From the NCBI RefSeq assembly GCF_018128925.1, contig NZ_CP067007.1, positions 62,001 through 126,000 of the forward strand: 64,000 bases of DNA. Reading direction: 5' to 3'. Below are positions 1 to 64,000 of the stretch, in pieces; position 1 is the stretch's first letter; every line of letters starts with the position of its first letter. This DNA comes from Nitrosopumilus sp. K4. GTDB taxonomy: Archaea; Thermoproteota; Nitrososphaeria; Nitrososphaerales; Nitrosopumilaceae. The notes below the pieces were generated by a model. That model ran no database searches and was not told where the DNA came from. It saw only the letters and a program-made list of their open reading frames with translations. The position numbers and the translations under genes are program-made.

Positions 1-679
1 TATGCCAATTCTTTGGCATCTTATGAAAATATATTCTGCACATAACATTACTGATTTTGTTATCTGTTTGGGATATAAGGGATATATGATAAAAGAATAT
101 TTTTCAAATTATTTTCTTCATATGTCCGATGTCACAATTGATCTTGTTAATAATAAAATGAATGTACATCAAAAATTTAGCGAACCTTGGAAAATCACTC
201 TGGTAGATACTGGCAATAATACTATGACTGGCGGTAGACTAAAACGAGTACAAAAATATGTTGGTGATGAAACCTTTTGTTTTACATATGGTGATGGTCT
301 GAGTGATGTTGATATTTCTAAACTTGTGAACTTTCATAAATCACAGAATACTAAAGCAACTCTAACTGCAGTACAACCTCCCGGGAGATATGGTGCATTG
401 GCCATTGATGAATACAAAGTTAAGCGATTTTGTGAAAAACCTGAAGGTGATGGTGCATGGATAAACGGTGGATTCTTTGTACTTGAGAAGGATGTGTTTG
501 ACTATATTGAAAATGATTCGACTATATGGGAACGAGAACCTTTGGAAAAATTAGCAAATGAAGGCAATCTTTCTGCATTTAAACACGATGGATTCTGGCA
601 ACCTCTAGACACATTACGTGATAAAAACACTTTAGAATCTTTTTGGAGTTCTGGAAATGCTAAATGGAAAGTTTGGTGA
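1..679 (+). CDS. rfbF: Glucose-1-phosphate cytidylyltransferase, 5' truncated by window edge
   Basis: This enzyme joins CTP and glucose-1-phosphate to make CDP-glucose, the entry to 3,6-dideoxy and branched sugars. The window opens inside the gene: the visible part starts at MPILWHLMKIYSAH, which in this family follows an N-terminal GGxGTRL nucleotide-binding loop that is missing here because of the edge, so 226 of about 255 residues are seen. Family motifs present are TYGDGLSDVD (metal/nucleotide Asp) and EKPEGDGAWINGGFF, which is very characteristic of RfbF. A convergent SDR gene follows after about 90 bp, and the whole neighbourhood is nucleotide-sugar metabolism. The identification is firm; only the N-terminus is unknown. 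Confidence 0.93.
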   Translation, partial: MPILWHLMKIYSAHNITDFVICLGYKGYMIKEYFSNYFLHMSDVTIDLVNNKMNVHQKFSEPWKITLVDTGNNTMTGGRLKRVQKYVGDETFCFTYGDGLSDVDISKLVNFHKSQNTKATLTAVQPPGRYGALAIDEYKVKRFCEKPEGDGAWINGGFFVLEKDVFDYIENDSTIWEREPLEKLANEGNLSAFKHDGFWQPLDTLRDKNTLESFWSSGNAKWKVW

Positions 680-767
680 CATCACAAACTCAAAACTTCT
701 AAATTTTTGTTAACATTCTGTTGAATTATTATTTTCTATGATGACTGTTTTTCTATGCTGTCAAAAA

Positions 768-1769
768 TTATAACTGAATTTTATTTTCTTGTACTAACCA
801 CTTGAGGTATGCCACTCTATAGAAATTTTTATCTCTGAATTCTTTTTCTGTAAATTCTTTATCTTTGATTGCATCATAGAATTGCTTAATTCCGTCCTTT
901 AACTTCCATTTTGTTTTATAATGTAGATTGTTTTTTATCTTATCAAAATTTACCCTGTATGATCTTGCATCTTTGCTTGCTTTTGAAGAAAAAGTAACTT
1001 TTGATTCTGGTACTGTTTCTTCTACTAACTCTGCAATATCTTTTACTTTATAATTTTCATCAGTGGATCCTACATTGAATATCTCTCCGGAAACTTTGTC
1101 TTCATCAGCTTTTAGACATTTGATAAAAGCTGATGCCATGTCTTCAATATGTAAAAGTGGTCTCCATGATGTTCCGTCGCTTAATAACTCCACCTTACCA
1201 GTTGTATATGCAGAACATGTTAGATTATTCACTACTAGATCAAGTCTTTGACTTTGTGAAAGACCATATACTGTTGCATTTCTCAGCATAACCGGACAAA
1301 ATGTATCATCTTTTAATTTTAACAACTCTTTTTCAGAATTTACTTTTGATTTTGCATATGCAGTTAATGGTTCCAAATTTGAATATTCGTCTACAAAATC
1401 ACTATTAACCCCATATGTTGAACACGATGATGAAAAAATAAATCGTCCTACGCCAGCTTTCTTTGCATTTTCAGCCAAATTGACAGTTGCTCGAAAATTG
1501 ACTTCCTCAGTAATTCTTGGATTGATTTCTCCTAAAGGATCATTTGATAAACCTGCAAGATGTATTACTGCGTCACAACCTTTCAAGTCTTCGCCAGAAA
1601 CATCTCGGATATCTTTTTTTAAGGATGGAACCTCTTTGAAATTTCTTTTGATGAATCCTTGAGGATAATACTCCAAATCACAACCCAACACATCAAAATT
1701 TTCTTTTAGAAGTGAATCTGTCATTACATTTCCAACATAACCCTTGTGGCCAGTTAAAAAGACCTTCAT
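768..1769 (-). CDS. NAD-dependent sugar epimerase/dehydratase (extended SDR)
   Basis: This is a 333-residue extended short-chain dehydrogenase acting on a nucleotide sugar. The Rossmann GxxGxxG is at residues 7-13 (GHKGYVG), the catalytic Ser region (SSSCSTYG) is near 113-120, and YxxxK is at Tyr138-Lys142. The segment HLAGLSNDP is typical of SDRs found beside rfbF and rfbC genes, so a role in CDP- or dTDP-sugar conversion is likely, but the substrate cannot be read from sequence. It is convergent with rfbF and divergent from the RfbC-like gene. The start at ATG 1769 begins directly with the Rossmann strand, so it is well placed. Confidence 0.85.
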   Translation of the reverse strand: MKVFLTGHKGYVGNVMTDSLLKENFDVLGCDLEYYPQGFIKRNFKEVPSLKKDIRDVSGEDLKGCDAVIHLAGLSNDPLGEINPRITEEVNFRATVNLAENAKKAGVGRFIFSSSCSTYGVNSDFVDEYSNLEPLTAYAKSKVNSEKELLKLKDDTFCPVMLRNATVYGLSQSQRLDLVVNNLTCSAYTTGKVELLSDGTSWRPLLHIEDMASAFIKCLKADEDKVSGEIFNVGSTDENYKVKDIAELVEETVPESKVTFSSKASKDARSYRVNFDKIKNNLHYKTKWKLKDGIKQFYDAIKDKEFTEKEFRDKNFYRVAYLKWLVQENKIQL

Positions 1770-1940
1770 AAAATTTGGGCATATGCTTCCCTATAAAACT
1801 CATTAAAATCAAATTGAAAATTATTAAACCATTGATTATAGGTTAAATTCAATAGAATATTTGTTGTCTGTTGCTCTATTGAACTATGTTTGTTGTAAAA
1901 TGATAAGATTTAATTGCATATTTTTAAAATTTGAAATGTC

Positions 1941-2471
1941 GTGATTTTTACAAAAACCTCTTTACCTGATGCATTTGTAATTGAACTTGATAAGAAAGAA
2001 GATACTAGAGGCTTTTTTGCCCGAGCTTGGGATGCAAAGATTTTTGAAGAACATGGATTAAACCCAAAAATCTCTCAGTGTAATATCTCTCACACAAAAC
2101 AAAAAGGAACTATTAGAGGAATGCATCTTCAAAAAAAACCATTTGAAGAAGCTAAACTGATTAGATGCACACAAGGCAAAATTTTTGATGTAATTATAGA
2201 TCTGCGGAAGGATTCTCCCACATACAAACAATGGGAATCTTTTGAACTTAGTTCCACTAATTTTAAAATGTTATATGTACCAGAAGGATTCGCTCATGGA
2301 TTTCAATCTCTTGAGAATCATACTGAAATATTTTATCAAGTTTCTCAATTTTATTCACCTGGATCTGAAATTGGTGTGAGATGGAATGATCCTACTTTCA
2401 ATATATCCTGGCCTCTTGAAGTAAGTGAAATCTCTGAAAAGGACAGATCCATTCCGGACTTTTTAGATTAA
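1941..2471 (+). CDS. rfbC: dTDP-4-dehydrorhamnose 3,5-epimerase-type cupin (RmlC/RfbC family)
   Basis: This is a 176-residue cupin that epimerises a 4-keto-6-deoxy nucleotide sugar. The family signature RGMHLQ (usually RGLHYQ) carries the catalytic His62. YVPEGFAHGF (residues 112-121), the Tyr-rich FYQVSQFY and RWNDP (147-151) complete the active-site set. The start is GTG at 1941; the ATG at 1936 runs into a stop after two codons. Known relatives include 3- or 5-specific epimerases acting on dTDP-, CDP- or GDP-sugars, so the exact substrate is an inference. Length is near the family norm (about 180). It is followed 42 bp later by an SDR on the same strand. Confidence 0.85.
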   Translation: MIFTKTSLPDAFVIELDKKEDTRGFFARAWDAKIFEEHGLNPKISQCNISHTKQKGTIRGMHLQKKPFEEAKLIRCTQGKIFDVIIDLRKDSPTYKQWESFELSSTNFKMLYVPEGFAHGFQSLENHTEIFYQVSQFYSPGSEIGVRWNDPTFNISWPLEVSEISEKDRSIPDFLD

Positions 2472-2513
2472 CTTTCAAAATTTTAAATGTGGTATTAAAA
2501 CGCAATTATCTAA

Positions 2514-3326
2514 TTGAAATTTACTGTAATTGGTTCAAAAGGTTTTATTGGCTCTAATTTGGTCACTCACCTAAAAAATGAAGGGCATGAATGTTATACA
2601 CCAGAAATACGAACTGATAACATTAACAATAAAAATCTTGGAAATGTAATTTTTGCAATAGGAGTTTCAAACTTTGTTGAAAAACCCTTTGAGGCTGTTA
2701 ACGCACATGTTTGTGCGCTTTCAAAAATTTTACAAAAGACTAGGTTCGATTCGTTTCTCTACTTTTCCTCTGGCCGAGTTTATTATAATGGGACCTCAAC
2801 CAATGAAGATGATTCATTGTCAGTAAACCCAATGAAGATAAATGACTTGTATAATATTTCCAAAGCAATGGGGGAATCAATATGTATTGCATCTGGAAAA
2901 GAAAATGTGAGAATTGTAAGACCTTCAAATGTAACTGGAAGTGATTTTTCTTCAAACTTGTTCATACCTTCAATTCTTAGAGACGCAGTAGATAAAGGAA
3001 AAATATCCTTACGATCAACTCTTGATAGTGAAAAAGACTATGTTTACATTGGTGATGTAGTAAATATTGCAACCAAAATTTCGATTTCTGGAAAACATTC
3101 GATTTACAATATTGCTTTTGGGAAAAATACTACTTCTAAAAAAATAATCGATGAAATTATTGCTAATACTGGATGTGAATTAGATATACAACCAAATTCC
3201 TCCAAGTTTTCATTTCCAACAATCTCTATTGAGAAGATTAAGAATGAATTTGGATTTGAACCTACACCATTCATTCCAAAAATTAAGACTATGATTGAAA
3301 ACTATAAAAAATTTAAAAACTCCTAA
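2514..3326 (+). CDS. Short extended-SDR sugar reductase/epimerase
   Basis: This 270-residue NAD(P)-dependent sugar-modifying enzyme starts at TTG 2514; the N-terminal strand MKFTVIG leads straight into GxxGxxG at residues 7-13, which supports the start. FSSGRVY near 84-90 and Tyr113xxxLys117 (YNISK) give the SDR catalytic set. The protein is shorter than typical UDP-hexose epimerases (about 310), as in 4-ketoreductases such as RmlD. It lies downstream of the RfbC-like epimerase on the same strand and probably acts in the same pathway, reducing or epimerising its product. It converges on another short SDR only 5 bp away. Confidence 0.75.
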   Translation: MKFTVIGSKGFIGSNLVTHLKNEGHECYTPEIRTDNINNKNLGNVIFAIGVSNFVEKPFEAVNAHVCALSKILQKTRFDSFLYFSSGRVYYNGTSTNEDDSLSVNPMKINDLYNISKAMGESICIASGKENVRIVRPSNVTGSDFSSNLFIPSILRDAVDKGKISLRSTLDSEKDYVYIGDVVNIATKISISGKHSIYNIAFGKNTTSKKIIDEIIANTGCELDIQPNSSKFSFPTISIEKIKNEFGFEPTPFIPKIKTMIENYKKFKNS

Positions 3327-3331
3327 CTTTG

Positions 3332-4102
3332 TTATAATTTTCTAAAATACTCCTCTATTGCTTCTTCAGACGTAGATAATTCTACCAAATTCTGAATTTT
3401 ATTTGTATTGATTTGATATTTCTGAATGTTGTTTTTGGCGTCTTCTGTAAATTCAGATTCATTTCCAATTATGTTCTTTATGTTTTTAATTTTTATGCTA
3501 TTTTTTGATGCTAAATTAAAAATCTCATTTTTTAAATCCATTTTTAACATCTTGAAAATTGTTTTTGCTATATGTCTTGTATTTATGAAATTAAGTTCTG
3601 ATTCTGGTGAAATCATTACTCTTTTTTCTGGATTTATATAGTCAAAAACTGGGTTTTTCTTTAATCCTGTGCCTACTAATCCGGGCAATCTAAAAATCAA
3701 ATAATCATCACAAAAATGCATGACGTATCTTTCTGTCAAATATTTATGAAATCCATATGTATCTAATTTTTTAAAATTAATTTCAACGTCTTCTTGTGTT
3801 TGATTTGTGTCTGATTTGTTATTGTACACATCTACTGTGGAAATTAAAATAAATTTTTTAAATTTGATCTTATGTATGTATTCTGCAATACTTGTTACGG
3901 ATGCATTAAAATCAAAAAATGGATCTTGATTTGCCTTGTATTTTACCGCATTACCGTTTGCAAAAATCAGAATATTACATTCTTTCCCAAAATACTCTTC
4001 TTTGTTTTCTCTTTGAATAATTTCAAATTTTTGTGATGTCTTTTGCATATATTGTACAATTGCTGATCCAGTAAGACCGTTTCCCCCGATTATGAAAATC
4101 AT
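3332..4102 (-). CDS. Short SDR-family nucleotide-sugar reductase
   Basis: This is a 256-residue Rossmann protein of the extended SDR class. GGNGLTG (residues 6-12) is the dinucleotide loop, STVDVY holds the catalytic Ser/Thr region, and YGFHK is the YxxxK motif. The C-terminal substrate-binding part is shorter than usual, resembling RmlD-like 4-ketoreductases. It lies 9 bp downstream of the radical SAM gene (4112..5269) on the same strand, so the two are probably co-transcribed and may act in sequence on one sugar. The substrate is unknown. Confidence 0.7.
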   Translation of the reverse strand: MIFIIGGNGLTGSAIVQYMQKTSQKFEIIQRENKEEYFGKECNILIFANGNAVKYKANQDPFFDFNASVTSIAEYIHKIKFKKFILISTVDVYNNKSDTNQTQEDVEINFKKLDTYGFHKYLTERYVMHFCDDYLIFRLPGLVGTGLKKNPVFDYINPEKRVMISPESELNFINTRHIAKTIFKMLKMDLKNEIFNLASKNSIKIKNIKNIIGNESEFTEDAKNNIQKYQINTNKIQNLVELSTSEEAIEEYFRKL

Positions 4103-4111
4103 CTTAAATTT

Positions 4112-5269
4112 TCATCCAACAAAATTTGGAGACATATCTGCGGATGGATTCATCAGGTCCTCCATTGTGTTATTTATGGCCATATGTTTGCAAAATAAAC
4201 CGCAATTGTTTGGCTTTACCCATTTTTCAATGTCTTTAGTTTTATTATCTTCCCATATCTCTTTTAATGACTTTTCATTAATGTTGCCAATATAGAATTG
4301 TTCTTCTCCTCTGGCATTTTTACAAAAAGTCACGTAACCTTCAGCTAATATAGCAAGCATGAAAAAGTGTGCATAACATGTTTGAGGATAATCAAGATTT
4401 TCTTGTGCAGTCATGTATGTTGTAGTAAGTAGATTGATACCATGATTTGCAAGAATTGTTTTTACATTTCTAAAAACATTTTGAGTTTTTTCATCATTCC
4501 AAAATTTGCCTTTATCATCAGAATATTGGTCCGGTGCTAATTGATAATAATTTATGTTAAGTGATTTGATTCTTTCTGCAAATCCTTCTAATGTTGAAAC
4601 ATTATCTGGTGTTACTAGAGTTCTAATACCTATGTTTAGATCACTGTTAATCTCTGATTTTTTATCTGATAAAATTCCAATGTTTTTTACAATCAATTCA
4701 AATTGATCAACACCTTGTACTTTCTTGTAACTCTCTCTGTCTCCTCCTGCCATGGAAATTCTAATCCATTGTAAATTGTTTACATATCTTTCTACATTTC
4801 GTTCTGTTATTGCAGAACCATTAGTAATGGTACCTATATCCAATCCAATTCCATTTGCAAATTCGATCATTTCTAGATAATCTTTATGGATGGTTGGCTC
4901 TCCACCACCGGTAAAGCTAATTGCCTTGGTGCCAAGTTCTTTTGCTTCTTGTAATCTTTTTTTCAATAATTCTGTTTCAAGTGACGGTTTATCCGCCTCT
5001 ACTCCTATATGTTCTGCATAAAAACAAAATGAACATCTATGATTACATCTATTGGTAAGATCCACTTCAATAGTTGTTGGGAATGGTCTTTCTCCTTCCT
5101 TATATGCTGCAATTTTTTCTGGATGGAATAAGATCTTCTTATTAAAATCAAAATTTTGAAGACTCAGATTTTTGGAATCCGATGTTCTATATGCCTCCCC
5201 TGTCTGTTTTTTGAGTTCATTTGCTGATCTAGGCTTTGAATCCTTGATTGTAATTATATCTGCTCCCAT
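4112..5269 (-). CDS. Radical SAM protein with SPASM-like C-terminal cysteines
   Basis: This 385-residue protein has the radical SAM CX3CX2C cluster at Cys75, Cys79 and Cys82, followed by the SAM-binding FTGGGEPT at about 119-126. Its C-terminal third carries further cysteines (298, 316, 356, 360) around FCKNARGEEQFYIGNI and an EIWED segment, the layout of a SPASM or twitch auxiliary Fe-S domain. Such proteins oxidise, epimerise or cross-link peptides, or dehydrogenate sugars and alcohols. There is no obvious precursor-peptide gene beside it, and all neighbours are glycan genes, so a sugar-modifying role is my inference. It forms a likely operon with the SDR at 3332..4102. Confidence 0.8.
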   Translation of the reverse strand: MGADIITIKDSKPRSANELKKQTGEAYRTSDSKNLSLQNFDFNKKILFHPEKIAAYKEGERPFPTTIEVDLTNRCNHRCSFCFYAEHIGVEADKPSLETELLKKRLQEAKELGTKAISFTGGGEPTIHKDYLEMIEFANGIGLDIGTITNGSAITERNVERYVNNLQWIRISMAGGDRESYKKVQGVDQFELIVKNIGILSDKKSEINSDLNIGIRTLVTPDNVSTLEGFAERIKSLNINYYQLAPDQYSDDKGKFWNDEKTQNVFRNVKTILANHGINLLTTTYMTAQENLDYPQTCYAHFFMLAILAEGYVTFCKNARGEEQFYIGNINEKSLKEIWEDNKTKDIEKWVKPNNCGLFCKHMAINNTMEDLMNPSADMSPNFVG

Positions 5270-5334
5270 GTTACTCTGTTAATTTGTCCTCCAATTTATT
5301 ATACATATCCTGCTTTTTTAAATAATATACTGGT

Positions 5335-6351
5335 TCAACTTTTCAAAATAAACCATATGTGACTCAATCCCATCTTAATGGCCTTGAATTTTTTATCTGA
5401 GCCAATTTTGGATTCTCCTATACGTTTGTTTGATGTGACCGGGACTTCGACTACACGTAAATTTGCCTTAATTGATTCTATTATCATATATAATGAAAAT
5501 TCATTTCCCGGAATTACTTTTCCTGTTCTATGATCTGTAAATGATTGTATGATTTCTTTTAGGGACTCTTTGCGGATTACTCGCAAAATACATCCAACAT
5601 CAGTGAGACTTACTGATCCCATGTGTAATAAACTGAAAAATTTTATTTGTATTAGCTTTGCCAAAAAATAATTTCCCCACACATACATCATCTTTACTTG
5701 ATTCCCTTTTTCAGATAATGTTTGAATCAGCCTTGTACCTAACACCAAGTCTGAATTATCTAAATACGGAATCATTTTCTCCAAATCATACCCGTTTGAA
5801 CTTCCATCCCCTTCTACCAATACAATGATGTCATAGTCTGTTTTCAGTGCTTCTTGAAATCCCACTACACATGAATGACCGAAACCCATGTTTTTTTCCT
5901 TAGTGATAACTTTTGCACCATGCTCTTGTGCAATTTTCACTGTATTGTCTTCACTGTGGTTATCTATTACAATAACCTCTTTGACATTTTTCTGTAGTAC
6001 AAAATCATCTATTACCTTACCTATTGCAAGTTCTTCATTATAAGCAACAATTATGACACAAATTTGTTTGCTTTCTAATGGATAATATGATAGATAGTCC
6101 TTGTTTGGGTCTGTTCTGTAATATTTTCTTTTTTGTGCAAACAGTAAGGCTATTGCTAACCAAACTCCATCAAAAATTATAATCCATTTGAAATATGTCG
6201 ATGAATACACTCTTTCAAAAAAGTTCATTCCTTGAAAAAAATCTTGTAGTCCATACGTGACTAATAAAATAAATGTCGATAAAAAAAAGACTACGTTGAT
6301 AATTATTAATGCAAAAAAACTTATTCCTATACCTGCAAATAAAATACCCAT
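5335..6351 (-). CDS. Membrane-anchored family 2 glycosyltransferase
   Basis: This 338-residue GT2 enzyme of the dolichyl-phosphate mannose/glucose synthase type is membrane-bound through two N-terminal hydrophobic segments (about 3-33 and 55-72). The GT-A domain begins at ICVIIVAYNE, followed by DNHSEDNT for nucleotide binding and EGDGSS as the DxD-like metal site, then GTRL. It probably transfers a sugar from a nucleotide sugar to a polyprenyl phosphate or lipid-linked glycan at the cytoplasmic face. It is followed downstream by the radical SAM/SDR pair on the same strand and preceded by a flippase-like gene 32 bp away, suggesting one operon from 7295 down to 3332. Confidence 0.85.
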   Translation of the reverse strand: MGILFAGIGISFFALIIINVVFFLSTFILLVTYGLQDFFQGMNFFERVYSSTYFKWIIIFDGVWLAIALLFAQKRKYYRTDPNKDYLSYYPLESKQICVIIVAYNEELAIGKVIDDFVLQKNVKEVIVIDNHSEDNTVKIAQEHGAKVITKEKNMGFGHSCVVGFQEALKTDYDIIVLVEGDGSSNGYDLEKMIPYLDNSDLVLGTRLIQTLSEKGNQVKMMYVWGNYFLAKLIQIKFFSLLHMGSVSLTDVGCILRVIRKESLKEIIQSFTDHRTGKVIPGNEFSLYMIIESIKANLRVVEVPVTSNKRIGESKIGSDKKFKAIKMGLSHIWFILKS

Positions 6352-6383
6352 AATTCAAACCAAAACTTCTTCCATAAAATATT

Positions 6384-7295
6384 TTATTTTTTGATTAATG
6401 GGATGACAAAAAATATGCCCAAAACAGTAGCAAACCATACAGTACAAATTCTAGAAAAAATGGTTGCTGTAGTTGCTAGATCATAATCTAAATTATATTG
6501 AATTAGCAGATTGATTAAACTAACTTCTGTAATCCCTATACCTCCTGGAATTAACGTAAGAAAACCTGCCACCAACGATGATAATCCTATAATTGAAGCG
6601 TCAAAAAAATTGATCTCTGTAATAAAAGCAGAAAAACTAAGATAAAAAGCAACAGCATCTAAAAACCAGCAACCTATACTAAATACCGTTAATGTGAAAA
6701 TATTTTTCCTAGTCAGAATATTCTTAAATGAAATTTCAAAGCCATCTTGTTTGATTAGTTTTTTTAGGACATTTGTAATTCTATTTGTAAAAAATGATCT
6801 TGATGCTAGAAAAATAAATCCTATGAGCAAAATAACAAACAACGTAATTGGAAGAAATAACACATCTACAAATCTGAAACTCATGAAAATTATGACCAGT
6901 CCTGAAATTCCTACCAGATCAAATATTCTTTCTGCTATGATTACCGAAATTGTTTTTGAAAGTTGAAATCCATATTTTTCTTTCATGAAAAATGATTTTG
7001 CGAATGTCCCTATTGCACCTGGGGTCATAAGAAATGCTAATCCTGAACAAAAAATTGATACGCTATCTTTGACAGATATATCTAGATTTTCTCTTTGTAA
7101 CAGATACTTTTGTCTTAGACTCTTTAAAAAAATTGAAACTACCACCATTGACAATATTGCTGGAATATATCTGAAATCTAACACTGAAAAATTTTGGTTA
7201 ATTTGATTAATGTCTCCATACAAAATCACCCCAAAATAGAATATAATTGAAATCAAAACAAATCCTAGTATTCTTTTGAATGATAGAATGTTCAT
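6384..7295 (-). CDS. LPG-synthase-type integral membrane protein (flippase-like)
   Basis: This 303-residue protein is almost wholly hydrophobic, with about eight transmembrane segments. The conserved stretch AERIFDLVGISGLV and the later GGIGITE belong to the lysylphosphatidylglycerol synthase transmembrane family (UPF0104). In archaea and bacteria such proteins occur in glycan and lipid loci and are thought to move or bind lipid-linked substrates. There is no synthase domain, so aminoacyl transfer is unlikely. The gene is divergent from the GT-C gene at 7351 across 55 bp and co-directional with the GT2 below it, which supports a role in handling lipid-linked sugars. Confidence 0.75.
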   Translation of the reverse strand: MNILSFKRILGFVLISIIFYFGVILYGDINQINQNFSVLDFRYIPAILSMVVVSIFLKSLRQKYLLQRENLDISVKDSVSIFCSGLAFLMTPGAIGTFAKSFFMKEKYGFQLSKTISVIIAERIFDLVGISGLVIIFMSFRFVDVLFLPITLFVILLIGFIFLASRSFFTNRITNVLKKLIKQDGFEISFKNILTRKNIFTLTVFSIGCWFLDAVAFYLSFSAFITEINFFDASIIGLSSLVAGFLTLIPGGIGITEVSLINLLIQYNLDYDLATTATIFSRICTVWFATVLGIFFVIPLIKK

Positions 7296-7350
7296 GCGTT
7301 CGTTGAGATGTGTCTTGGTATTAATATAACTGTGGTAACCTCCGTTGTAA

Positions 7351-8856
7351 ATGGTATCTAGATATTTTTACATCATTATCGCGGTTTATGTTCTCTTGTT
7401 TCCAATTTTTTTTGATCCTGTTATTAGGAGTGATGGAACCTTATTTTTTTGGACCACTCATTCTATGATAATTGATCATGACCTAGATTTTCAAAATCAA
7501 TATGATAATCTTCCAATCAGATGGGTTAATCCTGACATCAAAACTACTACTGGACTGATCTACAATGTTCAGAATATGGGAAGCTCATTGCTTAATGCTC
7601 CTTTCTTTATTGCAGCTCATCTTGCATCTTCGATATTGGGATTCCCAATTGATGGATATGGTCCAGCATATACATATTCATTTAATCTTGGTTCTGTTTT
7701 TTATTCATTATCTGGTGCTCTTATCTTATTTGCTGCCATCAAGAAATTTCTGAAAATAAGTGAGCACAATTCATTTTTTGCAACATTGACTATTGTGTTG
7801 GCTACCCCTGTTGTTTATTATTCTCTCCTTGCCCCTAGTTTTTCATCTGCACATTCATTTTTTGCAGTATCACTTTTTGTATTTGTATGGCTAAAACTGC
7901 GTGATTCTCTGAATCTGAAATATTGGATTTACATGGGTCTGTGTGTAGGGTTAATTTTTATGGTTAGAACTGTTGACGCTGTATTCTTCTTTCTGCCTTT
8001 GATTGATTTGGTTTTATTCAAACGTTTTTGGATAACAAAAAATCCAAAAAACCTTTTTCTCGTAGCACTCTATGTTTGTTGTTTTATTGTGGCTTTTAGT
8101 CCGCATATGGTGTATTGGGATTATCTTTATGGAGAGCTAATTCCTCGACCTATGCCTTTGGATCAGTGGTATGCAGTAAATGATGATCCTCGAGGGACTT
8201 TTATGAATTGGTTTCATCCTTATTTTGCTGAATTTTTATTTTCAGAACATCGTGGATTGTTTGTTTGGAGTCCTATACTTTTGGTCTCTTTGGCAGGTTA
8301 CTGCTTATTGTACAAGAAAAATCGTTCTATTGCAACTGTTATGATCATTATGACAGCTATTGTATTTTACATGCATTCTGCTCCTCATGACTGGTCTGGT
8401 GGAGGATCTTTTGGTCAACGACGTGCTATAGATTTAGCCCCTTTCTTTGCAATTGGCTTAGCTGCTATTTTTGAAAAACTATGTACCTCAAATATGCGCA
8501 AATTTTTGAAATATTCTGTCATTACTTCAACTATTGTTTGGAATTTTATTCTCATTTCAGTTTGGAATTCTGAAAAGTTAATTAGAAAATATGTCAGAGG
8601 CTCTGATCCTGATTTATTGCTAGTTCCAACTGGAAATCCTATTGTGTTTAACACTGATGTTTTTCCACACGTGGATTCTATTTTCTCGTTTATTGCAAAT
8701 ATTTCCTACAAGCATATGTGGTGGTACAGAGTGATTCTAAGAGATCATGGTTATGTTGTAGATTATAATGTGTGGGCAATTGTTGTGCTCTTACCTTTTT
8801 CGCTTTTGCTTTTAGTTGCATTTCGTGATAAAATTTTTAAACGTATTCAAAATTAA
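7351..8856 (+). CDS. GT-C-fold membrane glycosyltransferase candidate
   Basis: This 501-residue protein has about ten transmembrane helices. The first extracytoplasmic loop begins with FDPVIRSDGTLFF, whose acidic residues fit the catalytic loop of GT-C enzymes such as ArnT/PMT-like proteins, which transfer sugars from polyprenyl-phosphate donors outside the membrane. Further loop motifs include RTVDAVFFFLP and GGGSFGQRR. No family can be named more closely from sequence alone, and the acceptor is unknown. The ATG at 7351 lies in a short divergent promoter region shared with the flippase-like gene, so both may be controlled together. Confidence 0.65.
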   Translation: MVSRYFYIIIAVYVLLFPIFFDPVIRSDGTLFFWTTHSMIIDHDLDFQNQYDNLPIRWVNPDIKTTTGLIYNVQNMGSSLLNAPFFIAAHLASSILGFPIDGYGPAYTYSFNLGSVFYSLSGALILFAAIKKFLKISEHNSFFATLTIVLATPVVYYSLLAPSFSSAHSFFAVSLFVFVWLKLRDSLNLKYWIYMGLCVGLIFMVRTVDAVFFFLPLIDLVLFKRFWITKNPKNLFLVALYVCCFIVAFSPHMVYWDYLYGELIPRPMPLDQWYAVNDDPRGTFMNWFHPYFAEFLFSEHRGLFVWSPILLVSLAGYCLLYKKNRSIATVMIIMTAIVFYMHSAPHDWSGGGSFGQRRAIDLAPFFAIGLAAIFEKLCTSNMRKFLKYSVITSTIVWNFILISVWNSEKLIRKYVRGSDPDLLLVPTGNPIVFNTDVFPHVDSIFSFIANISYKHMWWYRVILRDHGYVVDYNVWAIVVLLPFSLLLLVAFRDKIFKRIQN

Positions 8857-8861
8857 TCACA

Positions 8862-10826
8862 TCACTCCAATTTTCCAATTTCGTTTTCTAATTCAGTAAA
8901 TGTTATCTGATTTTTTTTTATTTTATTTCTATATACTATAATTTCTTCTTTGGTAGGACTGCGATTTAATTTCCCTCTAAATCTAGAATCTATTTCTTGC
9001 TCTATTTTGATCTCATTTTTAAAATCTTCCATTTTTCTCTCGATAATCATATCTATACGCCTATCTAAATTAAAATTGATTAATTTCTCCAAATCTGTAT
9101 CTTGTTTTATTGATGTTTCAATTATTTTTTTAGTATCGTTTTTTATTTCAGTAATATCTTTCTTGATTCTGTCAAAGTTTACCTCAGTGTCTTTCTTGAT
9201 TCTGTCAAAGTTTACCTCAGTGTCTTTCTTGATTCTGTCAAAGTTTACCTCAGTGTCTTTCTTGATTCTGTCAAAGTTTACCTCAGTGTCTTTCTTGATT
9301 GTTTTTATATTCTGAGAAACATCTTGTGATTGTTTTTTTATTGTATTGACATTTTGAATTAATTTTCTATTGAATCTTGTTTGCTTTTTTTGAAATGGCA
9401 ACAAAAGCCAATCTTTCATTTCGTTATGCAGTTTTTTTCTTATTGTTTTAATCAAACTGTTGCCAGAATCAACATTTTTTAAATTTAGATTTATCATGTT
9501 TGCATCATCATCATTTATCTCATGATCTGCTTTTGAATTTATTTTTTTTAATGTTGACTCCTTTAGGTGTGTCTCCTTAAGATGTGATTCTTTGACAGGC
9601 GTATTAGCCTTGATTGTGTCTCTAGTTCTGATTTCTGGAAGTATTACTTTTTTAAGAATTTGATTTGGCGAATTTTTTATGACTTCAAAAAACTCTGATG
9701 CTATGTTTTCTGGATTATGGTTTTCTATGATGTATTTTTCTGCATTATCTGATATTTCTTTGCGATATTCATCTTCGTTAGCCAATTTAAGTAATGCATT
9801 GTATACTGAAACCTCTTCTTTTACATCAGGAATAATCTTGATTACTGTGTTATTGGGTATCTCTTCAAATGATCCTATGTTAGATACAATTACTGGTTTA
9901 CCATTTCCCATAATTTGAAGTGTAATGATTGATGTTTCACCTGCAGTGGGATATCTTAATTGTATTGCAATATCTGTAATGCTGATATATGGTTGTAAAT
10001 CTTCTACAAAACCTGTTTCAATAACTCTATCTGTAATTCCTAATTCTTCAACAAGTTTGTGTATCTCGTCTGCATATGCTTCACTTAGATAAGATCCTGC
10101 TATTATGAAAGTTGACTCTGGATTTTTTTTTAAAAAATGAGAAAACGCCTTAAGAGCGACATTAAGTCTTTTATAGAATCCTATATTGCCAAATGTGCTA
10201 ATCACTGTATGGTTTTTGGGTATTCCTAACGATTCTCTTAAACCCTGTTCAGTTTTATTTTCCACCGTTATTGGCATATTGATTTTAATGATGTTTGCAT
10301 CTGGACATTCTTCTCTGATTATATTTTCTGCAAATTTACTGTGTACTATCACTGCCAGTGATGATTCTACTAATTCCTTTACTAATGGATATTCAAATAA
10401 AGGGAATTCACGTGATGTTATTGCGTTCTCTGCTATGACTCTACCCTTTGGACCGTATGCAAATTCCATCAGTTGAATATACCGCTCAGGTTTTTTTTGC
10501 CCTACTGTGAGAAATCTAACAAGATGATGTATCAGTGGATCATGCATCACCACAATTCCTGGATTTTCTATTGCAGTCTCGTAAACATATTTATGAAATG
10601 GGTTATTTCCTACATGATACAAAATTTTGTCATAATTGTTTTTAAATTCTTCAATATTGATAATGTTGAAGTTATTTTTGATAAATTCATTGGTAGGAGT
10701 ATATTCTTTATCAATAATGATTTCGATTTTACAATGTTTAGACAAATATGGTAACAACTCCTTTTCTGAATACTCTGAAATACCTGTTTTTAATGGCGAT
10801 GTTGGGGTAAAATACGCAAGTTTCAT
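8862..10826 (-). CDS. GT4 glycosyltransferase with hendecad coiled coil and DUF4214-like tail
   Basis: This is a 654-residue fusion. Residues 1-390 form a GT-B glycosyltransferase of family GT4: TFGNIGFYKR is the phosphate-loop region and TAGETSIITLQIMGNGKP is the EX7E-like donor site. A charged linker follows, then at about 509-557 four to five copies of an 11-residue unit VNFDRIKKDTE, predicting a right-handed coiled coil. The last 40 residues (FRGKLNRSPTKEEI...YRNKIKK.QIT) resemble the DUF4214 module and match, without gaps, the N-terminus of the methyltransferase at 15804..16688. The coiled coil and tail probably oligomerise or dock the enzyme with other glycan proteins; that is inference. 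Confidence 0.82.
   Translation of the reverse strand: MKLAYFTPTSPLKTGISEYSEKELLPYLSKHCKIEIIIDKEYTPTNEFIKNNFNIINIEEFKNNYDKILYHVGNNPFHKYVYETAIENPGIVVMHDPLIHHLVRFLTVGQKKPERYIQLMEFAYGPKGRVIAENAITSREFPLFEYPLVKELVESSLAVIVHSKFAENIIREECPDANIIKINMPITVENKTEQGLRESLGIPKNHTVISTFGNIGFYKRLNVALKAFSHFLKKNPESTFIIAGSYLSEAYADEIHKLVEELGITDRVIETGFVEDLQPYISITDIAIQLRYPTAGETSIITLQIMGNGKPVIVSNIGSFEEIPNNTVIKIIPDVKEEVSVYNALLKLANEDEYRKEISDNAEKYIIENHNPENIASEFFEVIKNSPNQILKKVILPEIRTRDTIKANTPVKESHLKETHLKESTLKKINSKADHEINDDDANMINLNLKNVDSGNSLIKTIRKKLHNEMKDWLLLPFQKKQTRFNRKLIQNVNTIKKQSQDVSQNIKTIKKDTEVNFDRIKKDTEVNFDRIKKDTEVNFDRIKKDTEVNFDRIKKDITEIKNDTKKIIETSIKQDTDLEKLINFNLDRRIDMIIERKMEDFKNEIKIEQEIDSRFRGKLNRSPTKEEIIVYRNKIKKNQITFTELENEIGKLE
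9156..9300 (-). repeat. 33-bp tandem repeat inside the GT4 gene
   Basis: Three complete 33-bp units (9181-9213, 9214-9246, 9247-9279) are flanked by partial copies on both sides. They encode VNFDRIKKDTE in frame on the minus strand. Units are identical at DNA level, so they probably expanded recently by slippage or unequal exchange; copy number may vary between strains. Confidence 0.95.
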
Positions 10827-10887
10827 CTGACTATTCGTAAATATGGATCCTTAAATTTTATTCTGCCGTTATGACAAGAAATTTGTA

Positions 10888-11571
10888 ATGGTAAATCGGT
10901 TTTTATACATGTATAAAGTTGTAATGGAATTTTTGAAGAGTAAAAAAAATCTTCAGGAGAAAATTAAGGATCTGTTTCTTTTACTATCATACTATAGAAA
11001 TCTCTTGCATGGAATCAAAACCATGAAAATTTACCATCTTATCGCTAGCCAAAATAATCGTATTGAGCAATTAACAAAATCTCTTTCTGAACAGGACTAT
11101 GAATTAATTGATTTACTTTTACAAAAAAATGTCAAAACTTTTCTGCAAACCCAAAAATTAGAAAATTCACTGAATTTTGATAAACGTGACTCTTCTATAC
11201 AAATAGGGCAAAATACAATTTTTGTTGAAAAGCCAATACGTGGTCTATGGACAACAGGAAAATCTACCTTTTTTATGCCCATAATTCCTAACCGCATAAA
11301 CAAAATACAAATGACTTTCTTTAGCATAGCTCCATTATCTGTAACAGTAAGTTTCGATGGCGTTTCAAACAAACAAATTGATTTTCAAAAACTATCTACT
11401 AGAACAGTAGATTTCAGTTTGAACTCAAATGATTGTGTTGAATCGCCTATTGAAATATCTGTTGTTACTGATAAATTGTGGTTTCCAAATGTTGTACTAA
11501 ATACGCCGCAATCAATACCTCTTGGTATTTGTATTCGACAACTTAGTGTTTTTTCTGAAACTCCTGAATGA
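10888..11571 (+). CDS. Coiled-coil plus beta-sandwich protein of the glycan locus
   Basis: This 227-residue protein has no firm family match. The N-terminal half is helical and charged (EKIKDLFLLL, QNNRIEQLTKSLSEQD), predicting coiled coil. The second half is beta-rich: GLWTTGKSTFFMPI, then SVTVSFDGVSNKQI, then IPLGICIRQLSVF. That order (aromatic entry strand, a strand with a bound-ligand-like DG turn, and a closing LGI-IR-L strand) resembles the beta domains often found beside glycosyltransferases in polysaccharide clusters. There is no signal peptide. It converges with the GT4 at 11543 with a 29-bp overlap. A carbohydrate-recognition or GT-partner role is a guess. Confidence 0.55.
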   Translation: MVNRFLYMYKVVMEFLKSKKNLQEKIKDLFLLLSYYRNLLHGIKTMKIYHLIASQNNRIEQLTKSLSEQDYELIDLLLQKNVKTFLQTQKLENSLNFDKRDSSIQIGQNTIFVEKPIRGLWTTGKSTFFMPIIPNRINKIQMTFFSIAPLSVTVSFDGVSNKQIDFQKLSTRTVDFSLNSNDCVESPIEISVVTDKLWFPNVVLNTPQSIPLGICIRQLSVFSETPE

Positions 11572-12724
11572 CTTCGTTACACTTCTTTTCAAATAATTCT
11601 AAACTGTTACCTGCATTGTATCTTTTAGCTTTGAGGAATCCATTTTTTCCTAACAACTTGCATTTTTCTGTATTATTCAGTAATTCAGTTATTGAAGATC
11701 TTAATTCCTCATAATTGCCAAAATTTACCAATAACCCATCTTTTTCATGTTCTATTATGTCTGAAACTGGATGTATGTCACACCCTATGACCGGTTTTGA
11801 GCAAATCCATGATTCCAAATAAACCAATCCAAATGATTCACTCTTTGATGGAACAACTAAAAATTCACACGATGAAATTATTTTGTATTTCTCCTTTGTA
11901 CTGACTACTCCTTTGTTTATGATTTTGTTTTTGATTTTTTTTGGTATTTTTTTGAAATACTGATCAAATTCTTTTGTCTCAGGCCCTATTATCACTAATT
12001 CAACATCATCTGTTTGTTCCAAAATATTTTTCACAGCATCCATTAGAAAAAATATTCCTTTCACTTCCGATTTAGATCCGATAAACACTATTTTCTTTTT
12101 TCCATCTTGTTTATTTTCTACTGGTTTAATGTCTTGTTCTATTTGCAATATTGGTTTTATTATGGATATTTTCTCTTTTTTTATTCCAAATTTTTCAATT
12201 AATTCTTTTTCAGATTTTGTCAAAACAAATATCGCATCAGAATTTTTTAAAATTGTCAGTGGTATGGCAGATAAATACATCTCAGGAAATTCTTGATGTA
12301 TTAAGGGCATTATAATTAATGGTATTTGGTATTTTTTTGATGCAATATATGCAGGAATGATATGGTTATGTGGAAATGATGTTGCATAAATCAAATCTGC
12401 ATTTGGTTTTTTTACTACTAATTCTTGCCATAATTCTGATGAGAATGGACCTGGATAGCTATGCATAATGGATAATTTCTCATCCGGTTCATATTTTATT
12501 TCTGATGGCATCTCAAAATTGCATCTTTTTATTTCATATTCGTCATTGGCTCTTTTTTCAATTTTTGGTGTATCTTTATACCAAAACGATTGGATTTCTT
12601 TTGCATTGGTTGTGATAACTTTAACGTTATTGTTTATGGAAAGATGATCAAGAAATTCTTTTGCAAGATTTTCAGAACCTCCTATTGCAGGATGATATCT
12701 TTGGATTACTGCTAAGATCTTCAC
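11543..12724 (-). CDS. Family 4 glycosyltransferase
   Basis: This is a 393-residue GT-B retaining glycosyltransferase. MKILAVIQRYHPAIGGSENLAKEF is the classical GT4 N-terminal acceptor-side loop (glycine pair plus Glu). KKIVFIGSKSEVKGI begins the C-terminal Rossmann half, and VVPSKSESFGLVYLESWICSKP contains the EX7E donor-binding motif. It transfers a sugar from a nucleotide donor to a lipid-linked or protein-linked glycan in the cytoplasm. Its 3' end overlaps the convergent gene at 10888..11571 by 29 bp, and it sits 37 bp downstream of an SDR on the same strand, probably one transcript. Confidence 0.88.
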   Translation of the reverse strand: MKILAVIQRYHPAIGGSENLAKEFLDHLSINNNVKVITTNAKEIQSFWYKDTPKIEKRANDEYEIKRCNFEMPSEIKYEPDEKLSIMHSYPGPFSSELWQELVVKKPNADLIYATSFPHNHIIPAYIASKKYQIPLIIMPLIHQEFPEMYLSAIPLTILKNSDAIFVLTKSEKELIEKFGIKKEKISIIKPILQIEQDIKPVENKQDGKKKIVFIGSKSEVKGIFFLMDAVKNILEQTDDVELVIIGPETKEFDQYFKKIPKKIKNKIINKGVVSTKEKYKIISSCEFLVVPSKSESFGLVYLESWICSKPVIGCDIHPVSDIIEHEKDGLLVNFGNYEELRSSITELLNNTEKCKLLGKNGFLKAKRYNAGNSLELFEKKCNEVIQEFQKKH

Positions 12725-12761
12725 ACTTCATCAACTATAAAAATTCAAATAAACTTTAAGA

Positions 12762-13661
12762 TTAATTTTTTTTGTTTTTGAACCAATTGTATGTCAATGC
12801 CAAACCCTCATACAAACTTGTATTTGGTTTCCATCCGATCTTTTTGATTTTATGTATGTCTGCAACCATATTGTTTATCTCGTTTTTTCTTTTTTTAGAA
12901 CTGCTTGAAATAATTTTGGTTTCAACTCCAGAAATTTTTTGCAGGATTTGTACTACTTCTTTAATTGAGTAGCTTTTACCGCTTCCTACATTGTATATGT
13001 TAAACCCATGATTTTTTTCCAAAACTATCTTTATCGCATTTATTACATCCTCAATGAAAACAAAATCTCTCTTTGGTCTTATGTTCCCTAAAATTATGTT
13101 TTTTTTGTCAAGAATTTGAGAAATTATTTTTGTTGTAACTATGTGTTTTGGACTGCTAGGACCATATACAGAAAATAAACGTATAACAGATACATCCATA
13201 CCGTAATTATTAGCATAATGTTTACACAAAACTTCTCCTCCTATCTTACTTTGAGCATAAACTGATAATCCTCTTGTTGGATTTTCTTCTTTTATTGGGG
13301 TGGTATTTGGAACACCATAAACGTGACTAGTGCTCATAAAGACAAACTTTGAATCACATTTGCGTGCAATATCTAGCATGTTCTTAGTCCCTTCTATGTT
13401 TATTGCAAAACATTTTACAGGATCCTTTTGACACATTTCCACATCTGTTAATGCAGCTAAATGAATAATGTCAGAAAATTTTTTATTCATGACTGATGGA
13501 TTTATTTTTAGAATGTCGTTTTTTATCTGAACTATTTTTTGATTTTTATTTCTTGCAGATGATACTCCTGTTATCTCGTTTTTCTTTTCTAACTCCGACA
13601 CTAGATTGGTACCTATAAAACCACTATGTCCGGATATCAGATAATTACTCAAAACTCTCAC
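12762..13661 (-). CDS. NAD-dependent epimerase/dehydratase (extended SDR)
   Basis: This 299-residue extended SDR is probably a UDP- or GDP-sugar epimerase or reductase. GxxGxxG lies at residues 11-17 (GHSGFIG), DIIHLAALTDVE is typical of the GalE-like group, FMSTSHVYG carries the catalytic Ser/Thr and YAQSK the Tyr-Lys pair. The first six residues before the Rossmann strand are extra; a slightly later start is possible but no better initiator is evident. It is divergent from gmd across about 65 bp and shares its strand with the GT4 downstream, suggesting that the sugar made here feeds that transferase. Confidence 0.82.
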   Translation of the reverse strand: MRVLSNYLISGHSGFIGTNLVSELEKKNEITGVSSARNKNQKIVQIKNDILKINPSVMNKKFSDIIHLAALTDVEMCQKDPVKCFAINIEGTKNMLDIARKCDSKFVFMSTSHVYGVPNTTPIKEENPTRGLSVYAQSKIGGEVLCKHYANNYGMDVSVIRLFSVYGPSSPKHIVTTKIISQILDKKNIILGNIRPKRDFVFIEDVINAIKIVLEKNHGFNIYNVGSGKSYSIKEVVQILQKISGVETKIISSSSKKRKNEINNMVADIHKIKKIGWKPNTSLYEGLALTYNWFKNKKN

Positions 13662-13727
13662 AATTGCATGTTTTTGTACTTTTTAAAAAGATATTTTTAA
13701 TTGAATTTTTTACTGTTCTTAAAAGAC

Positions 13728-14771
13728 ATGAAACGTGCATTAATAACCGGAATTACAGGCCAAGATGGAGCATATCTGGCACAATTACTCTTGAAAAAAA
13801 ACTACAAAGTGTCTGGCACTTATCGTAGATTATCCACTCCTAATTTTTGGAGACTGCATTATTTGGATATTTATGACAAAGTAGTTCTAATTCCTGCTGA
13901 TGTTCGAGATTCAAAATCATTGTATGAAACTTTGGTTAAAACTGATCCAGATGAAGTTTATCACTTATCTGCACAAAGCTTTGTAGGTGCTTCATTTGAT
14001 CAACCATTACAAACTAGTGATATTACTGGATTTGGTGTTCTTAGAATGCTTGAAGAAATAAAAAAATTCAATGATAAAATAAAATTTTATCATGCAGCCT
14101 CTAGTGAGATGTTTGGAGATTCAATCAACAAACCAAAAAATGAAAATTCACCATTCCATCCTGCAAGTCCCTATGCACTAGCAAAAGTTTACGGTTATTG
14201 GACTGTAGATATGTATAGAAAAGCATATGGAATTCATGCAACAAACGGAATTTTGTTTAACCATGAATCTCCTATTAGGGGATTGGAGTTTGTCACGCGA
14301 AAAATTTCTAACGGTGTTGCTAAAATACATCTTGGTCTTGCAAATGATCTAAAATTAGGAAATCTTGATGCAAAACGTGATTGGGGATATGCACCTGAAT
14401 ATGTTGAAGGGATATGGAAAATGGTACAACAAAAAAAACCCGAAGATTATGTTTTGGCCACAAATGATTCTCATTCTGTAAAGGAATTTGTCTTAGAGGC
14501 ATGCAAAGCAGCAGGTGTTTCTTCTAAGAAAATCAAATCCACTAAATCAAATTTCAGGCCTCTTGATGTACAATATCTTCAAGGAGACTATTCAAAAGCA
14601 AAGAAGAAACTTAACTGGAAACCTAAAACTAAATTTTCAGAATTAGTAAAAATCATGGTTAATGAAGATATTTCTAGATGGGAAAGATGGCTTAAAGGTG
14701 AATACTTTTTCTGGGATGCAATTACTTCTGGTGATGATTCTTACATCATAGCTAAAAAGCGAAAAAATTAA
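13728..14771 (+). CDS. gmd: GDP-mannose 4,6-dehydratase
   Basis: This enzyme converts GDP-mannose to GDP-4-keto-6-deoxymannose, the precursor of fucose, rhamnose and perosamine. ALITGITGQDGAYLA is the near-invariant Gmd NADP loop. AASSEMFGD, PYALAKVYGYW (Tyr-Lys) and FNHESPIRGLEFVTRKI are family signatures, the last being the tetramer and NADP-contact strand. I place the start at ATG 13728, giving 347 residues as usual for the family; an upstream in-frame TTG at 13701 would add nine residues absent from homologues. TTTTAAAAAGATATT just upstream may be the TATA region. It stands alone between divergent SDR and convergent sulfotransferase genes. Confidence 0.93.
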   Translation: MKRALITGITGQDGAYLAQLLLKKNYKVSGTYRRLSTPNFWRLHYLDIYDKVVLIPADVRDSKSLYETLVKTDPDEVYHLSAQSFVGASFDQPLQTSDITGFGVLRMLEEIKKFNDKIKFYHAASSEMFGDSINKPKNENSPFHPASPYALAKVYGYWTVDMYRKAYGIHATNGILFNHESPIRGLEFVTRKISNGVAKIHLGLANDLKLGNLDAKRDWGYAPEYVEGIWKMVQQKKPEDYVLATNDSHSVKEFVLEACKAAGVSSKKIKSTKSNFRPLDVQYLQGDYSKAKKKLNWKPKTKFSELVKIMVNEDISRWERWLKGEYFFWDAITSGDDSYIIAKKRKN

Positions 14772-14786
14772 TTTTATATCTTGAAT

Positions 14787-15752
14787 CTAACTGGAAATTA
14801 ATCCTCTTATTCTTGATTTCAGTGATGGCTTTGATGCATCTTTCCCAAAATGATCTTCATGGTGTTCCTTTAACATCTCAAATATTGCTTCGTTAGTTTC
14901 CATGTTGCCGTATTCTGACTTCCAGTATTTTTCTTTGAGATTTGAAACCATTTTGGAGTAGTGTTCTTCAAATATTTTATTGCCATATTTGTATAGCTCC
15001 TGATCAAGCTTGGTCCATTCCTCCAGCTTCTTCTTTGCACCTTCTGTCAAATCATCTGATGTCTTGTGCTCTGGTGCAACATTTTTCTTTACTGTGTTTC
15101 TGATTGGTGGCCAACCAAACATGTAATGAAGCAAAAACAATGACTCTTCAAACTTTTCTACAACTCCTACAAAAGCAAATTCTGATAGGTGTTTCTTTGC
15201 AGTATCTAGCAATTCCTGGTCTGACATGTTTGGGTGTTTGAAGTAATTGTGTTCCTCAGGTTGGTATTCTGACAATTCTTCAAGATCCATGTCTTTTGAC
15301 AATTCCAATACATCAAGATCTATTGCTAACCAATGTGTCTGTGTATCTACCAATCCCTCAATTTTTGGATCAGTAATTAATTCTGAAATGGTTTTGTCTT
15401 GAGGAATGGAGTACCTCTTTGCTTCCTCAGGTTGTCTCTGAATCATTTTGTATGATGATAAAATAATATCTGTTGGATCCCTTAGTAATGTGATATTGAT
15501 TGGTTTTTTTGGCAATAATCTGTAAAAGCCGTACCCATAATGTCCTCTCACAAATCTAAACTTTGAAAAATCCAGAGGCATTTTTGGAAGCAGGTATTTC
15601 CATGCATGTAATCTTAGAACCTCCTCTTTATCAAAATACCCATCCAATATTGAAATCAAAGTTGTTCCTGCAGCCTTTGGTATGTGAAGAAAATGTAAAA
15701 TTTCATTCTCTTCTAAACCATGTTTAAGATTACACGATGATTTGATTTCCAT
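14787..15752 (-). CDS. Sulfotransferase family protein, copy 1
   Basis: This is a 321-residue member of the Golgi-type/heparan sulfotransferase-like family. FLHIPKAAGTTLISIL (about 21-36) is the 5'-phosphosulfate loop for PAPS, and LLRDPTDIILSSYKMI is the 3'-phosphate-binding region with Arg, Asp and Ser. It should transfer sulfate to a hydroxyl of a glycan. The C-terminal 120 residues are encoded by a 362-bp block that is identical in the second copy at 16681..17586, whereas the middle section differs, a sign of gene conversion. It converges with gmd. Activity depends on a PAPS supply that is not visible in this window. Confidence 0.82.
   Translation of the reverse strand: MEIKSSCNLKHGLEENEILHFLHIPKAAGTTLISILDGYFDKEEVLRLHAWKYLLPKMPLDFSKFRFVRGHYGYGFYRLLPKKPINITLLRDPTDIILSSYKMIQRQPEEAKRYSIPQDKTISELITDPKIEGLVDTQTHWLAIDLDVLELSKDMDLEELSEYQPEEHNYFKHPNMSDQELLDTAKKHLSEFAFVGVVEKFEESLFLLHYMFGWPPIRNTVKKNVAPEHKTSDDLTEGAKKKLEEWTKLDQELYKYGNKIFEEHYSKMVSNLKEKYWKSEYGNMETNEAIFEMLKEHHEDHFGKDASKPSLKSRIRGLISS
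14863..15224 (-). repeat. 362-bp identical duplicate block, copy A
   Basis: Every base from 14863 to 15224 equals the base 1849 positions further on (16712 to 17073). The block covers the C-terminal third of both sulfotransferase genes. Identity ends abruptly at both sides, including within codons for the same conserved helix, which points to recent gene conversion or partial duplication rather than to selection alone, because silent sites are also identical. Confidence 0.97.
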
Positions 15753-15803
15753 ATTTGTACAAGTTTTGTTTGAACTTATTTGTATTTTGGTTTCTAAATA
15801 TTT

Positions 15804-16688
15804 TCAAACATTGATCATCTTATTAGAACTTGGAGGGTGCCCTGCCAGTATTCCGTTTATTCTTACTCCATATTTGGGTGGTCTGTAAATTTTTTTTATG
15901 TCCTTTTCTATTTTTCTCCCTTTTGTTAATTCATTTTTTATAAAAAATGCATTTATTCCTCTTGAATCACATCCAACTAATGTATATCCTTTTTGAAATC
16001 CTAATTTTTTTAAAGCTAATAAACTTGCTCCGAAATAATTTGTTTTGTTATTTTTATCCCATTTTGTGGTTGCGCTATATGGTACGGTTTTACTCTCATT
16101 AGGAGGAATACTTGAATTGTATTCTATTATTACTACTCTAGGATAATAACCAGTAATTGCTTTCCATACCCAATAATCATTATAATCTACATCTATGGAT
16201 AACAAATCAAAATGTTTTGGAACCTTATACTTTTCAAATAATTGATTAATGTTTTCTGCAGTTATGAATTCTTTTTTAATGTGAGGTTGATTTTCTGGAA
16301 GATCGTCCATCATAAGTCCATCCCACTTATTTTTTTCAAACAAATATCTTGTATTACATATCGTTCCATCATTTACTCCAAACTCTACAAAGAATTTGTT
16401 AGTTGTCCCTATTTGAGAAAAAATAAATTCAATTATTCCATCTTCGCCATTCTGTGAGTAAATTGTTTTCTCAAAAAAATTTATATCAAAATTTTCTTTT
16501 CTTTCGTTATATTCATTTAATGCTTCTGGTTGTAACACTGTCCTTAAATTTTCTAGAGTAATTTCTTTTCTCTTAATTTTATTACAATATACTTTTAGTG
16601 CGTGTTCTTCTGGTTTAATTTTTAAACAATCAAAATATATCTTGAAAACTTCCTTTTGTATCCGTTCGTTTTTATGATTATTATCCAT
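15804..16688 (-). CDS. FkbM-like methyltransferase with N-terminal DUF4214-like module
   Basis: This 294-residue protein is probably a SAM-dependent methyltransferase of the FkbM or related sugar-methylating type. IYSQNGEDGIIEFIF is the typical entry motif, FFVEFGVNDGTICNTRYL is motif I with the SAM-binding acidic Gly loop, and FDLLSIDVDYNDYWVW is the motif with the acidic pair after the fourth strand. Residues 10-52 align ungapped with the tail of the GT4 at 8862..10826, suggesting a shared docking module. The gene overlaps the upstream sulfotransferase start-side by 8 bp and lies between the two sulfotransferases, so methylation and sulfation are probably co-expressed. Confidence 0.72.
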   Translation of the reverse strand: MDNNHKNERIQKEVFKIYFDCLKIKPEEHALKVYCNKIKRKEITLENLRTVLQPEALNEYNERKENFDINFFEKTIYSQNGEDGIIEFIFSQIGTTNKFFVEFGVNDGTICNTRYLFEKNKWDGLMMDDLPENQPHIKKEFITAENINQLFEKYKVPKHFDLLSIDVDYNDYWVWKAITGYYPRVVIIEYNSSIPPNESKTVPYSATTKWDKNNKTNYFGASLLALKKLGFQKGYTLVGCDSRGINAFFIKNELTKGRKIEKDIKKIYRPPKYGVRINGILAGHPPSSNKMINV

Positions 16689-17586
16689 TTCTTGTGCTTA
16701 TTTCCTTATGATGTTCCTTTAACATCTCAAATATTGCTTCGTTAGTTTCCATGTTGCCGTATTCTGACTTCCAGTATTTTTCTTTGAGATTTGAAACCAT
16801 TTTGGAGTAGTGTTCTTCAAATATTTTATTGCCATATTTGTATAGCTCCTGATCAAGCTTGGTCCATTCCTCCAGCTTCTTCTTTGCACCTTCTGTCAAA
16901 TCATCTGATGTCTTGTGCTCTGGTGCAACATTTTTCTTTACTGTGTTTCTGATTGGTGGCCAACCAAACATGTAATGAAGCAAAAACAATGACTCTTCAA
17001 ACTTTTCTACAACTCCTACAAAAGCAAATTCTGATAGGTGTTTCTTTGCAGTATCTAGCAATTCCTGGTCTGATATGCTTGGAGAATGGAATGACGGGTG
17101 TTCTTCGGGCTGAAAATCTGACAACTCCTCAAGATCCATGTCTTTTGATAATTCCAGTACATCCTGATCAACCCCTAACCAATGTGTTTGTGGATTATTC
17201 ATGTATTCTATGTTTTTACTATGTATAATTAGATCTGAAATTGATACATCTTTGTTTACTAGATATCTTTCAGATTCTTGTTTTTGTCTCTGTATCATCT
17301 TGTATGATGAAATGATTAACTCACTAGGATCTCTTAACATTGTAATGTAGATTGGTTTTTTTGGCAACAGCCTGTAAAAGCCATACCCGTAATGGCCTCT
17401 GACAAATCTAAACCTTGAAAAATCCAGAGGCATTTTTGGAAGCAGGTATTTCCATGCATGAATTCCCAACACTTTTTTCCTATCAAAATACCCATCCAAT
17501 ATTGAAATCAAAGTTGTTCCTGCAGCCTTTGGTATGTGAAGGAAGTATAATATGCTGTTTCCATTCAATTGAATTTTCATTTTCAA
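16681..17586 (-). CDS. Sulfotransferase family protein, copy 2
   Basis: This is a 301-residue paralogue of 14787..15752 with the same PAPS loop (FLHIPKAAGTTLISIL) and 3'-phosphate region (MLRDPSELIISSYKMI). N-terminal and C-terminal parts are nearly identical to copy 1, while residues around 115-175, after the conserved Arg-Ser region, diverge; that stretch may shape the acceptor site, so the two could sulfate different positions. The C-terminus ends earlier, at HHKEISTRNG, because the gene stops just past the identical block and runs into the methyltransferase start by an 8-bp overlap. It lies directly downstream of the ABC exporter on the same strand. Confidence 0.82.
   Translation of the reverse strand: MKMKIQLNGNSILYFLHIPKAAGTTLISILDGYFDRKKVLGIHAWKYLLPKMPLDFSRFRFVRGHYGYGFYRLLPKKPIYITMLRDPSELIISSYKMIQRQKQESERYLVNKDVSISDLIIHSKNIEYMNNPQTHWLGVDQDVLELSKDMDLEELSDFQPEEHPSFHSPSISDQELLDTAKKHLSEFAFVGVVEKFEESLFLLHYMFGWPPIRNTVKKNVAPEHKTSDDLTEGAKKKLEEWTKLDQELYKYGNKIFEEHYSKMVSNLKEKYWKSEYGNMETNEAIFEMLKEHHKEISTRNG
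16712..17073 (-). repeat. 362-bp identical duplicate block, copy B
   Basis: This is the second copy of the block at 14863-15224, offset by 1849 bp and in the same orientation. A crossover between the two copies would delete the methyltransferase gene and fuse the sulfotransferases. Confidence 0.97.
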
Positions 17587-17607
17587 CTAATTCTCTCTTC
17601 TTTTAGA

Positions 17608-18402
17608 TTAATCTTCTTCGTTATTCATTGAATTTGTATTGTTATTGATATTTTTCATAACTTTTTCTTCATGACTTTCGATAATTCTCTTATATTTTGG
17701 AATTACTTCCTGTGGTTTCCCAAATGCAGATATCCTTTTATTGTTGATCAAAATTACTCTGTCTGACATTTCCTTTATCATGTTTAAATTATGTGATGTA
17801 AACACAATTGTTTTTTGCTTCTTTTTAAATTCCAAAAATGTTTCTAGGCCTTTTTTTCTAAATGTAGCATCTCCAACTGAAAGAACCTCGTCAATTAACA
17901 GCACATCTGGATTTACCTCAATGGCCGTAGCATAACCTAGTTTGGCCTTCATTCCAGTTGAGAAATTTTTTAATTTCATATACTTAAAATCCTCCAATCC
18001 TGTAAATTTTAAAATATTATCTACTTTGTTCTTTATCTCTGATTTTTTTATTCCCAATAGCATACCATATGCAATAATATTTTCATCTGCATTTAATTCT
18101 CCATTAAAACCTGTTCCAATCTCTAATAATGGCGCTATTTCGCCTTTAGTTGAAATTGTTCCTGAATCTGGTTGATATATTCCGGCAATAAGTCTGAGCA
18201 TTGTAGTTTTACCAACACCGTTAAGACCAATCAGACCTATTGTTTCACCCTTGTTAATGGTAAATGTTGCATTTTCAAACACAATGAACTTGTTTTCTTT
18301 TTCCTCTTTACCGCTTTTGTGCCACGAACCGCTCTTTCTAAATTTTCTAACTAATGGAAAAGTCTTTGAAACATTTTCAAACCTTATTGCTTCTTCATTC
18401 AT
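17608..18402 (-). CDS. ABC transporter ATPase, polysaccharide exporter type (Wzt/TagH-like)
   Basis: This is a 264-residue ATP-binding subunit. Walker A is GLNGVGKTT at residues 59-67, the signature is FSTGMKAKLGYA (usually YSSGM in this exporter class), Walker B is DVLLIDEVLSVGD, and VFTSHN holds the switch His. This signature and the insertion before Walker A are typical of O-antigen and teichoic-acid exporters. It lacks the roughly 150-residue C-terminal glycan-binding domain of bacterial Wzt, so it probably exports without end-cap recognition. It overlaps its permease partner by 4 bp, implying translational coupling. The substrate is probably the glycan made by the surrounding genes. Confidence 0.9.
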   Translation of the reverse strand: MNEEAIRFENVSKTFPLVRKFRKSGSWHKSGKEEKENKFIVFENATFTINKGETIGLIGLNGVGKTTMLRLIAGIYQPDSGTISTKGEIAPLLEIGTGFNGELNADENIIAYGMLLGIKKSEIKNKVDNILKFTGLEDFKYMKLKNFSTGMKAKLGYATAIEVNPDVLLIDEVLSVGDATFRKKGLETFLEFKKKQKTIVFTSHNLNMIKEMSDRVILINNKRISAFGKPQEVIPKYKRIIESHEEKVMKNINNNTNSMNNEED

Positions 18403-19175
18403 AGTTTTTCTACCACTTTATTTTCAAATTTCTTAAACAAAACAAACCCAGAAAAAAATATTCCCAAAACAAGAGCTAAGGCATATGCCCATTCTGAAAT
18501 GCTTCCAACCTCGCCAAAAACAATTACCTTGTGTGCAAGTTCAATTAATTGACCAAGTGGATTAACCTGGTGTATGCTTAATAATATTCCATCCACATCA
18601 GAGACATACCAAAAAATTGGCGAAATAAATAACAACGCATAAACCAAAACACTCCAAATTTGCTGGACATCTCTTATGAAAACATTAAAAATTGAGAGGT
18701 AATATGATACACCCAAAATCAAAACCAAAAACAATGCAAGAAGCGGAATAAGTAATATTGTTGTCCATGTAGGCACAAAAGAAAATATCGGCATTAGCAA
18801 AAATAAATCCAACAATTCAACTAGCATAAAAATAAAAATTGTCCCAGTGGCAATTACTGGAAAGATCTCTTTTTCGATTTTTATTGACTTTAAGATATTT
18901 GTATTGTTTACCAGACTTTGCAGTCCTCCTATGGTCCCTCTTGTAAACAAATGATAAAACAAAACCCCTACAATCAGATATATTGCAAAATCTTCTTGCT
19001 TGACCTCTCTGATTGTTGTAATTACAGTAAACAAAATACTAAAAATGAATAATGGCTCTAAAGCTGCCCAAAACAATCCCAGATATGTCCCCTTAAATCG
19101 GAGTTTGAGGTTTAATACAGAAAAATGAGCTATGAGACTTCTTTTTTTCCACAATTCGACTAACGGGAAGAACAT
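18399..19175 (-). CDS. ABC transporter permease, polysaccharide exporter type (Wzm/TagG-like)
   Basis: This 258-residue ABC-2 family permease has six hydrophobic segments. The N-terminal amphipathic stretch with LRFKGTYLGLFWAALEPL is the coupling motif of polysaccharide exporters, and VRDVQQIWSVLVYALLFISPIFW is their conserved fifth-helix region. With the ATPase at 17608..18402 it should form an A2B2 exporter for a lipid-linked glycan. It is the first gene of a minus-strand run (permease, ATPase, sulfotransferase 2, methyltransferase, sulfotransferase 1). The 240-bp region upstream, shared divergently with the gene at 19417, should hold its promoter. Confidence 0.9.
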   Translation of the reverse strand: MFFPLVELWKKRSLIAHFSVLNLKLRFKGTYLGLFWAALEPLFIFSILFTVITTIREVKQEDFAIYLIVGVLFYHLFTRGTIGGLQSLVNNTNILKSIKIEKEIFPVIATGTIFIFMLVELLDLFLLMPIFSFVPTWTTILLIPLLALFLVLILGVSYYLSIFNVFIRDVQQIWSVLVYALLFISPIFWYVSDVDGILLSIHQVNPLGQLIELAHKVIVFGEVGSISEWAYALALVLGIFFSGFVLFKKFENKVVEKL

Positions 19176-19382
19176 TTTCTAGGGTTTTCTTTAATCTCAA
19201 GTAATATTAGCATTGGCGGCAATTCACACCTAAGTCTTTCATAATTTTTCTACCCTCTAATTGCCTTTTTGAATTTTCCAACATAAAACATTTTTAAAAT
19301 TACATCTGAAATTTTTAAAAATTGATCCGATCATCGTTTGTCACATTTTTTTTTAACATGATTTTTTCTTACAATGATCATG

Positions 19383-19390
19383 TTTATAAC
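19383..19390 (+). promoter_or_regulatory. Candidate TATA box for the 19417 operon
   Basis: TTTATAAC lies 34 bp before the ATG at 19417, the spacing expected for a transcript with no leader or a very short one. It lies in the divergent region between the exporter and the secreted-protein operon. The rest of 19176-19382 is AT-rich with no gene that I can see. Confidence 0.55.
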
Positions 19391-19416
19391 GTAATCATTT
19401 ATGAAAATATGCAGGC

Positions 19417-19998
19417 ATGATAGGGGGCAAATACAAATTTACTATTTTTGCATTACCTGTATTTGTAATTATGTTGTTTTCATTTGCATTTGTTTCTGCT
19501 TCTAATTTTGAGATAGTTTCTCCTGCAATAGCAGATGGTGATTGGCAAACAATTCAACCAGCAAGTGTAGAGGTTACAAAAAATGGCAACAATAATGCAT
19601 TATCTCTAAAAACAATTTCAAATATTCCTAATGTTGAACGTAATGTATATGCAGGCTTTGGTTGGGTATATGAAGATGATTCAAGCGCATATGTTGTAAC
19701 AACTCATAATGGTGTTAAGGACTCTAAGCAAAATCCTAATGGTTGGCACACTCACAACATCTCCTATGAGCCAGTAGCAATTCCTGCTAGTGTGACGCAC
19801 TGTATAACCACAATTACTGATGACATCCATGCAGGAGTCATTATTCAAAAAGATTCACTCAGAGTAAATGTTCGCGAAAGTGAACTGTCTACTTTTATGG
19901 ATCCGCTAAAAGCAATTTCATTTGATATTGTTCCAGATCCTACGTGTCCATTAGGTGTTGGAATAGGAATTTTACAAGAGGAGGTATCTGTACCTTGA
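19417..19998 (+). CDS. Secreted protein of unknown function, coupled to giant metzincin
   Basis: This is a 193-residue protein I do not recognise. A signal peptide spans about residues 1-29 (basic start, then a hydrophobic core ending FAFVSAS). The mature part is beta-rich, with two cysteines (VTHCITTI and DPTCPLG) that could form a disulfide, and a His-rich NGWHTHNISYEP segment. Its stop codon overlaps the start of the next gene (TGATG), and the SD of that gene lies within its coding end, so the two are translationally coupled. A function linked to the giant protease, such as a chaperone, inhibitor or surface partner, is an inference from this coupling only. Confidence 0.7.
   Translation: MIGGKYKFTIFALPVFVIMLFSFAFVSASNFEIVSPAIADGDWQTIQPASVEVTKNGNNNALSLKTISNIPNVERNVYAGFGWVYEDDSSAYVVTTHNGVKDSKQNPNGWHTHNISYEPVAIPASVTHCITTITDDIHAGVIIQKDSLRVNVRESELSTFMDPLKAISFDIVPDPTCPLGVGIGILQEEVSVP
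19978..19985 (+). promoter_or_regulatory. Strong Shine-Dalgarno setting the start of the metzincin gene
   Basis: GAGGAGGT, 12 bp before ATG 19998, is one of the clearest ribosome-binding sites in the window. It decides the start: an earlier in-frame GTG-type start at 19944 would add an arginine-rich stretch in front of the signal peptide with no ribosome site. Confidence 0.8.
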
Positions 19999-22900
19999 TG
20001 AATCAACAAAAAATGGGTAAACAACAAATGCTTTCTAAATTTTCTCTATTGGGGATTTCAATATTGTTTGTTTTAGTTATTAGCGGATTTTCTTCCAATC
20101 AAGTATATGCTGCACATGTTATTCCTGTAATTACTGATTTTGGTTCTACTGGTAGCATATCTACTGAAATTGAAATTGGAGACCCTGCTGGAATTTTTGT
20201 TTCATGTGATATTCCAAATACAGTAGCTGGATTAGATGCTAGACTGCAAATTTTAAGAGACTCTCCTAGAAGCGTTTTTGCCACTCAGACTTTTGATATT
20301 ACTACTGGTCCAAGTACTATCTCTCATACTTTTGATATATCTGACACCTCCAAATTCTCAATTCAGAGATATTTGGTAGGTTGTGTATGGCAAGATGCTG
20401 ATGTTCCAGGTGGCGATCCTTCCCATAATCAATCCGAAGGATTTTTCTTTAACATTGTAGCTGCAGCTTCTCCTGATACAACTCCCCCAATAATCACAGC
20501 TGCAAGAGCACTTGGCAGTGAGGCAAACGCAAACGGCTGGAACAACAGTACAGTTACTGTAACTTACACTTGTACTGATGCTGATTCAGGAGTTGACGTA
20601 ACAGCCTCTGATCTTTCTGATGACGTTATCTCAACTGAAGGCGCATCTCAATCTGCAACCGGCATCTGTGTTGATAATGCAGGAAACTCTGCATCTGCAA
20701 CCATTAATGATATCAACATAGACTTGACAGCACCAATAATCACAGCTGCAAGAGCACTTGGCAGTGAGGCAAACGCAAACGGCTGGAACAACAGTACAGT
20801 TACTGTAACTTATACAACAAGTGACGCATTATCCGGAATTGATGCAGCAGCATCAGACGATGGTGATGATATCTTGTCTGGCGAAGGCGCATCTCAATCT
20901 GCAACCGGCTCTGTTACTGACTTGGCAGGAAACTCTGCATCTGCAACCATTAATGATATCAACATAGACTTGACAGCACCAATAATCACAGCTGCAAGAG
21001 CACTTGGCAGTGAGGCAAACGCAAACGGCTGGAACAACAGTACAGTTACTGTAACTTATACAACAAGTGACGCATTATCCGGAATTGATGCAGCAGCATC
21101 AGACGATGGTGATGATATCTTGTCTGGCGAAGGCGCATCTCAATCTGCAACCGGCTCTGTTACTGACTTGGCAGGAAACTCTGCATCTGCAACCATTAAT
21201 GATATCAACATAGACTTGACAGCACCAATAATCACAGCTGCAAGAGCACTTGGCAGTGAGGCAAACGCAAACGGCTGGAACAACAGTACAGTTACTGTAA
21301 CTTATACAACAAGTGACGCATTATCCGGAATTGATGCAGCAGCATCAGACGATGGTGATGATATCTTGTCTGGCGAAGGCGCATCTCAATCTGCAACCGG
21401 CTCTGTTACTGACTTGGCAGGAAACTCTGCATCTGCAACCATTAATGATATCAACATAGACTTGACTGCACCTGTAGTACTAACTGCTCCTTCTACACAA
21501 AGGACAGAGGCAATTACACAGGATGCAGCACTGACTCCTGTTGATTATACTGATTATGCAGTTTCTGATGCACTTTCAGGAGTTGCATCTTCTTCATGTA
21601 CTGATGATGATGCAAATTCTACAGTATCTACTACTGATGGTTCATTTAGTAAAGGAATCACCAATGTAACTTGTAATGCAACTGACCTTGCAGGTAACAC
21701 AAATTCTGATACTGACTTTACAATTTCTATTGCAGAAGTTACTATAACTGAGATTTGTGTCACTGGCGTCTCAACTGAAAATACAGAGACATGCAGTGCA
21801 GTTTCTCCTGATGGTGTAGGCACAACAAACGTTGATGCCTTGTGGGGAAGCCCTGATCTCGTAACAATCAGAGGTACGATATTTGGTTATCAAACACCAA
21901 CTGATGTAACAGCTTTGACTGCTGATTGGGGTACAAATGATCCTGGTAGTGACACTCTTGATACTGCAACAATTCTGGCATTGGCAGGAAATGAGGACGA
22001 TGGTGCAAGGTTCGAATTTACTCATAACTATGCAGGACCTGGCGTTGCCACAGGAGAATATCTTTTACCTGAACCAATTACAGTAACCATGACTGGCTCT
22101 ACTTTTACAAGTAATACCAATGCTCAAGTTTCTGTTCAAAAACATACAACAGAGCTTGCTACGACTAACGATGCCAATACAAAATGGGATCATGACTTTG
22201 GTGCTAGCTCTCAACTGAATGATATTGACGCTGCTGTTGGTGTAGATGGAAAGACCATCCACTATTCTGGTTTAGGTGTTGCAGGTGAAAGAGATGCACT
22301 TCAAGACAAGACTACCACACTGGGAGGTAATACTGGTGTTATAACATTGCAAGCAGGAAAGGCAGTTGATGCTGGTCTACAAGATATTGTTTCTGAATTT
22401 GATGAGGATCAATTCTATCTTGGCTCTTCTAACACTACACAAATTACACTAGATCCACATACAACTACGACTGTAACTACTGTTACAGAAGATTCTGTTT
22501 TATGGGATCATGTTTTCCACGCTACAACCGTGATAACAGATACTGATGCTGTCCTTGCAGGCACTGTAAACTCTGATACTGGTTCTGAATTAGGACTGAA
22601 GACATTTACCTATTCGGGATTGGGTGTTGCAGGTGAAGATGTACAATCTCATAGTACAACTACCGCAATAATCACTGGCACTGCAACAACTGGGGAAGTT
22701 GCACTTCAAGCAGGAGAAGCAGCAGATGCTGATGGTATCACAGCCCAAAATGTTATAGCAACATTTGCACCTACTGCAGCTTATCTTGGTTCACAAGACC
22801 AAACTGATTCTATAATTCTTGATAAACACTCTACAACTACATCCTTAGATCCTTTAATTGATCTAGTGGGGGGAACCTCTTACACTCCATCAGGATTTGT

Positions 22901-25900
22901 ATCTGATAATGACAGAGTTTTAAAAGATGATCCTACAATCTTGGTAGCGCTTGGAAATCCTGATAATTTTGTAAACTTTGATACTGGATCTTTTGCAGGT
23001 AAAACAGTTAAACTTCAAGGAACTGGACTTGATGAAGAAACAGGTGGATTAGAACTTTCAGTAACTCTTGGAGGTGTAACGGTAACTGATCCTAATGGCT
23101 CATTTGATGTAACACCATATGGAATTAAAATCCTAAAACTAACCCAAAATGGTAATTTGACCATTCCTGATGGTGCAATTGGTGTAACACTGGATATAAG
23201 AAATCTTAAACTAAATGATCAAGCCATATTTACAGTAACTCCAAATGTGGGTGAACCATTTGATGTAATAGTGGACGGTGTTGATCAAGAAATTCCACCT
23301 GAGCTAATGCCACTTACTCCTGATTATGCTACACAACTTATTTCTCAATCATCAGGAATATCTAATATTGTACTAAAAGAGTTTACAATTGAAGACGGTG
23401 ATACATTTATTGAAATTTCTGCAATAAGATTGTCTGATTCAGCTGGTGATCCGCCAATTTTCTTTGATTTTGAATTAACTAATGTTCCAGATGAACAACT
23501 TGTATTCAAAAATGGTAAAGTTACATTTGTCTCAGGATCATTCAGCAACATTACAATTACTGCAAATGAAGAATCTGAAGACTTAACCGTCAAAGCAGTC
23601 TTTGAAGAAACTCCTGAATATTTACCATCTGAATCTCCAGACCGACTCTTTGATACAATATTCCAAAGTTGGGGTGTAGGCGGCATTAATACTTCCATTG
23701 CTCCAGATGCTGGAACTGGTTTTACCGCAGCTTCATGTGGTGCTGATACTGATACTGACAGTCTTTGTGATGTTTGGGAGTTTAATGGTGGAATCAGTTA
23801 CAAACTAGGTGGAGGAGTAAATGATCAATGGGACTTTCCAACAACATATCTTCTCCCAATTGCAGAAACTAGTCCAATTGCCGGACCACAAATTCTAAAG
23901 AAAGATGTTTACATTGAGCTTGATTATATGAAAGGACACAAACCCTCTGACTTGTCGATGAGAGATATTATTCTTGCATTCTCAAGATCTCCTGCAGTAA
24001 CAATGCCTGGTGAAACTGCTACTGGTATTAACTTCCATATCCAACTTGATGAAGAAATTGAACATGTTTCCGATCTAAATGTTTGGACAGATAATGACGA
24101 TGATGCTACAAATGATTTTAACTCTATAAAGTCTAGATACTTTGGTACTGCTGGGGAACATCCTGTATTAACTGGTCATACTATTACTGTACCATCTACA
24201 GGTACCAACACATATGAGGTAACATGGGATGGAATGACATTAACATCTCCCACCGATACAACTCTTGTAAATACTAGAGGTCTTATCACTGCCCAAGCTA
24301 AAATCACATTTGATACTGATACTCCTGGAATTGTCCTCCAAACTCCAACTAGAGAAGGTTCACCTGACGGATCAAAATTAAACATTGGTGCTGGTAGATT
24401 CTTCCAAAAAGATGTAACGCCTGACTTTTCGGATCCTACTGGAAAAACATTCGTCTTTACAGTAAAAGCTCCATATACTGCAGTAAATCTACTTGGAGCA
24501 GATGCTGGTTTTGATGTTGGCTTCTTAAAATTACCCTTTACTACAAATGGCGCAACAATTACAGGATTTGATAGTTATAAAAGCTCACCAACAATCTCAA
24601 CTGAATTATTAAATGCAAAGGCTCAAGCATTCCACTATGGTATAATTGCTCACAGTATTGGCGATTGTGGTCCTTCGGGAGTAGCTGAATTAAATGGTAA
24701 CGACTTTATCATCTCACTAGGATGTAACTTTAGTGTAGCTGAAGAAGGATTGCCAACAACTGATGAAAATGGAAATAAAAACACTGTAGGTTCTAGATGG
24801 GAATTTGCAGGAACGTTCTTGCATGAAATTGGTCACAACTTTGGTCTTGCACATGGTGGACCAACCATTGACATTAAATCTGGAACTAATGAGCCAATTG
24901 TAGACTCTAGTATCAACTGTAAACCCAATTATCATAGCGTAATGTCTTATGCAAGGCAAACTCCTCTTTATCTTGGAACTCCATTCCCAGTAACATATTC
25001 TTCTGGTTTACTGCCTGATATGGATGAAAAATTGGGATTGGATGAAGATATTGGATTGCTTACCGCTGGTACTACTTCAACAATTGTATGGGGAGGTAGT
25101 GACCTTGCTGTAAGAAAAGCTAGTACTTATACCGAATCTGACCCTGTCGTTAAAGTGGACTGGAATGGTGATGGCACTACTTCAGGCATCGTACTAGATG
25201 CAGATCCAAACAACTTGAACATATCCGGATGTGATGCTTCACCAAACCAAAAGTATTCTGATCATGATGATTGGAACAATCTTAACTTTAACTTTAGAGG
25301 TTCTGGCGGCTCCCAATTTGATGGATTTAAATCAGATCCACGAAAAACAGCTGAAGTCACTGAAAAACTAATTGAAGAAATGGAAGTTAATTTGGATTTC
25401 TATTCTGGTCTGTTTAGTCCAGTCTCACGTGACGGAAGTAGCTCTTTTAAAGTTGGAAGCACTATTCCACTAAAATTCAAACTCTTTAGTTGCAACCCTG
25501 AAGATCTTCAATGTTGGGACAGAGATGGTCTTGCAGGTGAGGCAGAACCAGATCCAGGAATTGAATCTGAAATTTTAGTTCAGTACAATGACGATATGGA
25601 CGATCCATTATTAGGAAAGAAGATCTTTGCTAGGGTTTTCAAATTTAGTGGAGATGTTGTTTCTACTTCAGGAGAATTGTTAAACAGTGAAGAATCTGGA
25701 GATACTGGATTCTTTAGATTTGATCCAGTTGCAAAACAATTCATATTTAATTGGGACACAAAAACATTACTTGATCCTTCTGTAAAAGGCAAAGACAAGA
25801 AATCTAATGTTGAAGAAACTGCTGGTGGGTATGCAATTAGAATAATTGTACTTGAAGATGGAATTGAAACTTTATTACTTGATAGAGAAATCGATGTAAT

Positions 25901-25982
25901 TGTGCCTCAATTTGACACTAATGGAGAAATCGATGATGAATCATTAACCCCAGCAACTGTACTCCTTACATTGGTGCCATAA
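19998..25982 (+). CDS. Giant secreted metzincin-type metalloprotease with tandem repeats
   Basis: This 1994-residue protein has a signal peptide at its N-terminus (hydrophobic ISILFVLVISGF, cleavage near VYAAH). Next come four 82-residue Ig-like repeats (DNA 20489-21472; ITAARALGSEANANGW), an HYR-like domain, several more beta domains, and then a zinc protease motif HEIGHNFGLAHG at about residue 1609 with a Met-turn SVMSY at about 1648-1650, the full metzincin signature. After it, SSFKVGSTIPLKFKL is a PxKF-type beta domain. It is secreted; no C-terminal membrane helix or sorting motif is seen, so cell attachment is unclear. It may trim surface proteins or degrade external protein. Substrates are unknown. 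Confidence 0.85.
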   Translation: MNQQKMGKQQMLSKFSLLGISILFVLVISGFSSNQVYAAHVIPVITDFGSTGSISTEIEIGDPAGIFVSCDIPNTVAGLDARLQILRDSPRSVFATQTFDITTGPSTISHTFDISDTSKFSIQRYLVGCVWQDADVPGGDPSHNQSEGFFFNIVAAASPDTTPPIITAARALGSEANANGWNNSTVTVTYTCTDADSGVDVTASDLSDDVISTEGASQSATGICVDNAGNSASATINDINIDLTAPIITAARALGSEANANGWNNSTVTVTYTTSDALSGIDAAASDDGDDILSGEGASQSATGSVTDLAGNSASATINDINIDLTAPIITAARALGSEANANGWNNSTVTVTYTTSDALSGIDAAASDDGDDILSGEGASQSATGSVTDLAGNSASATINDINIDLTAPIITAARALGSEANANGWNNSTVTVTYTTSDALSGIDAAASDDGDDILSGEGASQSATGSVTDLAGNSASATINDINIDLTAPVVLTAPSTQRTEAITQDAALTPVDYTDYAVSDALSGVASSSCTDDDANSTVSTTDGSFSKGITNVTCNATDLAGNTNSDTDFTISIAEVTITEICVTGVSTENTETCSAVSPDGVGTTNVDALWGSPDLVTIRGTIFGYQTPTDVTALTADWGTNDPGSDTLDTATILALAGNEDDGARFEFTHNYAGPGVATGEYLLPEPITVTMTGSTFTSNTNAQVSVQKHTTELATTNDANTKWDHDFGASSQLNDIDAAVGVDGKTIHYSGLGVAGERDALQDKTTTLGGNTGVITLQAGKAVDAGLQDIVSEFDEDQFYLGSSNTTQITLDPHTTTTVTTVTEDSVLWDHVFHATTVITDTDAVLAGTVNSDTGSELGLKTFTYSGLGVAGEDVQSHSTTTAIITGTATTGEVALQAGEAADADGITAQNVIATFAPTAAYLGSQDQTDSIILDKHSTTTSLDPLIDLVGGTSYTPSGFVSDNDRVLKDDPTILVALGNPDNFVNFDTGSFAGKTVKLQGTGLDEETGGLELSVTLGGVTVTDPNGSFDVTPYGIKILKLTQNGNLTIPDGAIGVTLDIRNLKLNDQAIFTVTPNVGEPFDVIVDGVDQEIPPELMPLTPDYATQLISQSSGISNIVLKEFTIEDGDTFIEISAIRLSDSAGDPPIFFDFELTNVPDEQLVFKNGKVTFVSGSFSNITITANEESEDLTVKAVFEETPEYLPSESPDRLFDTIFQSWGVGGINTSIAPDAGTGFTAASCGADTDTDSLCDVWEFNGGISYKLGGGVNDQWDFPTTYLLPIAETSPIAGPQILKKDVYIELDYMKGHKPSDLSMRDIILAFSRSPAVTMPGETATGINFHIQLDEEIEHVSDLNVWTDNDDDATNDFNSIKSRYFGTAGEHPVLTGHTITVPSTGTNTYEVTWDGMTLTSPTDTTLVNTRGLITAQAKITFDTDTPGIVLQTPTREGSPDGSKLNIGAGRFFQKDVTPDFSDPTGKTFVFTVKAPYTAVNLLGADAGFDVGFLKLPFTTNGATITGFDSYKSSPTISTELLNAKAQAFHYGIIAHSIGDCGPSGVAELNGNDFIISLGCNFSVAEEGLPTTDENGNKNTVGSRWEFAGTFLHEIGHNFGLAHGGPTIDIKSGTNEPIVDSSINCKPNYHSVMSYARQTPLYLGTPFPVTYSSGLLPDMDEKLGLDEDIGLLTAGTTSTIVWGGSDLAVRKASTYTESDPVVKVDWNGDGTTSGIVLDADPNNLNISGCDASPNQKYSDHDDWNNLNFNFRGSGGSQFDGFKSDPRKTAEVTEKLIEEMEVNLDFYSGLFSPVSRDGSSSFKVGSTIPLKFKLFSCNPEDLQCWDRDGLAGEAEPDPGIESEILVQYNDDMDDPLLGKKIFARVFKFSGDVVSTSGELLNSEESGDTGFFRFDPVAKQFIFNWDTKTLLDPSVKGKDKKSNVEETAGGYAIRIIVLEDGIETLLLDREIDVIVPQFDTNGEIDDESLTPATVLLTLVP
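20489..21472 (+). repeat. Four tandem 246-bp repeats in the metzincin gene
   Basis: Units start at 20489, 20735, 20981 and 21227. Units two to four appear identical at DNA level by eye; the first shares its start and end but differs in the middle, with extra cysteines (TYTCTDADSG, GICVDNAGN) in place of TYTTSDALSG. Each encodes an 82-residue Ig-like domain. Identity at silent sites shows recent expansion, and assembly from short reads may have miscounted copies. Confidence 0.95.
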
Positions 25983-26155
25983 ACTCTAATGTTTTTTAAT
26001 TTATGTTTATTTTTAGTAAACTGGGAAACTTTTTAGCTATTTTTATTACTTTTTCTTATAACATCCAACATCCTTCATATGTTGATGAACAACATAAAAT
26101 TGTTTTTTAGTAAGAACATACTTTATTATGATATGTGGCTCGGGAGCTTTTTAAC

Positions 26156-28045
26156 ATGACTTTTTTTTTGGATATGAAAAATCTGTCAAAACCTGTCAAA
26201 GCGCTTATTCTTGCATCGATTATCATTACAACCTTAACGGCAATAGAACTTACAACAAGCGGAGTTGACGCTGCATCCATTTCAAAATCATTGTCTGCTG
26301 GAACAAATACTATAACTTTTAGGGATATTTCAGACGGAAATGTGACTCAGACTATTTCTGGTACTGCAACTGGAAACACTCTGACAATTGACGTTAGTGA
26401 TCTTGACGCTGACTTGGATGTTCTTTCAGCTGATGTCATAACATCAAGTGCAACTTCAACCTCTAGCGGTGCAAATGTTGCAAATGTAATCCTGACAGAA
26501 ACAGGGCCTAGCACTGGATTCTTTTCAGGAACAGTTACTCTAAGCAGCGCAACGACTACTAGTAGTAACCTCGAATGGATTAATGGCGATGATATCAGTC
26601 TGTTTTATAGACCTGATCCATCTGATTCTTTAACTGATCCAAAATCATCTGAAGGTGAATCTCTGGGATTTCCTAGAGTTTCAGCAGTTCTTAATGGAGT
26701 TGCTGGTGCAGGACCGCTAAGCTATACTTTGGCTGATTTTCCAATTGATTCTACTGCAAAGTCAGATGGTGTTTGTCCCTTTACTATAGTTGTTAACCCT
26801 GTTGATTTAACACTCTCTTCAGGAACAACTGCCTCTGACATTACAATTACAATATCTTATGCAAATGGTATACTGGGAGATCCTGCGCTGTTTCCGCCCA
26901 ACTTGCTAAAGATGGCATACAGGACAAGCTCTGCTGGGACATTTACTGAAATAGCATCTACTATTGACTTTTCTGCAAAAACTCTAACAAATACTGCACA
27001 ACCTTCTGCGATTGAAGGTCAGTACGTTATTGGATTCAATACTGGATGCTCTGGAGGTGGTGGGGGCGGTCTTGTTAGTCCAGGTCTTGTTGTAAACGCA
27101 CTTGCAGGAATTAGTGGTATAAGCGGCGGTGGAGGTAGCTCAACTTCTGCACCATCCATCTCACTAAATGATCTTGTGGCAAGAGACGCAATTGATGTTC
27201 CCACAGAAATTGAGCAGATGGTCCTAAACCATGACTCTGCCGTACCCATACCTCCAATGGAGCCAGGAGTTTTTGGAGACTTTGACTTTCCGTTAATGAT
27301 TAATGGCAAGGGATTTGTTGCAGGCGGATTCACAAACACGCTTGAGACCCAAACACTGCTCACTGAAACTCCTGTAACTATGGAGTTTGTCGTGTATGAG
27401 GATGAAAAGGTGCAGCACTTTTCGCTTTACACCAATCTGAGAGGACCTGATGATACGATTTCCAAAAGCGATACGCAAATTCTGTACAATGACGGCAAGG
27501 ACCTGCAGGTTGTAGATCCTAATGGCTTTTTCTCAGATGCAAAAATTACCGTATCTGATGATGAGGATGAAGATGAGTCATTCAAAAAACACGTACTGGT
27601 AGAATTGGTCTTTGCAAAGCCGATGGATACAAGTGACATAATCATCCGAAGCTGGGATCCTCACCTGTTCTCACGTGATTTCTATCTCTTAGATGCCATA
27701 AAGGTAGATTCGGCCGAACCAGAGTTCAATCCATTGCCGCAAGCAACAGAGGAAGTGCAGGTAGAGGAGCTAAAGTCCCAAAGCATCCCGTTATGGGTCA
27801 AAAACAACGCCGGCTGGTGGGCCGAAGAGCAAATTGACGATGAGAACTTTGTTGCAGGAATCCAGTATCTCATACAAAATGAGATAATGTTTGTGCCAAC
27901 CACAGATGCTGTGAATTCAGCAACTGAAATTCCTGACTGGATAAAAAACAACGCCGGCTGGTGGGCCGAAGATCAGATTAACGATGAGGACTTTGTAAAT
28001 GCAATAGAATGGCTTGTAACAAACGGAGTAATTGTACTGGAGTGA
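26156..28045 (+). CDS. Secreted beta-domain protein with two WWA-type repeats
   Basis: This protein of about 629 residues has a signal peptide (hydrophobic ALILASIIITTLTAIEL, cleavage near GVDAAS). The start could be ATG 26156, 34 bp after TTTATTAT, or ATG 26174; a GTG at 26135 adds little. Residues to about 290 form Ig-like domains with TGPSTGFFSGTVTL, the pattern also found in the S-layer protein. A Gly-rich linker (CSGGGGGG, then SGGGGSS) follows. At the C-terminus are two copies of a roughly 40-residue module, WVKNNAGWWAEEQIDDENF and WIKNNAGWWAEDQINDEDF, 48 residues apart. The function is unknown; modular surface attachment is likely. Confidence 0.75.
   Translation: MTFFLDMKNLSKPVKALILASIIITTLTAIELTTSGVDAASISKSLSAGTNTITFRDISDGNVTQTISGTATGNTLTIDVSDLDADLDVLSADVITSSATSTSSGANVANVILTETGPSTGFFSGTVTLSSATTTSSNLEWINGDDISLFYRPDPSDSLTDPKSSEGESLGFPRVSAVLNGVAGAGPLSYTLADFPIDSTAKSDGVCPFTIVVNPVDLTLSSGTTASDITITISYANGILGDPALFPPNLLKMAYRTSSAGTFTEIASTIDFSAKTLTNTAQPSAIEGQYVIGFNTGCSGGGGGGLVSPGLVVNALAGISGISGGGGSSTSAPSISLNDLVARDAIDVPTEIEQMVLNHDSAVPIPPMEPGVFGDFDFPLMINGKGFVAGGFTNTLETQTLLTETPVTMEFVVYEDEKVQHFSLYTNLRGPDDTISKSDTQILYNDGKDLQVVDPNGFFSDAKITVSDDEDEDESFKKHVLVELVFAKPMDTSDIIIRSWDPHLFSRDFYLLDAIKVDSAEPEFNPLPQATEEVQVEELKSQSIPLWVKNNAGWWAEEQIDDENFVAGIQYLIQNEIMFVPTTDAVNSATEIPDWIKNNAGWWAEDQINDEDFVNAIEWLVTNGVIVLE
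27800..27972 (+). repeat. 29-nt direct repeat marking WWA modules
   Basis: The same 29 bases occur at 27800-27828 and 27944-27972 (period 144 bp), encoding the KNNAGWWAE core in both modules of the protein above. The flanking bases differ. Confidence 0.9.
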
Positions 28046-28049
28046 TATT

Positions 28050-29153
28050 ATGAACAGTATTATTATTCTAACAACACTTGCAGTTCTTGTTGCAGGAACA
28101 TTTGCAATAGGTGATTCGTTTGCAACCCACTTTTCAGAGGACACAAAATGGCAGCTAGTCTACATCACTGACACACCGTCATGCAGCAACTATGACTACC
28201 AGATGGCAGTAAAGTACGACGAGATAACAGACAAGTACTTTGACTTGTACCAGTTTGAAAACACAAAGTACGAGCCGTTATGCATGAACCATTACAAGTA
28301 TGACGCAGTATACGACATGCCTGAAGATCTTGACTTGCTAGTGCTGGTGTATTCAAAGAATCTCGGCGAGGTGGAACTACACTCTCAAAAGATGGGAGGA
28401 TTGTTCATGCACTCAGGCTTTGACAAGAAATTCAACAACGCAATAATTCTCTGTGACTGTCCAAACTTTTACTATTCAGATCCTGTGTGGATTCTAACAC
28501 ACGAGCTGTCCCACTTTATCTTGTACTTTTTAGAGTTTGACATTCATGTCATAGAAGACCTGGTTCACAAATATGACGAAAAGTATGACCAGTGCAGAGA
28601 ATACCATGACGAGTCGTGCAGTTCTATCATGACAAAAATATACGTAGAGCCCATGGCATACTCTTTTTCTGTAATGCCTCCATATGAGGATGCAATAGGG
28701 ATAAGCAAGCTCAAAAACAACAACGTTGAGGTCTCAAAGCCACTGGCAGAGCTGGGCAAGATAATGACAAAGTGGTGGGCATCAGGCAAGATTTCAGAAG
28801 GTGACTATTCAAATGCCCTGGGATTATTAGCAGTGCAGCACCAGGAGATGCAGCAAGAAAAGTACAGCGTTCTGTACAAGGATGGACCCATCAAAGACGA
28901 CGTTACATGGCAAGACCTTCTCTTGGCCGATGGCTCTGACGAAAACAAAGTAGATGTGATGTCAAAGGTAAAGCAAAAGATGAAGCTAGACAGACAGAAT
29001 TTCCAAAAGATTGATTTTTCGGGACTGCCTTTCTGGTTCAAAAACACAGCCCAATACTGGGCAGATGATAAAATATCTGATGAGGAGTTTATCAGGAGCG
29101 TAAAGTATCTAAAGGATGCAGGCATCATACGAGAACACAGCCTAGATGACTAA
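28050..29153 (+). CDS. Secreted HExxH putative metallopeptidase with one WWA-like module
   Basis: This 367-residue protein has a signal peptide (IIILTTLAVLVAGTFA) and starts at ATG 28050, 4 bp after the upstream stop with GGAG just before it; an earlier in-frame ATG at 28032 lies inside the upstream gene. ILTHELSHFILYF places HExxH at His151-Glu152-His155, a zinc-peptidase motif; a third ligand is not obvious. The C-terminus ends with LPFWFKNTAQYWADDKISDEEF, a diverged copy of the module repeated in the preceding gene. The pair is probably one operon. A peptidase role is likely but the family is not identified. Confidence 0.7.
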   Translation: MNSIIILTTLAVLVAGTFAIGDSFATHFSEDTKWQLVYITDTPSCSNYDYQMAVKYDEITDKYFDLYQFENTKYEPLCMNHYKYDAVYDMPEDLDLLVLVYSKNLGEVELHSQKMGGLFMHSGFDKKFNNAIILCDCPNFYYSDPVWILTHELSHFILYFLEFDIHVIEDLVHKYDEKYDQCREYHDESCSSIMTKIYVEPMAYSFSVMPPYEDAIGISKLKNNNVEVSKPLAELGKIMTKWWASGKISEGDYSNALGLLAVQHQEMQQEKYSVLYKDGPIKDDVTWQDLLLADGSDENKVDVMSKVKQKMKLDRQNFQKIDFSGLPFWFKNTAQYWADDKISDEEFIRSVKYLKDAGIIREHSLDD

Positions 29154-29241
29154 TTTCATCAAATAATTTCATTTTATGATAATATTTTCCTAATTTAGCA
29201 AATAGAAATCTTGAAAAGCCTTTGGTACCAATCAATGTACA

Positions 29242-30681
29242 ATGCAAAAACAAGACACATCCCTTTCTAAAAAACTGGAGCGTGTCACAAAACAGGCAGA
29301 AATTCTTTCATTAATGGAGCAGACTCACAAGACAAAAGAGTGGATAAAAAGACAAATGAAAAAAAAGTCGCTAAAAATACCAATAAAGCTGTCAATGGGA
29401 AGCTTTCAAATCTTAAATGCATGCCCTGATGATTTTCTTGACCATCTCTTGGGTTCGCTAAAGGGCCATGACATTGATGATATTGGGGACATCAATGAAT
29501 TTACAAGAACGTTCTTTTGGTTTTTCACAGACATTGTTGCAGGATCAAACCCCACAATTCCTACAAAGGAGCAGGCAAGAAAGGTTGTCGTGCTAAATGA
29601 GCTAATTGAGCGAACAGAGATATTTCAAAACAGGGATCCAAACTCTACTGTGATCCTGCCAACCGGAGACGGAATGGCAATAGGATTCTCTAACAGCCCA
29701 GAATACCCTTTGCGTCTTTCAATACAACTGCATAAAATTCTAAATGAATACAACAAGACAAAAAAGAGAAAAGACGACAAGGTCCTGCTTCGAATAGGAA
29801 TCGACATTGGACCCGTCTACATAATAAAGGATCTTACTGGCCAGGACAACGTCTGGGGCCCTGGAATAATTCTTACCAGACGTGTGATGGACTTGGCAGG
29901 AGACCAAAACATTTTCTGCTCCTCCAGGTTTGCCGAAGACGTTCGAGTTTTATCCCCAGAGTACAAGGAAATAATGCACCCCATAGGGGACTATTCGATA
30001 AAGCATGGCGAGCAGCTAAACATCTACAATATTTACGGTGAGGGCTTTGGAGAAAAGAAAACCCCGAAAAAGAAAAAAATCACTCAAAAAACAGAGACAT
30101 TTGAGGAATCGCTAAAATCAAAGACCGCGTTTTTGTTTAACACCATTGATATCAATCTGGACGTGTTGGATCCTAAAACTATGCTTACACATCATGTTTG
30201 GAGATGGAACTTGGTAAATATTTCAGACGCACCCAAAGACGAAATATTTTACTATCTTGACGGCGATGTCGCAAAGGACTTTGCAGACATGAATGTCCGA
30301 GTTTATGACGAGGAGGGAACTGAGGCAGATATTTTGAGTCTATCAGAAAACAAGCCGACTCACAAGGAGTTTAGTGTAAAGCTCAAAAAGCCGATAAAGC
30401 CAAGACAGCGAAAGAGGTTTGTCACAATAGAGTATGACTGGGAAGAGCCAGAACGCACGTTCTTTTACAAGGTTCCAACTGACTGCAAGGAATTCACATA
30501 CAAATTCTCCATTCCTAAGGGAGTTGACATTAGAAACAGGGTACTGAAAGTAGATGCAGAGTTGGGCTACAAGTGGAATGCAGATCCACCTGCGACAATA
30601 AAGTACCTAAAGGATGCAACGCAAATTATCTGGCAAGGAAAGAATCTCAAATCATTTGATGCATACAAGTTTGACTGGTAG
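29242..30681 (+). CDS. Class III nucleotidyl-cyclase-like protein with C-terminal beta domain
   Basis: This 479-residue cytosolic protein begins with a charged helical region (1-60). A cyclase homology domain (about 80-260) has FFTDIVAG (first metal Asp) and PTGDGMAIGF (second metal Asp), followed by RIGIDIGPVY. Other catalytic positions are altered: Leu replaces the base-contacting Lys before TGD, Asn the base-selecting Asp before VWG, and Ile the Asn in WGPGIILTRR, although the Arg is kept. Residues from about 285 form a beta-rich domain with ITQKTETFEE before it. It may be a degenerate cyclase acting as a sensor or partner. A second cyclase-like gene lies 0.9 kb downstream. Confidence 0.78.
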   Translation: MQKQDTSLSKKLERVTKQAEILSLMEQTHKTKEWIKRQMKKKSLKIPIKLSMGSFQILNACPDDFLDHLLGSLKGHDIDDIGDINEFTRTFFWFFTDIVAGSNPTIPTKEQARKVVVLNELIERTEIFQNRDPNSTVILPTGDGMAIGFSNSPEYPLRLSIQLHKILNEYNKTKKRKDDKVLLRIGIDIGPVYIIKDLTGQDNVWGPGIILTRRVMDLAGDQNIFCSSRFAEDVRVLSPEYKEIMHPIGDYSIKHGEQLNIYNIYGEGFGEKKTPKKKKITQKTETFEESLKSKTAFLFNTIDINLDVLDPKTMLTHHVWRWNLVNISDAPKDEIFYYLDGDVAKDFADMNVRVYDEEGTEADILSLSENKPTHKEFSVKLKKPIKPRQRKRFVTIEYDWEEPERTFFYKVPTDCKEFTYKFSIPKGVDIRNRVLKVDAELGYKWNADPPATIKYLKDATQIIWQGKNLKSFDAYKFDW

Positions 30682-30683
30682 TG

Positions 30684-31244
30684 TTACTTGGTGGTATCTG
30701 CGCCTGTAACCCACATGTCTTTGTGGACAAACATGTCAGTGTCTGGATTGTACTGGCTGATCATGCCATAACTGCTTGTGCCGTTTGTTATTGGGTACTC
30801 AAATGATACTGCAATGAACAAGTCTTTTTGCGAGCTCTTTGCTTTTGCAAAGTCCTGCTCGTCTACAAAAAACCAATAATGCTTTTCCATGGTCGGAAGC
30901 AGCGGGCCGAGGTTGAACTTTTTTTCCTCTGCAAATTCAAGTTCCTCTTTTTTCATAATTTTGTCACTAGAGCAAAACGATGCCCTCACATTAGTTGCAG
31001 GAAGCTCGCCATAGTTTCTTATTGTAACATCAAACTGAAATTGGTTGTCAGAATTTTTCCCCATGCTTTTAATCCCGTTTACAGGACCGACCCATGGGCG
31101 GAATCTAAATTCTGTCTGAATCCTGCTAAGAACTACTGTTGCCTCCATCTGCTTGATGGTCCTCCACAACAATACCACCAAGACAATTGTGGCAATTGCA
31201 GTTGCCAAGCTTCCAATTACTGAGAGGATCTCAAAGTCTTCCAC
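30684..31244 (-). CDS. Membrane-anchored hypothetical protein
   Basis: This is a 186-residue protein I do not recognise. It has one N-terminal transmembrane segment (about 9-27, IGSLATAIATIVLVVLLW), then a short charged linker and a beta-rich domain with FDVTIRNYGELPATNVRASFC, a pattern seen in Ig-like or CARDB-like beta-sandwiches (conserved N-x-G-x-x-P-A). The domain probably faces the cytoplasm or outside depending on topology, which is not clear. The start is GTG at 31244. It converges with the cyclase-like gene, with only 2 bp between stops. Confidence 0.65.
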   Translation of the reverse strand: MEDFEILSVIGSLATAIATIVLVVLLWRTIKQMEATVVLSRIQTEFRFRPWVGPVNGIKSMGKNSDNQFQFDVTIRNYGELPATNVRASFCSSDKIMKKEELEFAEEKKFNLGPLLPTMEKHYWFFVDEQDFAKAKSSQKDLFIAVSFEYPITNGTSSYGMISQYNPDTDMFVHKDMWVTGADTTK

Positions 31245-31378
31245 ATGTTGCTATTCTCCGTGTACTGGATATACTTTTTGCCTTGTATGAATTTATGACA
31301 AGTTTATTTTATTATATCCGTATAACAGTCTGATCTGCATCTCATCAAAATGCTTCTGGATTAATAGTCCTCTGTCAT

Positions 31379-31501
31379 CTATGACTCTGGCCAGTTTCCA
31401 TCACACCTATCGCAGATTCCCCTGTATCCACTGTAGCGATCATCCCAAAGTAGTATTGCAGACTTTTTTTGGCATACATCGCAAGAGATTCTTGTTTGCA
31501 T
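31379..31501 (-). CDS. 40-residue zinc-ribbon protein
   Basis: This short reading frame starts at ATG 31501 and ends at 31379. Its product begins MQTRISCDVCQKK and ends RCDGNWPES. Two CxxC knuckles (Cys7/Cys10 and Cys30/Cys33) separated by 19 residues make a complete zinc ribbon, and the aromatic WDDRYSGYRG between them fits a compact fold. It lies alone in the otherwise gene-free 363-bp stretch 31245-31607. Whether it is expressed cannot be seen, but spacing and composition make chance unlikely. Confidence 0.6.
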   Translation of the reverse strand: MQTRISCDVCQKKSAILLWDDRYSGYRGICDRCDGNWPES

Positions 31502-31607
31502 GACTATACTTGCACAAACTATGGTATAACCATCCATTAGCATAATCTATAAAAAATTAGCAATCAAGCTAATACCTCCTTATCTTTTCCCCCTGCCATA
31601 TACTATC

Positions 31608-32231
31608 ATGATGGTCAAGGCAAAAGAAGAACTGTTGGATTCCATGCTGGATGTGAACAGCAATGCCAACATGATTTCATTTGAGAATGTGCATCAAAAC
31701 AGCATCGTGGGAATTGTAGATGTGGTAAACTCTACAAACGTTATCTCAAAGATGACACAAGAGCAGGCATGCCAGTACTATTCTGTGTTTCACAACGTGC
31801 TAAGCTATGTCATAAAAAATCATGGCGCATCAGTTGTCAAAAACATTGGCGATGGTATCTTGTTTTATTTTCCAAAACTGGATTCAACTGCTGCATTGTC
31901 TTGTAGTGTGGAGCTGCTTAACGCATCAAAGATGATAAATGACATTTTCAAAAAACAAAAAATTCCCCAGATACAGTACAGGATTAGTCTTGATTATGGA
32001 CCGTTAATGATTGCAAAATACAAAACATCATCTTGCAAGGATATCTTTGGGCCCACTGTGAATCTCTGCTCTAAGATAAACCGCATTGCCAGCCCAAACC
32101 AGATTGTAGTTGGCAGCGACATGTTTGAAATCATAAAAAAATCAAAACACTTTGTTTTCAAGCAAATCACACAATTTCACTCTGCCATAAAGCAGCATTA
32201 TCCGGTTTATTCCGTAAATTCCATGACATGA
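31608..32231 (+). CDS. Class III nucleotidyl-cyclase domain protein
   Basis: This 207-residue protein is essentially one cyclase homology domain. IVGIVDVVNST carries the first metal Asp, VVKNIGDGILFYF the base-contacting Lys and second Asp, and KDIFGPTVNLCSKI the base-selecting Asp and the Asn, but the transition-state Arg is replaced by Lys. It may therefore be weakly active or inactive. There is no sensor domain. The start ATG at 31608 is followed by a second ATG codon. The gene directly abuts a winged-helix regulator, so the two are probably read together and may form one regulatory unit. Confidence 0.8.
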   Translation: MMVKAKEELLDSMLDVNSNANMISFENVHQNSIVGIVDVVNSTNVISKMTQEQACQYYSVFHNVLSYVIKNHGASVVKNIGDGILFYFPKLDSTAALSCSVELLNASKMINDIFKKQKIPQIQYRISLDYGPLMIAKYKTSSCKDIFGPTVNLCSKINRIASPNQIVVGSDMFEIIKKSKHFVFKQITQFHSAIKQHYPVYSVNSMT

Positions 32232-33074
32232 ATGACAAACATTTTGTATTACATTAATACAATATTAGAAATGAACCATAATCTTGATGCATATGCAAAG
32301 TACTTTCTTGAGGTATCAAGTGAGCAGAGACTGAAGATCATTCAGTTGCTTAGCCAGAACACTTTCACGCTTTCTGAGCTTGCAAAAGAAATTGATGCAA
32401 CAAAGCCTGAAATACACAGAAACTTGGATAGACTGGAAAAGTCCGGATTTATCAGAAAAAACTCTAGTGGTAATTTTGTCTTGACTACATTGGGTCAGAT
32501 GATTCTGGGGTTGGTGCCTAACCTAGCCTTTGTTATTGATAACAAAAAATATTTTATGGAGCATCCCATAAATTCACTTCCTGAAAAATTCATATCTCGA
32601 TTTGGAGAGCTGTTCGAATCAAAACTCTTGAAGAGTTATGTTGATGTGTTTGAGTACTGGAAGAGCATCTACGAGGAAGCAGAAGAGTACATCTACAACA
32701 TATTGTATGACGTTCCATACTTTGATGACTTTGTAAAGCCAATTAACAAGAAATTGTCTCAGGGTGTCAAAATAAAGTCCATATTTTATGAAAAGGCCAT
32801 AGTCTCTGACTCTCGTAATGATGCCGTAAAGAAATTGAAAAAATACATCGATGCAGGTGACATTCAAAGAATGATGACAAAAACTGTCAGTGCAGCGGTG
32901 ATACTAAATGAGAAACAGTCATGTCTGATCTTTCCAAATACAGATGGAAAACTTGATGCAGGATATGCGCTTGTAAGCGATGATGCTTTGTTTCACCAAT
33001 GGTGTTTTGACTACTTTAACTATTCATGGTACAATGCACAACCATTCATGGAAAGGAAACTGGAAAAAAAATAA
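32232..33074 (+). CDS. Winged-helix (ArsR-like) transcriptional regulator
   Basis: This 280-residue protein has an N-terminal winged helix (about 25-90): SSEQRLKIIQLLSQ, TLSELAKEIDATKPEIHRNLDRL (recognition helix) and GFIRKNSSGNFVLTTLG (wing). The remaining 190 residues resemble the C-terminal domain of archaeal HTH proteins with a PLD-like/TrmB-like sensor fold, with VKIKSIFYEKA and DAGDIQRMMTK. The start at 32232 directly follows the stop of the cyclase gene; an inner ATG at 32271 is also possible. Its linkage to a cyclase and a P-II gene suggests nitrogen or second-messenger control, which is inference. Confidence 0.78.
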   Translation: MTNILYYINTILEMNHNLDAYAKYFLEVSSEQRLKIIQLLSQNTFTLSELAKEIDATKPEIHRNLDRLEKSGFIRKNSSGNFVLTTLGQMILGLVPNLAFVIDNKKYFMEHPINSLPEKFISRFGELFESKLLKSYVDVFEYWKSIYEEAEEYIYNILYDVPYFDDFVKPINKKLSQGVKIKSIFYEKAIVSDSRNDAVKKLKKYIDAGDIQRMMTKTVSAAVILNEKQSCLIFPNTDGKLDAGYALVSDDALFHQWCFDYFNYSWYNAQPFMERKLEKK

Positions 33075-33125
33075 TCTGATTACTGCATAAATGAACTTTT
33101 TATCATAGTTTGTTTTTTATTTTGT

Positions 33126-33461
33126 GTGAAGAAAATAGAGGCAATTATCCGTGAAACAAAGTTTCAGGACGTCAAAACAAAATTAACAAAACTTGGTGTC
33201 AAGGGATTGACTGCATACGAGGTAAGGGGCAGAGGTGATCAGGCCGGCATGATGCGATCAGGGGGAGATTCAGAGGATTATCTGTCTGATGATCTTGTGC
33301 CAAAAATGAAGATTGAAATTGTTTGTATTGAAGAGGAGGTAGATAAAATAACAAACTCGCTTGTCGCAAATGCATTTACTGGAAATCCTGGCGATGGAAA
33401 AATTTTCATCTATGATGTAGTTGATGTGATAAAAATAAGCACTGCTGGAAAATCCCCTTAA
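33126..33461 (+). CDS. P-II family nitrogen regulatory protein
   Basis: This is a 111-residue signal protein that binds ATP/ADP and 2-oxoglutarate and controls nitrogen uptake or metabolism. MKKIEAIIRETKFQDVKTKL starts the ferredoxin-like fold, VRGRGDQAG leads into the T-loop, and NAFTGNPGDGKIF is the B-loop. The T-loop is longer than in bacterial GlnB/GlnK (RSGGDSEDYLSDDLVPK) and lacks the usual Tyr of the YRGxEY motif that is uridylylated, so control by uridylylation is unlikely. The start is GTG at 33126, with TTTTTATC about 29 bp upstream. No amt gene adjoins it. Confidence 0.9.
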   Translation: MKKIEAIIRETKFQDVKTKLTKLGVKGLTAYEVRGRGDQAGMMRSGGDSEDYLSDDLVPKMKIEIVCIEEEVDKITNSLVANAFTGNPGDGKIFIYDVVDVIKISTAGKSP

Positions 33462-33481
33462 CGTTACACTGCTTTTTCAAA

Positions 33482-34009
33482 TTACATACCTTGAGCAGCA
33501 CTTATCATGTATTCTTCTAGATATCCTGCAGCTAGCAAAATCCCAATCACTATTCCAAACTCAATTGTTGTGGGCTTGATCATGTCCTTCAAATATTTTC
33601 TTTTTATCAAGGCCAAAACTATGTGAAGACTACGCGACATTGCAATTGCATATGCGACAAGCTCCATAAATCCAAAAGGTGACATGTACAGAATTGAAAG
33701 CGGTGCAATCTCAGCTAGTGCTGGTGCCATTGATACCATTGACGCAAAACCCATCCCAGTTGACCATGCCGTATATGACCCCCAAATGATGCCAAACCCT
33801 GGAACAAACATTGGCAAGGCAGCTTGCAAATTGTTTAGAAATATCTCAATGCCTGTAATCTCTTGTGTGTTTGATAGGAACTCTTGTATGAACGCGTTTG
33901 CATCTTCGTCACTGATTTGAGACGTGGCGCCAATCTGAAATGCAATTGAGAATAAAAGCAGGAATATAAAAAAAGTAGCAATTCTTAATTTCATATTGGC
34001 ATATTTCAT
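33482..34009 (-). CDS. SpoIIM/DUF95-family membrane protein
   Basis: This 175-residue integral membrane protein has about five hydrophobic segments. FLNNLQAALPMFVPGFGIIWG, then FASMVSMAP and SPFGFMELVAYAIAMS match the stage II sporulation protein M (DUF95) family, whose archaeal members are common but of unknown role. The conserved E-hydrophobic-A run with Pro-Phe-Gly-Phe is intact. A signal-like first segment precedes them. It converges with the P-II gene with a 20-bp gap. Assignment to the family is good; function is not known. Confidence 0.75.
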   Translation of the reverse strand: MKYANMKLRIATFFIFLLLFSIAFQIGATSQISDEDANAFIQEFLSNTQEITGIEIFLNNLQAALPMFVPGFGIIWGSYTAWSTGMGFASMVSMAPALAEIAPLSILYMSPFGFMELVAYAIAMSRSLHIVLALIKRKYLKDMIKPTTIEFGIVIGILLAAGYLEEYMISAAQGM

Positions 34010-34170
34010 GCTTTTTAGATATGGTGTTGGTATTTGAGCATGTCGTCACGGGTTCTTCCAAAAATTTTTCTCAAATAGAAATGAATCTACATTTAAAATT
34101 CACAATATTGATTTTTCAAAACATCAAAAAACTAACTGTTTACATAATGGTGTTTCCTGACTAGATCAAA

Positions 34171-35046
34171 TTGAAGGTTGCCTGCATTCCTGCATACAAT
34201 GAAGAGACTTACATTGAGAACTTGGTAAAGTCTGCAAAGGATCATGTAGACAAGGTAATAGTGTGCGATGATGGCTCTACTGATGATACTGCCAAACTGG
34301 CAAAAGATGCAGGAGCAGTTGTGATATCTCACAAGACAAACCGCGGATATGGCGCTGCAATCACATCGCTATTTGATTATGCACGAGAAAATGGTGCTCA
34401 AACAATGATAACACTAGATGGCGATGGACAACACAATCCTGACCAGATTCCATTGCTGTTAAACACCTTATCGCAGCATAACGTAGATGTCGTTATTGGC
34501 TCTAGGTTCCTAAATGACTCCACTGAGGCACCAGGATATAGAAAGCGTGGAATCAAGATAATTACTTCGGCTGCAAACTATGGTGCAGATCTTAAGGTCT
34601 CCGACTCTCAGTCAGGATTTAGGGCATATTCTAAAGATGCAATCGATGCTATTCATCCAACAGAAGAAGGGATGTCAGTATCCACTGAGATACTGTTGAA
34701 AATCTCAAACAAAGGGCTGTCACTAGCTGAGGTGCCAATCACAGTATCTTATGATGGCGATACCTCAGAACAGCATGCAGTACCACATGGTATCTCGGTT
34801 CTTGCAAACACAATCAAATATGTCTCAATAAAACACCCTCTGCAATTTTATGGAGTTCCTGGAATTTTTCTTGTCATTGCAGGAATTGCAATGGGCGGGA
34901 TATTTTTGGATGCATATCTTAACGAGCAAACTGTGTTTTACGGCTCCCTTTTAGCTTCAGTCGTGTTGTTTTTGCTTGGCGCAATACTTTGCGTTACTGC
35001 TGTGATTTTGTTTTCAATGGCAAATCTTATTCGTGATAGATACTAG
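34171..35046 (+). CDS. Family 2 glycosyltransferase with C-terminal membrane helices
   Basis: This 291-residue GT2 starts at TTG 34171 (VACIPAYNEE follows at once). CDDGSTDDT and TLDGDGQHNPDQIP are the nucleotide and DxD metal sites, and VIGSRFL and SQSGFRAYS are typical of dolichyl-phosphate glucose/mannose synthase-like enzymes. Two transmembrane helices (about 228-250 and 258-283) end the protein, suggesting that it makes or uses a polyprenyl-phosphate sugar. TTTACATA about 32 bp upstream could be its TATA box. Its 3' end overlaps the convergent SDR by 20 bp. Confidence 0.88.
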   Translation: MKVACIPAYNEETYIENLVKSAKDHVDKVIVCDDGSTDDTAKLAKDAGAVVISHKTNRGYGAAITSLFDYARENGAQTMITLDGDGQHNPDQIPLLLNTLSQHNVDVVIGSRFLNDSTEAPGYRKRGIKIITSAANYGADLKVSDSQSGFRAYSKDAIDAIHPTEEGMSVSTEILLKISNKGLSLAEVPITVSYDGDTSEQHAVPHGISVLANTIKYVSIKHPLQFYGVPGIFLVIAGIAMGGIFLDAYLNEQTVFYGSLLASVVLFLLGAILCVTAVILFSMANLIRDRY

Positions 35047-35926
35047 ATATCTCATCTTCTAGTTTTCTTTTTGCAACAAATCCTAACTTCTCTTTGGCCA
35101 ATGAAATGTCTGCAACACTGTTTTGTATGTCCCCTTTTTGTTTTGGCTTGTAGATTATTTTCTGGTTGTCAAACTTTTCAAACATTATTTGAGCTAAATC
35201 ATTTATTGAAATTTGTATTCCGCTTGCAATGTTGTATACTCCATTCTTGTCTGATATTATTGCACAATCAAATGCATCAACAACATCATGTATTGAAACA
35301 AAGTCACGCGTCTGTGTACCATCTCCATAAATTACAACTGGTTTTTCCTCCAAAATATTTTGCATAAACTTTGTGATTACTCCTGCATAACTTTCATTTT
35401 GGCCCTTGCCATAAATGTTAAACAATCGTAAAATCACATAACTGATTTTATTTTCTCTACACGTATTTTCAATAATTTTCTCAGCATCAAGCTTGCTTTG
35501 ACCATATGGTGACAGTGGCTGCATCAAACTGTCTTCTCTTATTGGAAGGTTTTTGCAATCTCCATACACCGCAGCTGATGATGCAAAGATTATTTTTTTT
35601 ACCTTGTTTTTTACACAGCAATCCAAAACATTTTGCGTGCCATCAACATTTACCTTTCTTGTCTCCTCTGGATTTTTGACAGATTCTGCAACATCAGACA
35701 GCGCTGCCAGATGAATCACAACATCGGCTTTACAAAACTCAAATAATTTCTCACAGTCCAAAACATCGCCCTTGCAAAACTTTGCGCCCTTTGCAGCAAG
35801 AAATTCAGCATCTTTTTCTGTGCTATTAGATAGATTGTCATATATCAAGACCTCGTGATCTTTGACAAAGTATTCTGTCAGATGTTTTCCAATAAACCCT
35901 GCACCGCCAGTAATGAGAATCTTCAA
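35027..35926 (-). CDS. UDP-glucose 4-epimerase-like extended SDR
   Basis: This is a 299-residue extended SDR. GGAGFIGKHL at residues 7-16 carries the Rossmann loop, KIIFASSAAVYGD holds the catalytic Ser, and YGQSK the Tyr-Lys pair. RLFNIYGKGQ and VVIYGDGTQTRDFVSIHDVVDAF are classical for GalE-like NDP-hexose epimerases. It probably interconverts UDP-glucose/galactose or similar precursors for the S-layer glycan. The start at ATG 35926 opens directly with the Rossmann strand. It lies between the GT2 and the S-layer gene, with 279 bp to the latter. Confidence 0.87.
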   Translation of the reverse strand: MKILITGGAGFIGKHLTEYFVKDHEVLIYDNLSNSTEKDAEFLAAKGAKFCKGDVLDCEKLFEFCKADVVIHLAALSDVAESVKNPEETRKVNVDGTQNVLDCCVKNKVKKIIFASSAAVYGDCKNLPIREDSLMQPLSPYGQSKLDAEKIIENTCRENKISYVILRLFNIYGKGQNESYAGVITKFMQNILEEKPVVIYGDGTQTRDFVSIHDVVDAFDCAIISDKNGVYNIASGIQISINDLAQIMFEKFDNQKIIYKPKQKGDIQNSVADISLAKEKLGFVAKRKLEDEISSIYHE

Positions 35927-36145
35927 TGATTCTTACCAAAACCGGGCAATTATCACGGTTTCTACACAGATCAATTATTCCAAAACAGGAAAAAACGATG
36001 AAATTATTAGCAAATCTTATTAAAAATGGCATAAATTTACATCACAAGGAAGCAAAATCACATTAAAAATGTAAAAATTACAACAAGCGATCAAAAAATT
36101 ACACCAAAATCACCCTAGGCGTAAAATAATCGCAAGAATCGCCCC

Positions 36146-36159
36146 ATTTGTGGACAAAT
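36146..36159. promoter_or_regulatory. Palindrome upstream of the S-layer TATA box
   Basis: ATTTGT-GG-ACAAAT is a perfect 6-bp inverted repeat with a 2-bp centre, 12 bp upstream of TTAAATA (36172-36178). Its place fits an operator or activator site for the S-layer gene. No known regulator motif is recognised. Confidence 0.4.
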
Positions 36160-36171
36160 CGTCCATTAGCC

Positions 36172-36178
36172 TTAAATA
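36172..36178 (+). promoter_or_regulatory. TATA box of the S-layer gene
   Basis: TTAAATA lies 28-34 bp before ATG 36206, giving a leaderless or very short 5' leader. AAAAGGTC at about 36190 could act as a weak ribosome site if a leader exists. Confidence 0.65.
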
Positions 36179-36205
36179 CAAATTTTCAAGAAAAAGGTCA
36201 ATAAC

Positions 36206-39200
36206 ATGAACAACGAATTAGGACGTAAAATAACTAGTCTTACATTAATGACAATTATGTTAGCAGGCGGTATGACAATTGCTGCACCAGGCTTTATGCC
36301 AGCAGCACATGCAGCCAACGCTAACCTATTTGTTTCCGCAGAAAACTCACAGTTTGATAACTACATGTCAGGACCTCAAGTAATTGAGGTCGTTGTAATT
36401 GACTCAGACATTAATGACACCGATGAGGCAAAAGGTGAGCCAGACGTTACAGTAAACGGTAAGATCCTGAGAATGGTTCAAGCAGTAGACGGTAACTGGT
36501 ATGGCTACTTTGCCGACAGAAACATGGCTGAAATTGCAGATTCAACAGTTTCCGCAGCAGGTGAAGGTTTAGACTTTGGTACATTTTGTTCCGCAGGTAC
36601 GGCAGATAGCGTTATTGGTTTCTCACTAAGTGAGACCTCTGGCGTTGCAATACCATCACATATCGGATCAGCAGGTATCAACGGTACAAACCCAGCAACA
36701 GTACTTACAGATGCAGCAGCAGACTGTAGTAGTGTTACTTACTCACTTAACGGAACAAACAATGTTGTAAGAGAAGCAAAAGATCCAAATGCAGGTACAG
36801 CAGCAAATGTGGATAGAGGTCAAATCGGACTTGCACCAGGTAATGGTGTTTGGCCATTTGTACAACTCTATAACCTAAACCCAACTGGTAACGTTGTCGT
36901 ACAGTACAACAAAGGTGGTGGTGTTCAAACAACAACACTTACTTTTGATACTGTTGATAACTTTGCATCAGTAAGTTTAGACAGAGCTGTCTATCCACAA
37001 GGCGCAGAAGTACATGCAACTGTCACTGATTTGTGGTTGAACGTTGACCCAACTGACGAAGACTCTTGGACATTTGGTACAGTAGGTACACTAACTACAA
37101 ACTACCAAGTATTCGATGAGAACGGACTCGCAGTAGGTAACACTACCACAAATACAAGTACAGCTTCTACTGCATTAACAGCAACATTAGGTGACTTGAT
37201 GTGTGAGGATAATTGTATAATGTCATTCAATCCAGATGTTCAAGGTAAAGGATACGTCGCTACCTTACAGGATAACGGCGATACCGTACTTGAATTGAAC
37301 AATGTTAATAATGCACAAAACCCACTTAGCTGGGGTGCAGGCTCTAACTTGGTATTGAATGGTACTGTACCAATTACAATTACAGAACAGGGTCCAAACA
37401 GCGGTGTATTTGGTACATATGATGAATCAGATACATCTGCACTTGTAATCACTGATGATGCAAAGAGGGGAACCTCAGCATCTATCACATACAATGAGGA
37501 CTCTTATACTATTCTTGTAGGCCACAGCTTTGGTTCTGTTGACATCCAACCAACAGATAATGAATGGAACTCTGGTGAAGAGATTCCAGTAGTTGTCGTT
37601 GATGGTGATGCAAACAGAAACAGTAGAGCAGATGAAGACCTTGACTTGAATGATCCAAATGTAAAATTGATCCCAGCACTTCAAACTGGTGATCCATTCT
37701 CACTTGGTGAAGCAGGTACAGAGTCTAGCACTGTAGCTACTGCTGTCTACTTTGACAATGCTACTGCTGCAATTACTAATGCAACAACTGTTACATCTCC
37801 AGGTGTAGCAGCTGCAGCCAATGCAACATTGACTGTACAAAAATTCAGCCAGAGAGCAATGTTAAACTCAAGTAGTACAACCTCAGTTGATGGAATCGCA
37901 TTCGACTTAGGAACAGATGCAGACGATTTGCAAGACACCGTACTTAATAGAACCGCACTCAATGGATTTAGCTTCCTTAACTTAGATGTTAGAAGCCTAA
38001 GCTCCACTGGACCATATGATGTATTCTTACTTAACAATACAGTAGGAACTGCAATCATCGGTGCTAACGGTACATTGACACCAACAACATTTGCATACCA
38101 AATTGCTGATGGTGTTTCACAACAGTCACTCACTCAGTTAACGAACAACACCATTGATTATATCCAAACTTTGAATCAAACCGATCAAATTGGACTTGCA
38201 ATTATTGCAACAACTGGTGCTGCTCCAAACGCTGAGGATGCAATCGCAGCAGACTTCTTCTCCTTTGGCTTCCTAAATGATGGATTGGAAAAAGATGAAA
38301 GAATCGCTAACCAATTAATCAGAATTGAAGTCGAGGAAACTGGTGATAACACAAGTACCTTCGAAGGTAGCTTGGAATACACCATGATTAATCAGCTAAA
38401 CATACTTGATGCAGATCTATACGCTGGCCTTAGAACAATTGCCGATGATCCAACTTTCATCGTAATTGAAGACTTGGATGATGAAGAATCACCAAGAGTC
38501 AACTATCTTGACTTGGGCGCAGATGGTGTATCTACACAAGTAGCTGACCAACAAGAAGCACCAGCTCACTCTGGTATTGTCTCCTTCGATCTCGATACTT
38601 ACAAGACTGCTGACACAGTTACAATTACACTAGAAGACGCAGATCTTAACGTAGACTCTGATCTCATTGATATCTATACAACAGTTGACACTGGAGTTTT
38701 AGTTGACGTAGTCGGCGAAGCTTCTGCCAGCTATTTACTCTCCAACGGTGAAAACCTTGGTAGATTACTAGATGTCACATTCGATGATCAACTTTGGACC
38801 GGTACTCACGCCGGCTGTACAGTACCATCTGGTATTGATGACGGTCTTGCAAGTACTGGATTCTCACTTATTGAAACAGCACCAGAATCTGGTGTATTCA
38901 TAGGTGACTTCCAAATTCCTTCCCAGTGGTGTAGATCAGGTGCAACAGCACCAGAATCTGCAACCGGTCTCGACATTGAAGTTAACTATGTTGACTTTAG
39001 AGACGCATCTGGTGAAACCATCGAAGTAGGAGATTCAGCAGGAATCCGCGCTAACACAGGTTCAGTAAGCCTTGACAGAACTGTCTATCCAGTACCATTT
39101 GGTGTACCAGCTAGATATGATGCCAATGCTACAACTGTTCCAACCTCAGGTACAACTGAGCGTTCATTATTCCCAATCCATCAATCCGGTATGGGTGGAA

Positions 39201-41281
39201 CTGGTATTTCCGGTAACACTGCTGGTTTGGATGCAGGTGAATTCTTGAACAAGGGCGGACTTACTATACACGTTAGAGTTAACGACCCAGACTTTGATGT
39301 ATCCGCAAGTGGTGAAGATGAAATTGCTGAAAACACAGCTGATGGAGTCGGACCTGTTAAAATCTCTGTTATCAGAGGTTCTTCAACAGTCGTACTCGGT
39401 TATGCTGGTGGTCCAGCAAAGGTAAATGGTGTCATTGACGTCGATGGCGACAATGCAACTCCAGGTACCAGTATCAGACAATTTGGCCCAATGGTCGAAA
39501 TTGCACCAGATGCAGGAATATTCGAAGCTGACGTACTCATCAGATACACTGACGGTCCAGCATCTTCAACATGTCCAGATACGGACAACTATGTTGCACT
39601 TGATGGTACCACAGGTACTGGTGTTTTGAACAGATTTGACGAAACCGCATCAACTGGTGACTTCTGTATCCTACAAGGAGATATTCTCCAAGTAGAATAC
39701 ACTGATCCAGCCGATGCATCAGGTGATGTCAATACTGTTACAGACTCTGCTACATTTGATCTTAGAAACGGTGTATTACAATCTGACAAATCCGTATACA
39801 TTATCGGATCTGATATGATCTTGACCCTCATTGAGCCAGACCTTGATCTGGACAATGACCAGGCTGAGACTTATGACTTGGACTTGATTGAATGGGACTC
39901 TGATGCCGCAACCGTTACCATGGGTGACGCTGATGGCGAAGGAGCAGCATTTGACCCAGAACCACTTAACTTCAGAGAAACAGGTGAGAGTACTGGTATC
40001 TTCCAGATTGTCATCGAAATCCCTGAAGAATTAGGCGGTGACAAGTTAGAAAGAGGAGAAGAAATTATCCTCGAGTATACTGACTGGGGTCCATCTGGAT
40101 CTGACTATGTAGGTGACGAAGATGAAGATGTCAACTTGACAATCTACACTTCTAACTTCGGAGCAACTGTTGAGCTTGACCAAAAAGTTTACACATGGAC
40201 TGATAAAGTATACATTACTATCGTTGCACCAGACCACAACTTTGATAGTGACTTAGTTGATGAAATCGGTAACACTGATCTTGATCCAATCAAGGTCTCA
40301 ACCAGAGGACAGAAACTAAACAACTACAAATTAGTTGAAACTGGTACTGACACAGGCATCTTTACTGGTGAGGTTATCCTTACTGGATTCACACATGATG
40401 CTGATGGCGATACCACAACTGGTACAAATGGTAATGATGTAGTATCCCGTGACCCATCTGGTAGCGGTCCAACTGATGGACTCTTACCAGCAGATGATGA
40501 TGACGGTATTACTGTATCCTTTGAATTCTCAGAGGATGAAACAGTAGTCGGCTCAGCACTCATCAGATGGAACATCGGTGAAGTTCAGTGGCTTGAAGCA
40601 AGCTATCCAGCTAGCGGAACAGGTGTTGTAAGAGTAATTGACCCAGACATGAACTTAAATCCAGAATCAGTCGACAACTTCAATGTCGATGTGTGGTCTG
40701 ACTCCGATTCCGGAGGTATTGACCTTACTGTAACTGAGACTAATGAGGCAACTGGAATCTTCGAAGGTACTGTGTTCTTCACAACTACTGACGAATCTTC
40801 CGGTCACAGACTCAGAGTCGCAGAAGGTGACACTGTCACTGCAGAATATGAGGACAATACACTACCTGATCCATACACAACTGCAGATGAACTTGATATT
40901 ACTGCCACTTCACTAATCGGTACTGTTGTACCTCCTCTCGAGAGAGCACCAGCTGCAAACTTGAGAACTGTTGATGCCTTCGGTAACAGCTTAGACTCTG
41001 TTAGCGTAGACCAACAGGTACAAATCAGCGCCGACTTAGCAAATGGTCAGGATAGAGAGCAAGCATTTGCATACTTGGTACAGATTCAGGATGGAAACGG
41101 TGTAACAGTTTCACTAGCATGGATTACAGGTTCACTATCTCCTGGTCAATCATTCAGCCCAGCATTATCATGGATTCCAACTGCCCCAGGCACATACACT
41201 GCAACAGCATTTGTATGGGAATCAGTAGATAATCCAACGGCTCTATCACCACCAGTTTCAACAACTGTAACTGTCAATTAA
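36206..41281 (+). CDS. Major S-layer protein
   Basis: This 1691-residue secreted protein is of the type known as the main S-layer protein of Nitrosopumilus. The signal peptide ends near residue 36 (PAAHA|ANANL). The mature part is built from repeated Ig-like domains whose starts share a pattern: SLDRAVYPQGAEVHATVTD, FDLDTYKTADTVTITLEDAD, SLDRTVYPVPFG, LQSDKSVYIIGSDMILTLIE and VELDQKVYTWTDKVYITIVA, each followed by acidic DxDxN-like turns that may bind calcium. ETGESTGIFQ-type strands recur. It is rich in Asp, Thr and Asn-x-Thr sites, so it is probably N-glycosylated. There is no membrane helix; anchoring may use the next gene product. Strong T-rich terminator follows. Confidence 0.88.
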   Translation: MNNELGRKITSLTLMTIMLAGGMTIAAPGFMPAAHAANANLFVSAENSQFDNYMSGPQVIEVVVIDSDINDTDEAKGEPDVTVNGKILRMVQAVDGNWYGYFADRNMAEIADSTVSAAGEGLDFGTFCSAGTADSVIGFSLSETSGVAIPSHIGSAGINGTNPATVLTDAAADCSSVTYSLNGTNNVVREAKDPNAGTAANVDRGQIGLAPGNGVWPFVQLYNLNPTGNVVVQYNKGGGVQTTTLTFDTVDNFASVSLDRAVYPQGAEVHATVTDLWLNVDPTDEDSWTFGTVGTLTTNYQVFDENGLAVGNTTTNTSTASTALTATLGDLMCEDNCIMSFNPDVQGKGYVATLQDNGDTVLELNNVNNAQNPLSWGAGSNLVLNGTVPITITEQGPNSGVFGTYDESDTSALVITDDAKRGTSASITYNEDSYTILVGHSFGSVDIQPTDNEWNSGEEIPVVVVDGDANRNSRADEDLDLNDPNVKLIPALQTGDPFSLGEAGTESSTVATAVYFDNATAAITNATTVTSPGVAAAANATLTVQKFSQRAMLNSSSTTSVDGIAFDLGTDADDLQDTVLNRTALNGFSFLNLDVRSLSSTGPYDVFLLNNTVGTAIIGANGTLTPTTFAYQIADGVSQQSLTQLTNNTIDYIQTLNQTDQIGLAIIATTGAAPNAEDAIAADFFSFGFLNDGLEKDERIANQLIRIEVEETGDNTSTFEGSLEYTMINQLNILDADLYAGLRTIADDPTFIVIEDLDDEESPRVNYLDLGADGVSTQVADQQEAPAHSGIVSFDLDTYKTADTVTITLEDADLNVDSDLIDIYTTVDTGVLVDVVGEASASYLLSNGENLGRLLDVTFDDQLWTGTHAGCTVPSGIDDGLASTGFSLIETAPESGVFIGDFQIPSQWCRSGATAPESATGLDIEVNYVDFRDASGETIEVGDSAGIRANTGSVSLDRTVYPVPFGVPARYDANATTVPTSGTTERSLFPIHQSGMGGTGISGNTAGLDAGEFLNKGGLTIHVRVNDPDFDVSASGEDEIAENTADGVGPVKISVIRGSSTVVLGYAGGPAKVNGVIDVDGDNATPGTSIRQFGPMVEIAPDAGIFEADVLIRYTDGPASSTCPDTDNYVALDGTTGTGVLNRFDETASTGDFCILQGDILQVEYTDPADASGDVNTVTDSATFDLRNGVLQSDKSVYIIGSDMILTLIEPDLDLDNDQAETYDLDLIEWDSDAATVTMGDADGEGAAFDPEPLNFRETGESTGIFQIVIEIPEELGGDKLERGEEIILEYTDWGPSGSDYVGDEDEDVNLTIYTSNFGATVELDQKVYTWTDKVYITIVAPDHNFDSDLVDEIGNTDLDPIKVSTRGQKLNNYKLVETGTDTGIFTGEVILTGFTHDADGDTTTGTNGNDVVSRDPSGSGPTDGLLPADDDDGITVSFEFSEDETVVGSALIRWNIGEVQWLEASYPASGTGVVRVIDPDMNLNPESVDNFNVDVWSDSDSGGIDLTVTETNEATGIFEGTVFFTTTDESSGHRLRVAEGDTVTAEYEDNTLPDPYTTADELDITATSLIGTVVPPLERAPAANLRTVDAFGNSLDSVSVDQQVQISADLANGQDREQAFAYLVQIQDGNGVTVSLAWITGSLSPGQSFSPALSWIPTAPGTYTATAFVWESVDNPTALSPPVSTTVTVN

Positions 41282-41304
41282 GACTAGACAAATTCACACT
41301 ATCC

Positions 41305-41318
41305 TTTTTTCTTTTTTT
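41305..41318 (+). terminator. T-rich terminator after the S-layer gene
   Basis: Two runs, TTTTTT and TTTTTTT, separated by a C, begin 24 bp after the stop codon. Archaeal polymerase terminates at such tracts, so read-through to the next gene may be reduced. Confidence 0.6.
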
Positions 41319-41393
41319 GAATCCTGACTTAACGTAAGTTGTAGACAATTTTTCCAGAAGCAATATCTAGGAGAAGTTCTGTTGTAAAATAAA

Positions 41394-42362
41394 TTGAAAA
41401 AAAAATTATTACTTTCGTTTTTGTTATTTGTTTTAGTATTGCAAATTCCAAACTCTTTTTCTGAAACTTTGGAATTGTTTTCAAACAGCAAAGTCTATTC
41501 TGAGAACCAACCCTTGTTTGTTTATGGCAAAGGCCTTCCAAATGAAAACATCATTATCAGATTATTTGCACCAGATGAAACAATTGCAAAATTTGATCAA
41601 ATTACTGCAGATGAGGATGGTACCTTTGAGCATGTGGTACTTACATGGCCAAAATCATCAACCACATTCCCATTTGGAACATACACTGTTGAAATTATCA
41701 GTACTGAACAAGGACTGTCACAAAAACTAGATGTAAAATTTACATCAACCACAGAACTAGTTGATGTGCCAGTTGAGCGTCACGTAAACACACTTGTCTT
41801 TGCACCAGAAACGGCTGCAATTAATCAACCAATCAGAGTTTTTGTCCAAACAACCAGTGACGGTCTCTTGATTGGCGATGATCCACGTAAACTTTTAGAA
41901 ACCACACATGTTCACTTGCCATCAGGAAAAGTTCAGACATTAACAAATGCATTCTCAACACTACACCAAGGATTGTACTTTACTGATTACACTCCTACTG
42001 AAGAAGGAACATATGTCTTTCATGTTGTTGCATTCAGTCAGGGAACAATCTCTCATGGCTCTGTAGCTACCACTGTAATGACTCAAGACATTCGTGGAAT
42101 CTCAAACCAAATACTTGAATTAAACTCAATCTTAGATGAAACATCACAAGAACTTGAAGTGCTAAAATCTGAAATTGAAGGATTTGGAACGACTCTGGAA
42201 AGTGCTAGCACAAATATTGAAAAAAGTACAACATCAATTTCCTCATCTGTAACAAACATTGAAGAGGCATCATCACAGCTAAACTCTCTATTCTTTCCCA
42301 TTGTCGCATCTATTGGAATAATTGTTGCACTACAAATAGCAATTCTTGCTAGAAGAAGATAG
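41394..42362 (+). CDS. Membrane-anchored coiled-coil protein, candidate S-layer anchor
   Basis: This 322-residue protein starts at TTG 41394. It has a signal peptide (LLLSFLLFVLVLQIPNSFS), two beta-sandwich-like regions (about 25-120 and 130-230; GTYTVEIIS, GTYVFHVVAFSQ), a coiled coil at about 235-300 (QILELNSILDETSQELEVLK), and a C-terminal transmembrane helix (about 300-319) ending in ARRR. The order signal, Ig-like, coiled coil, membrane helix is the same as in the SlaB stalk of Sulfolobales S-layers, but no sequence similarity is claimed. Its location directly after the S-layer gene and before a membrane-anchored subtilase makes an anchor role plausible. Confidence 0.72.
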   Translation: MKKKLLLSFLLFVLVLQIPNSFSETLELFSNSKVYSENQPLFVYGKGLPNENIIIRLFAPDETIAKFDQITADEDGTFEHVVLTWPKSSTTFPFGTYTVEIISTEQGLSQKLDVKFTSTTELVDVPVERHVNTLVFAPETAAINQPIRVFVQTTSDGLLIGDDPRKLLETTHVHLPSGKVQTLTNAFSTLHQGLYFTDYTPTEEGTYVFHVVAFSQGTISHGSVATTVMTQDIRGISNQILELNSILDETSQELEVLKSEIEGFGTTLESASTNIEKSTTSISSSVTNIEEASSQLNSLFFPIVASIGIIVALQIAILARRR

Positions 42363-42377
42363 TTATAATAAACACAA

Positions 42378-45300
42378 ATGACAAAAATTGTCATAATGCC
42401 CAAGGTGGCTATCTTTTTTTGTATTATTCTTCTGTCTTCAGTATCTGCAAATTCATATGGGTACTATGGTGATCTACATTTTGATACTGTAGAAAAAAAA
42501 TCTGATATTTTTAACTCTGGAATTTTACATGTTGATTCAGATTTCTATCAAGAAAATAATTTCAAAAGATACATTGTTTTTGGAGCAAATTATGATGATG
42601 TAGACTATCTCAAACAAAACTCACTTTATGGAATAAATTCTGAAAATGGATTCTTTTATGTTATGGTGTTAGAAAAAAACATTGCATCTGATCTTATCTT
42701 ACAAGGTGTAAATGTAATTGAGGACTTTCAATTAGACTTTCATACTTCAAATGAAATCTCTGATGCCTCAAGAATTGGCTTGATTACTGGTTCAGATGTT
42801 GCAGAATCAAAATACAATGCTACGGGAAAAGGAGTAAAAATTGCTATAGTGGATACGGGAGTCGACTTTTCAAACCCTGACATTCAACACTCTTTGGCAC
42901 GTGATGAAAAAAATCACCCCATAATGCTTGATCCTGATGGCCAGGGAATAATTCTAACCAATGCAACATTTTTTGCGTTCATTGATGATGATGAAATAAT
43001 TCGCAATTACTCAAAACCAATTCCTGAAAACTATACTTCTTCAGTATATGTTTCTAAAAAAGGCGTTTTTCTTGATTTGACAAATGATGGAAAAGGGACA
43101 AACATTCCAATCTACAATTCATTTTTCCCACAAGTTGGAAATTCTGTAGTTTTTAATGGGACATTGGCAAATGATATGAAAATTGGCCAAAACAATCGAG
43201 ACTATATCAAATCAAAAAGTGGAAACTATCATTTGGGTGTAATTTATCAAGGTGCACTTCAAGGATCTCTTGCAAGGCTTCAGGTGGTTCCTGTTCTCTT
43301 AGTTGATTCAACAATTGCAGGAAAGTACGATACAATAATCCCTGATCTTAGCACTTCCTGGGAGGATTATACTCGATTTGATCTAAAATCTGGTGAAAAA
43401 CCAGATTATGATTTTGATTTTACTGATGAAAAACCAATTGTACTGGGAAGTGGAAAAGAGTTTCTTGTTTATGACTCAAATGGTGACGGAAAAGACGATT
43501 ATAGTGCAGGAACAATTGGTGCCAAAGTTTTGGATGTTTACGGTGTGATTGGTAATCACACAATCAACGTAGATGATAAACTAAAGGCAACAAATGGAAC
43601 CTTGTTACAACCAATTGATCCTAAGGGACAATATTTTGGATTGATGACTGATTTTATGGGACATGGAACATCCAGTGCAGCATCAATTACATCTAGAGGT
43701 ATTGAGACATATGATATTTACAATAACACAGAAAAATTTACTATCAAAGGAGTAGCACCTGATGCAAAAATTATCCCTGTAAAGGCATTATGGTTTGGCG
43801 ATACTGTTTATTCATGGTTGTGGGTTGCTGGATTTGAAAACAATTCTACAAACTGGGAATTTTCTGGAGTTCCCAAAGCCGATATCATATCTAATAGTTG
43901 GGGAGTGTCGAATTTTCCTTCATTTGAATCTCCCCCTGGATTAGATGTTCTGTCAATTATTCTCTCAATGCTGTCAACTCCGCATTCTCTTGATGATGAT
44001 TATCCTGGAATTACAATAATTTCTAGTGCCGGAAATTCTGGACATGGTTATGGAACTATTGGATTGCCAAATGCATCCCCATTTGGAATTTCTGTTGGAG
44101 CTACAACAAATAATGTCTATGTAGGGTATGGTCCATTCAAAGACCAGCCCAGATTTGGAAATTCTACAATTCATTATAATCATGTTGTAGATTTTTCAAG
44201 TAGGGGTCCTGGAATTATCGGAGATCCTAAACCTGATTTGATGAGCATTGGTGCACACGGCTTTGTTCCTTCTAATGTGATAAAAACTGAAAAAGATTCA
44301 AAGTCCGAGTCTTTTTCATTGTTTGGTGGAACAAGTATGGCAGCACCACTTGTTTCAGGAAGTACTGCCATTATAATGGAGGAATTACAAAAGCATTCAA
44401 AAGAATATGATCCCTTTATGATAAAAAACATCTTAATGTCTAGCGCAAATGATTTAGAAAATGATCCTTTCACCCAAGGGGCTGGACTTGCAAATATTGA
44501 AAATGCTATCAAATTTGTAAATGGCGAAAAAGGGTATTTTATTGTACATAACGATCAATCATATGAAAATATCAAAAAAGTAATGGAGCCTGCAATTCAA
44601 AATTTTAACTCTACAAAACTAGGCTTTGAAAAATTTTCACTTCCAACAAAATCAATGCCTATGACAAGCTGGTTTGCAGGACAGTTATTGCCTGGAGACT
44701 CGTCATCTACAACTTTTACTATTGAAAATCCTTCTGATTCTCCAATACAGATAACAATTAAACCTGAGCTAGTGTCATTAATCAAAAAATATTCTGTTGA
44801 CAGTACTACTGCAATCACAAAAGACTATCCTTCTGAAGGAAAACCTGATGTATATTTGCCAAACTACGTCAAACTTTCTGATGTTAAAACATCAGAGGTT
44901 ATGGCAGATCTGTTTGATGAAAAATTAATTCCTAAAGAATCCTCTTTGCTGATCTTAAATGTAAATTTCCCATTTGATAATTTTATGAATAAAACAGATG
45001 ATGTCTATGCAAATGATCTAAAAATCTCATCGTTGTATCTTTATGATTGGATAGATAACAACAACAATACCAAAATTGACAATGATGAAATTTCAATGGT
45101 TAACAGGGGAGGTTCTTGGGGAACTGTTCAGGAATTAAGAGTTTCTGATCCTGTTGAAAAATTTGATGGCATTCCAGTTGTTGGAGTTTATCCCGTACCT
45201 CAAAGATATTCCTATTGGCAAGGGGAGACAAAACAAAATTCAACTTCTATGGATTTTACTTTGTCTGCAAGTTATTATGAAAAAAATACTTGGTCTGAAA

Positions 45301-46217
45301 TATGGTTAGATAGAAAAGAAGTTACAGTGCCTGCAAATGATTCTGTAGAAATTAGTGTTAACTTAGTCCCCTCAAATAATTTAGAAACTGGCGTCTATCA
45401 GGGATTTATTACATTTGAATCAGAAAATCATAGTGTGCATGCACCTGTTTCTTATGTGATTAAAAAAGAAATTCAAAAAGATTCTCCTGTATTGATTTCT
45501 GGAAAACAAAGTGACAATATACTTTTTGGAACTGGATACACAAAAGGTGCTTTTGATATGGTTAATAGGTACATGGCAGGTGATTGGAGACAATATTATT
45601 TTGATGTTGTTGATGATTCAATAAGCTCAGCCTCAATTGAATTATCTTGGGAACATCCTGATACTAATCTTGCAGTATTTGTAATGGATCCCAAAGGAAA
45701 AATTGTTCAAACTAACATGCCCTCTGGTGTTTTTGGCCATTTTCTTGGATGGCCATCACTTGATTGGTTGGGCAATTCACTGTTTAGTCAGGGTGGTGGA
45801 TTTTTCCCAGTAAAAAATAAGGATGATACCTCTACAGTTCTCTTTGTACCAATTAATCAAACTGGAACTTATTCTCTTTTAACCCACTCTACTCTATTTG
45901 GAGGAAACAGTACGACAGAGCCAATAAACATTGCAGCAAGGTTTTCAAATATCTCATTTGAAGATTATCACATTGATGCCAAACCTCCATCTGTTCTAAT
46001 TCCTAACTTTACAAACAATGACGAAAAAATAGATACAAAAACCTCGAATAATGTATCTGATTCTAAAACAATTTCAGAAAAAACTCCAGATGCATCTGAG
46101 TTTACATCTCAAGAGATGCCAGATAACTTTGTAGTTGGTATTGCACTTGGATTGGTTATTGGAATTGCGATCGGAATTGTCATCTTTTATGTCCTCAGAC
46201 AAAAACCATCAAATTGA
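42378..46217 (+). CDS. Membrane-anchored subtilisin-like protease (S8)
   Basis: This 1279-residue protein has a signal peptide (VAIFFCIILLSSVSA) and catalytic residues Asp159 (AIVDTGVDF), His429 (FMGHGTSSAAS), Asn553 in the oxyanion site (SSAGNSGHG) and Ser653 (FGGTSMAAPL). The Asp-His gap of 270 residues is much longer than in subtilisin and holds a large inserted domain with SNGDGKDDYSAGTIG, as seen in tripeptidyl-peptidase- or pyrolysin-like enzymes. Long beta regions follow, then one C-terminal helix (VVGIALGLVIGIAIGIVIFYVL), so the protease is on the outer membrane face. It lies 15 bp after the candidate anchor gene and may process or turn over envelope proteins. Confidence 0.9.
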   Translation: MTKIVIMPKVAIFFCIILLSSVSANSYGYYGDLHFDTVEKKSDIFNSGILHVDSDFYQENNFKRYIVFGANYDDVDYLKQNSLYGINSENGFFYVMVLEKNIASDLILQGVNVIEDFQLDFHTSNEISDASRIGLITGSDVAESKYNATGKGVKIAIVDTGVDFSNPDIQHSLARDEKNHPIMLDPDGQGIILTNATFFAFIDDDEIIRNYSKPIPENYTSSVYVSKKGVFLDLTNDGKGTNIPIYNSFFPQVGNSVVFNGTLANDMKIGQNNRDYIKSKSGNYHLGVIYQGALQGSLARLQVVPVLLVDSTIAGKYDTIIPDLSTSWEDYTRFDLKSGEKPDYDFDFTDEKPIVLGSGKEFLVYDSNGDGKDDYSAGTIGAKVLDVYGVIGNHTINVDDKLKATNGTLLQPIDPKGQYFGLMTDFMGHGTSSAASITSRGIETYDIYNNTEKFTIKGVAPDAKIIPVKALWFGDTVYSWLWVAGFENNSTNWEFSGVPKADIISNSWGVSNFPSFESPPGLDVLSIILSMLSTPHSLDDDYPGITIISSAGNSGHGYGTIGLPNASPFGISVGATTNNVYVGYGPFKDQPRFGNSTIHYNHVVDFSSRGPGIIGDPKPDLMSIGAHGFVPSNVIKTEKDSKSESFSLFGGTSMAAPLVSGSTAIIMEELQKHSKEYDPFMIKNILMSSANDLENDPFTQGAGLANIENAIKFVNGEKGYFIVHNDQSYENIKKVMEPAIQNFNSTKLGFEKFSLPTKSMPMTSWFAGQLLPGDSSSTTFTIENPSDSPIQITIKPELVSLIKKYSVDSTTAITKDYPSEGKPDVYLPNYVKLSDVKTSEVMADLFDEKLIPKESSLLILNVNFPFDNFMNKTDDVYANDLKISSLYLYDWIDNNNNTKIDNDEISMVNRGGSWGTVQELRVSDPVEKFDGIPVVGVYPVPQRYSYWQGETKQNSTSMDFTLSASYYEKNTWSEIWLDRKEVTVPANDSVEISVNLVPSNNLETGVYQGFITFESENHSVHAPVSYVIKKEIQKDSPVLISGKQSDNILFGTGYTKGAFDMVNRYMAGDWRQYYFDVVDDSISSASIELSWEHPDTNLAVFVMDPKGKIVQTNMPSGVFGHFLGWPSLDWLGNSLFSQGGGFFPVKNKDDTSTVLFVPINQTGTYSLLTHSTLFGGNSTTEPINIAARFSNISFEDYHIDAKPPSVLIPNFTNNDEKIDTKTSNNVSDSKTISEKTPDASEFTSQEMPDNFVVGIALGLVIGIAIGIVIFYVLRQKPSN

Positions 46218-46227
46218 TTGAACAAGG

Positions 46228-46235
46228 TTTATAAG
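46228..46235 (+). promoter_or_regulatory. TATA box of the Rieske/cytochrome b operon
   Basis: TTTATAAG begins 32 bp before ATG 46260, giving a leaderless transcript. The same eight bases at the same distance precede the cupredoxin gene. Confidence 0.7.
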
Positions 46236-46259
46236 CAATTTGGCGAGTACGACAGCTGA

Positions 46260-46865
46260 ATGTCAGAGCAGGGGACCCAAAAGTCTGGCGGATTATCCAG
46301 AAGGGATTTTCTTAAATTGATGGGAGCTGCAGGTACAGGCTTAGCATTTGCTCCATTTGTTCCATTTGGAAATTTTATGCCAAACCCATCTCAAGCATCA
46401 CTTGAAAAAGTACCTGTAATTTTACCTGATGGGACTCAGGCAAACGTCAAAACATTTCCACTTAACCATTCTGAAGTAATTACTTATCCAAGTACCGGTG
46501 ATCCTGCACTTGATACAGAAGCTTTTCGAAAATGGCAATTTATTCGACTACCTGAAGAATATGGTGGATCAGCACAAGATGTAACAGCTTTTAGAGCATT
46601 TAGTATGGTGTGTCTTCATCTTTGGTGTTTATGGAAATATTGGCCTGAAGAAACAAAGAAGAGAGGTGAATGTCCTTGTCATGGAAGTGTTTATGACCCA
46701 AGAACTGGGACTGCATACATTGGACCTGCATCCTTGCAAGCCGCACCTTCTAACACTTTGCCAAAATTAGATTTTGAAGCTGACTCTGATGGTTTCTTGT
46801 GGGTATTGCCACCTGTTTGGGGTGTAAATGATAATGGAGTGATTGGATATGGCCGCTTCGCTTGA
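46260..46865 (+). CDS. Rieske iron-sulfur protein
   Basis: This is the 201-residue Rieske subunit of the complex III analogue. It opens with a Tat-type signal anchor (SRRDFLKLMGAAGTG) that carries a folded [2Fe-2S] protein across the membrane. The cluster ligands are CLHLWC and CPCHGS; the usual Gly in CTHLGC is Trp here. It passes electrons from quinol, through cytochrome b, to the blue copper protein downstream. Cytochrome b starts 17 bp inside its 3' end, so the two are co-translated. ATG 46260 is supported by the TATA spacing. Confidence 0.93.
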   Translation: MSEQGTQKSGGLSRRDFLKLMGAAGTGLAFAPFVPFGNFMPNPSQASLEKVPVILPDGTQANVKTFPLNHSEVITYPSTGDPALDTEAFRKWQFIRLPEEYGGSAQDVTAFRAFSMVCLHLWCLWKYWPEETKKRGECPCHGSVYDPRTGTAYIGPASLQAAPSNTLPKLDFEADSDGFLWVLPPVWGVNDNGVIGYGRFA

Positions 46866-48426
46866 GAGAAGAACTGGCGCAGTAGCGTTCTTTTACTGGT
46901 TATGGGATGGATTAGACAGAACAATTTTTACTGCAATCAAGTTTTCATTTCCTGCACGTTTTGTAAGTCCGTTTGGATTTTTAGGAATGCTAACATTTGT
47001 TGTATTTGTCATCTTGGGAATTTCAGGAGCTCTCTTGATGTTTTACTATCAACCTATGTTGGATAGAGCTTGGGACAGTGTTCAGTTTATCAACGACGAA
47101 GTTCCATTTGGTTTTCATATTAGAAACATTCACTACCATGGTTCTAATGCTATGGTTCTTTTAGCTGTACTTCACATGTATTATCAATACTTTAGTGGAA
47201 GATACAAAATTAGAAATGAGATTCTTTGGGCAACTGGTGTTATTTTAGGGACCGTAACAATTCTTGAAGCATTTACTGGTTATGATATTATTTTTAGTGA
47301 ACGTGCAGAACTTGCAATTAGTATTGCAGCGTCGTTGACCACATCTATTCCTGTTATTGGGCCTACAATGCGTGATGCGATGTTTGGTGCGGGATTCTCA
47401 GACTTTGTTTTGAGATTTTATGCTCAGCATGTTTTCCTTTTACCATTGGTGATGCTTGGATTAATGGCAGTGCACTTTCCAAGATTCCTTGTGTTTGATG
47501 TGCCAATGGTTATGGCAATCGGCGGTGCTATTTTGATTACTGGTGGTGTTTTCCCAATTGATATGGGCTTCAAGTTTGAGCCTACTGTGCCACCTGGAAT
47601 TACAGTGCCTGAATGGTACTTGACTGGAATCTATGCATTTTTGAGAACCCAGTATGACAAGTTTGTAACAGGCGTCTTGTGGCCTGGAATATTCATAGCT
47701 GCAATTATGCTAACGCCGTTTATTGATAGATACAAGAAATTCTCTTGGAAAGATCGTCCTATAATCACTGCATTTGGAATTACTGGATTGGCCCAAGTAA
47801 TGGTTACAACCTACTGGGGATTCTATATTCCTGCAGATACTACACTGTCACTAGTAGAGCGTTTGGTAATTGATCCTGTATTCTTGTATTCAGTAATGAT
47901 ATTGATGGTTCCTCTAGGATTTGGATTCACATACATGATGATTAAACTTGCAAAAGAATCCGAAAGAAAAGCAAAATTAGCCAAGGAAAAGGGACCAAAC
48001 AAAGTCGCAACAATTAACCTATCTCAAAAATGGATTAATTGGCTGCTTGTTGCATTGTTAGCGTTCCAAGTATTCCTAAACATCGCTGCATATAATGCAG
48101 CCTTGACTGGAATGAAGAATATTTCTCTATTCTTTATTGGATTGATTCTAATTGTGTTTGCAGCATTTTTCCATATCTACAGGTATGGTATGAATGAAGC
48201 AAAAAATGCTCCACCACCACCTCCAATTCCAATACCAGATGAAAAGCCAAAAGAAATTGCACAAGAAGAGACTGTTCCAGAACCAGGAAAAATCCCAGAA
48301 GGAGAAGCATCTGGTGAAAAACCAAAAGCGATTGCTCCAGAAGTCCAGACTCCAAAAACTCAAGCAGAATTGGGTTCAGGAACAAACAGTCCTGACATTG
48401 GTGCATCAGATCTAAACAAACCATAA
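46849..48426 (+). CDS. Cytochrome b subunit with charged C-terminal tail
   Basis: This is a 525-residue quinol-oxidising membrane subunit. Eight or more transmembrane helices are seen. The heme-ligand His pairs lie in NIHYHGSNAMVLLAVLHMYYQ and AQHVFLLPLVMLGLMAVHF. PEWYLTGIYAFLRT replaces the PEWY loop region of the Qo site. After about residue 450 a Pro/Glu/Lys-rich soluble tail of some 60-70 residues follows (PPPPIPIPDEKPKE), not found in most cytochromes b. The start is ATG 46849 (MAASLERR), overlapping the Rieske gene by 17 bp; a TTG at 46843 is also in frame. Confidence 0.93.
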   Translation: MAASLERRTGAVAFFYWLWDGLDRTIFTAIKFSFPARFVSPFGFLGMLTFVVFVILGISGALLMFYYQPMLDRAWDSVQFINDEVPFGFHIRNIHYHGSNAMVLLAVLHMYYQYFSGRYKIRNEILWATGVILGTVTILEAFTGYDIIFSERAELAISIAASLTTSIPVIGPTMRDAMFGAGFSDFVLRFYAQHVFLLPLVMLGLMAVHFPRFLVFDVPMVMAIGGAILITGGVFPIDMGFKFEPTVPPGITVPEWYLTGIYAFLRTQYDKFVTGVLWPGIFIAAIMLTPFIDRYKKFSWKDRPIITAFGITGLAQVMVTTYWGFYIPADTTLSLVERLVIDPVFLYSVMILMVPLGFGFTYMMIKLAKESERKAKLAKEKGPNKVATINLSQKWINWLLVALLAFQVFLNIAAYNAALTGMKNISLFFIGLILIVFAAFFHIYRYGMNEAKNAPPPPPIPIPDEKPKEIAQEETVPEPGKIPEGEASGEKPKAIAPEVQTPKTQAELGSGTNSPDIGASDLNKP

Positions 48427-48438
48427 AACCAAACAAGC

Positions 48439-48446
48439 TTTATAAG
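48439..48446 (+). promoter_or_regulatory. TATA box of the cupredoxin gene
   Basis: TTTATAAG begins 32 bp before ATG 48471, the same sequence and distance as for the Rieske gene. The cupredoxin is thus likely to have its own leaderless promoter with matched strength. Confidence 0.7.
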
Positions 48447-48470
48447 TTCTCCAAAGACCTAGTAGAATCG

Positions 48471-48935
48471 ATGAGTGCACCGACTTCTAGTCATGCATAT
48501 GGCATTGGAGTTATTGCAATTATTGTAGCACTATCTGCAAGCGTGGTTTTTTACACTTCGTACTATCTTCCAGAGTCTCTTGCAAAACCATCAGTTGATG
48601 AACATGTTTTGCACCCTGTTGAGGAAATGATTATTGATATGATTCCTGGTTCAGCCAATCCTGAGCAACAAGACAACTTTGTTCCTAAACTGGTAAATGT
48701 TCAACTATCCATTGATAATCATGTAATATGGACAAACAGCGATGAAACTCCTCACACTGTAACCCCAGATCACAGACATGAAGACTCGTACAGCGGAGAC
48801 TTTGGTTCCCCCGGAGTTGTAAAACCTGGAGAGACATACGAATTTCTCTTTACTGAAGAACAAGAAGTTGCATATCATTGCAGTCCTCATCCCTGGATGA
48901 CTGGAACAGTTACTGTAACTAAGGCCCGATTCTAA
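48471..48935 (+). CDS. Membrane-anchored blue copper protein (plastocyanin-like)
   Basis: This 154-residue cupredoxin carries electrons on the outer membrane face. A membrane anchor (about 11-31, GVIAIIVALSASVVFYTSYY) precedes the copper domain. Ligands are His in ETPHTVTPDHRH and Cys, His and Met in YHCSPHPWM, the type 1 copper set. Ammonia-oxidising archaea use many such proteins in place of cytochrome c; here it probably takes electrons from the Rieske protein encoded just upstream. Its stop overlaps the convergent gene by 4 bp. Confidence 0.93.
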   Translation: MSAPTSSHAYGIGVIAIIVALSASVVFYTSYYLPESLAKPSVDEHVLHPVEEMIIDMIPGSANPEQQDNFVPKLVNVQLSIDNHVIWTNSDETPHTVTPDHRHEDSYSGDFGSPGVVKPGETYEFLFTEEQEVAYHCSPHPWMTGTVTVTKARF

Positions 48936-49291
48936 CTGGAATATTTTGCAAAAATTATCTGACTTTCGATTTCTTTATGTTGTTCAATAATTGATGCTCT
49001 AAACTTTACTTCGTGTTCCTGCTTTGGTTCAAAATCAATTGTAGCAGTAAACTCTGCCTTGTTTTCGGGCATTGTGTCCTTGTTGATAAATAACCTCGAA
49101 ACATTTTGTGATATTTTCTTTCCATTAGAAGACTTGTAAATAATATGTTCATTTGAATCTAAAATCTGTGTATTGATTACGACTCCGTCATATCTTCCTG
49201 GGTATGAAACAGTAATTATCCCTTTGATCTCTGATTTTGGATGAATCTCTTTTGGCTCTAAGGAAAATTCAATGTCTTTCACGTGTACCAC
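48932..49291 (-). CDS. Conserved beta-sandwich hypothetical protein
   Basis: This is a 119-residue protein with no firm name. Strand-like repeats IEFSLEPKEIHPKSEIKGIITVSYPGRYDG and FTATIDFEPKQEHEVKFRASII suggest an arrestin-like Ig fold. There is no signal or membrane helix, so it is cytosolic. The start is GTG at 49291, or a second GTG at 49282 giving MKDIEF; neither can be decided. It overlaps the cupredoxin stop by 4 bp and lies next to the tRNA on the same strand. Confidence 0.65.
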   Translation of the reverse strand: MVHVKDIEFSLEPKEIHPKSEIKGIITVSYPGRYDGVVINTQILDSNEHIIYKSSNGKKISQNVSRLFINKDTMPENKAEFTATIDFEPKQEHEVKFRASIIEQHKEIESQIIFAKYSS

Positions 49292-49322
49292 CTGTCTTGT
49301 TGAGAATAAATAATTTGTTAAG

Positions 49323-49397
49323 TGGGCCCAAAGGGCTTCGATCCCTTGACCATTGGATTAGAAGTCCAACACTCTATCCATGCTGAGCTATAGGCCC
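49323..49397 (-). tRNA. tRNA-Arg (anticodon TCT)
   Basis: A complete 75-nt cloverleaf is read on the minus strand: acceptor GGGCCTA/TGGGCCC with discriminator A, D-stem GCTC/GAGT, anticodon stem TTGGA/TCCAA around the loop CTTCTAA (anticodon TCT, reading AGA), a five-base variable loop, and T-stem AAGGG/CCCTT around ATCGAAG. The first T-loop base is A where T is usual. There is no intron and the CCA end is not encoded. Confidence 0.93.
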
Positions 49398-49419
49398 AAG
49401 AATCTGGAAATTAATTACC

Positions 49420-49427
49420 ATTTTAAG
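49420..49427 (-). promoter_or_regulatory. TATA box of tRNA-Arg
   Basis: CTTAAAAT on the minus strand is centred about 26 bp upstream of the tRNA 5' end, the expected position for archaeal TBP binding when transcription starts at the mature end. Confidence 0.6.
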
Positions 49428-49430
49428 GGT

Positions 49431-50273
49431 TTACAACCAGTTTTTCTGATAATTCTCTCTTTCCATTTTGAAGAGAAACTGCTGAGCATATCCTGCATAT
49501 GGACCAAAATAATCAATTATCTTTTCATGCAATAATGTATACTGTTTATCTGTTATTGATTTTGTTTTTGTATTGAATTTTTCACTATAATATTTCTGTA
49601 AAATTCTAAACATCCATCTATCTAATGGAAACGCATCAAATTTTTCTAAAGAAAAAAGCAAAATACAATCTGCAACTTTATTTCCAATTCCCGGTACTTG
49701 CAAAATATTTTTTTTTGCCTCATAATAGTCGCATTTTTTTAAATAATCAAAGTCAATTATGCCACTCTCAATCATTTTTGCTGCATTAATAACAAATTTG
49801 GATCTATATCCCAAACCACAATTTTTTATTTCTTCCAAAGTTGAATTTGCTATGGTTTTTGAATCTGGGAACAAGAAAAACTCTTTTTTATCAAACTCAA
49901 TTTTTTCCCCTAGTTTTATTGACAAGTTTTCAAGGCTGTTTCTAATCTTCTGAATGTTTGAGTTTGATGATGCAATAAATGAGATAAAACATTGAAATGG
50001 ATCTTGTCTTAAAACTCGTAGTCCTAGGTATTTTTTTATTGCATTTTTAATGATTTTATCTTTGGAAATGCTTTGAATGATTTTCTTCATGTTGTCCCTT
50101 TTTCTTAAAAAATCTAATCTGTAATTCTGATATGACTTTATTTTTCCATATTTGTTAATCTCTAGAATATCTTGTCCATTTACTCCGTACCACAAACCAT
50201 CGTATTTCTTCCAAAGAAAAACTTGACCGCTGTTAATTGTATTTTCTAAATTGATCTTATTGTAATCGATCAT
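49431..50273 (-). CDS. 8-oxoguanine DNA glycosylase/AP lyase (OGG1 type)
   Basis: This protein of about 280 residues removes 8-oxoguanine from DNA. SGQVFLWKK is the OGG N-terminal signature. The helix-hairpin-helix ends in QVPGIGNKVADCILLFSL with the catalytic Lys, and AFPLDRWMFR has the catalytic Asp. RQDPFQCFISFIASSNSN is the OGG1-like recognition helix. I set the start at ATG 50273, one base after the upstream stop; an ATG at 50294 would overlap the upstream gene by 20 bp and adds MRQFLSK. It is the second gene of an operon with the nuclease. Confidence 0.9.
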   Translation of the reverse strand: MIDYNKINLENTINSGQVFLWKKYDGLWYGVNGQDILEINKYGKIKSYQNYRLDFLRKRDNMKKIIQSISKDKIIKNAIKKYLGLRVLRQDPFQCFISFIASSNSNIQKIRNSLENLSIKLGEKIEFDKKEFFLFPDSKTIANSTLEEIKNCGLGYRSKFVINAAKMIESGIIDFDYLKKCDYYEAKKNILQVPGIGNKVADCILLFSLEKFDAFPLDRWMFRILQKYYSEKFNTKTKSITDKQYTLLHEKIIDYFGPYAGYAQQFLFKMERENYQKNWL

Positions 50274-50274
50274 C

Positions 50275-51540
50275 TTAGACAGAAATTGTCTCATTTACCG
50301 CTGGAGCATATGCTTCAAGGCCAAATTTCTCATGAATTTCTTGGGCAAATTTGTCACACGATTCTGCATCTCCATGAACAGTCAAAACTTTGGGATTTCC
50401 TTTGATCTTTTTAATCAACTCAAAGAGTTCATTTCTGTCAGAATGTCCTGAAAATTCAAACTGTTTTACCTCTGCTAATACATTAAGATCTTTGCCCCTT
50501 GAAGATACTTTGCCAGTTTCTAGTAATTTTCTTCCAGGCGTTCCCTCACCTTGATATGATACAAGTGCAATTCCATTTTTATCGTCAAAAGCTAGTTGTT
50601 GCAAATAATACACTGCATTTCCGCCAACCAGCATTCCAGCTGGTGATATTACAACGCAAGGCTCTTCCATTGCACGTTTTCTTTCTCCATGCTCTCTAAT
50701 TGATAATGCGCTGTTTATTGCATCTGCAAAAACTTTAGGATCTCTTAGATAATTTGGATGTCTAAACATAATTTCATTTACTTTTAGTGCCATTCCGTCC
50801 ATAATGATTCTATGTTTGAAATTTGCATTTCTTAAAATACAAGCAATTTCTTGAGAACGCTCAACTGAAAATGATGGGATAAACAATGTTCCTTTTCTAT
50901 CCATTACTTCATTTGCAAACTCTAAAAGCTGTTTTTCAGATTCTTTTCTTGGTATTTGCTCTGTCTGAGAATACGTACTCTCCGTTATTAACAAATCAAT
51001 ATCTCCTACATCTAAATCTGCTTCACGTAACATTCTTGAACCGTGAATTTTAATGTCTCCTGTATAGAAAAGACGTTTTTTTTCTGACTCAACAAGTACT
51101 GTACTTCCTCCTATCACATGTCCTGATTCTCTGAACTCAAATGAGGCATTTCCTTTTGTTATTTTTTGTCTATATCCAATCTCTTTGGCGTTTCTCATCA
51201 TGTTGTTTAATTCTGGTATGTCAAATGGATGGGCATTTTTTTCAATTTTTAACATATCTTCAATCAATAATTTTGACAAATCAAAGGTTGGAGGTGTAGC
51301 ATAAACATCTGTGCTTCCACTGACAAAAAGAGATGGCACATTTCCTGAGTGATCTAGATGAGCATGAGTGATGATTATGGCATCCAAATCTTTAGGTTTT
51401 ACATGAACTGGATATCCTGGTGGGGTGCCTCTTTTTCCAAATAATACTCCATAATCTAAGAGAAGGTTAGTCCCTCCGCAGTTTACTAGAAATCCAGAAC
51501 GACCTACCTCATTTGCCGCTCCTAAAACTTTTACATCCAA
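50275..51540 (-). CDS. Beta-CASP metallo-beta-lactamase ribonuclease (aCPSF2-like)
   Basis: This 421-residue enzyme is of the CPSF73/RNase J superfamily. Motif 2 is THAHLDHSG, with GHVIGGSTVL and YTGDIKIHGSR for metal ligands, and LITESTYS, ISPAGMLVGG and FSGHSDRNEL (motif C) mark the beta-CASP part. There is no N-terminal KH domain, unlike aCPSF1 (about 630 residues), so it fits the shorter aCPSF2 group, a 5'-3' exonuclease or endonuclease on RNA. The start is at ATG 51540 (MDVKVLG). It is the first gene of the operon with the glycosylase. Confidence 0.88.
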   Translation of the reverse strand: MDVKVLGAANEVGRSGFLVNCGGTNLLLDYGVLFGKRGTPPGYPVHVKPKDLDAIIITHAHLDHSGNVPSLFVSGSTDVYATPPTFDLSKLLIEDMLKIEKNAHPFDIPELNNMMRNAKEIGYRQKITKGNASFEFRESGHVIGGSTVLVESEKKRLFYTGDIKIHGSRMLREADLDVGDIDLLITESTYSQTEQIPRKESEKQLLEFANEVMDRKGTLFIPSFSVERSQEIACILRNANFKHRIIMDGMALKVNEIMFRHPNYLRDPKVFADAINSALSIREHGERKRAMEEPCVVISPAGMLVGGNAVYYLQQLAFDDKNGIALVSYQGEGTPGRKLLETGKVSSRGKDLNVLAEVKQFEFSGHSDRNELFELIKKIKGNPKVLTVHGDAESCDKFAQEIHEKFGLEAYAPAVNETISV

Positions 51541-51585
51541 GGAATAGATTGCATTTTTATCAACGTTAAAACCTTCTTAACTGTC

Positions 51586-51651
51586 GATCCGATCATTATG
51601 TCTCCTAAAGAATCTACAAAAGCTTTAATTAGTGTAAGCTAAGATCCGATC
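51586..51651. repeat. GATCCGATC direct-repeat pair in a promoter region
   Basis: GATCCGATC occurs at 51586-51594 and 51643-51651, flanking the TATA-like TTTAATTA at 51624-51631 upstream of the 70-residue gene. A third copy lies at 19324-19332, also in a promoter region. It could bind a regulator; that is untested. Confidence 0.4.
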
Positions 51652-51654
51652 CAC

Positions 51655-51867
51655 ATGGGAAGAAGCTTCCAAGAATGGTTAAATCAACAAGATCAAAGCG
51701 TCGTCGCTAAAACACGTGCAGGTGACGAAGCAAACAAACCACTTCTTAACCAAATTAACTGGATTTGGGTAAACAATCTGATGAATCAGAAAGCAGACCT
51801 TAATCCAACTTCAGCTGAATTACTTGACTGGGTAACCTCCGGTCAAATAGACGCAATGAGAAAATAA
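51655..51867 (+). CDS. Small conserved-looking protein of unknown function
   Basis: This is a 70-residue cytosolic protein I do not recognise. It is rich in Asn, Gln and Trp (WLNQQDQ, INWIWVNNLMNQK, LLDWVTSGQIDAM) and helical by composition, with no cysteines or signal. A TTTAATTA box starts 31 bp before the ATG, and a hairpin plus T-tract follows the stop, so it is a complete single-gene transcription unit. That architecture and the GATCCGATC repeats around its promoter suggest a regulated, possibly abundant small protein. Confidence 0.7.
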   Translation: MGRSFQEWLNQQDQSVVAKTRAGDEANKPLLNQINWIWVNNLMNQKADLNPTSAELLDWVTSGQIDAMRK

Positions 51868-51898
51868 ACGTGTAAATCACGTTATCTTTTTGTTTTTT
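51867..51898 (+). terminator. Hairpin plus T-tract terminator
   Basis: AACGTG-TAAAT-CACGTT forms a perfect 6-bp stem with a 5-nt loop, directly followed by ATCTTTTTGTTTTTT. It overlaps the last base of the stop codon of the 70-residue gene. Confidence 0.7.
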
Positions 51899-51977
51899 AA
51901 AATATTTGTCATCTAGATTCTGCGCACATTTTTTTTGACGATCAATTTCATAACCCTGTTATGAATTTCAATCATGG

Positions 51978-51985
51978 TTTAAATA
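51978..51985 (+). promoter_or_regulatory. TATA box of the ferredoxin gene
   Basis: TTTAAATA begins 33 bp before ATG 52011, again giving a leaderless transcript. Confidence 0.65.
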
Positions 51986-52010
51986 GTCACCAAGCGATGA
52001 TTAAGTTGTA

Positions 52011-52313
52011 ATGCCAATAGCAATACTTCCAGACATCGATGAACAAAGATGTATCGGATGTGCACTATGTGTAGAAATCTGTACTTCTCTTGGTCCTGAT
52101 GTCCTTAGAGTTAAACCTGTTGAAGGCTGGAAGAGAGGTAAAGCATTTGTTTTCTACCCAGAAAGATGTATTTCTGATGGTGCATGCATCGGTGTATGCC
52201 CAACAAAATCAATCTTTTGGATGAGACCAATGAATTACACTGCTGGACAACCAGTTCCTCTTCACAAAAATGGTGTCTTCATCAAAGGTTGGGCAGAAGA
52301 CGCAGCTCTATAA
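52011..52313 (+). CDS. 4Fe-4S ferredoxin
   Basis: This 100-residue electron carrier has two cluster motifs. The first is CIGCALCVEIC (CxxCxxCxxxC); the second is CISDGACIGVCP, in which the spacing between the first two cysteines is enlarged (CX5DxACxGxCP form: C-ISDGA-C-IGV-C), so the second cluster may have one unusual ligand or be 3Fe-4S. It is a single gene between T-rich ends, with a strong TATA box. It probably supplies reducing power to several reductases; no partner is adjacent. Confidence 0.9.
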   Translation: MPIAILPDIDEQRCIGCALCVEICTSLGPDVLRVKPVEGWKRGKAFVFYPERCISDGACIGVCPTKSIFWMRPMNYTAGQPVPLHKNGVFIKGWAEDAAL

Positions 52314-52332
52314 GCTGTATCTTAAGCACACA

Positions 52333-52349
52333 CTTTTTTCTTATTTTTA
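52333..52349. terminator. T/A-rich convergent terminator region
   Basis: CTTTTTTCTTATTTTTAATTAA lies between the ferredoxin stop and the end of tgtA; the T runs serve the plus strand and the A run opposite may serve tgtA. Confidence 0.4.
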
Positions 52350-52350
52350 A

Positions 52351-53862
52351 TTAAACAAGTGATTTTTTCTTGATGCCTTTTGGAATTGATTTGATGAAAT
52401 GTTTTAGAAATTGATCACTCTTGTCATAATGCACTTCTGTGAATTTGTTGTTGTCAAAAAACTTCTTCCATGTAATTTCAAACTCTGTAAACTTTTTTGG
52501 GTTAAACTCAAGCCTTGCAGTTTCATGATGTGCAGCTGGAAAAATATCTGAAATCTCTAATGGGATTAATCCTAAATGCGGATTGTATTGACAAATCTGA
52601 GATGATTCCACATCCTTTATTTTTTTCTTCATTGACAAATATTGTTGAGATAGGTAAGCCGGTTTTGTCTTTGTTTCTTTTATGATTAACAGTGTCTTTT
52701 TCTTTGTTTTGAATTTTCTAACAATGTTGTGATATGCTTGAACTTCAGGTCGAAACTGATCAACTTTGTCAAAAAGAAAAATTGCTCTTTCTTTAAATTT
52801 TGGAGTTGATTTTGATAAAAAATCTGTATTTTCTGTTAACACCTCAATCATTTCAAACAGTTTTGGGTGGGCACGTGCTTTTTTTAGAACATATTCCCAT
52901 AGCCTGCCCTCAAAAATTGCCTGCTTTACTTTGTCCACTTCAATCTTTATTGCATGAAGATTATGCAATGCAATTTCATTTACTTTTACTTTGTATTCTA
53001 ATTGCTTTAATTCACTGGGTGTGTACTTTGAACATACCTCGCAATTACATGGAAATACTGAAATGTCCTTTAGGTATCTCGTACCGTCTTCTGTAATGTA
53101 ACGCTCTTGTTTAGCATAAAGCATGTATGATGCTGAATCAAATGTATCACATCCAAGTGCTACAGCAAAAGGAATTGTCAGGGGATGGCCTGCGCCAAAA
53201 AGGTGTAATGGAATTGAATGTGGCATTTGTTTTTTTGCAGCAACAATCATCTGTGCTAATAACTTGTACTCATAAGACTCCATAAATTCAACAGGGCTAC
53301 CTAATGCAAGCATTTTGAATCCAATATCGACTAGACTTTTAGTTGATTTTCCAACAAGATCAAAATGTTCGCCTCCTTGAATTGGCCCAATCCAAATTTG
53401 TCCATTGTCTGCACTGTTTTGCAGAGTTTCTTTTGAAACTTGTAATGTATGTTTAACATATGCGTCTGCTTTTTTTCTTGGTAATCCATACCCTGTTGGC
53501 TTGTCTAATGGAATTGCAAAATCTGTCATTATTCCTTTTTCAAAATTTGCCATTTCAGGTGGTGATACTTGAACATCCCCGTACTCTAATACTTGGTATC
53601 CTCCAGAATCTGTCATGATTGCTCCATCAAAATCAATAATTTTGTGAATTCCCTTCTGAATTGCATCTTCACCGTAATTGTTTCTAGTAATGTATGCATT
53701 AGTAATAACCAAATCAAAACCAATCTCTTTGATTTTTTTTGAAGGTACTGTTTGTTTTACTGGATGGATGACTGGAACATATGCTGGAGTTTCAATTTTT
53801 CCATGGTTTGTTTCTAAAACACCAATTCTGCCAGCCAAGTCCGTTTTAAGAATTTCAAACAA
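52351..53862 (-). CDS. tgtA: tRNA-guanine(15) transglycosylase (archaeosine synthesis)
   Basis: This 503-residue enzyme exchanges guanine-15 of the tRNA D-loop for preQ0, the first tRNA step of archaeosine synthesis. IETPAYVPVIHPVKQ and MTDSGGYQVLEYG carry the nucleophile Asp. GAGHPLTIPFAVALGCDTFDSASY is the second catalytic region, and CNCEVC is the zinc site with a later His. The C-terminal domains after residue 350 are present but no PUA domain is visible, as in split archaeal forms where it is encoded elsewhere. The start is at ATG 53862. It is co-directional with the small NTPase gene upstream. Confidence 0.93.
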   Translation of the reverse strand: MFEILKTDLAGRIGVLETNHGKIETPAYVPVIHPVKQTVPSKKIKEIGFDLVITNAYITRNNYGEDAIQKGIHKIIDFDGAIMTDSGGYQVLEYGDVQVSPPEMANFEKGIMTDFAIPLDKPTGYGLPRKKADAYVKHTLQVSKETLQNSADNGQIWIGPIQGGEHFDLVGKSTKSLVDIGFKMLALGSPVEFMESYEYKLLAQMIVAAKKQMPHSIPLHLFGAGHPLTIPFAVALGCDTFDSASYMLYAKQERYITEDGTRYLKDISVFPCNCEVCSKYTPSELKQLEYKVKVNEIALHNLHAIKIEVDKVKQAIFEGRLWEYVLKKARAHPKLFEMIEVLTENTDFLSKSTPKFKERAIFLFDKVDQFRPEVQAYHNIVRKFKTKKKTLLIIKETKTKPAYLSQQYLSMKKKIKDVESSQICQYNPHLGLIPLEISDIFPAAHHETARLEFNPKKFTEFEITWKKFFDNNKFTEVHYDKSDQFLKHFIKSIPKGIKKKSLV

Positions 53863-53893
53863 GTTACTATCTAAAATTTGGAGCTTTATTTAA

Positions 53894-54445
53894 TCAATAA
53901 GCAAAAAACTTTTTCAAATCTTCCTTGTTTGTCATGATTTCTAACCAATCAACATTGTCAGAAGTATCTTTTCTGTTATTCAAAATATTTAGAACTCTTT
54001 TTGAAATTTCTTGGATTGTTTTTCCTGTGATGTTTATCTGAAATACTTTGTCACCAAATTTTTCCATGGAGTCAAACGCTATTACTCCTAAAACCTCGCT
54101 TCCAGCATTTTCCTGTGCTTTTTCTTGAGAGTACCCTCTTTGTTCGTAGATGTTAAACAAATCATATGGGTTTCTTCGCAGAACTATCACTTTATCGATT
54201 TTTTCAGGTTCTAAAACATAGGGAGCTAAATGACCAACTATTAAACATGAATCTGATGTTTTTTGCATCATAACGGTTTGTAGTTTATCTACATCTACAT
54301 CAAAAGTATCTCCATCTGATTCAAACAAACCTGCATTTTTTGCAATCTCGTTAATGTCTAATATGGGCAAATTCAATTGATCTGAAATCTCATTGGTAAT
54401 GGTATGTTTTCCTACTCCTGGATTCCCTGTAATCACAAATATCAT
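53894..54445 (-). CDS. Fap7/adenylate-kinase-like NTPase
   Basis: This is a 183-residue P-loop protein starting at ATG 54445 (MIFVITG); a longer upstream frame to 54544 runs into the divergent ychF gene and lacks similarity. TGNPGVGKHTI is Walker A, and LIVGHLAPYVL and KVIVLRRNPYDLF follow the Fap7/hCINAP pattern. Archaeal members act as adenylate kinase and in the maturation of small ribosomal subunits. It lies 32 bp upstream of tgtA. Function is inferred from the family. Confidence 0.82.
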   Translation of the reverse strand: MIFVITGNPGVGKHTITNEISDQLNLPILDINEIAKNAGLFESDGDTFDVDVDKLQTVMMQKTSDSCLIVGHLAPYVLEPEKIDKVIVLRRNPYDLFNIYEQRGYSQEKAQENAGSEVLGVIAFDSMEKFGDKVFQINITGKTIQEISKRVLNILNNRKDTSDNVDWLEIMTNKEDLKKFFAY

Positions 54446-54516
54446 ACATAATTCCAGACTTGTTGAATTAAATAAATTCTGCAATACTAATATGTACAAT
54501 AGAATTTTTGTGTGTA

Positions 54517-55704
54517 TTGCAAATAGGTTTACTTGGAAAAGCAAATGTTGGAAAATCTACTTTCTTTTCTGCAGCAACTGAAACTCCAGTTCCTACAGGA
54601 AACTTTCCTTTCACAACGATTGAACCCAATGTAGGAGTTGCTTATGTCAAATCCGAATGTGCATGCAAACATTTTGAAATTGAACACAAAAATGAATTGT
54701 GTTCAAATGGCACTAGGTTTATTCCAATAAAACTAATTGATGTTGCCGGTCTTGTACCGGGAGCTCATGAAGGAAAGGGATTAGGTAACCAATTTTTAGA
54801 TGATGCAAGACAAGCCGAAGTTTTAATTCATGTGGTAGATATTGCTGGAACTACTGACATTCAAGGCCAACCTGTCCCTATTGGCTCTCATGACCCTCTT
54901 GAAGATGTAAAATTTGTTCAAGAAGAATTTGATCAATGGTTTGTTGATATTCTAAAAAGAGAATGGGACAAATTAACAAGAGAGATAGATCAGAAACGAG
55001 CAAAACTAACTGATGGAATTGCAAAAAGATTTACTGGTTTGGGCGTAAAAGATTTTCAAGTTCAAGAAGTTTTACAAAAACTAGGGTTGATCTCTAAAAA
55101 CCCTAAAGAATGGAGCGATGATGATATTTTGACTTTTGTAAAGGAATTAAGAAAAAACACAAAACCAATTATTGTTGCAGCAAACAAGGCTGATCTTTGT
55201 AAGGATTTGGAAATTATAAAGCAAATTCCTGACACTGTAATTCCGTGTAGTGCTGAAACAGAACTACTTTTACGCAAGGCAACAAAGGCAGGTATTATTA
55301 ACTACAAACCAGGCGATGAAGGATTTTCAATTGTAGATGGAAAAGAAATTCCACCTCCACAACAAAAAGCACTAGATGTCGTCAAAAACATATTCTCAAA
55401 AATCCAATCAACTGGAATTCAAAAAATTTTAAACACTGCTGTTTTTGAATCCCTAAACTTTATTGTAGTGTATCCTGTTGAGGATGAATCAAAATTAACA
55501 AACAAGGATGGTGATGTTTTACCTGATGCAAAATTATTACCTGATGGTTCTACTGCAAAAGATTTGGCAGGTTTAATTCACGCAGACATTGCAAAGGGGT
55601 TTTTACATGCAATTGATTGTAAAACAAAACAGAGAATTGGTGGTGATCATAAACTAAAAAATGGCGATGTGATCAAAATAGTTTCAACATTAAGCAGGGG
55701 ATGA
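54517..55704 (+). CDS. ychF: YchF/OLA1-type ATPase
   Basis: This 395-residue P-loop TRAFAC ATPase is universally conserved and linked to ribosomes. GLLGKANVGKST is G1, DVAGLVPGAHEGKGLGNQFLDD is G3, and NKADL is G4; the C-terminal TGS domain holds GDVIKIVS. I use TTG 54517 (MQIGLLGK), which fits homologues; another TTG nine bases earlier is in frame. The stop is one base before kae1, so the two are co-transcribed. YchF binds ATP rather than GTP in most organisms. Confidence 0.92.
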   Translation: MQIGLLGKANVGKSTFFSAATETPVPTGNFPFTTIEPNVGVAYVKSECACKHFEIEHKNELCSNGTRFIPIKLIDVAGLVPGAHEGKGLGNQFLDDARQAEVLIHVVDIAGTTDIQGQPVPIGSHDPLEDVKFVQEEFDQWFVDILKREWDKLTREIDQKRAKLTDGIAKRFTGLGVKDFQVQEVLQKLGLISKNPKEWSDDDILTFVKELRKNTKPIIVAANKADLCKDLEIIKQIPDTVIPCSAETELLLRKATKAGIINYKPGDEGFSIVDGKEIPPPQQKALDVVKNIFSKIQSTGIQKILNTAVFESLNFIVVYPVEDESKLTNKDGDVLPDAKLLPDGSTAKDLAGLIHADIAKGFLHAIDCKTKQRIGGDHKLKNGDVIKIVSTLSRG

Positions 55705-55705
55705 T

Positions 55706-56689
55706 ATGCTAGGTCTTGGTGTTGAGAGCACTGCTCACACATTTTCATGTGCTGTATTAGAAAAAAAAGGCAAAAAAGGCAAAATTCTATCTGATGTGAG
55801 AAAAATATACCGACCCCCAGAAGGTGAGGGAATTCATCCTAGAGAGGCATCAAGACATCATATTGAAAATAGCTCTACTGTATTGTCTGAATGTCTTGCT
55901 GAGGCAGATATTACAATAAAAGATCTTGATATTGTATCATATGCAGCAGGACCTGGACTTGGTCCTTGTCTTAGAGTTGGTGCAGTAGTTGCGCGTTCTT
56001 TGGCTTCATACTACAAAATCCCAATTTATCCTGTAAATCATGCTTTAGGACATATTGAATTAGGGAAGCTTTTGACTGGAGCTCAAAACCCATTGGTACT
56101 TTTAGTATCTGGTGGCCATACAATGCTTCTTGCATTTCTTAACAAACAATGGCGAGTTTTTGGTGAAACGCTAGACATTACACTTGGACAACTTTTAGAT
56201 CAATTCGGACGTTCAATTGGATTTGCATCACCATGCGGAAAAAACATTGAACAACTAGCCTCTTCTACTACAAATTATGTTACACTTCCATACTCAGTAA
56301 AAGGAAATGACGTTTCATTTTCTGGTCTTTTATCTGCAACAAAATCTATCTCATCTAAAAGTAAGGCTGATGCATGCTTTTCTTTACAAGAAACAGCTTT
56401 TGCAATGATTAGTGAAGCAGTTGAACGTGCATTATCATTTACACAAAAGAAAGAGTTGATGGTAGTAGGCGGCGTAGCTGCAAACAAAAGATTATCTGAT
56501 ATGTTGCAAAATGTTTGTAAAAGGCATAATGCAAAATTTTTTGTTGTGCCTTTGAAATATGCCGGTGACTGTGGAAGTCAAATCTGTTGGACAGGATTGT
56601 TGGAATCTCAAGTAAAAAAAGGCATTTCATTAGAAAATACTTTTGTTACTCAATCTTGGAGATTAGATTCAGTAAAAATTGATTATTAA
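55706..56689 (+). CDS. kae1: Kae1/TsaD, t6A37 tRNA modification (KEOPS subunit)
   Basis: This 327-residue ASKHA-fold subunit transfers threonylcarbamoyl to A37 of tRNAs reading ANN codons. LGVESTAHTFS is the start motif, HPREASRHH and NHALGHIE carry the metal-binding His residues, LVSGGHTML the nucleotide loop, and VVGGVAANKRL and CWTGLLE complete the family. The start ATG 55706 follows the ychF stop by one base with CAGGGG just upstream. It shares the area with bud32 (57105), its KEOPS partner, although a convergent small gene separates them. Confidence 0.95.
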   Translation: MLGLGVESTAHTFSCAVLEKKGKKGKILSDVRKIYRPPEGEGIHPREASRHHIENSSTVLSECLAEADITIKDLDIVSYAAGPGLGPCLRVGAVVARSLASYYKIPIYPVNHALGHIELGKLLTGAQNPLVLLVSGGHTMLLAFLNKQWRVFGETLDITLGQLLDQFGRSIGFASPCGKNIEQLASSTTNYVTLPYSVKGNDVSFSGLLSATKSISSKSKADACFSLQETAFAMISEAVERALSFTQKKELMVVGGVAANKRLSDMLQNVCKRHNAKFFVVPLKYAGDCGSQICWTGLLESQVKKGISLENTFVTQSWRLDSVKIDY

Positions 56690-57009
56690 TTTTTGAAGTC
56701 TTCTATTGCTGCTTCGATATCTTTTAGCCAATCTTTTGTATTAAAAACACCAAATTTGTGAGTTTCTTCACCTTCATCTGTCTTTGCAGTAAAACAAACT
56801 TTTTTCATTAACATCCCTTCTTTCCAAACTTTTGTTACGTTGCCTAACGATATGTCCAGAACTGTATCTCCAAACTGTTTTGAAAAATCCATCATTCTAG
56901 CTTGTGTTTTATCAAAAGCTAATCTCTTATTTGTTAGGGTCAGAATTCCTGGACCTAACTTATCTTCATTACAATCTTCTTGTTTTAGTCTCTTTTCTCC
57001 TTCTTCCAT
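56686..57009 (-). CDS. GRAM/PH-like small protein
   Basis: This 107-residue protein has GPGILTLTNKRLAFDK (the classic GRAM or bacterial PH strand where a nucleotide or lipid surface forms), then DISLGNVTKVWKEG and KFGVFNTKDWLKDIEAAI, a helix closing the fold. Such proteins bind lipids or peptides; the ligand here is unknown. It has no membrane segment. It overlaps kae1 by 4 bp at its 3' end and is divergent from bud32, so it interrupts the KEOPS pair. Confidence 0.65.
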   Translation of the reverse strand: MEEGEKRLKQEDCNEDKLGPGILTLTNKRLAFDKTQARMMDFSKQFGDTVLDISLGNVTKVWKEGMLMKKVCFTAKTDEGEETHKFGVFNTKDWLKDIEAAIEDFKN

Positions 57010-57104
57010 TCTATATACGAATAATCTTTAGGTTATAATTTTAATGCATTTTTCAAACTAATTGCTAAGGATAAACTTCTAAATTATAATGAAGTACAGT
57101 AACT

Positions 57105-57728
57105 TTGTTGAAACTCTTAAAGAAAGGTGCTGAAGCTGATATTTTTCTTACAAACTGGAATAGTTCTAATGCAATTCTAAAGATTAGAAAACCTAAAGAC
57201 TATAGAAATCCAATATTGGATTCTAAAATAAGAAGACACAGAACAATCAAAGAATCTCAAACTCTTTCTGAAGTAAAATTTTTTGGCATTCCCTCACCTA
57301 TTGTGTATTATGTAGATCTTAAAAAATCTGAAATCATCATGCAAGAAATTCCTGGAAAACCAGTACATGACTTATCCCCTTCAAAGATTATTCAGGCATC
57401 AAAAGAAATTGGAAAATTAGTTGGGACCATGCATAAGAACGGAATAATGCATGGTGATCTGACCACTTCTAATTTTATTCTCTACAACAAAAAAATCTAT
57501 GTGATTGACTTTGGTTTATCTCAAAAAACTATCAAATTAGAAGATCATGCAGTAGATTTGAGGCTGATTAAAGAAATTCTGAACAGCGCTCACGCAAAAA
57601 TCATGCAGTCTTCGTGGAAAAATTTTCAAACAGGATACAAATCTGTTGTAGGATCAACCAAATTTCAAAAAATCTCAAATCTTGTATCTGAAATTGAAGG
57701 TAGAGGTAGATATGCAACAGTCGTTTGA
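57105..57728 (+). CDS. bud32: Bud32 atypical kinase (KEOPS subunit)
   Basis: This 207-residue RIO-like small kinase/ATPase works with Kae1 in t6A synthesis. KKGAEADIF is the glycine-poor loop, ILKIRKPKDYR contains the Lys, MHGDLTTSNF is the catalytic loop and YVIDFGLS the metal motif. The activation segment is very short, as in the family. The start is TTG at 57105 or 57108. Its last 17 bp overlap the following pyrophosphatase gene. Confidence 0.93.
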   Translation: MLKLLKKGAEADIFLTNWNSSNAILKIRKPKDYRNPILDSKIRRHRTIKESQTLSEVKFFGIPSPIVYYVDLKKSEIIMQEIPGKPVHDLSPSKIIQASKEIGKLVGTMHKNGIMHGDLTTSNFILYNKKIYVIDFGLSQKTIKLEDHAVDLRLIKEILNSAHAKIMQSSWKNFQTGYKSVVGSTKFQKISNLVSEIEGRGRYATVV

Positions 57729-58266
57729 TCTTTATTTTGTATCTTCTAACAAGCACAAATTTTTAGAAGCCAAGAAAATTTTGAATTCATTTGAAATACA
57801 GATTGGATTCTATAAATCTGAACTTGAAGAAATACAATCTGACTCCCTCCAAAAAATTGCATCAAAAAAAGCAGAACAAGCATTCTCACAACTAAAAAAA
57901 CCTGTGATTGTAGAAGATGATGGACTTTACATAACTTCTCTTGATGGATTCCCCGGCCCCTATTCTTCTTATGTATTCAAAACAATTGGAAATTCTGGTA
58001 TCTTGAACCTTGTAAAAAATAATCGCAACGCAAAATTTGTTTCTATGATCTCATTCAAAAATAATGTTTTTTCAAAATCATTCAAAGCAGAAATCTGTGG
58101 TAAAATCTCAAAAAAACAAAAAGGAAAAGGATGGGGATATGATCCAATTTTTATTCCAAATTCAAAATCTAAAACATTTGCTGAAATATCTAACAAAAAT
58201 GAACTGTCTCATAGATTCAAAGCGCTAAAAAAATTTGCTAATTGGTATCTGCGTATGCAGAAATAA
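57712..58266 (+). CDS. XTP/dITP pyrophosphatase (RdgB/HAM1)
   Basis: This 184-residue enzyme removes non-canonical purine triphosphates such as XTP and ITP. FVSSNKHKFLEAKKIL is the entry loop, VIVEDDGLYI the catalytic acidic region, DGFPGPYSSYV and GKGWGYDPIFIP complete the substrate pocket, and NELSHRFKAL ends it. The start ATG 57712 has GAGGT about 6 bp upstream, so the longer frame to 57682 inside bud32 is unlikely. It converges on taw1 with a 29-bp overlap. Confidence 0.92.
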   Translation: MQQSFDLYFVSSNKHKFLEAKKILNSFEIQIGFYKSELEEIQSDSLQKIASKKAEQAFSQLKKPVIVEDDGLYITSLDGFPGPYSSYVFKTIGNSGILNLVKNNRNAKFVSMISFKNNVFSKSFKAEICGKISKKQKGKGWGYDPIFIPNSKSKTFAEISNKNELSHRFKALKKFANWYLRMQK

Positions 58267-59266
58267 ATCTCTCGATGTTTCTCTGTTTGTTTTGTAATAC
58301 TACGATTCGTGAAACAAAACTTTCATCCATTATAGAAAACATGTTACTATTTTTTGTAATACCCCTTGCAAACTCTCTGACCTCATCCATCTCGAGCATA
58401 TTTGAATACTCTAATCTATTTGTAGAGCGACCAATATGCATATATGATTTAATTTCAATAAAGTGAGGGCTTGCTTTTTCAAACATTGAAACAAAAGATG
58501 GTATCATTTCTTTTTGATCATTATAGTCTCTGATCAAAGTTATTCGAAGAACTGTTCTAGTATCTAAATCCTTTAACATTTCAAGAGTTTTGTTCCATCT
58601 TTGCCATGAATCATCATACTTTGGTTTGTTAATTCTCTGAAATGATTCATAGTCTGATGCATTAGTTGAAAGATAAAGCTGAGTCGGCAGCGCATCTTCC
58701 TTTTTTAATCTCTCAATCATGTCTGGTTCTTGACCATTTGTTACAAGAAAAATTGATTTAGTTTCCTTCAATGATTTTAGATATTTTATCATCTCTGGAA
58801 GCTTTGGATACATAGTTGGTTCTCCTGAAAGAGAAATTGCGTAGTGACTTGGCAACAATGACTCGTCTAGTCTTTCTTTATCATTTCTGGAATCTCCATA
58901 GTATCCCATGATCAGTTTCTTTCTTTCTTGCATTAGTTTTTTCAAAATTTCTTCTGGCTCAGATACATGCTCAGGTTCCATTTTTAATGAATCATAAAAC
59001 TCCATTGGTCTCCAACAATACACACATCTATTTTCACAATGCATTCCTGCAGGGGAAAACTCCATGCATCTGTGAGTAGATATTCCATAGAACTTGTGTT
59101 TGTAACAACTTCCTTCATGCTTGAAGGATTTCTTTGTCCAATGACATAATTCTACTGTAGAGTGATCTGCAACTCCGTATTTTGCTTTTTTTAGTTGCTC
59201 TGAAATAGCTGGCCTGATCTGAATCAACTGATCGTCATTTCCTACTATCTCACCAGAACAACTCAT
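58238..59266 (-). CDS. taw1: Taw1/TYW1, 4-demethylwyosine synthase
   Basis: This 342-residue radical SAM enzyme converts N1-methylguanosine-37 of tRNA-Phe to 4-demethylwyosine with pyruvate. CENRCVYCWRP is the SAM cluster (CX3CX2C) in the TYW1 form, and GMHCENR, AISLSGEPTMYP and STNASDYESFQRINKP are family signatures. Extra cysteines near the N-terminus (Cys41, Cys54, Cys67) are placed as the second cluster. No flavodoxin domain is present, as in archaeal forms. ATG 59266 gives MSCSGEIVG. Convergent with the pyrophosphatase. Confidence 0.94.
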   Translation of the reverse strand: MSCSGEIVGNDDQLIQIRPAISEQLKKAKYGVADHSTVELCHWTKKSFKHEGSCYKHKFYGISTHRCMEFSPAGMHCENRCVYCWRPMEFYDSLKMEPEHVSEPEEILKKLMQERKKLIMGYYGDSRNDKERLDESLLPSHYAISLSGEPTMYPKLPEMIKYLKSLKETKSIFLVTNGQEPDMIERLKKEDALPTQLYLSTNASDYESFQRINKPKYDDSWQRWNKTLEMLKDLDTRTVLRITLIRDYNDQKEMIPSFVSMFEKASPHFIEIKSYMHIGRSTNRLEYSNMLEMDEVREFARGITKNSNMFSIMDESFVSRIVVLQNKQRNIERFISAYADTN

Positions 59267-59364
59267 GTGGTGAAAATCCGTTCTGGTTTACTTAAATTGA
59301 TCGTGATTTTTGTCTGACATGGAAATTTTTCCTAAATCTTCAACTAATTTTTCCCGATTTTAGA

Positions 59365-61839
59365 GTGAGGTTTAATAACTGGATCCTCAAGGAAAAATTA
59401 GTATTGAACCCTAAATACCTTCTCGGATTCCTATTCTTACTTGTATCTGTATTAACTAGTATTCCTATCAATCCAGCATTTGCTGAGCATGACTTAGACA
59501 AAGATGGTATTCCTGATGAGGTTGATAGTTGTCCAAACCTTCAAGAAGATAATGAGGGTGCATTAGATGGTTGCCCATCAAACTTTGTTCCATGGTATGA
59601 TGAGGATTATGATGGAATTGAAGACCATGTTGATTTATGTCCTAGTCTAAGAGAAAAATACAATAGATTCCAAGACTTGGATGGTTGCCCTGATATTGCT
59701 CCTGATGGAGGCCCAGGCGGATTACCTGATTCTGATGGTGACGGTTTTGTTGACTTGGTAGATAAATGTCCAAATCAACCAGAAACATTTAACGGGGTTT
59801 TAGATACTGACGGCTGTCCAGACACTTATGGTTCTGCAGACAGAGACAGAGATGGCATTCCAGATGCAGCTGACAGTTGTCCATTAAACGCTGAAACTTA
59901 TAATAGATTCCAAGACTTGGATGGTTGCCCAGATTCTGTAACTGATGAAGCTTTTGTTGATTCTGATAATGATGGAATTCAAGACAAAATTGACCTTTGT
60001 CCTTTCGAACCCGAAATTTTTAATGGTTACTTAGATACTGATGGTTGCCCTGATGCAACATTAGATGTTGACTTTAGTGATAGAGATGGTGATGGCATAG
60101 CTGATAGATTTGATATATGTCCTGACCAGCCAGAAACCTTTAACAGATTTTCTGATTATGATGGTTGTCCAGACTCTGCACCTTCTTTCTCTGGAGTATT
60201 AAATGATGCAGACAAAGATAGAATCATGGATGCAAATGATGCATGTCCACTAGAACCAGAAAGATACAATGGATTTGAAGATGATGATGGTTGTCCAGAT
60301 ATTCCTCCTTACTCAAGTGATAAAGACACAGACAGAGACGGAATTCCTGATTCAATTGATCAATGTCCAGATGTAAAAGAAACTTACAATCAATTCAAAG
60401 ATGATGATGGTTGTCCAGACTCTGTTTCTTCAAACAAACAAAGTCCTGACACTGATGGTGATGGCATAAATGATTATAATGATTTGTGTCCAAATCAACC
60501 AGAAACATTTAACGGATTATTTGACAGAGATGGTTGTCCTGATAATGATTCTACAACTGATAGAGACAGAGACGGAATTCCTGATATACATGATCAATGT
60601 CCTTTAGTTGCTGAAACTTACAATGGATTCCAAGACTTGGATGGTTGTCCTGACAGTGTTGCTGGATTAAACACCATGGATTATGATGGTGATGGAATTT
60701 TTGATTTACAAGATAAATGTCCATTAGAACCTGAAACAATAAATGGATACATGGATTCTGATGGTTGTCCAGACATTGCTGTGCTAGACACTGACGGTGA
60801 TGGAATTAGAGATTCATTGGATCAGTGTCCTACATCTGCTGAAACATGGAACAGATACATGGATCATGATGGTTGTCCTGATGTTGCTGATGAATTAGAT
60901 ACTGATCAAGACGGAATTCCTGATTCAATTGATCAATGTTTACTTGAGAGAGAACGATACAATGGATTTGAAGATGATGATGGTTGTCCAGACTTCCCAC
61001 CCTATTTGACTGATGTAGATACTGATAATGACGGAATTCCTGATTCCAAAGACCAATGCCCATTAGTTCCAGAAACTTACAATATGTTTGAAGACACTGA
61101 TGGTTGCCCAGATGCATTATTTGATAATAAAGGAGCACCTGATTCTGACGGTGATGGTATTAACGACTTTGTAGATCATTGTCCAACGCGAGCTGAAACT
61201 TATAATGGAATTTTAGATCATGACGGTTGTCCTGATAATTATATTCCAAGAAATGACCGTGACAGAGACGGAATTCCAGACTTGATTGATGCATGTCCAA
61301 TGTCTCCAGAAACTTACAATAAATTCCAAGATGAAGACGGTTGTCCTGATACAGTTAGCAAATCATTTGTTGTTGATTCTGACAATGATGGAATAGATGA
61401 TGTTAAAGACCAATGCCCACTAGTTCCAGAAACTTACAACGGATTTGAAGACACTGACGGTTGTCCCGACAGCCAAGTCACACAACCTGATTCTGACGGC
61501 GATGGTGTTCCAGATGTAATGGATATGTGTCCAACACAACAAGAAATTTGGAATAGATATGTAGATTACGATGGTTGTCCAGATACTGTTCCTACTGGAA
61601 ACATGAGGGTAGATTCTGACGGTGATGGTATAACTGATGAAATTGATGCATGTAATGATGAAAAAGAAACTTGGAACAAATACCAAGATGAAGACGGCTG
61701 CCCCGATATTGCACCAGAACAATCAAGATACAAACATGATGCAGACTTGGATGGCATAATTAATGATAATGATTTGTGTCCTCTAGAACCTGAGGATTAT
61801 GACGGAGACAGAGACAAAGACGGCTGTCCTGACCCATAG
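59365..61839 (+). CDS. Secreted thrombospondin type 3 repeat protein, copy 1
   Basis: This 824-residue secreted protein has a signal peptide (LLGFLFLLVSVLTSIPINPAFA). All the rest is calcium-binding TSP3 repeats, each of about 35-45 residues with a D-x-D-x-D-G-I-P-D loop, a CP pair and a DGCPD end; I count 20 DGCP units. It has no other domain. The cysteines probably form ladder disulfides, and the Asp loops should bind many calcium ions. The start is GTG at 59365 with no clear SD. It ends in YDGDRDKDGCPDP and is followed at once by a paralogue, so it arose by tandem duplication. Confidence 0.85.
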   Translation: MRFNNWILKEKLVLNPKYLLGFLFLLVSVLTSIPINPAFAEHDLDKDGIPDEVDSCPNLQEDNEGALDGCPSNFVPWYDEDYDGIEDHVDLCPSLREKYNRFQDLDGCPDIAPDGGPGGLPDSDGDGFVDLVDKCPNQPETFNGVLDTDGCPDTYGSADRDRDGIPDAADSCPLNAETYNRFQDLDGCPDSVTDEAFVDSDNDGIQDKIDLCPFEPEIFNGYLDTDGCPDATLDVDFSDRDGDGIADRFDICPDQPETFNRFSDYDGCPDSAPSFSGVLNDADKDRIMDANDACPLEPERYNGFEDDDGCPDIPPYSSDKDTDRDGIPDSIDQCPDVKETYNQFKDDDGCPDSVSSNKQSPDTDGDGINDYNDLCPNQPETFNGLFDRDGCPDNDSTTDRDRDGIPDIHDQCPLVAETYNGFQDLDGCPDSVAGLNTMDYDGDGIFDLQDKCPLEPETINGYMDSDGCPDIAVLDTDGDGIRDSLDQCPTSAETWNRYMDHDGCPDVADELDTDQDGIPDSIDQCLLERERYNGFEDDDGCPDFPPYLTDVDTDNDGIPDSKDQCPLVPETYNMFEDTDGCPDALFDNKGAPDSDGDGINDFVDHCPTRAETYNGILDHDGCPDNYIPRNDRDRDGIPDLIDACPMSPETYNKFQDEDGCPDTVSKSFVVDSDNDGIDDVKDQCPLVPETYNGFEDTDGCPDSQVTQPDSDGDGVPDVMDMCPTQQEIWNRYVDYDGCPDTVPTGNMRVDSDGDGITDEIDACNDEKETWNKYQDEDGCPDIAPEQSRYKHDADLDGIINDNDLCPLEPEDYDGDRDKDGCPDP

Positions 61840-61850
61840 GAGTCATTAAA

Positions 61851-64000
61851 ATGAAAAAATACTACTTTTTGGGTTTCTTGCTTTTACTTACCGCCACCAT
61901 TGGCATGTTTCCAAGTGGGGTTTATGCTCAGGTAAATGATAATGACGGTGACGGTGTTCCAAATGATGTTGATCAATGCCCTCATCTAAAAGAAGACTAT
62001 GATCCAGAGTATGGAAATAACATAGACGGCTGTCCTGCAGACTTTGTACCGTGGTATGATGCTGATTACGATGGAGTTGAGGACCACGTTGATGATTGTC
62101 CTACTGTAAAAGAAAGATACAACAAATTCCAAGATGAGGACGGTTGCCCTGACATTGCACCTGATGGTGGACCTACCGGCTATCCAGACACTGATGGTGA
62201 TGGAATTACTGATTTTATTGATAACTGTCCAAACCAACCAGAAACATTCAATGGTGTAGATGATAAGGACGGTTGCCCTGATGATGCTTATTCACTAAGA
62301 GATACTGACCGCGATGGCATATCTGATAATTTAGATGCTTGTCCCGAAATCCCTGAAGTGTACAACCGATTCCAAGATGATGATGGATGTGCTGACTCTA
62401 TTGCCGATGATGGTATAGGCTACACATTCCCAGACACTGACGGCGATGGAATACAAGACAGATGGGATGCATGTCCACTAGAGCCTGAGAATTTTAACGG
62501 ATACTTGGATTGGGACGGTTGCCCCGAAACTCCCGGTGCACAATCAATACAAATCATTGATACTGATTATGATGGCATTCCTGATTCTTTAGATGCATGT
62601 CCTGAAGACAGAGAAAATTATAACAAATTCCAAGATGAAGATGGCTGCCCTGATGAACTTGATTTTAAATTCACAGGAGATATTGATGGTGATGGAATAG
62701 GTGACGAAGATGATTTATGCCCATTTAATCCTGAAACTTATAATAAATTCAAAGATCTTGACGGTTGCCCTGATTATGTGGCTGACAATATAGTTGCAGC
62801 TGACACTGACGGCGATGGTATTCTTGATAATTTAGACTTGTGTCCAAACCAACCAGAAACATACAATGGATACATGGACTCTGATGGTTGCCCGGATAAA
62901 CCACTTTACTCTTTAGATACTGACAGAGATGGAATTGCTGATAATATTGATGCATGTCCGCTAGAGCCTGAAACCTATAACAACTTTGAAGATCTTGACG
63001 GTTGCCCGGACTCTACATTGTCTGACTTGGTTGCATTTCAATTCCCAGACACTGACGGTGATGGAATAGAGGACAGATGGGATGCATGTCCACTAGAGCC
63101 TGAGAACTTTAACGGATATCTTGACACTGATGGCTGCCCAGAAGTTATGGGTGCACAATCATTGCAAATTCTTGATACTGATCATGATGGTATTCCTGAT
63201 GATAAAGATCAATGCCCAACTGTTGCTGAACGCTATAACAAATTCCAAGATGAAGATGGCTGTCCTGATTCATTAGATTTGGAATCTGTTGGAGATTTTG
63301 ACAAAGATGGCATCGCAGATAACCTTGATCAATGTCCATATGTCAAAGAAACATACAACATGTACTTGGATTGGGACGGTTGCCCTGACTTTGTAGCTGA
63401 TAACAAACAATATGCTGACACTGATGGTGATGGAATTCCTGATCAAATAGATTCTTGTCCAACTCAACCTGAGACATTTAATGGATTCCAAGACAAAGAC
63501 GGTTGTCCTGATAAATTCTCATCAAATCGTGATTCTGATCGAGACGGAATAATAGATGATCTAGATGCATGTCCACTAGAGCCTGAAACCTATAACAACT
63601 TTGAAGACCTTGACGGTTGTCCAGATTCAGTTTCAAGTGATGTTAGTTCCTATCAATTCCCAGACGCTGACGGTGATGGAATTGAAGACAGAAAAGATGC
63701 ATGTGTCTATGAACCTGAGAACTTTAACGGATACTTGGATTGGGATGGTTGTCCTGATGTAGAAGGTGCTGAATCAACTACTCCTGCTAGATATGACGCT
63801 GACGGTGATGGATATCCAGATGTAGTTGACCAATGTCCAACTAAGCCAGAAACTTGGAACAAATATCTTGACTATGATGGATGTCCTGATATTGCCCCTG
63901 AACAACAAAGATTTGTCCACGATGATGACCTAGATGGAATCATCAATGATGAAGACCTTTGTCCAAAAGATCCTGAAGATTATGACGGAGACAGAGATTC
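61851..64000 (+). CDS. Secreted thrombospondin type 3 repeat protein, copy 2, 3' end cut by window
   Basis: The reading frame opens at ATG 61851 and runs to the window edge without a stop (716 codons). The signal peptide is YYFLGFLLLLTATIGMFPSG, cut near VYAQ. TSP3 repeats follow; I count 16 DGCP-like units. The first units (FVPWYDADYDG, IAPDGGP) and the last (IAPEQQRFVHDDDLDG, EDYDGDRD) match those of copy 1 almost word for word, so only about 6-8 codons are missing at the end. AGGAG at 61838-61842 overlaps the upstream stop and sets the start. Several units carry WDACPLEPENFNGYLD, a longer period not seen in copy 1. Confidence 0.85.
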   Translation, partial: MKKYYFLGFLLLLTATIGMFPSGVYAQVNDNDGDGVPNDVDQCPHLKEDYDPEYGNNIDGCPADFVPWYDADYDGVEDHVDDCPTVKERYNKFQDEDGCPDIAPDGGPTGYPDTDGDGITDFIDNCPNQPETFNGVDDKDGCPDDAYSLRDTDRDGISDNLDACPEIPEVYNRFQDDDGCADSIADDGIGYTFPDTDGDGIQDRWDACPLEPENFNGYLDWDGCPETPGAQSIQIIDTDYDGIPDSLDACPEDRENYNKFQDEDGCPDELDFKFTGDIDGDGIGDEDDLCPFNPETYNKFKDLDGCPDYVADNIVAADTDGDGILDNLDLCPNQPETYNGYMDSDGCPDKPLYSLDTDRDGIADNIDACPLEPETYNNFEDLDGCPDSTLSDLVAFQFPDTDGDGIEDRWDACPLEPENFNGYLDTDGCPEVMGAQSLQILDTDHDGIPDDKDQCPTVAERYNKFQDEDGCPDSLDLESVGDFDKDGIADNLDQCPYVKETYNMYLDWDGCPDFVADNKQYADTDGDGIPDQIDSCPTQPETFNGFQDKDGCPDKFSSNRDSDRDGIIDDLDACPLEPETYNNFEDLDGCPDSVSSDVSSYQFPDADGDGIEDRKDACVYEPENFNGYLDWDGCPDVEGAESTTPARYDADGDGYPDVVDQCPTKPETWNKYLDYDGCPDIAPEQQRFVHDDDLDGIINDEDLCPKDPEDYDGDRD

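Follow-up and report, generated by a model that had tools for sequence, protein, structure and literature searches.

The systems closest to the locus described here are the S-layers of the Sulfolobaceae, of Staphylothermus marinus and of Nitrosopumilus maritimus. In the SlaA/SlaB type of the Sulfolobaceae (PDB 8QOX; NCBIfam model NF040788), the C-terminal domains D5 and D6 of Sulfolobus acidocaldarius SlaA are flexible and face the membrane. D6 mediates dimerisation, and contacts between SlaB and these dimerisation domains have been described. In S. marinus a subtilisin, STABLE, is bound to the S-layer stalk (tetrabrachion), where, according to one proposal, it cuts the S-layer precursor.

For the ammonia-oxidising archaea (AOA), the study on the N. 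maritimus S-layer protein NmSLP (Nature 2024; PMC11153153) reports a pseudohexagonal lattice with ten Ig-like domains. The tenth is described as flexible and located in the pseudoperiplasm, on the membrane side, with diffuse density past domain 9. Most Nitrososphaerota are also reported to encode a SlaB homologue, a minor protein whose C-terminus forms a membrane helix and whose level in N. maritimus is considerably below that of NmSLP. Moreover, the presence of slaB beside slp has been scored across AOA (mBio 2024; PMC11559005), and slp, slaB and a visible S-layer have been published as absent from Nitrosocosmicus.

Organisation of the locus and comparison with known systems

The locus lies in the complete 1.646-Mb genome of Nitrosopumilus sp. 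K4, inside a window of 64,000 nucleotides (the whole stretch of DNA that was analysed). Three genes follow each other head to tail on the + strand and encode an S-layer protein (SLP), a 322-aa protein and a subtilase (Table 1). The block is real and conserved, and the first-pass annotation rightly sensed an anchor system in it. The anchor nevertheless represents a type that was known before and had been recorded for this lineage, and the two 2024 reports cited above take away the description of the system as unrecognised. What is new here is the phylum-wide pairing of the SLP and slaB genes, the C-terminal domain shared between lattice proteins and the joint absence of these parts with the subtilase.

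Table 1. Features of the S-layer block and its flank, in window positions
Feature	Position	Strand	Basis or remark
S-layer protein (SLP), 1691 aa, Ig-like repeats, 19 N-X-S/T sequons, no membrane helix	36206..41281	+	ortholog of NmSLP (PDB 8c8k)
Predicted SLP signal peptide, cut near AHA/AN, aa 36	36206..36313	+	sequence; resolved NmSLP starts at residue 35
SLPc, last Ig-like (CARDB-like) SLP domain, aa 1576-1691, proposed docking domain	40931..41278	+	homologous to Metallosphaera-type C-terminal domain
T6-C-T7 tract after the SLP stop codon, terminator-like, inside conserved intergenic element 41283-41374	41305..41318	+	
SlaB-type anchor, 322 aa, TTG start; signal peptide aa 1-23, Ig-like domains ~26-118 and ~129-230, coiled coil, membrane helix	41394..42362	+	
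Anchor coiled coil, nine heptads, aa 236-299	42099..42290	+	a/d table across 17 orthologs
Anchor C-terminal membrane helix, aa 300-319	42291..42350	+	highly conserved across the family
Secreted S8 subtilase, 1279 aa, D159/H429/N553/S653, Fn3-like region, C-terminal membrane helix	42378..46217	+	
Subtilase C-terminal membrane helix, ~aa 1252-1272	46131..46193	+	
Flank outside the system: Rieske, cytochrome b and plastocyanin-like genes	46260..48935	+	after the subtilase in most orthologous loci

With the Sulfolobaceae system the locus shares an anchor that is homologous over its full length and has the same plan of Ig-like head, coiled coil and C-terminal membrane helix, the gene order and, for Metallosphaera-type genomes, a homologous C-terminal domain on the lattice protein. 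It differs in that the anchor has two Ig-like domains instead of three and a shorter coiled coil (about 64 residues, whereas the C-terminal helix of Sulfolobaceae SlaB is reported as 132 aa), that the lattice reported for NmSLP is pseudohexagonal and not p3, that the anchor is reported to be much rarer than the SLP and that a subtilase is the neighbour. The likeness to tetrabrachion, by description, is that a subtilisin-family protease accompanies an S-layer on a coiled-coil stalk; however, STABLE is attached to the stalk itself, whereas the protease here carries a membrane helix of its own, and stalk and lattice are encoded by different genes. As to N. maritimus, the SLP of the locus is the ortholog of NmSLP, and a minor SlaB homologue with a C-terminal helix is reported there.

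The S-layer protein

The SLP aligned with NmSLP (8c8k) across residues 1-1690 with 2261 bits, that is with homology over the full length. It had been described as free of membrane segments, and no hydrophobic segment other than the signal peptide was found. The resolved NmSLP model spans residues 35 to 1616, leaving the C-terminal domain outside it.

The same genome encodes a second SLP outside the window (C1:172834-177861), with 52% identity to the SLP of the window, no adjoining slaB and no T tract directly after it. Three stretches of the window SLP also matched, at 4e-16, the S-layer model NF052345 (Kustd1514) of anammox bacteria, which is far under the cut-off of that model. In two other genomes SLP C-termini occur as equal-scoring inverted pairs (G004:C1:137794-139304 and 2028578-2030676; G040:C1:1042528-1044971), which are either invertible duplications or assembly artefacts.

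The SlaB-type anchor

The protein encoded after the SLP has the signal peptide, Ig-like domains, coiled coil and C-terminal helix that had been noticed at first. Its likeness to SlaB had been called one of architecture without sequence similarity, which proved to be wrong. The NCBIfam SlaB model NF040788 matched it with an E value of 4e-10 and 39 bits, a score far under the equivalog cut-off of 700 bits which makes the anchor a SlaB homologue and not an equivalog. When a profile of 17 family members was aligned by hhalign with Sulfolobaceae SlaB, the match extended over the whole length (98.4%, E 1e-14, 311 columns), and the Sulfolobaceae SlaB profile itself retrieved the solved SlaB chain 8qox_B at 5e-86. 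The AlphaFold2 model of the anchor (mean pLDDT 80) consists of two Ig-like domains and a single helix, 233-321. In Foldseek its top PDB match was also 8qox_B, with an E value of 1.1e-9 and a TM score of only 0.26, as is expected where flexibly joined domains differ in orientation. A stalk protein unrelated to SlaB is ruled out by these HMM, profile-profile and structural matches. As the homology is visible in the sequence, anchoring has stronger support than was assumed at first reading, and we consider a SlaB-type anchoring of this SLP to be probable.

The heptads between residues 236 and 299 are unbroken and the d position is hydrophobic in 17/17 compared orthologs. This regularity is compatible with a trimer, which is probably the form of the coiled coil. 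The anchor was also considered as one of several equivalent paralogs, and this was rejected: a search of its own genome gave nothing beyond weak similarity over part of the length (E >= 4.6e-5), to other Ig-like proteins.

We infer that the SlaB homologue published for N. maritimus is this gene. A literature search found no paper naming Nmar_1545 or Nmar_1546, and the gene pairing, the homology of the last SLP domain to Sulfolobaceae and the link to the subtilase were not found in the available part of the NmSLP study (PMC11153153).

Gene order

Gene order was counted in the 24 anchor-bearing genomes of the family that consist of a single contig. The anchor gene comes immediately after that of the SLP in 21 of them (exceptions G004, G132 and G133) and the subtilase gene follows the anchor in 22 (exceptions G004 and G032), so that the adjacency of the three genes is more than chance. 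The named loci have the same gene order. In the distant regions that were fetched, a SlaB-like gene follows an SLP gene with a recognisable last domain in 20/20 cases, a count that tests the pairing and not its frequency, as these regions were picked for their SlaB-like match. The Sulfolobaceae loci show the same order, with the lattice-protein gene followed by slaB, and this pairing of SLP and slaB is conserved across the Thermoproteota, Sulfolobaceae included. Synteny, which had been proposed as a check on the system, holds in most genera and fails in g14/g17 and in G004, where the SLP and anchor genes lie apart.

Two departures from this arrangement were seen. In a deep soil-type group (L050, L051, L055-L057; G132, G133) slaB, the subtilase and complex III genes are kept together with no adjoining SLP, which lies about 73 kb from slaB in G132 and about 100 kb from it in G133. 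In Nitrosarchaeum Baikal-G1 there is no subtilase gene between slaB and the Rieske gene (L049), the order being otherwise unchanged.

The last domain of the S-layer protein

The last domain of the SLP, SLPc, which cryo-EM did not resolve, has a mean identity of 84% to the sequence of the window, compared with 61% for SLP residues 40-1575. It belongs to the best-conserved parts of the protein, together with the neighbouring stretch from about residue 1201, which is equally conserved. A SLPc profile trained without Sulfolobaceae matched, in a HMMER search of a small set (E 4.5e-14 to 6e-5), the C-terminal end of the protein whose gene precedes slaB in the Metallosphaera-type genus and in one further genus; no SLPc was detectable in the protein before slaB in the other Sulfolobaceae loci (L066-L072). 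By hhalign a broad SLPc profile matched the Sulfolobaceae C-terminal domain with an E value of 3.9e-13. With family SLPs alone, segment 1576-1691 gave 1.3e-8 and the overlapping segment 1549-1664 gave 4.5e-7. Thirteen SLP segments outside the last domain gave E >= 0.1 against the same Sulfolobaceae domain and reversed sequences gave no match, by which a generic Ig-like effect was rejected as the source of the similarity, although the CARDB character of SLPc limits how specific this link to the Sulfolobaceae can be.

The SLPc model (pLDDT 95) matches the CARDB fold of the PF1109 structure 3idu at E 9e-5, and distant SLPc members match the Pfam model PF07705, whereas SLPc of the window itself scores 15.8 bits, below the curated cut-off of 22.7 bits. 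CARDB-like folds are common on archaeal surfaces. The best PDB matches of the model are carbohydrate-binding domains of Wzt (TM 0.7-0.78), with CARDB also present. A direct match to SlaA had been expected, but there was none among the 50 matches listed.

The fold and the likeness to Wzt make glycan binding possible for SLPc, and the main hold on the lattice could then come from the SLP, with this domain binding membrane glycans or glycolipids and the SlaB homologue being minor or accessory. A similar proposal, with the tenth domain binding other envelope molecules, was drawn from the low abundance of SlaB by the authors of the NmSLP study (PMC11153153). Nevertheless, throughout the phylum SLPc and SlaB are conserved together in adjacent genes, and they are also jointly absent, a homologous C-terminal domain is found in Sulfolobaceae pairs of two genera, and in S. 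acidocaldarius the position of SlaB as the stalk has experimental support. Self-anchoring through SLPc seems unlikely to us. Under the preferred SlaB-type anchoring, the parallel with the C-terminal domains of S. acidocaldarius SlaA singles out SLPc as the foremost candidate docking site, which is not proof, and docking of the anchor head onto SLPc is put forward as an evenly balanced proposal.

SLPc is not confined to the SLP. In the K4 genome it is present in both SLPs and in four other proteins, L118 (130 aa), L119 (393 aa), L120 (166 aa) and L121 (354 aa), which are small secreted proteins ending in SLPc and having no membrane helix beyond a signal-like N-terminus. The number of SLPc matches per genome ranged from 1 to 18. 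Of 25 SLPc-bearing proteins checked (two entries lacking the start), none had a membrane helix apart from a signal-like one at the N-terminus, and SLPc ends at most 15 residues from the C-terminus in 19. Having no membrane helix, such proteins would need some partner to remain at the cell.

The intergenic T tract and expression of the anchor

Of 31 distinct intergenic regions of the family, 30 have a run of seven or eight T within 80 nt downstream of the SLP stop codon. The T runs after slaB are shorter, mostly of 4 to 6. The surrounding intergenic element of about 95 nt is conserved across the family together with the tract and could include the slaB promoter. No second full copy of it was found by DNA search of its own genome, and a structured RNA was rejected (fold z-score +1.27, no Rfam match there). 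Typical archaeal terminators are U-rich 3' ends, which makes attenuation a plausible cause of low anchor levels. The conserved poly-T tract between SLP and slaB may, judging from the sequence, explain the low abundance reported for the anchor. That abundance had been named as a point on which an anchor role could fail; the published level, considerably below that of the SLP, weakens a stoichiometric anchor and leaves a sparse one unaffected.

The subtilase

The third protein carries a Peptidase_S8 domain (Pfam 1.6e-34) and, as first read, a C-terminal membrane helix of its own. The conserved D, H, N and S catalytic motifs are present across 26 orthologs, with the H motif one alignment column off in two, and among solved structures it comes closest to SubHal/KP-43-like proteases and tripeptidyl-peptidase 2. 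The suggestion that it matures the SLP was not borne out: resolved NmSLP begins at residue 35, the end of the signal peptide, so that removal of an N-terminal propeptide is not needed. A cut between the ninth and tenth Ig-like domains, freeing the lattice in growth or remodelling and partly accounting for the tenth NmSLP domain being missing from the resolved structure, would recall the activity proposed for STABLE. However, in the NmSLP study (PMC11153153) the diffuse density past domain 9 is read as a flexible domain that is present, and no evidence of cleavage was found. We consider such a cut very improbable.

The distribution of the subtilase was compared with that of the other components in the soil family f3, as represented in one class sample of 250 genomes. 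An anchor match was present in 11 genomes (weak in G494), and each of these has 1-14 SLPc matches; one further genome, G503, has SLPc with no anchor match, and at least 14 lack both. The subtilase ortholog was present in 10/10 tested f3 genomes with SlaB and absent from 4/4 tested without SlaB and SLPc (G341, G381, G404 and G421). By their missing genes these four appear to fit Nitrosocosmicus, and the joint absence may reflect one or few losses.

AOA proteases of the S8 family, mostly with a predicted membrane anchor, have been discussed in the literature as enzymes that break down protein outside the cell (PMC6790972). The subtilase could likewise be a nutrient-scavenging surface protease with no S-layer role, its adjacency being merely inherited gene order; in f3 the ortholog lies outside the fetched SLP/slaB regions, and several SlaB-bearing lineages are without it. 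Yet it adjoins slaB in 22 of the 24 single-contig genomes counted above, as well as in two genomes of f2, and the f3 counts also tie it to SlaB. We take scavenging as the less favoured, though quite possible, explanation. Gene order and the lack of the protease in genomes that have no SlaB support its S-layer link; the first-pass annotation had included it in the system. The maturation part of that claim has no support. Degradation of damaged or misplaced surface proteins beneath the S-layer, and not SLP maturation, has in our judgement about an even chance of being its role.

Proposed arrangement and significance

Taken as a whole, the block would constitute a two-component S-layer of the SlaA/SlaB type with a membrane-tethered surface protease. 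The SLP would form the lattice. The anchor, presumably an oligomer and probably a trimer as in Sulfolobus, would have its C-terminal helix in the membrane, its coiled coil crossing the pseudoperiplasm and its Ig-like head meeting the underside of the lattice, where the flexible, membrane-facing SLPc is the most likely partner. The poly-T tract would probably pass only part of the transcription into the anchor gene, keeping the anchor sparse. The subtilase would be held on the membrane beneath the S-layer and most likely degrade damaged or misplaced surface proteins there. It is possible, though on balance doubtful, that in ammonia-oxidising and related archaea SLPc is a general docking module by which the SLP and other secreted anchorless proteins are held via the SlaB stalk or the lattice, with the subtilase as the quality control of this zone and the whole set being lost with the S-layer.

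The gene order, the shared docking-type domain and the fact that the parts are missing together suggest a single system that is old and conserved, and the data indicate that the SlaA/SlaB arrangement, including its gene order, is common to Sulfolobales and ammonia oxidisers. The S-layers of ammonia oxidisers are thought to concentrate ammonium beneath the coat, and the tenth Ig-like domain and one protease are now concrete test objects for how this coat stands off the membrane.
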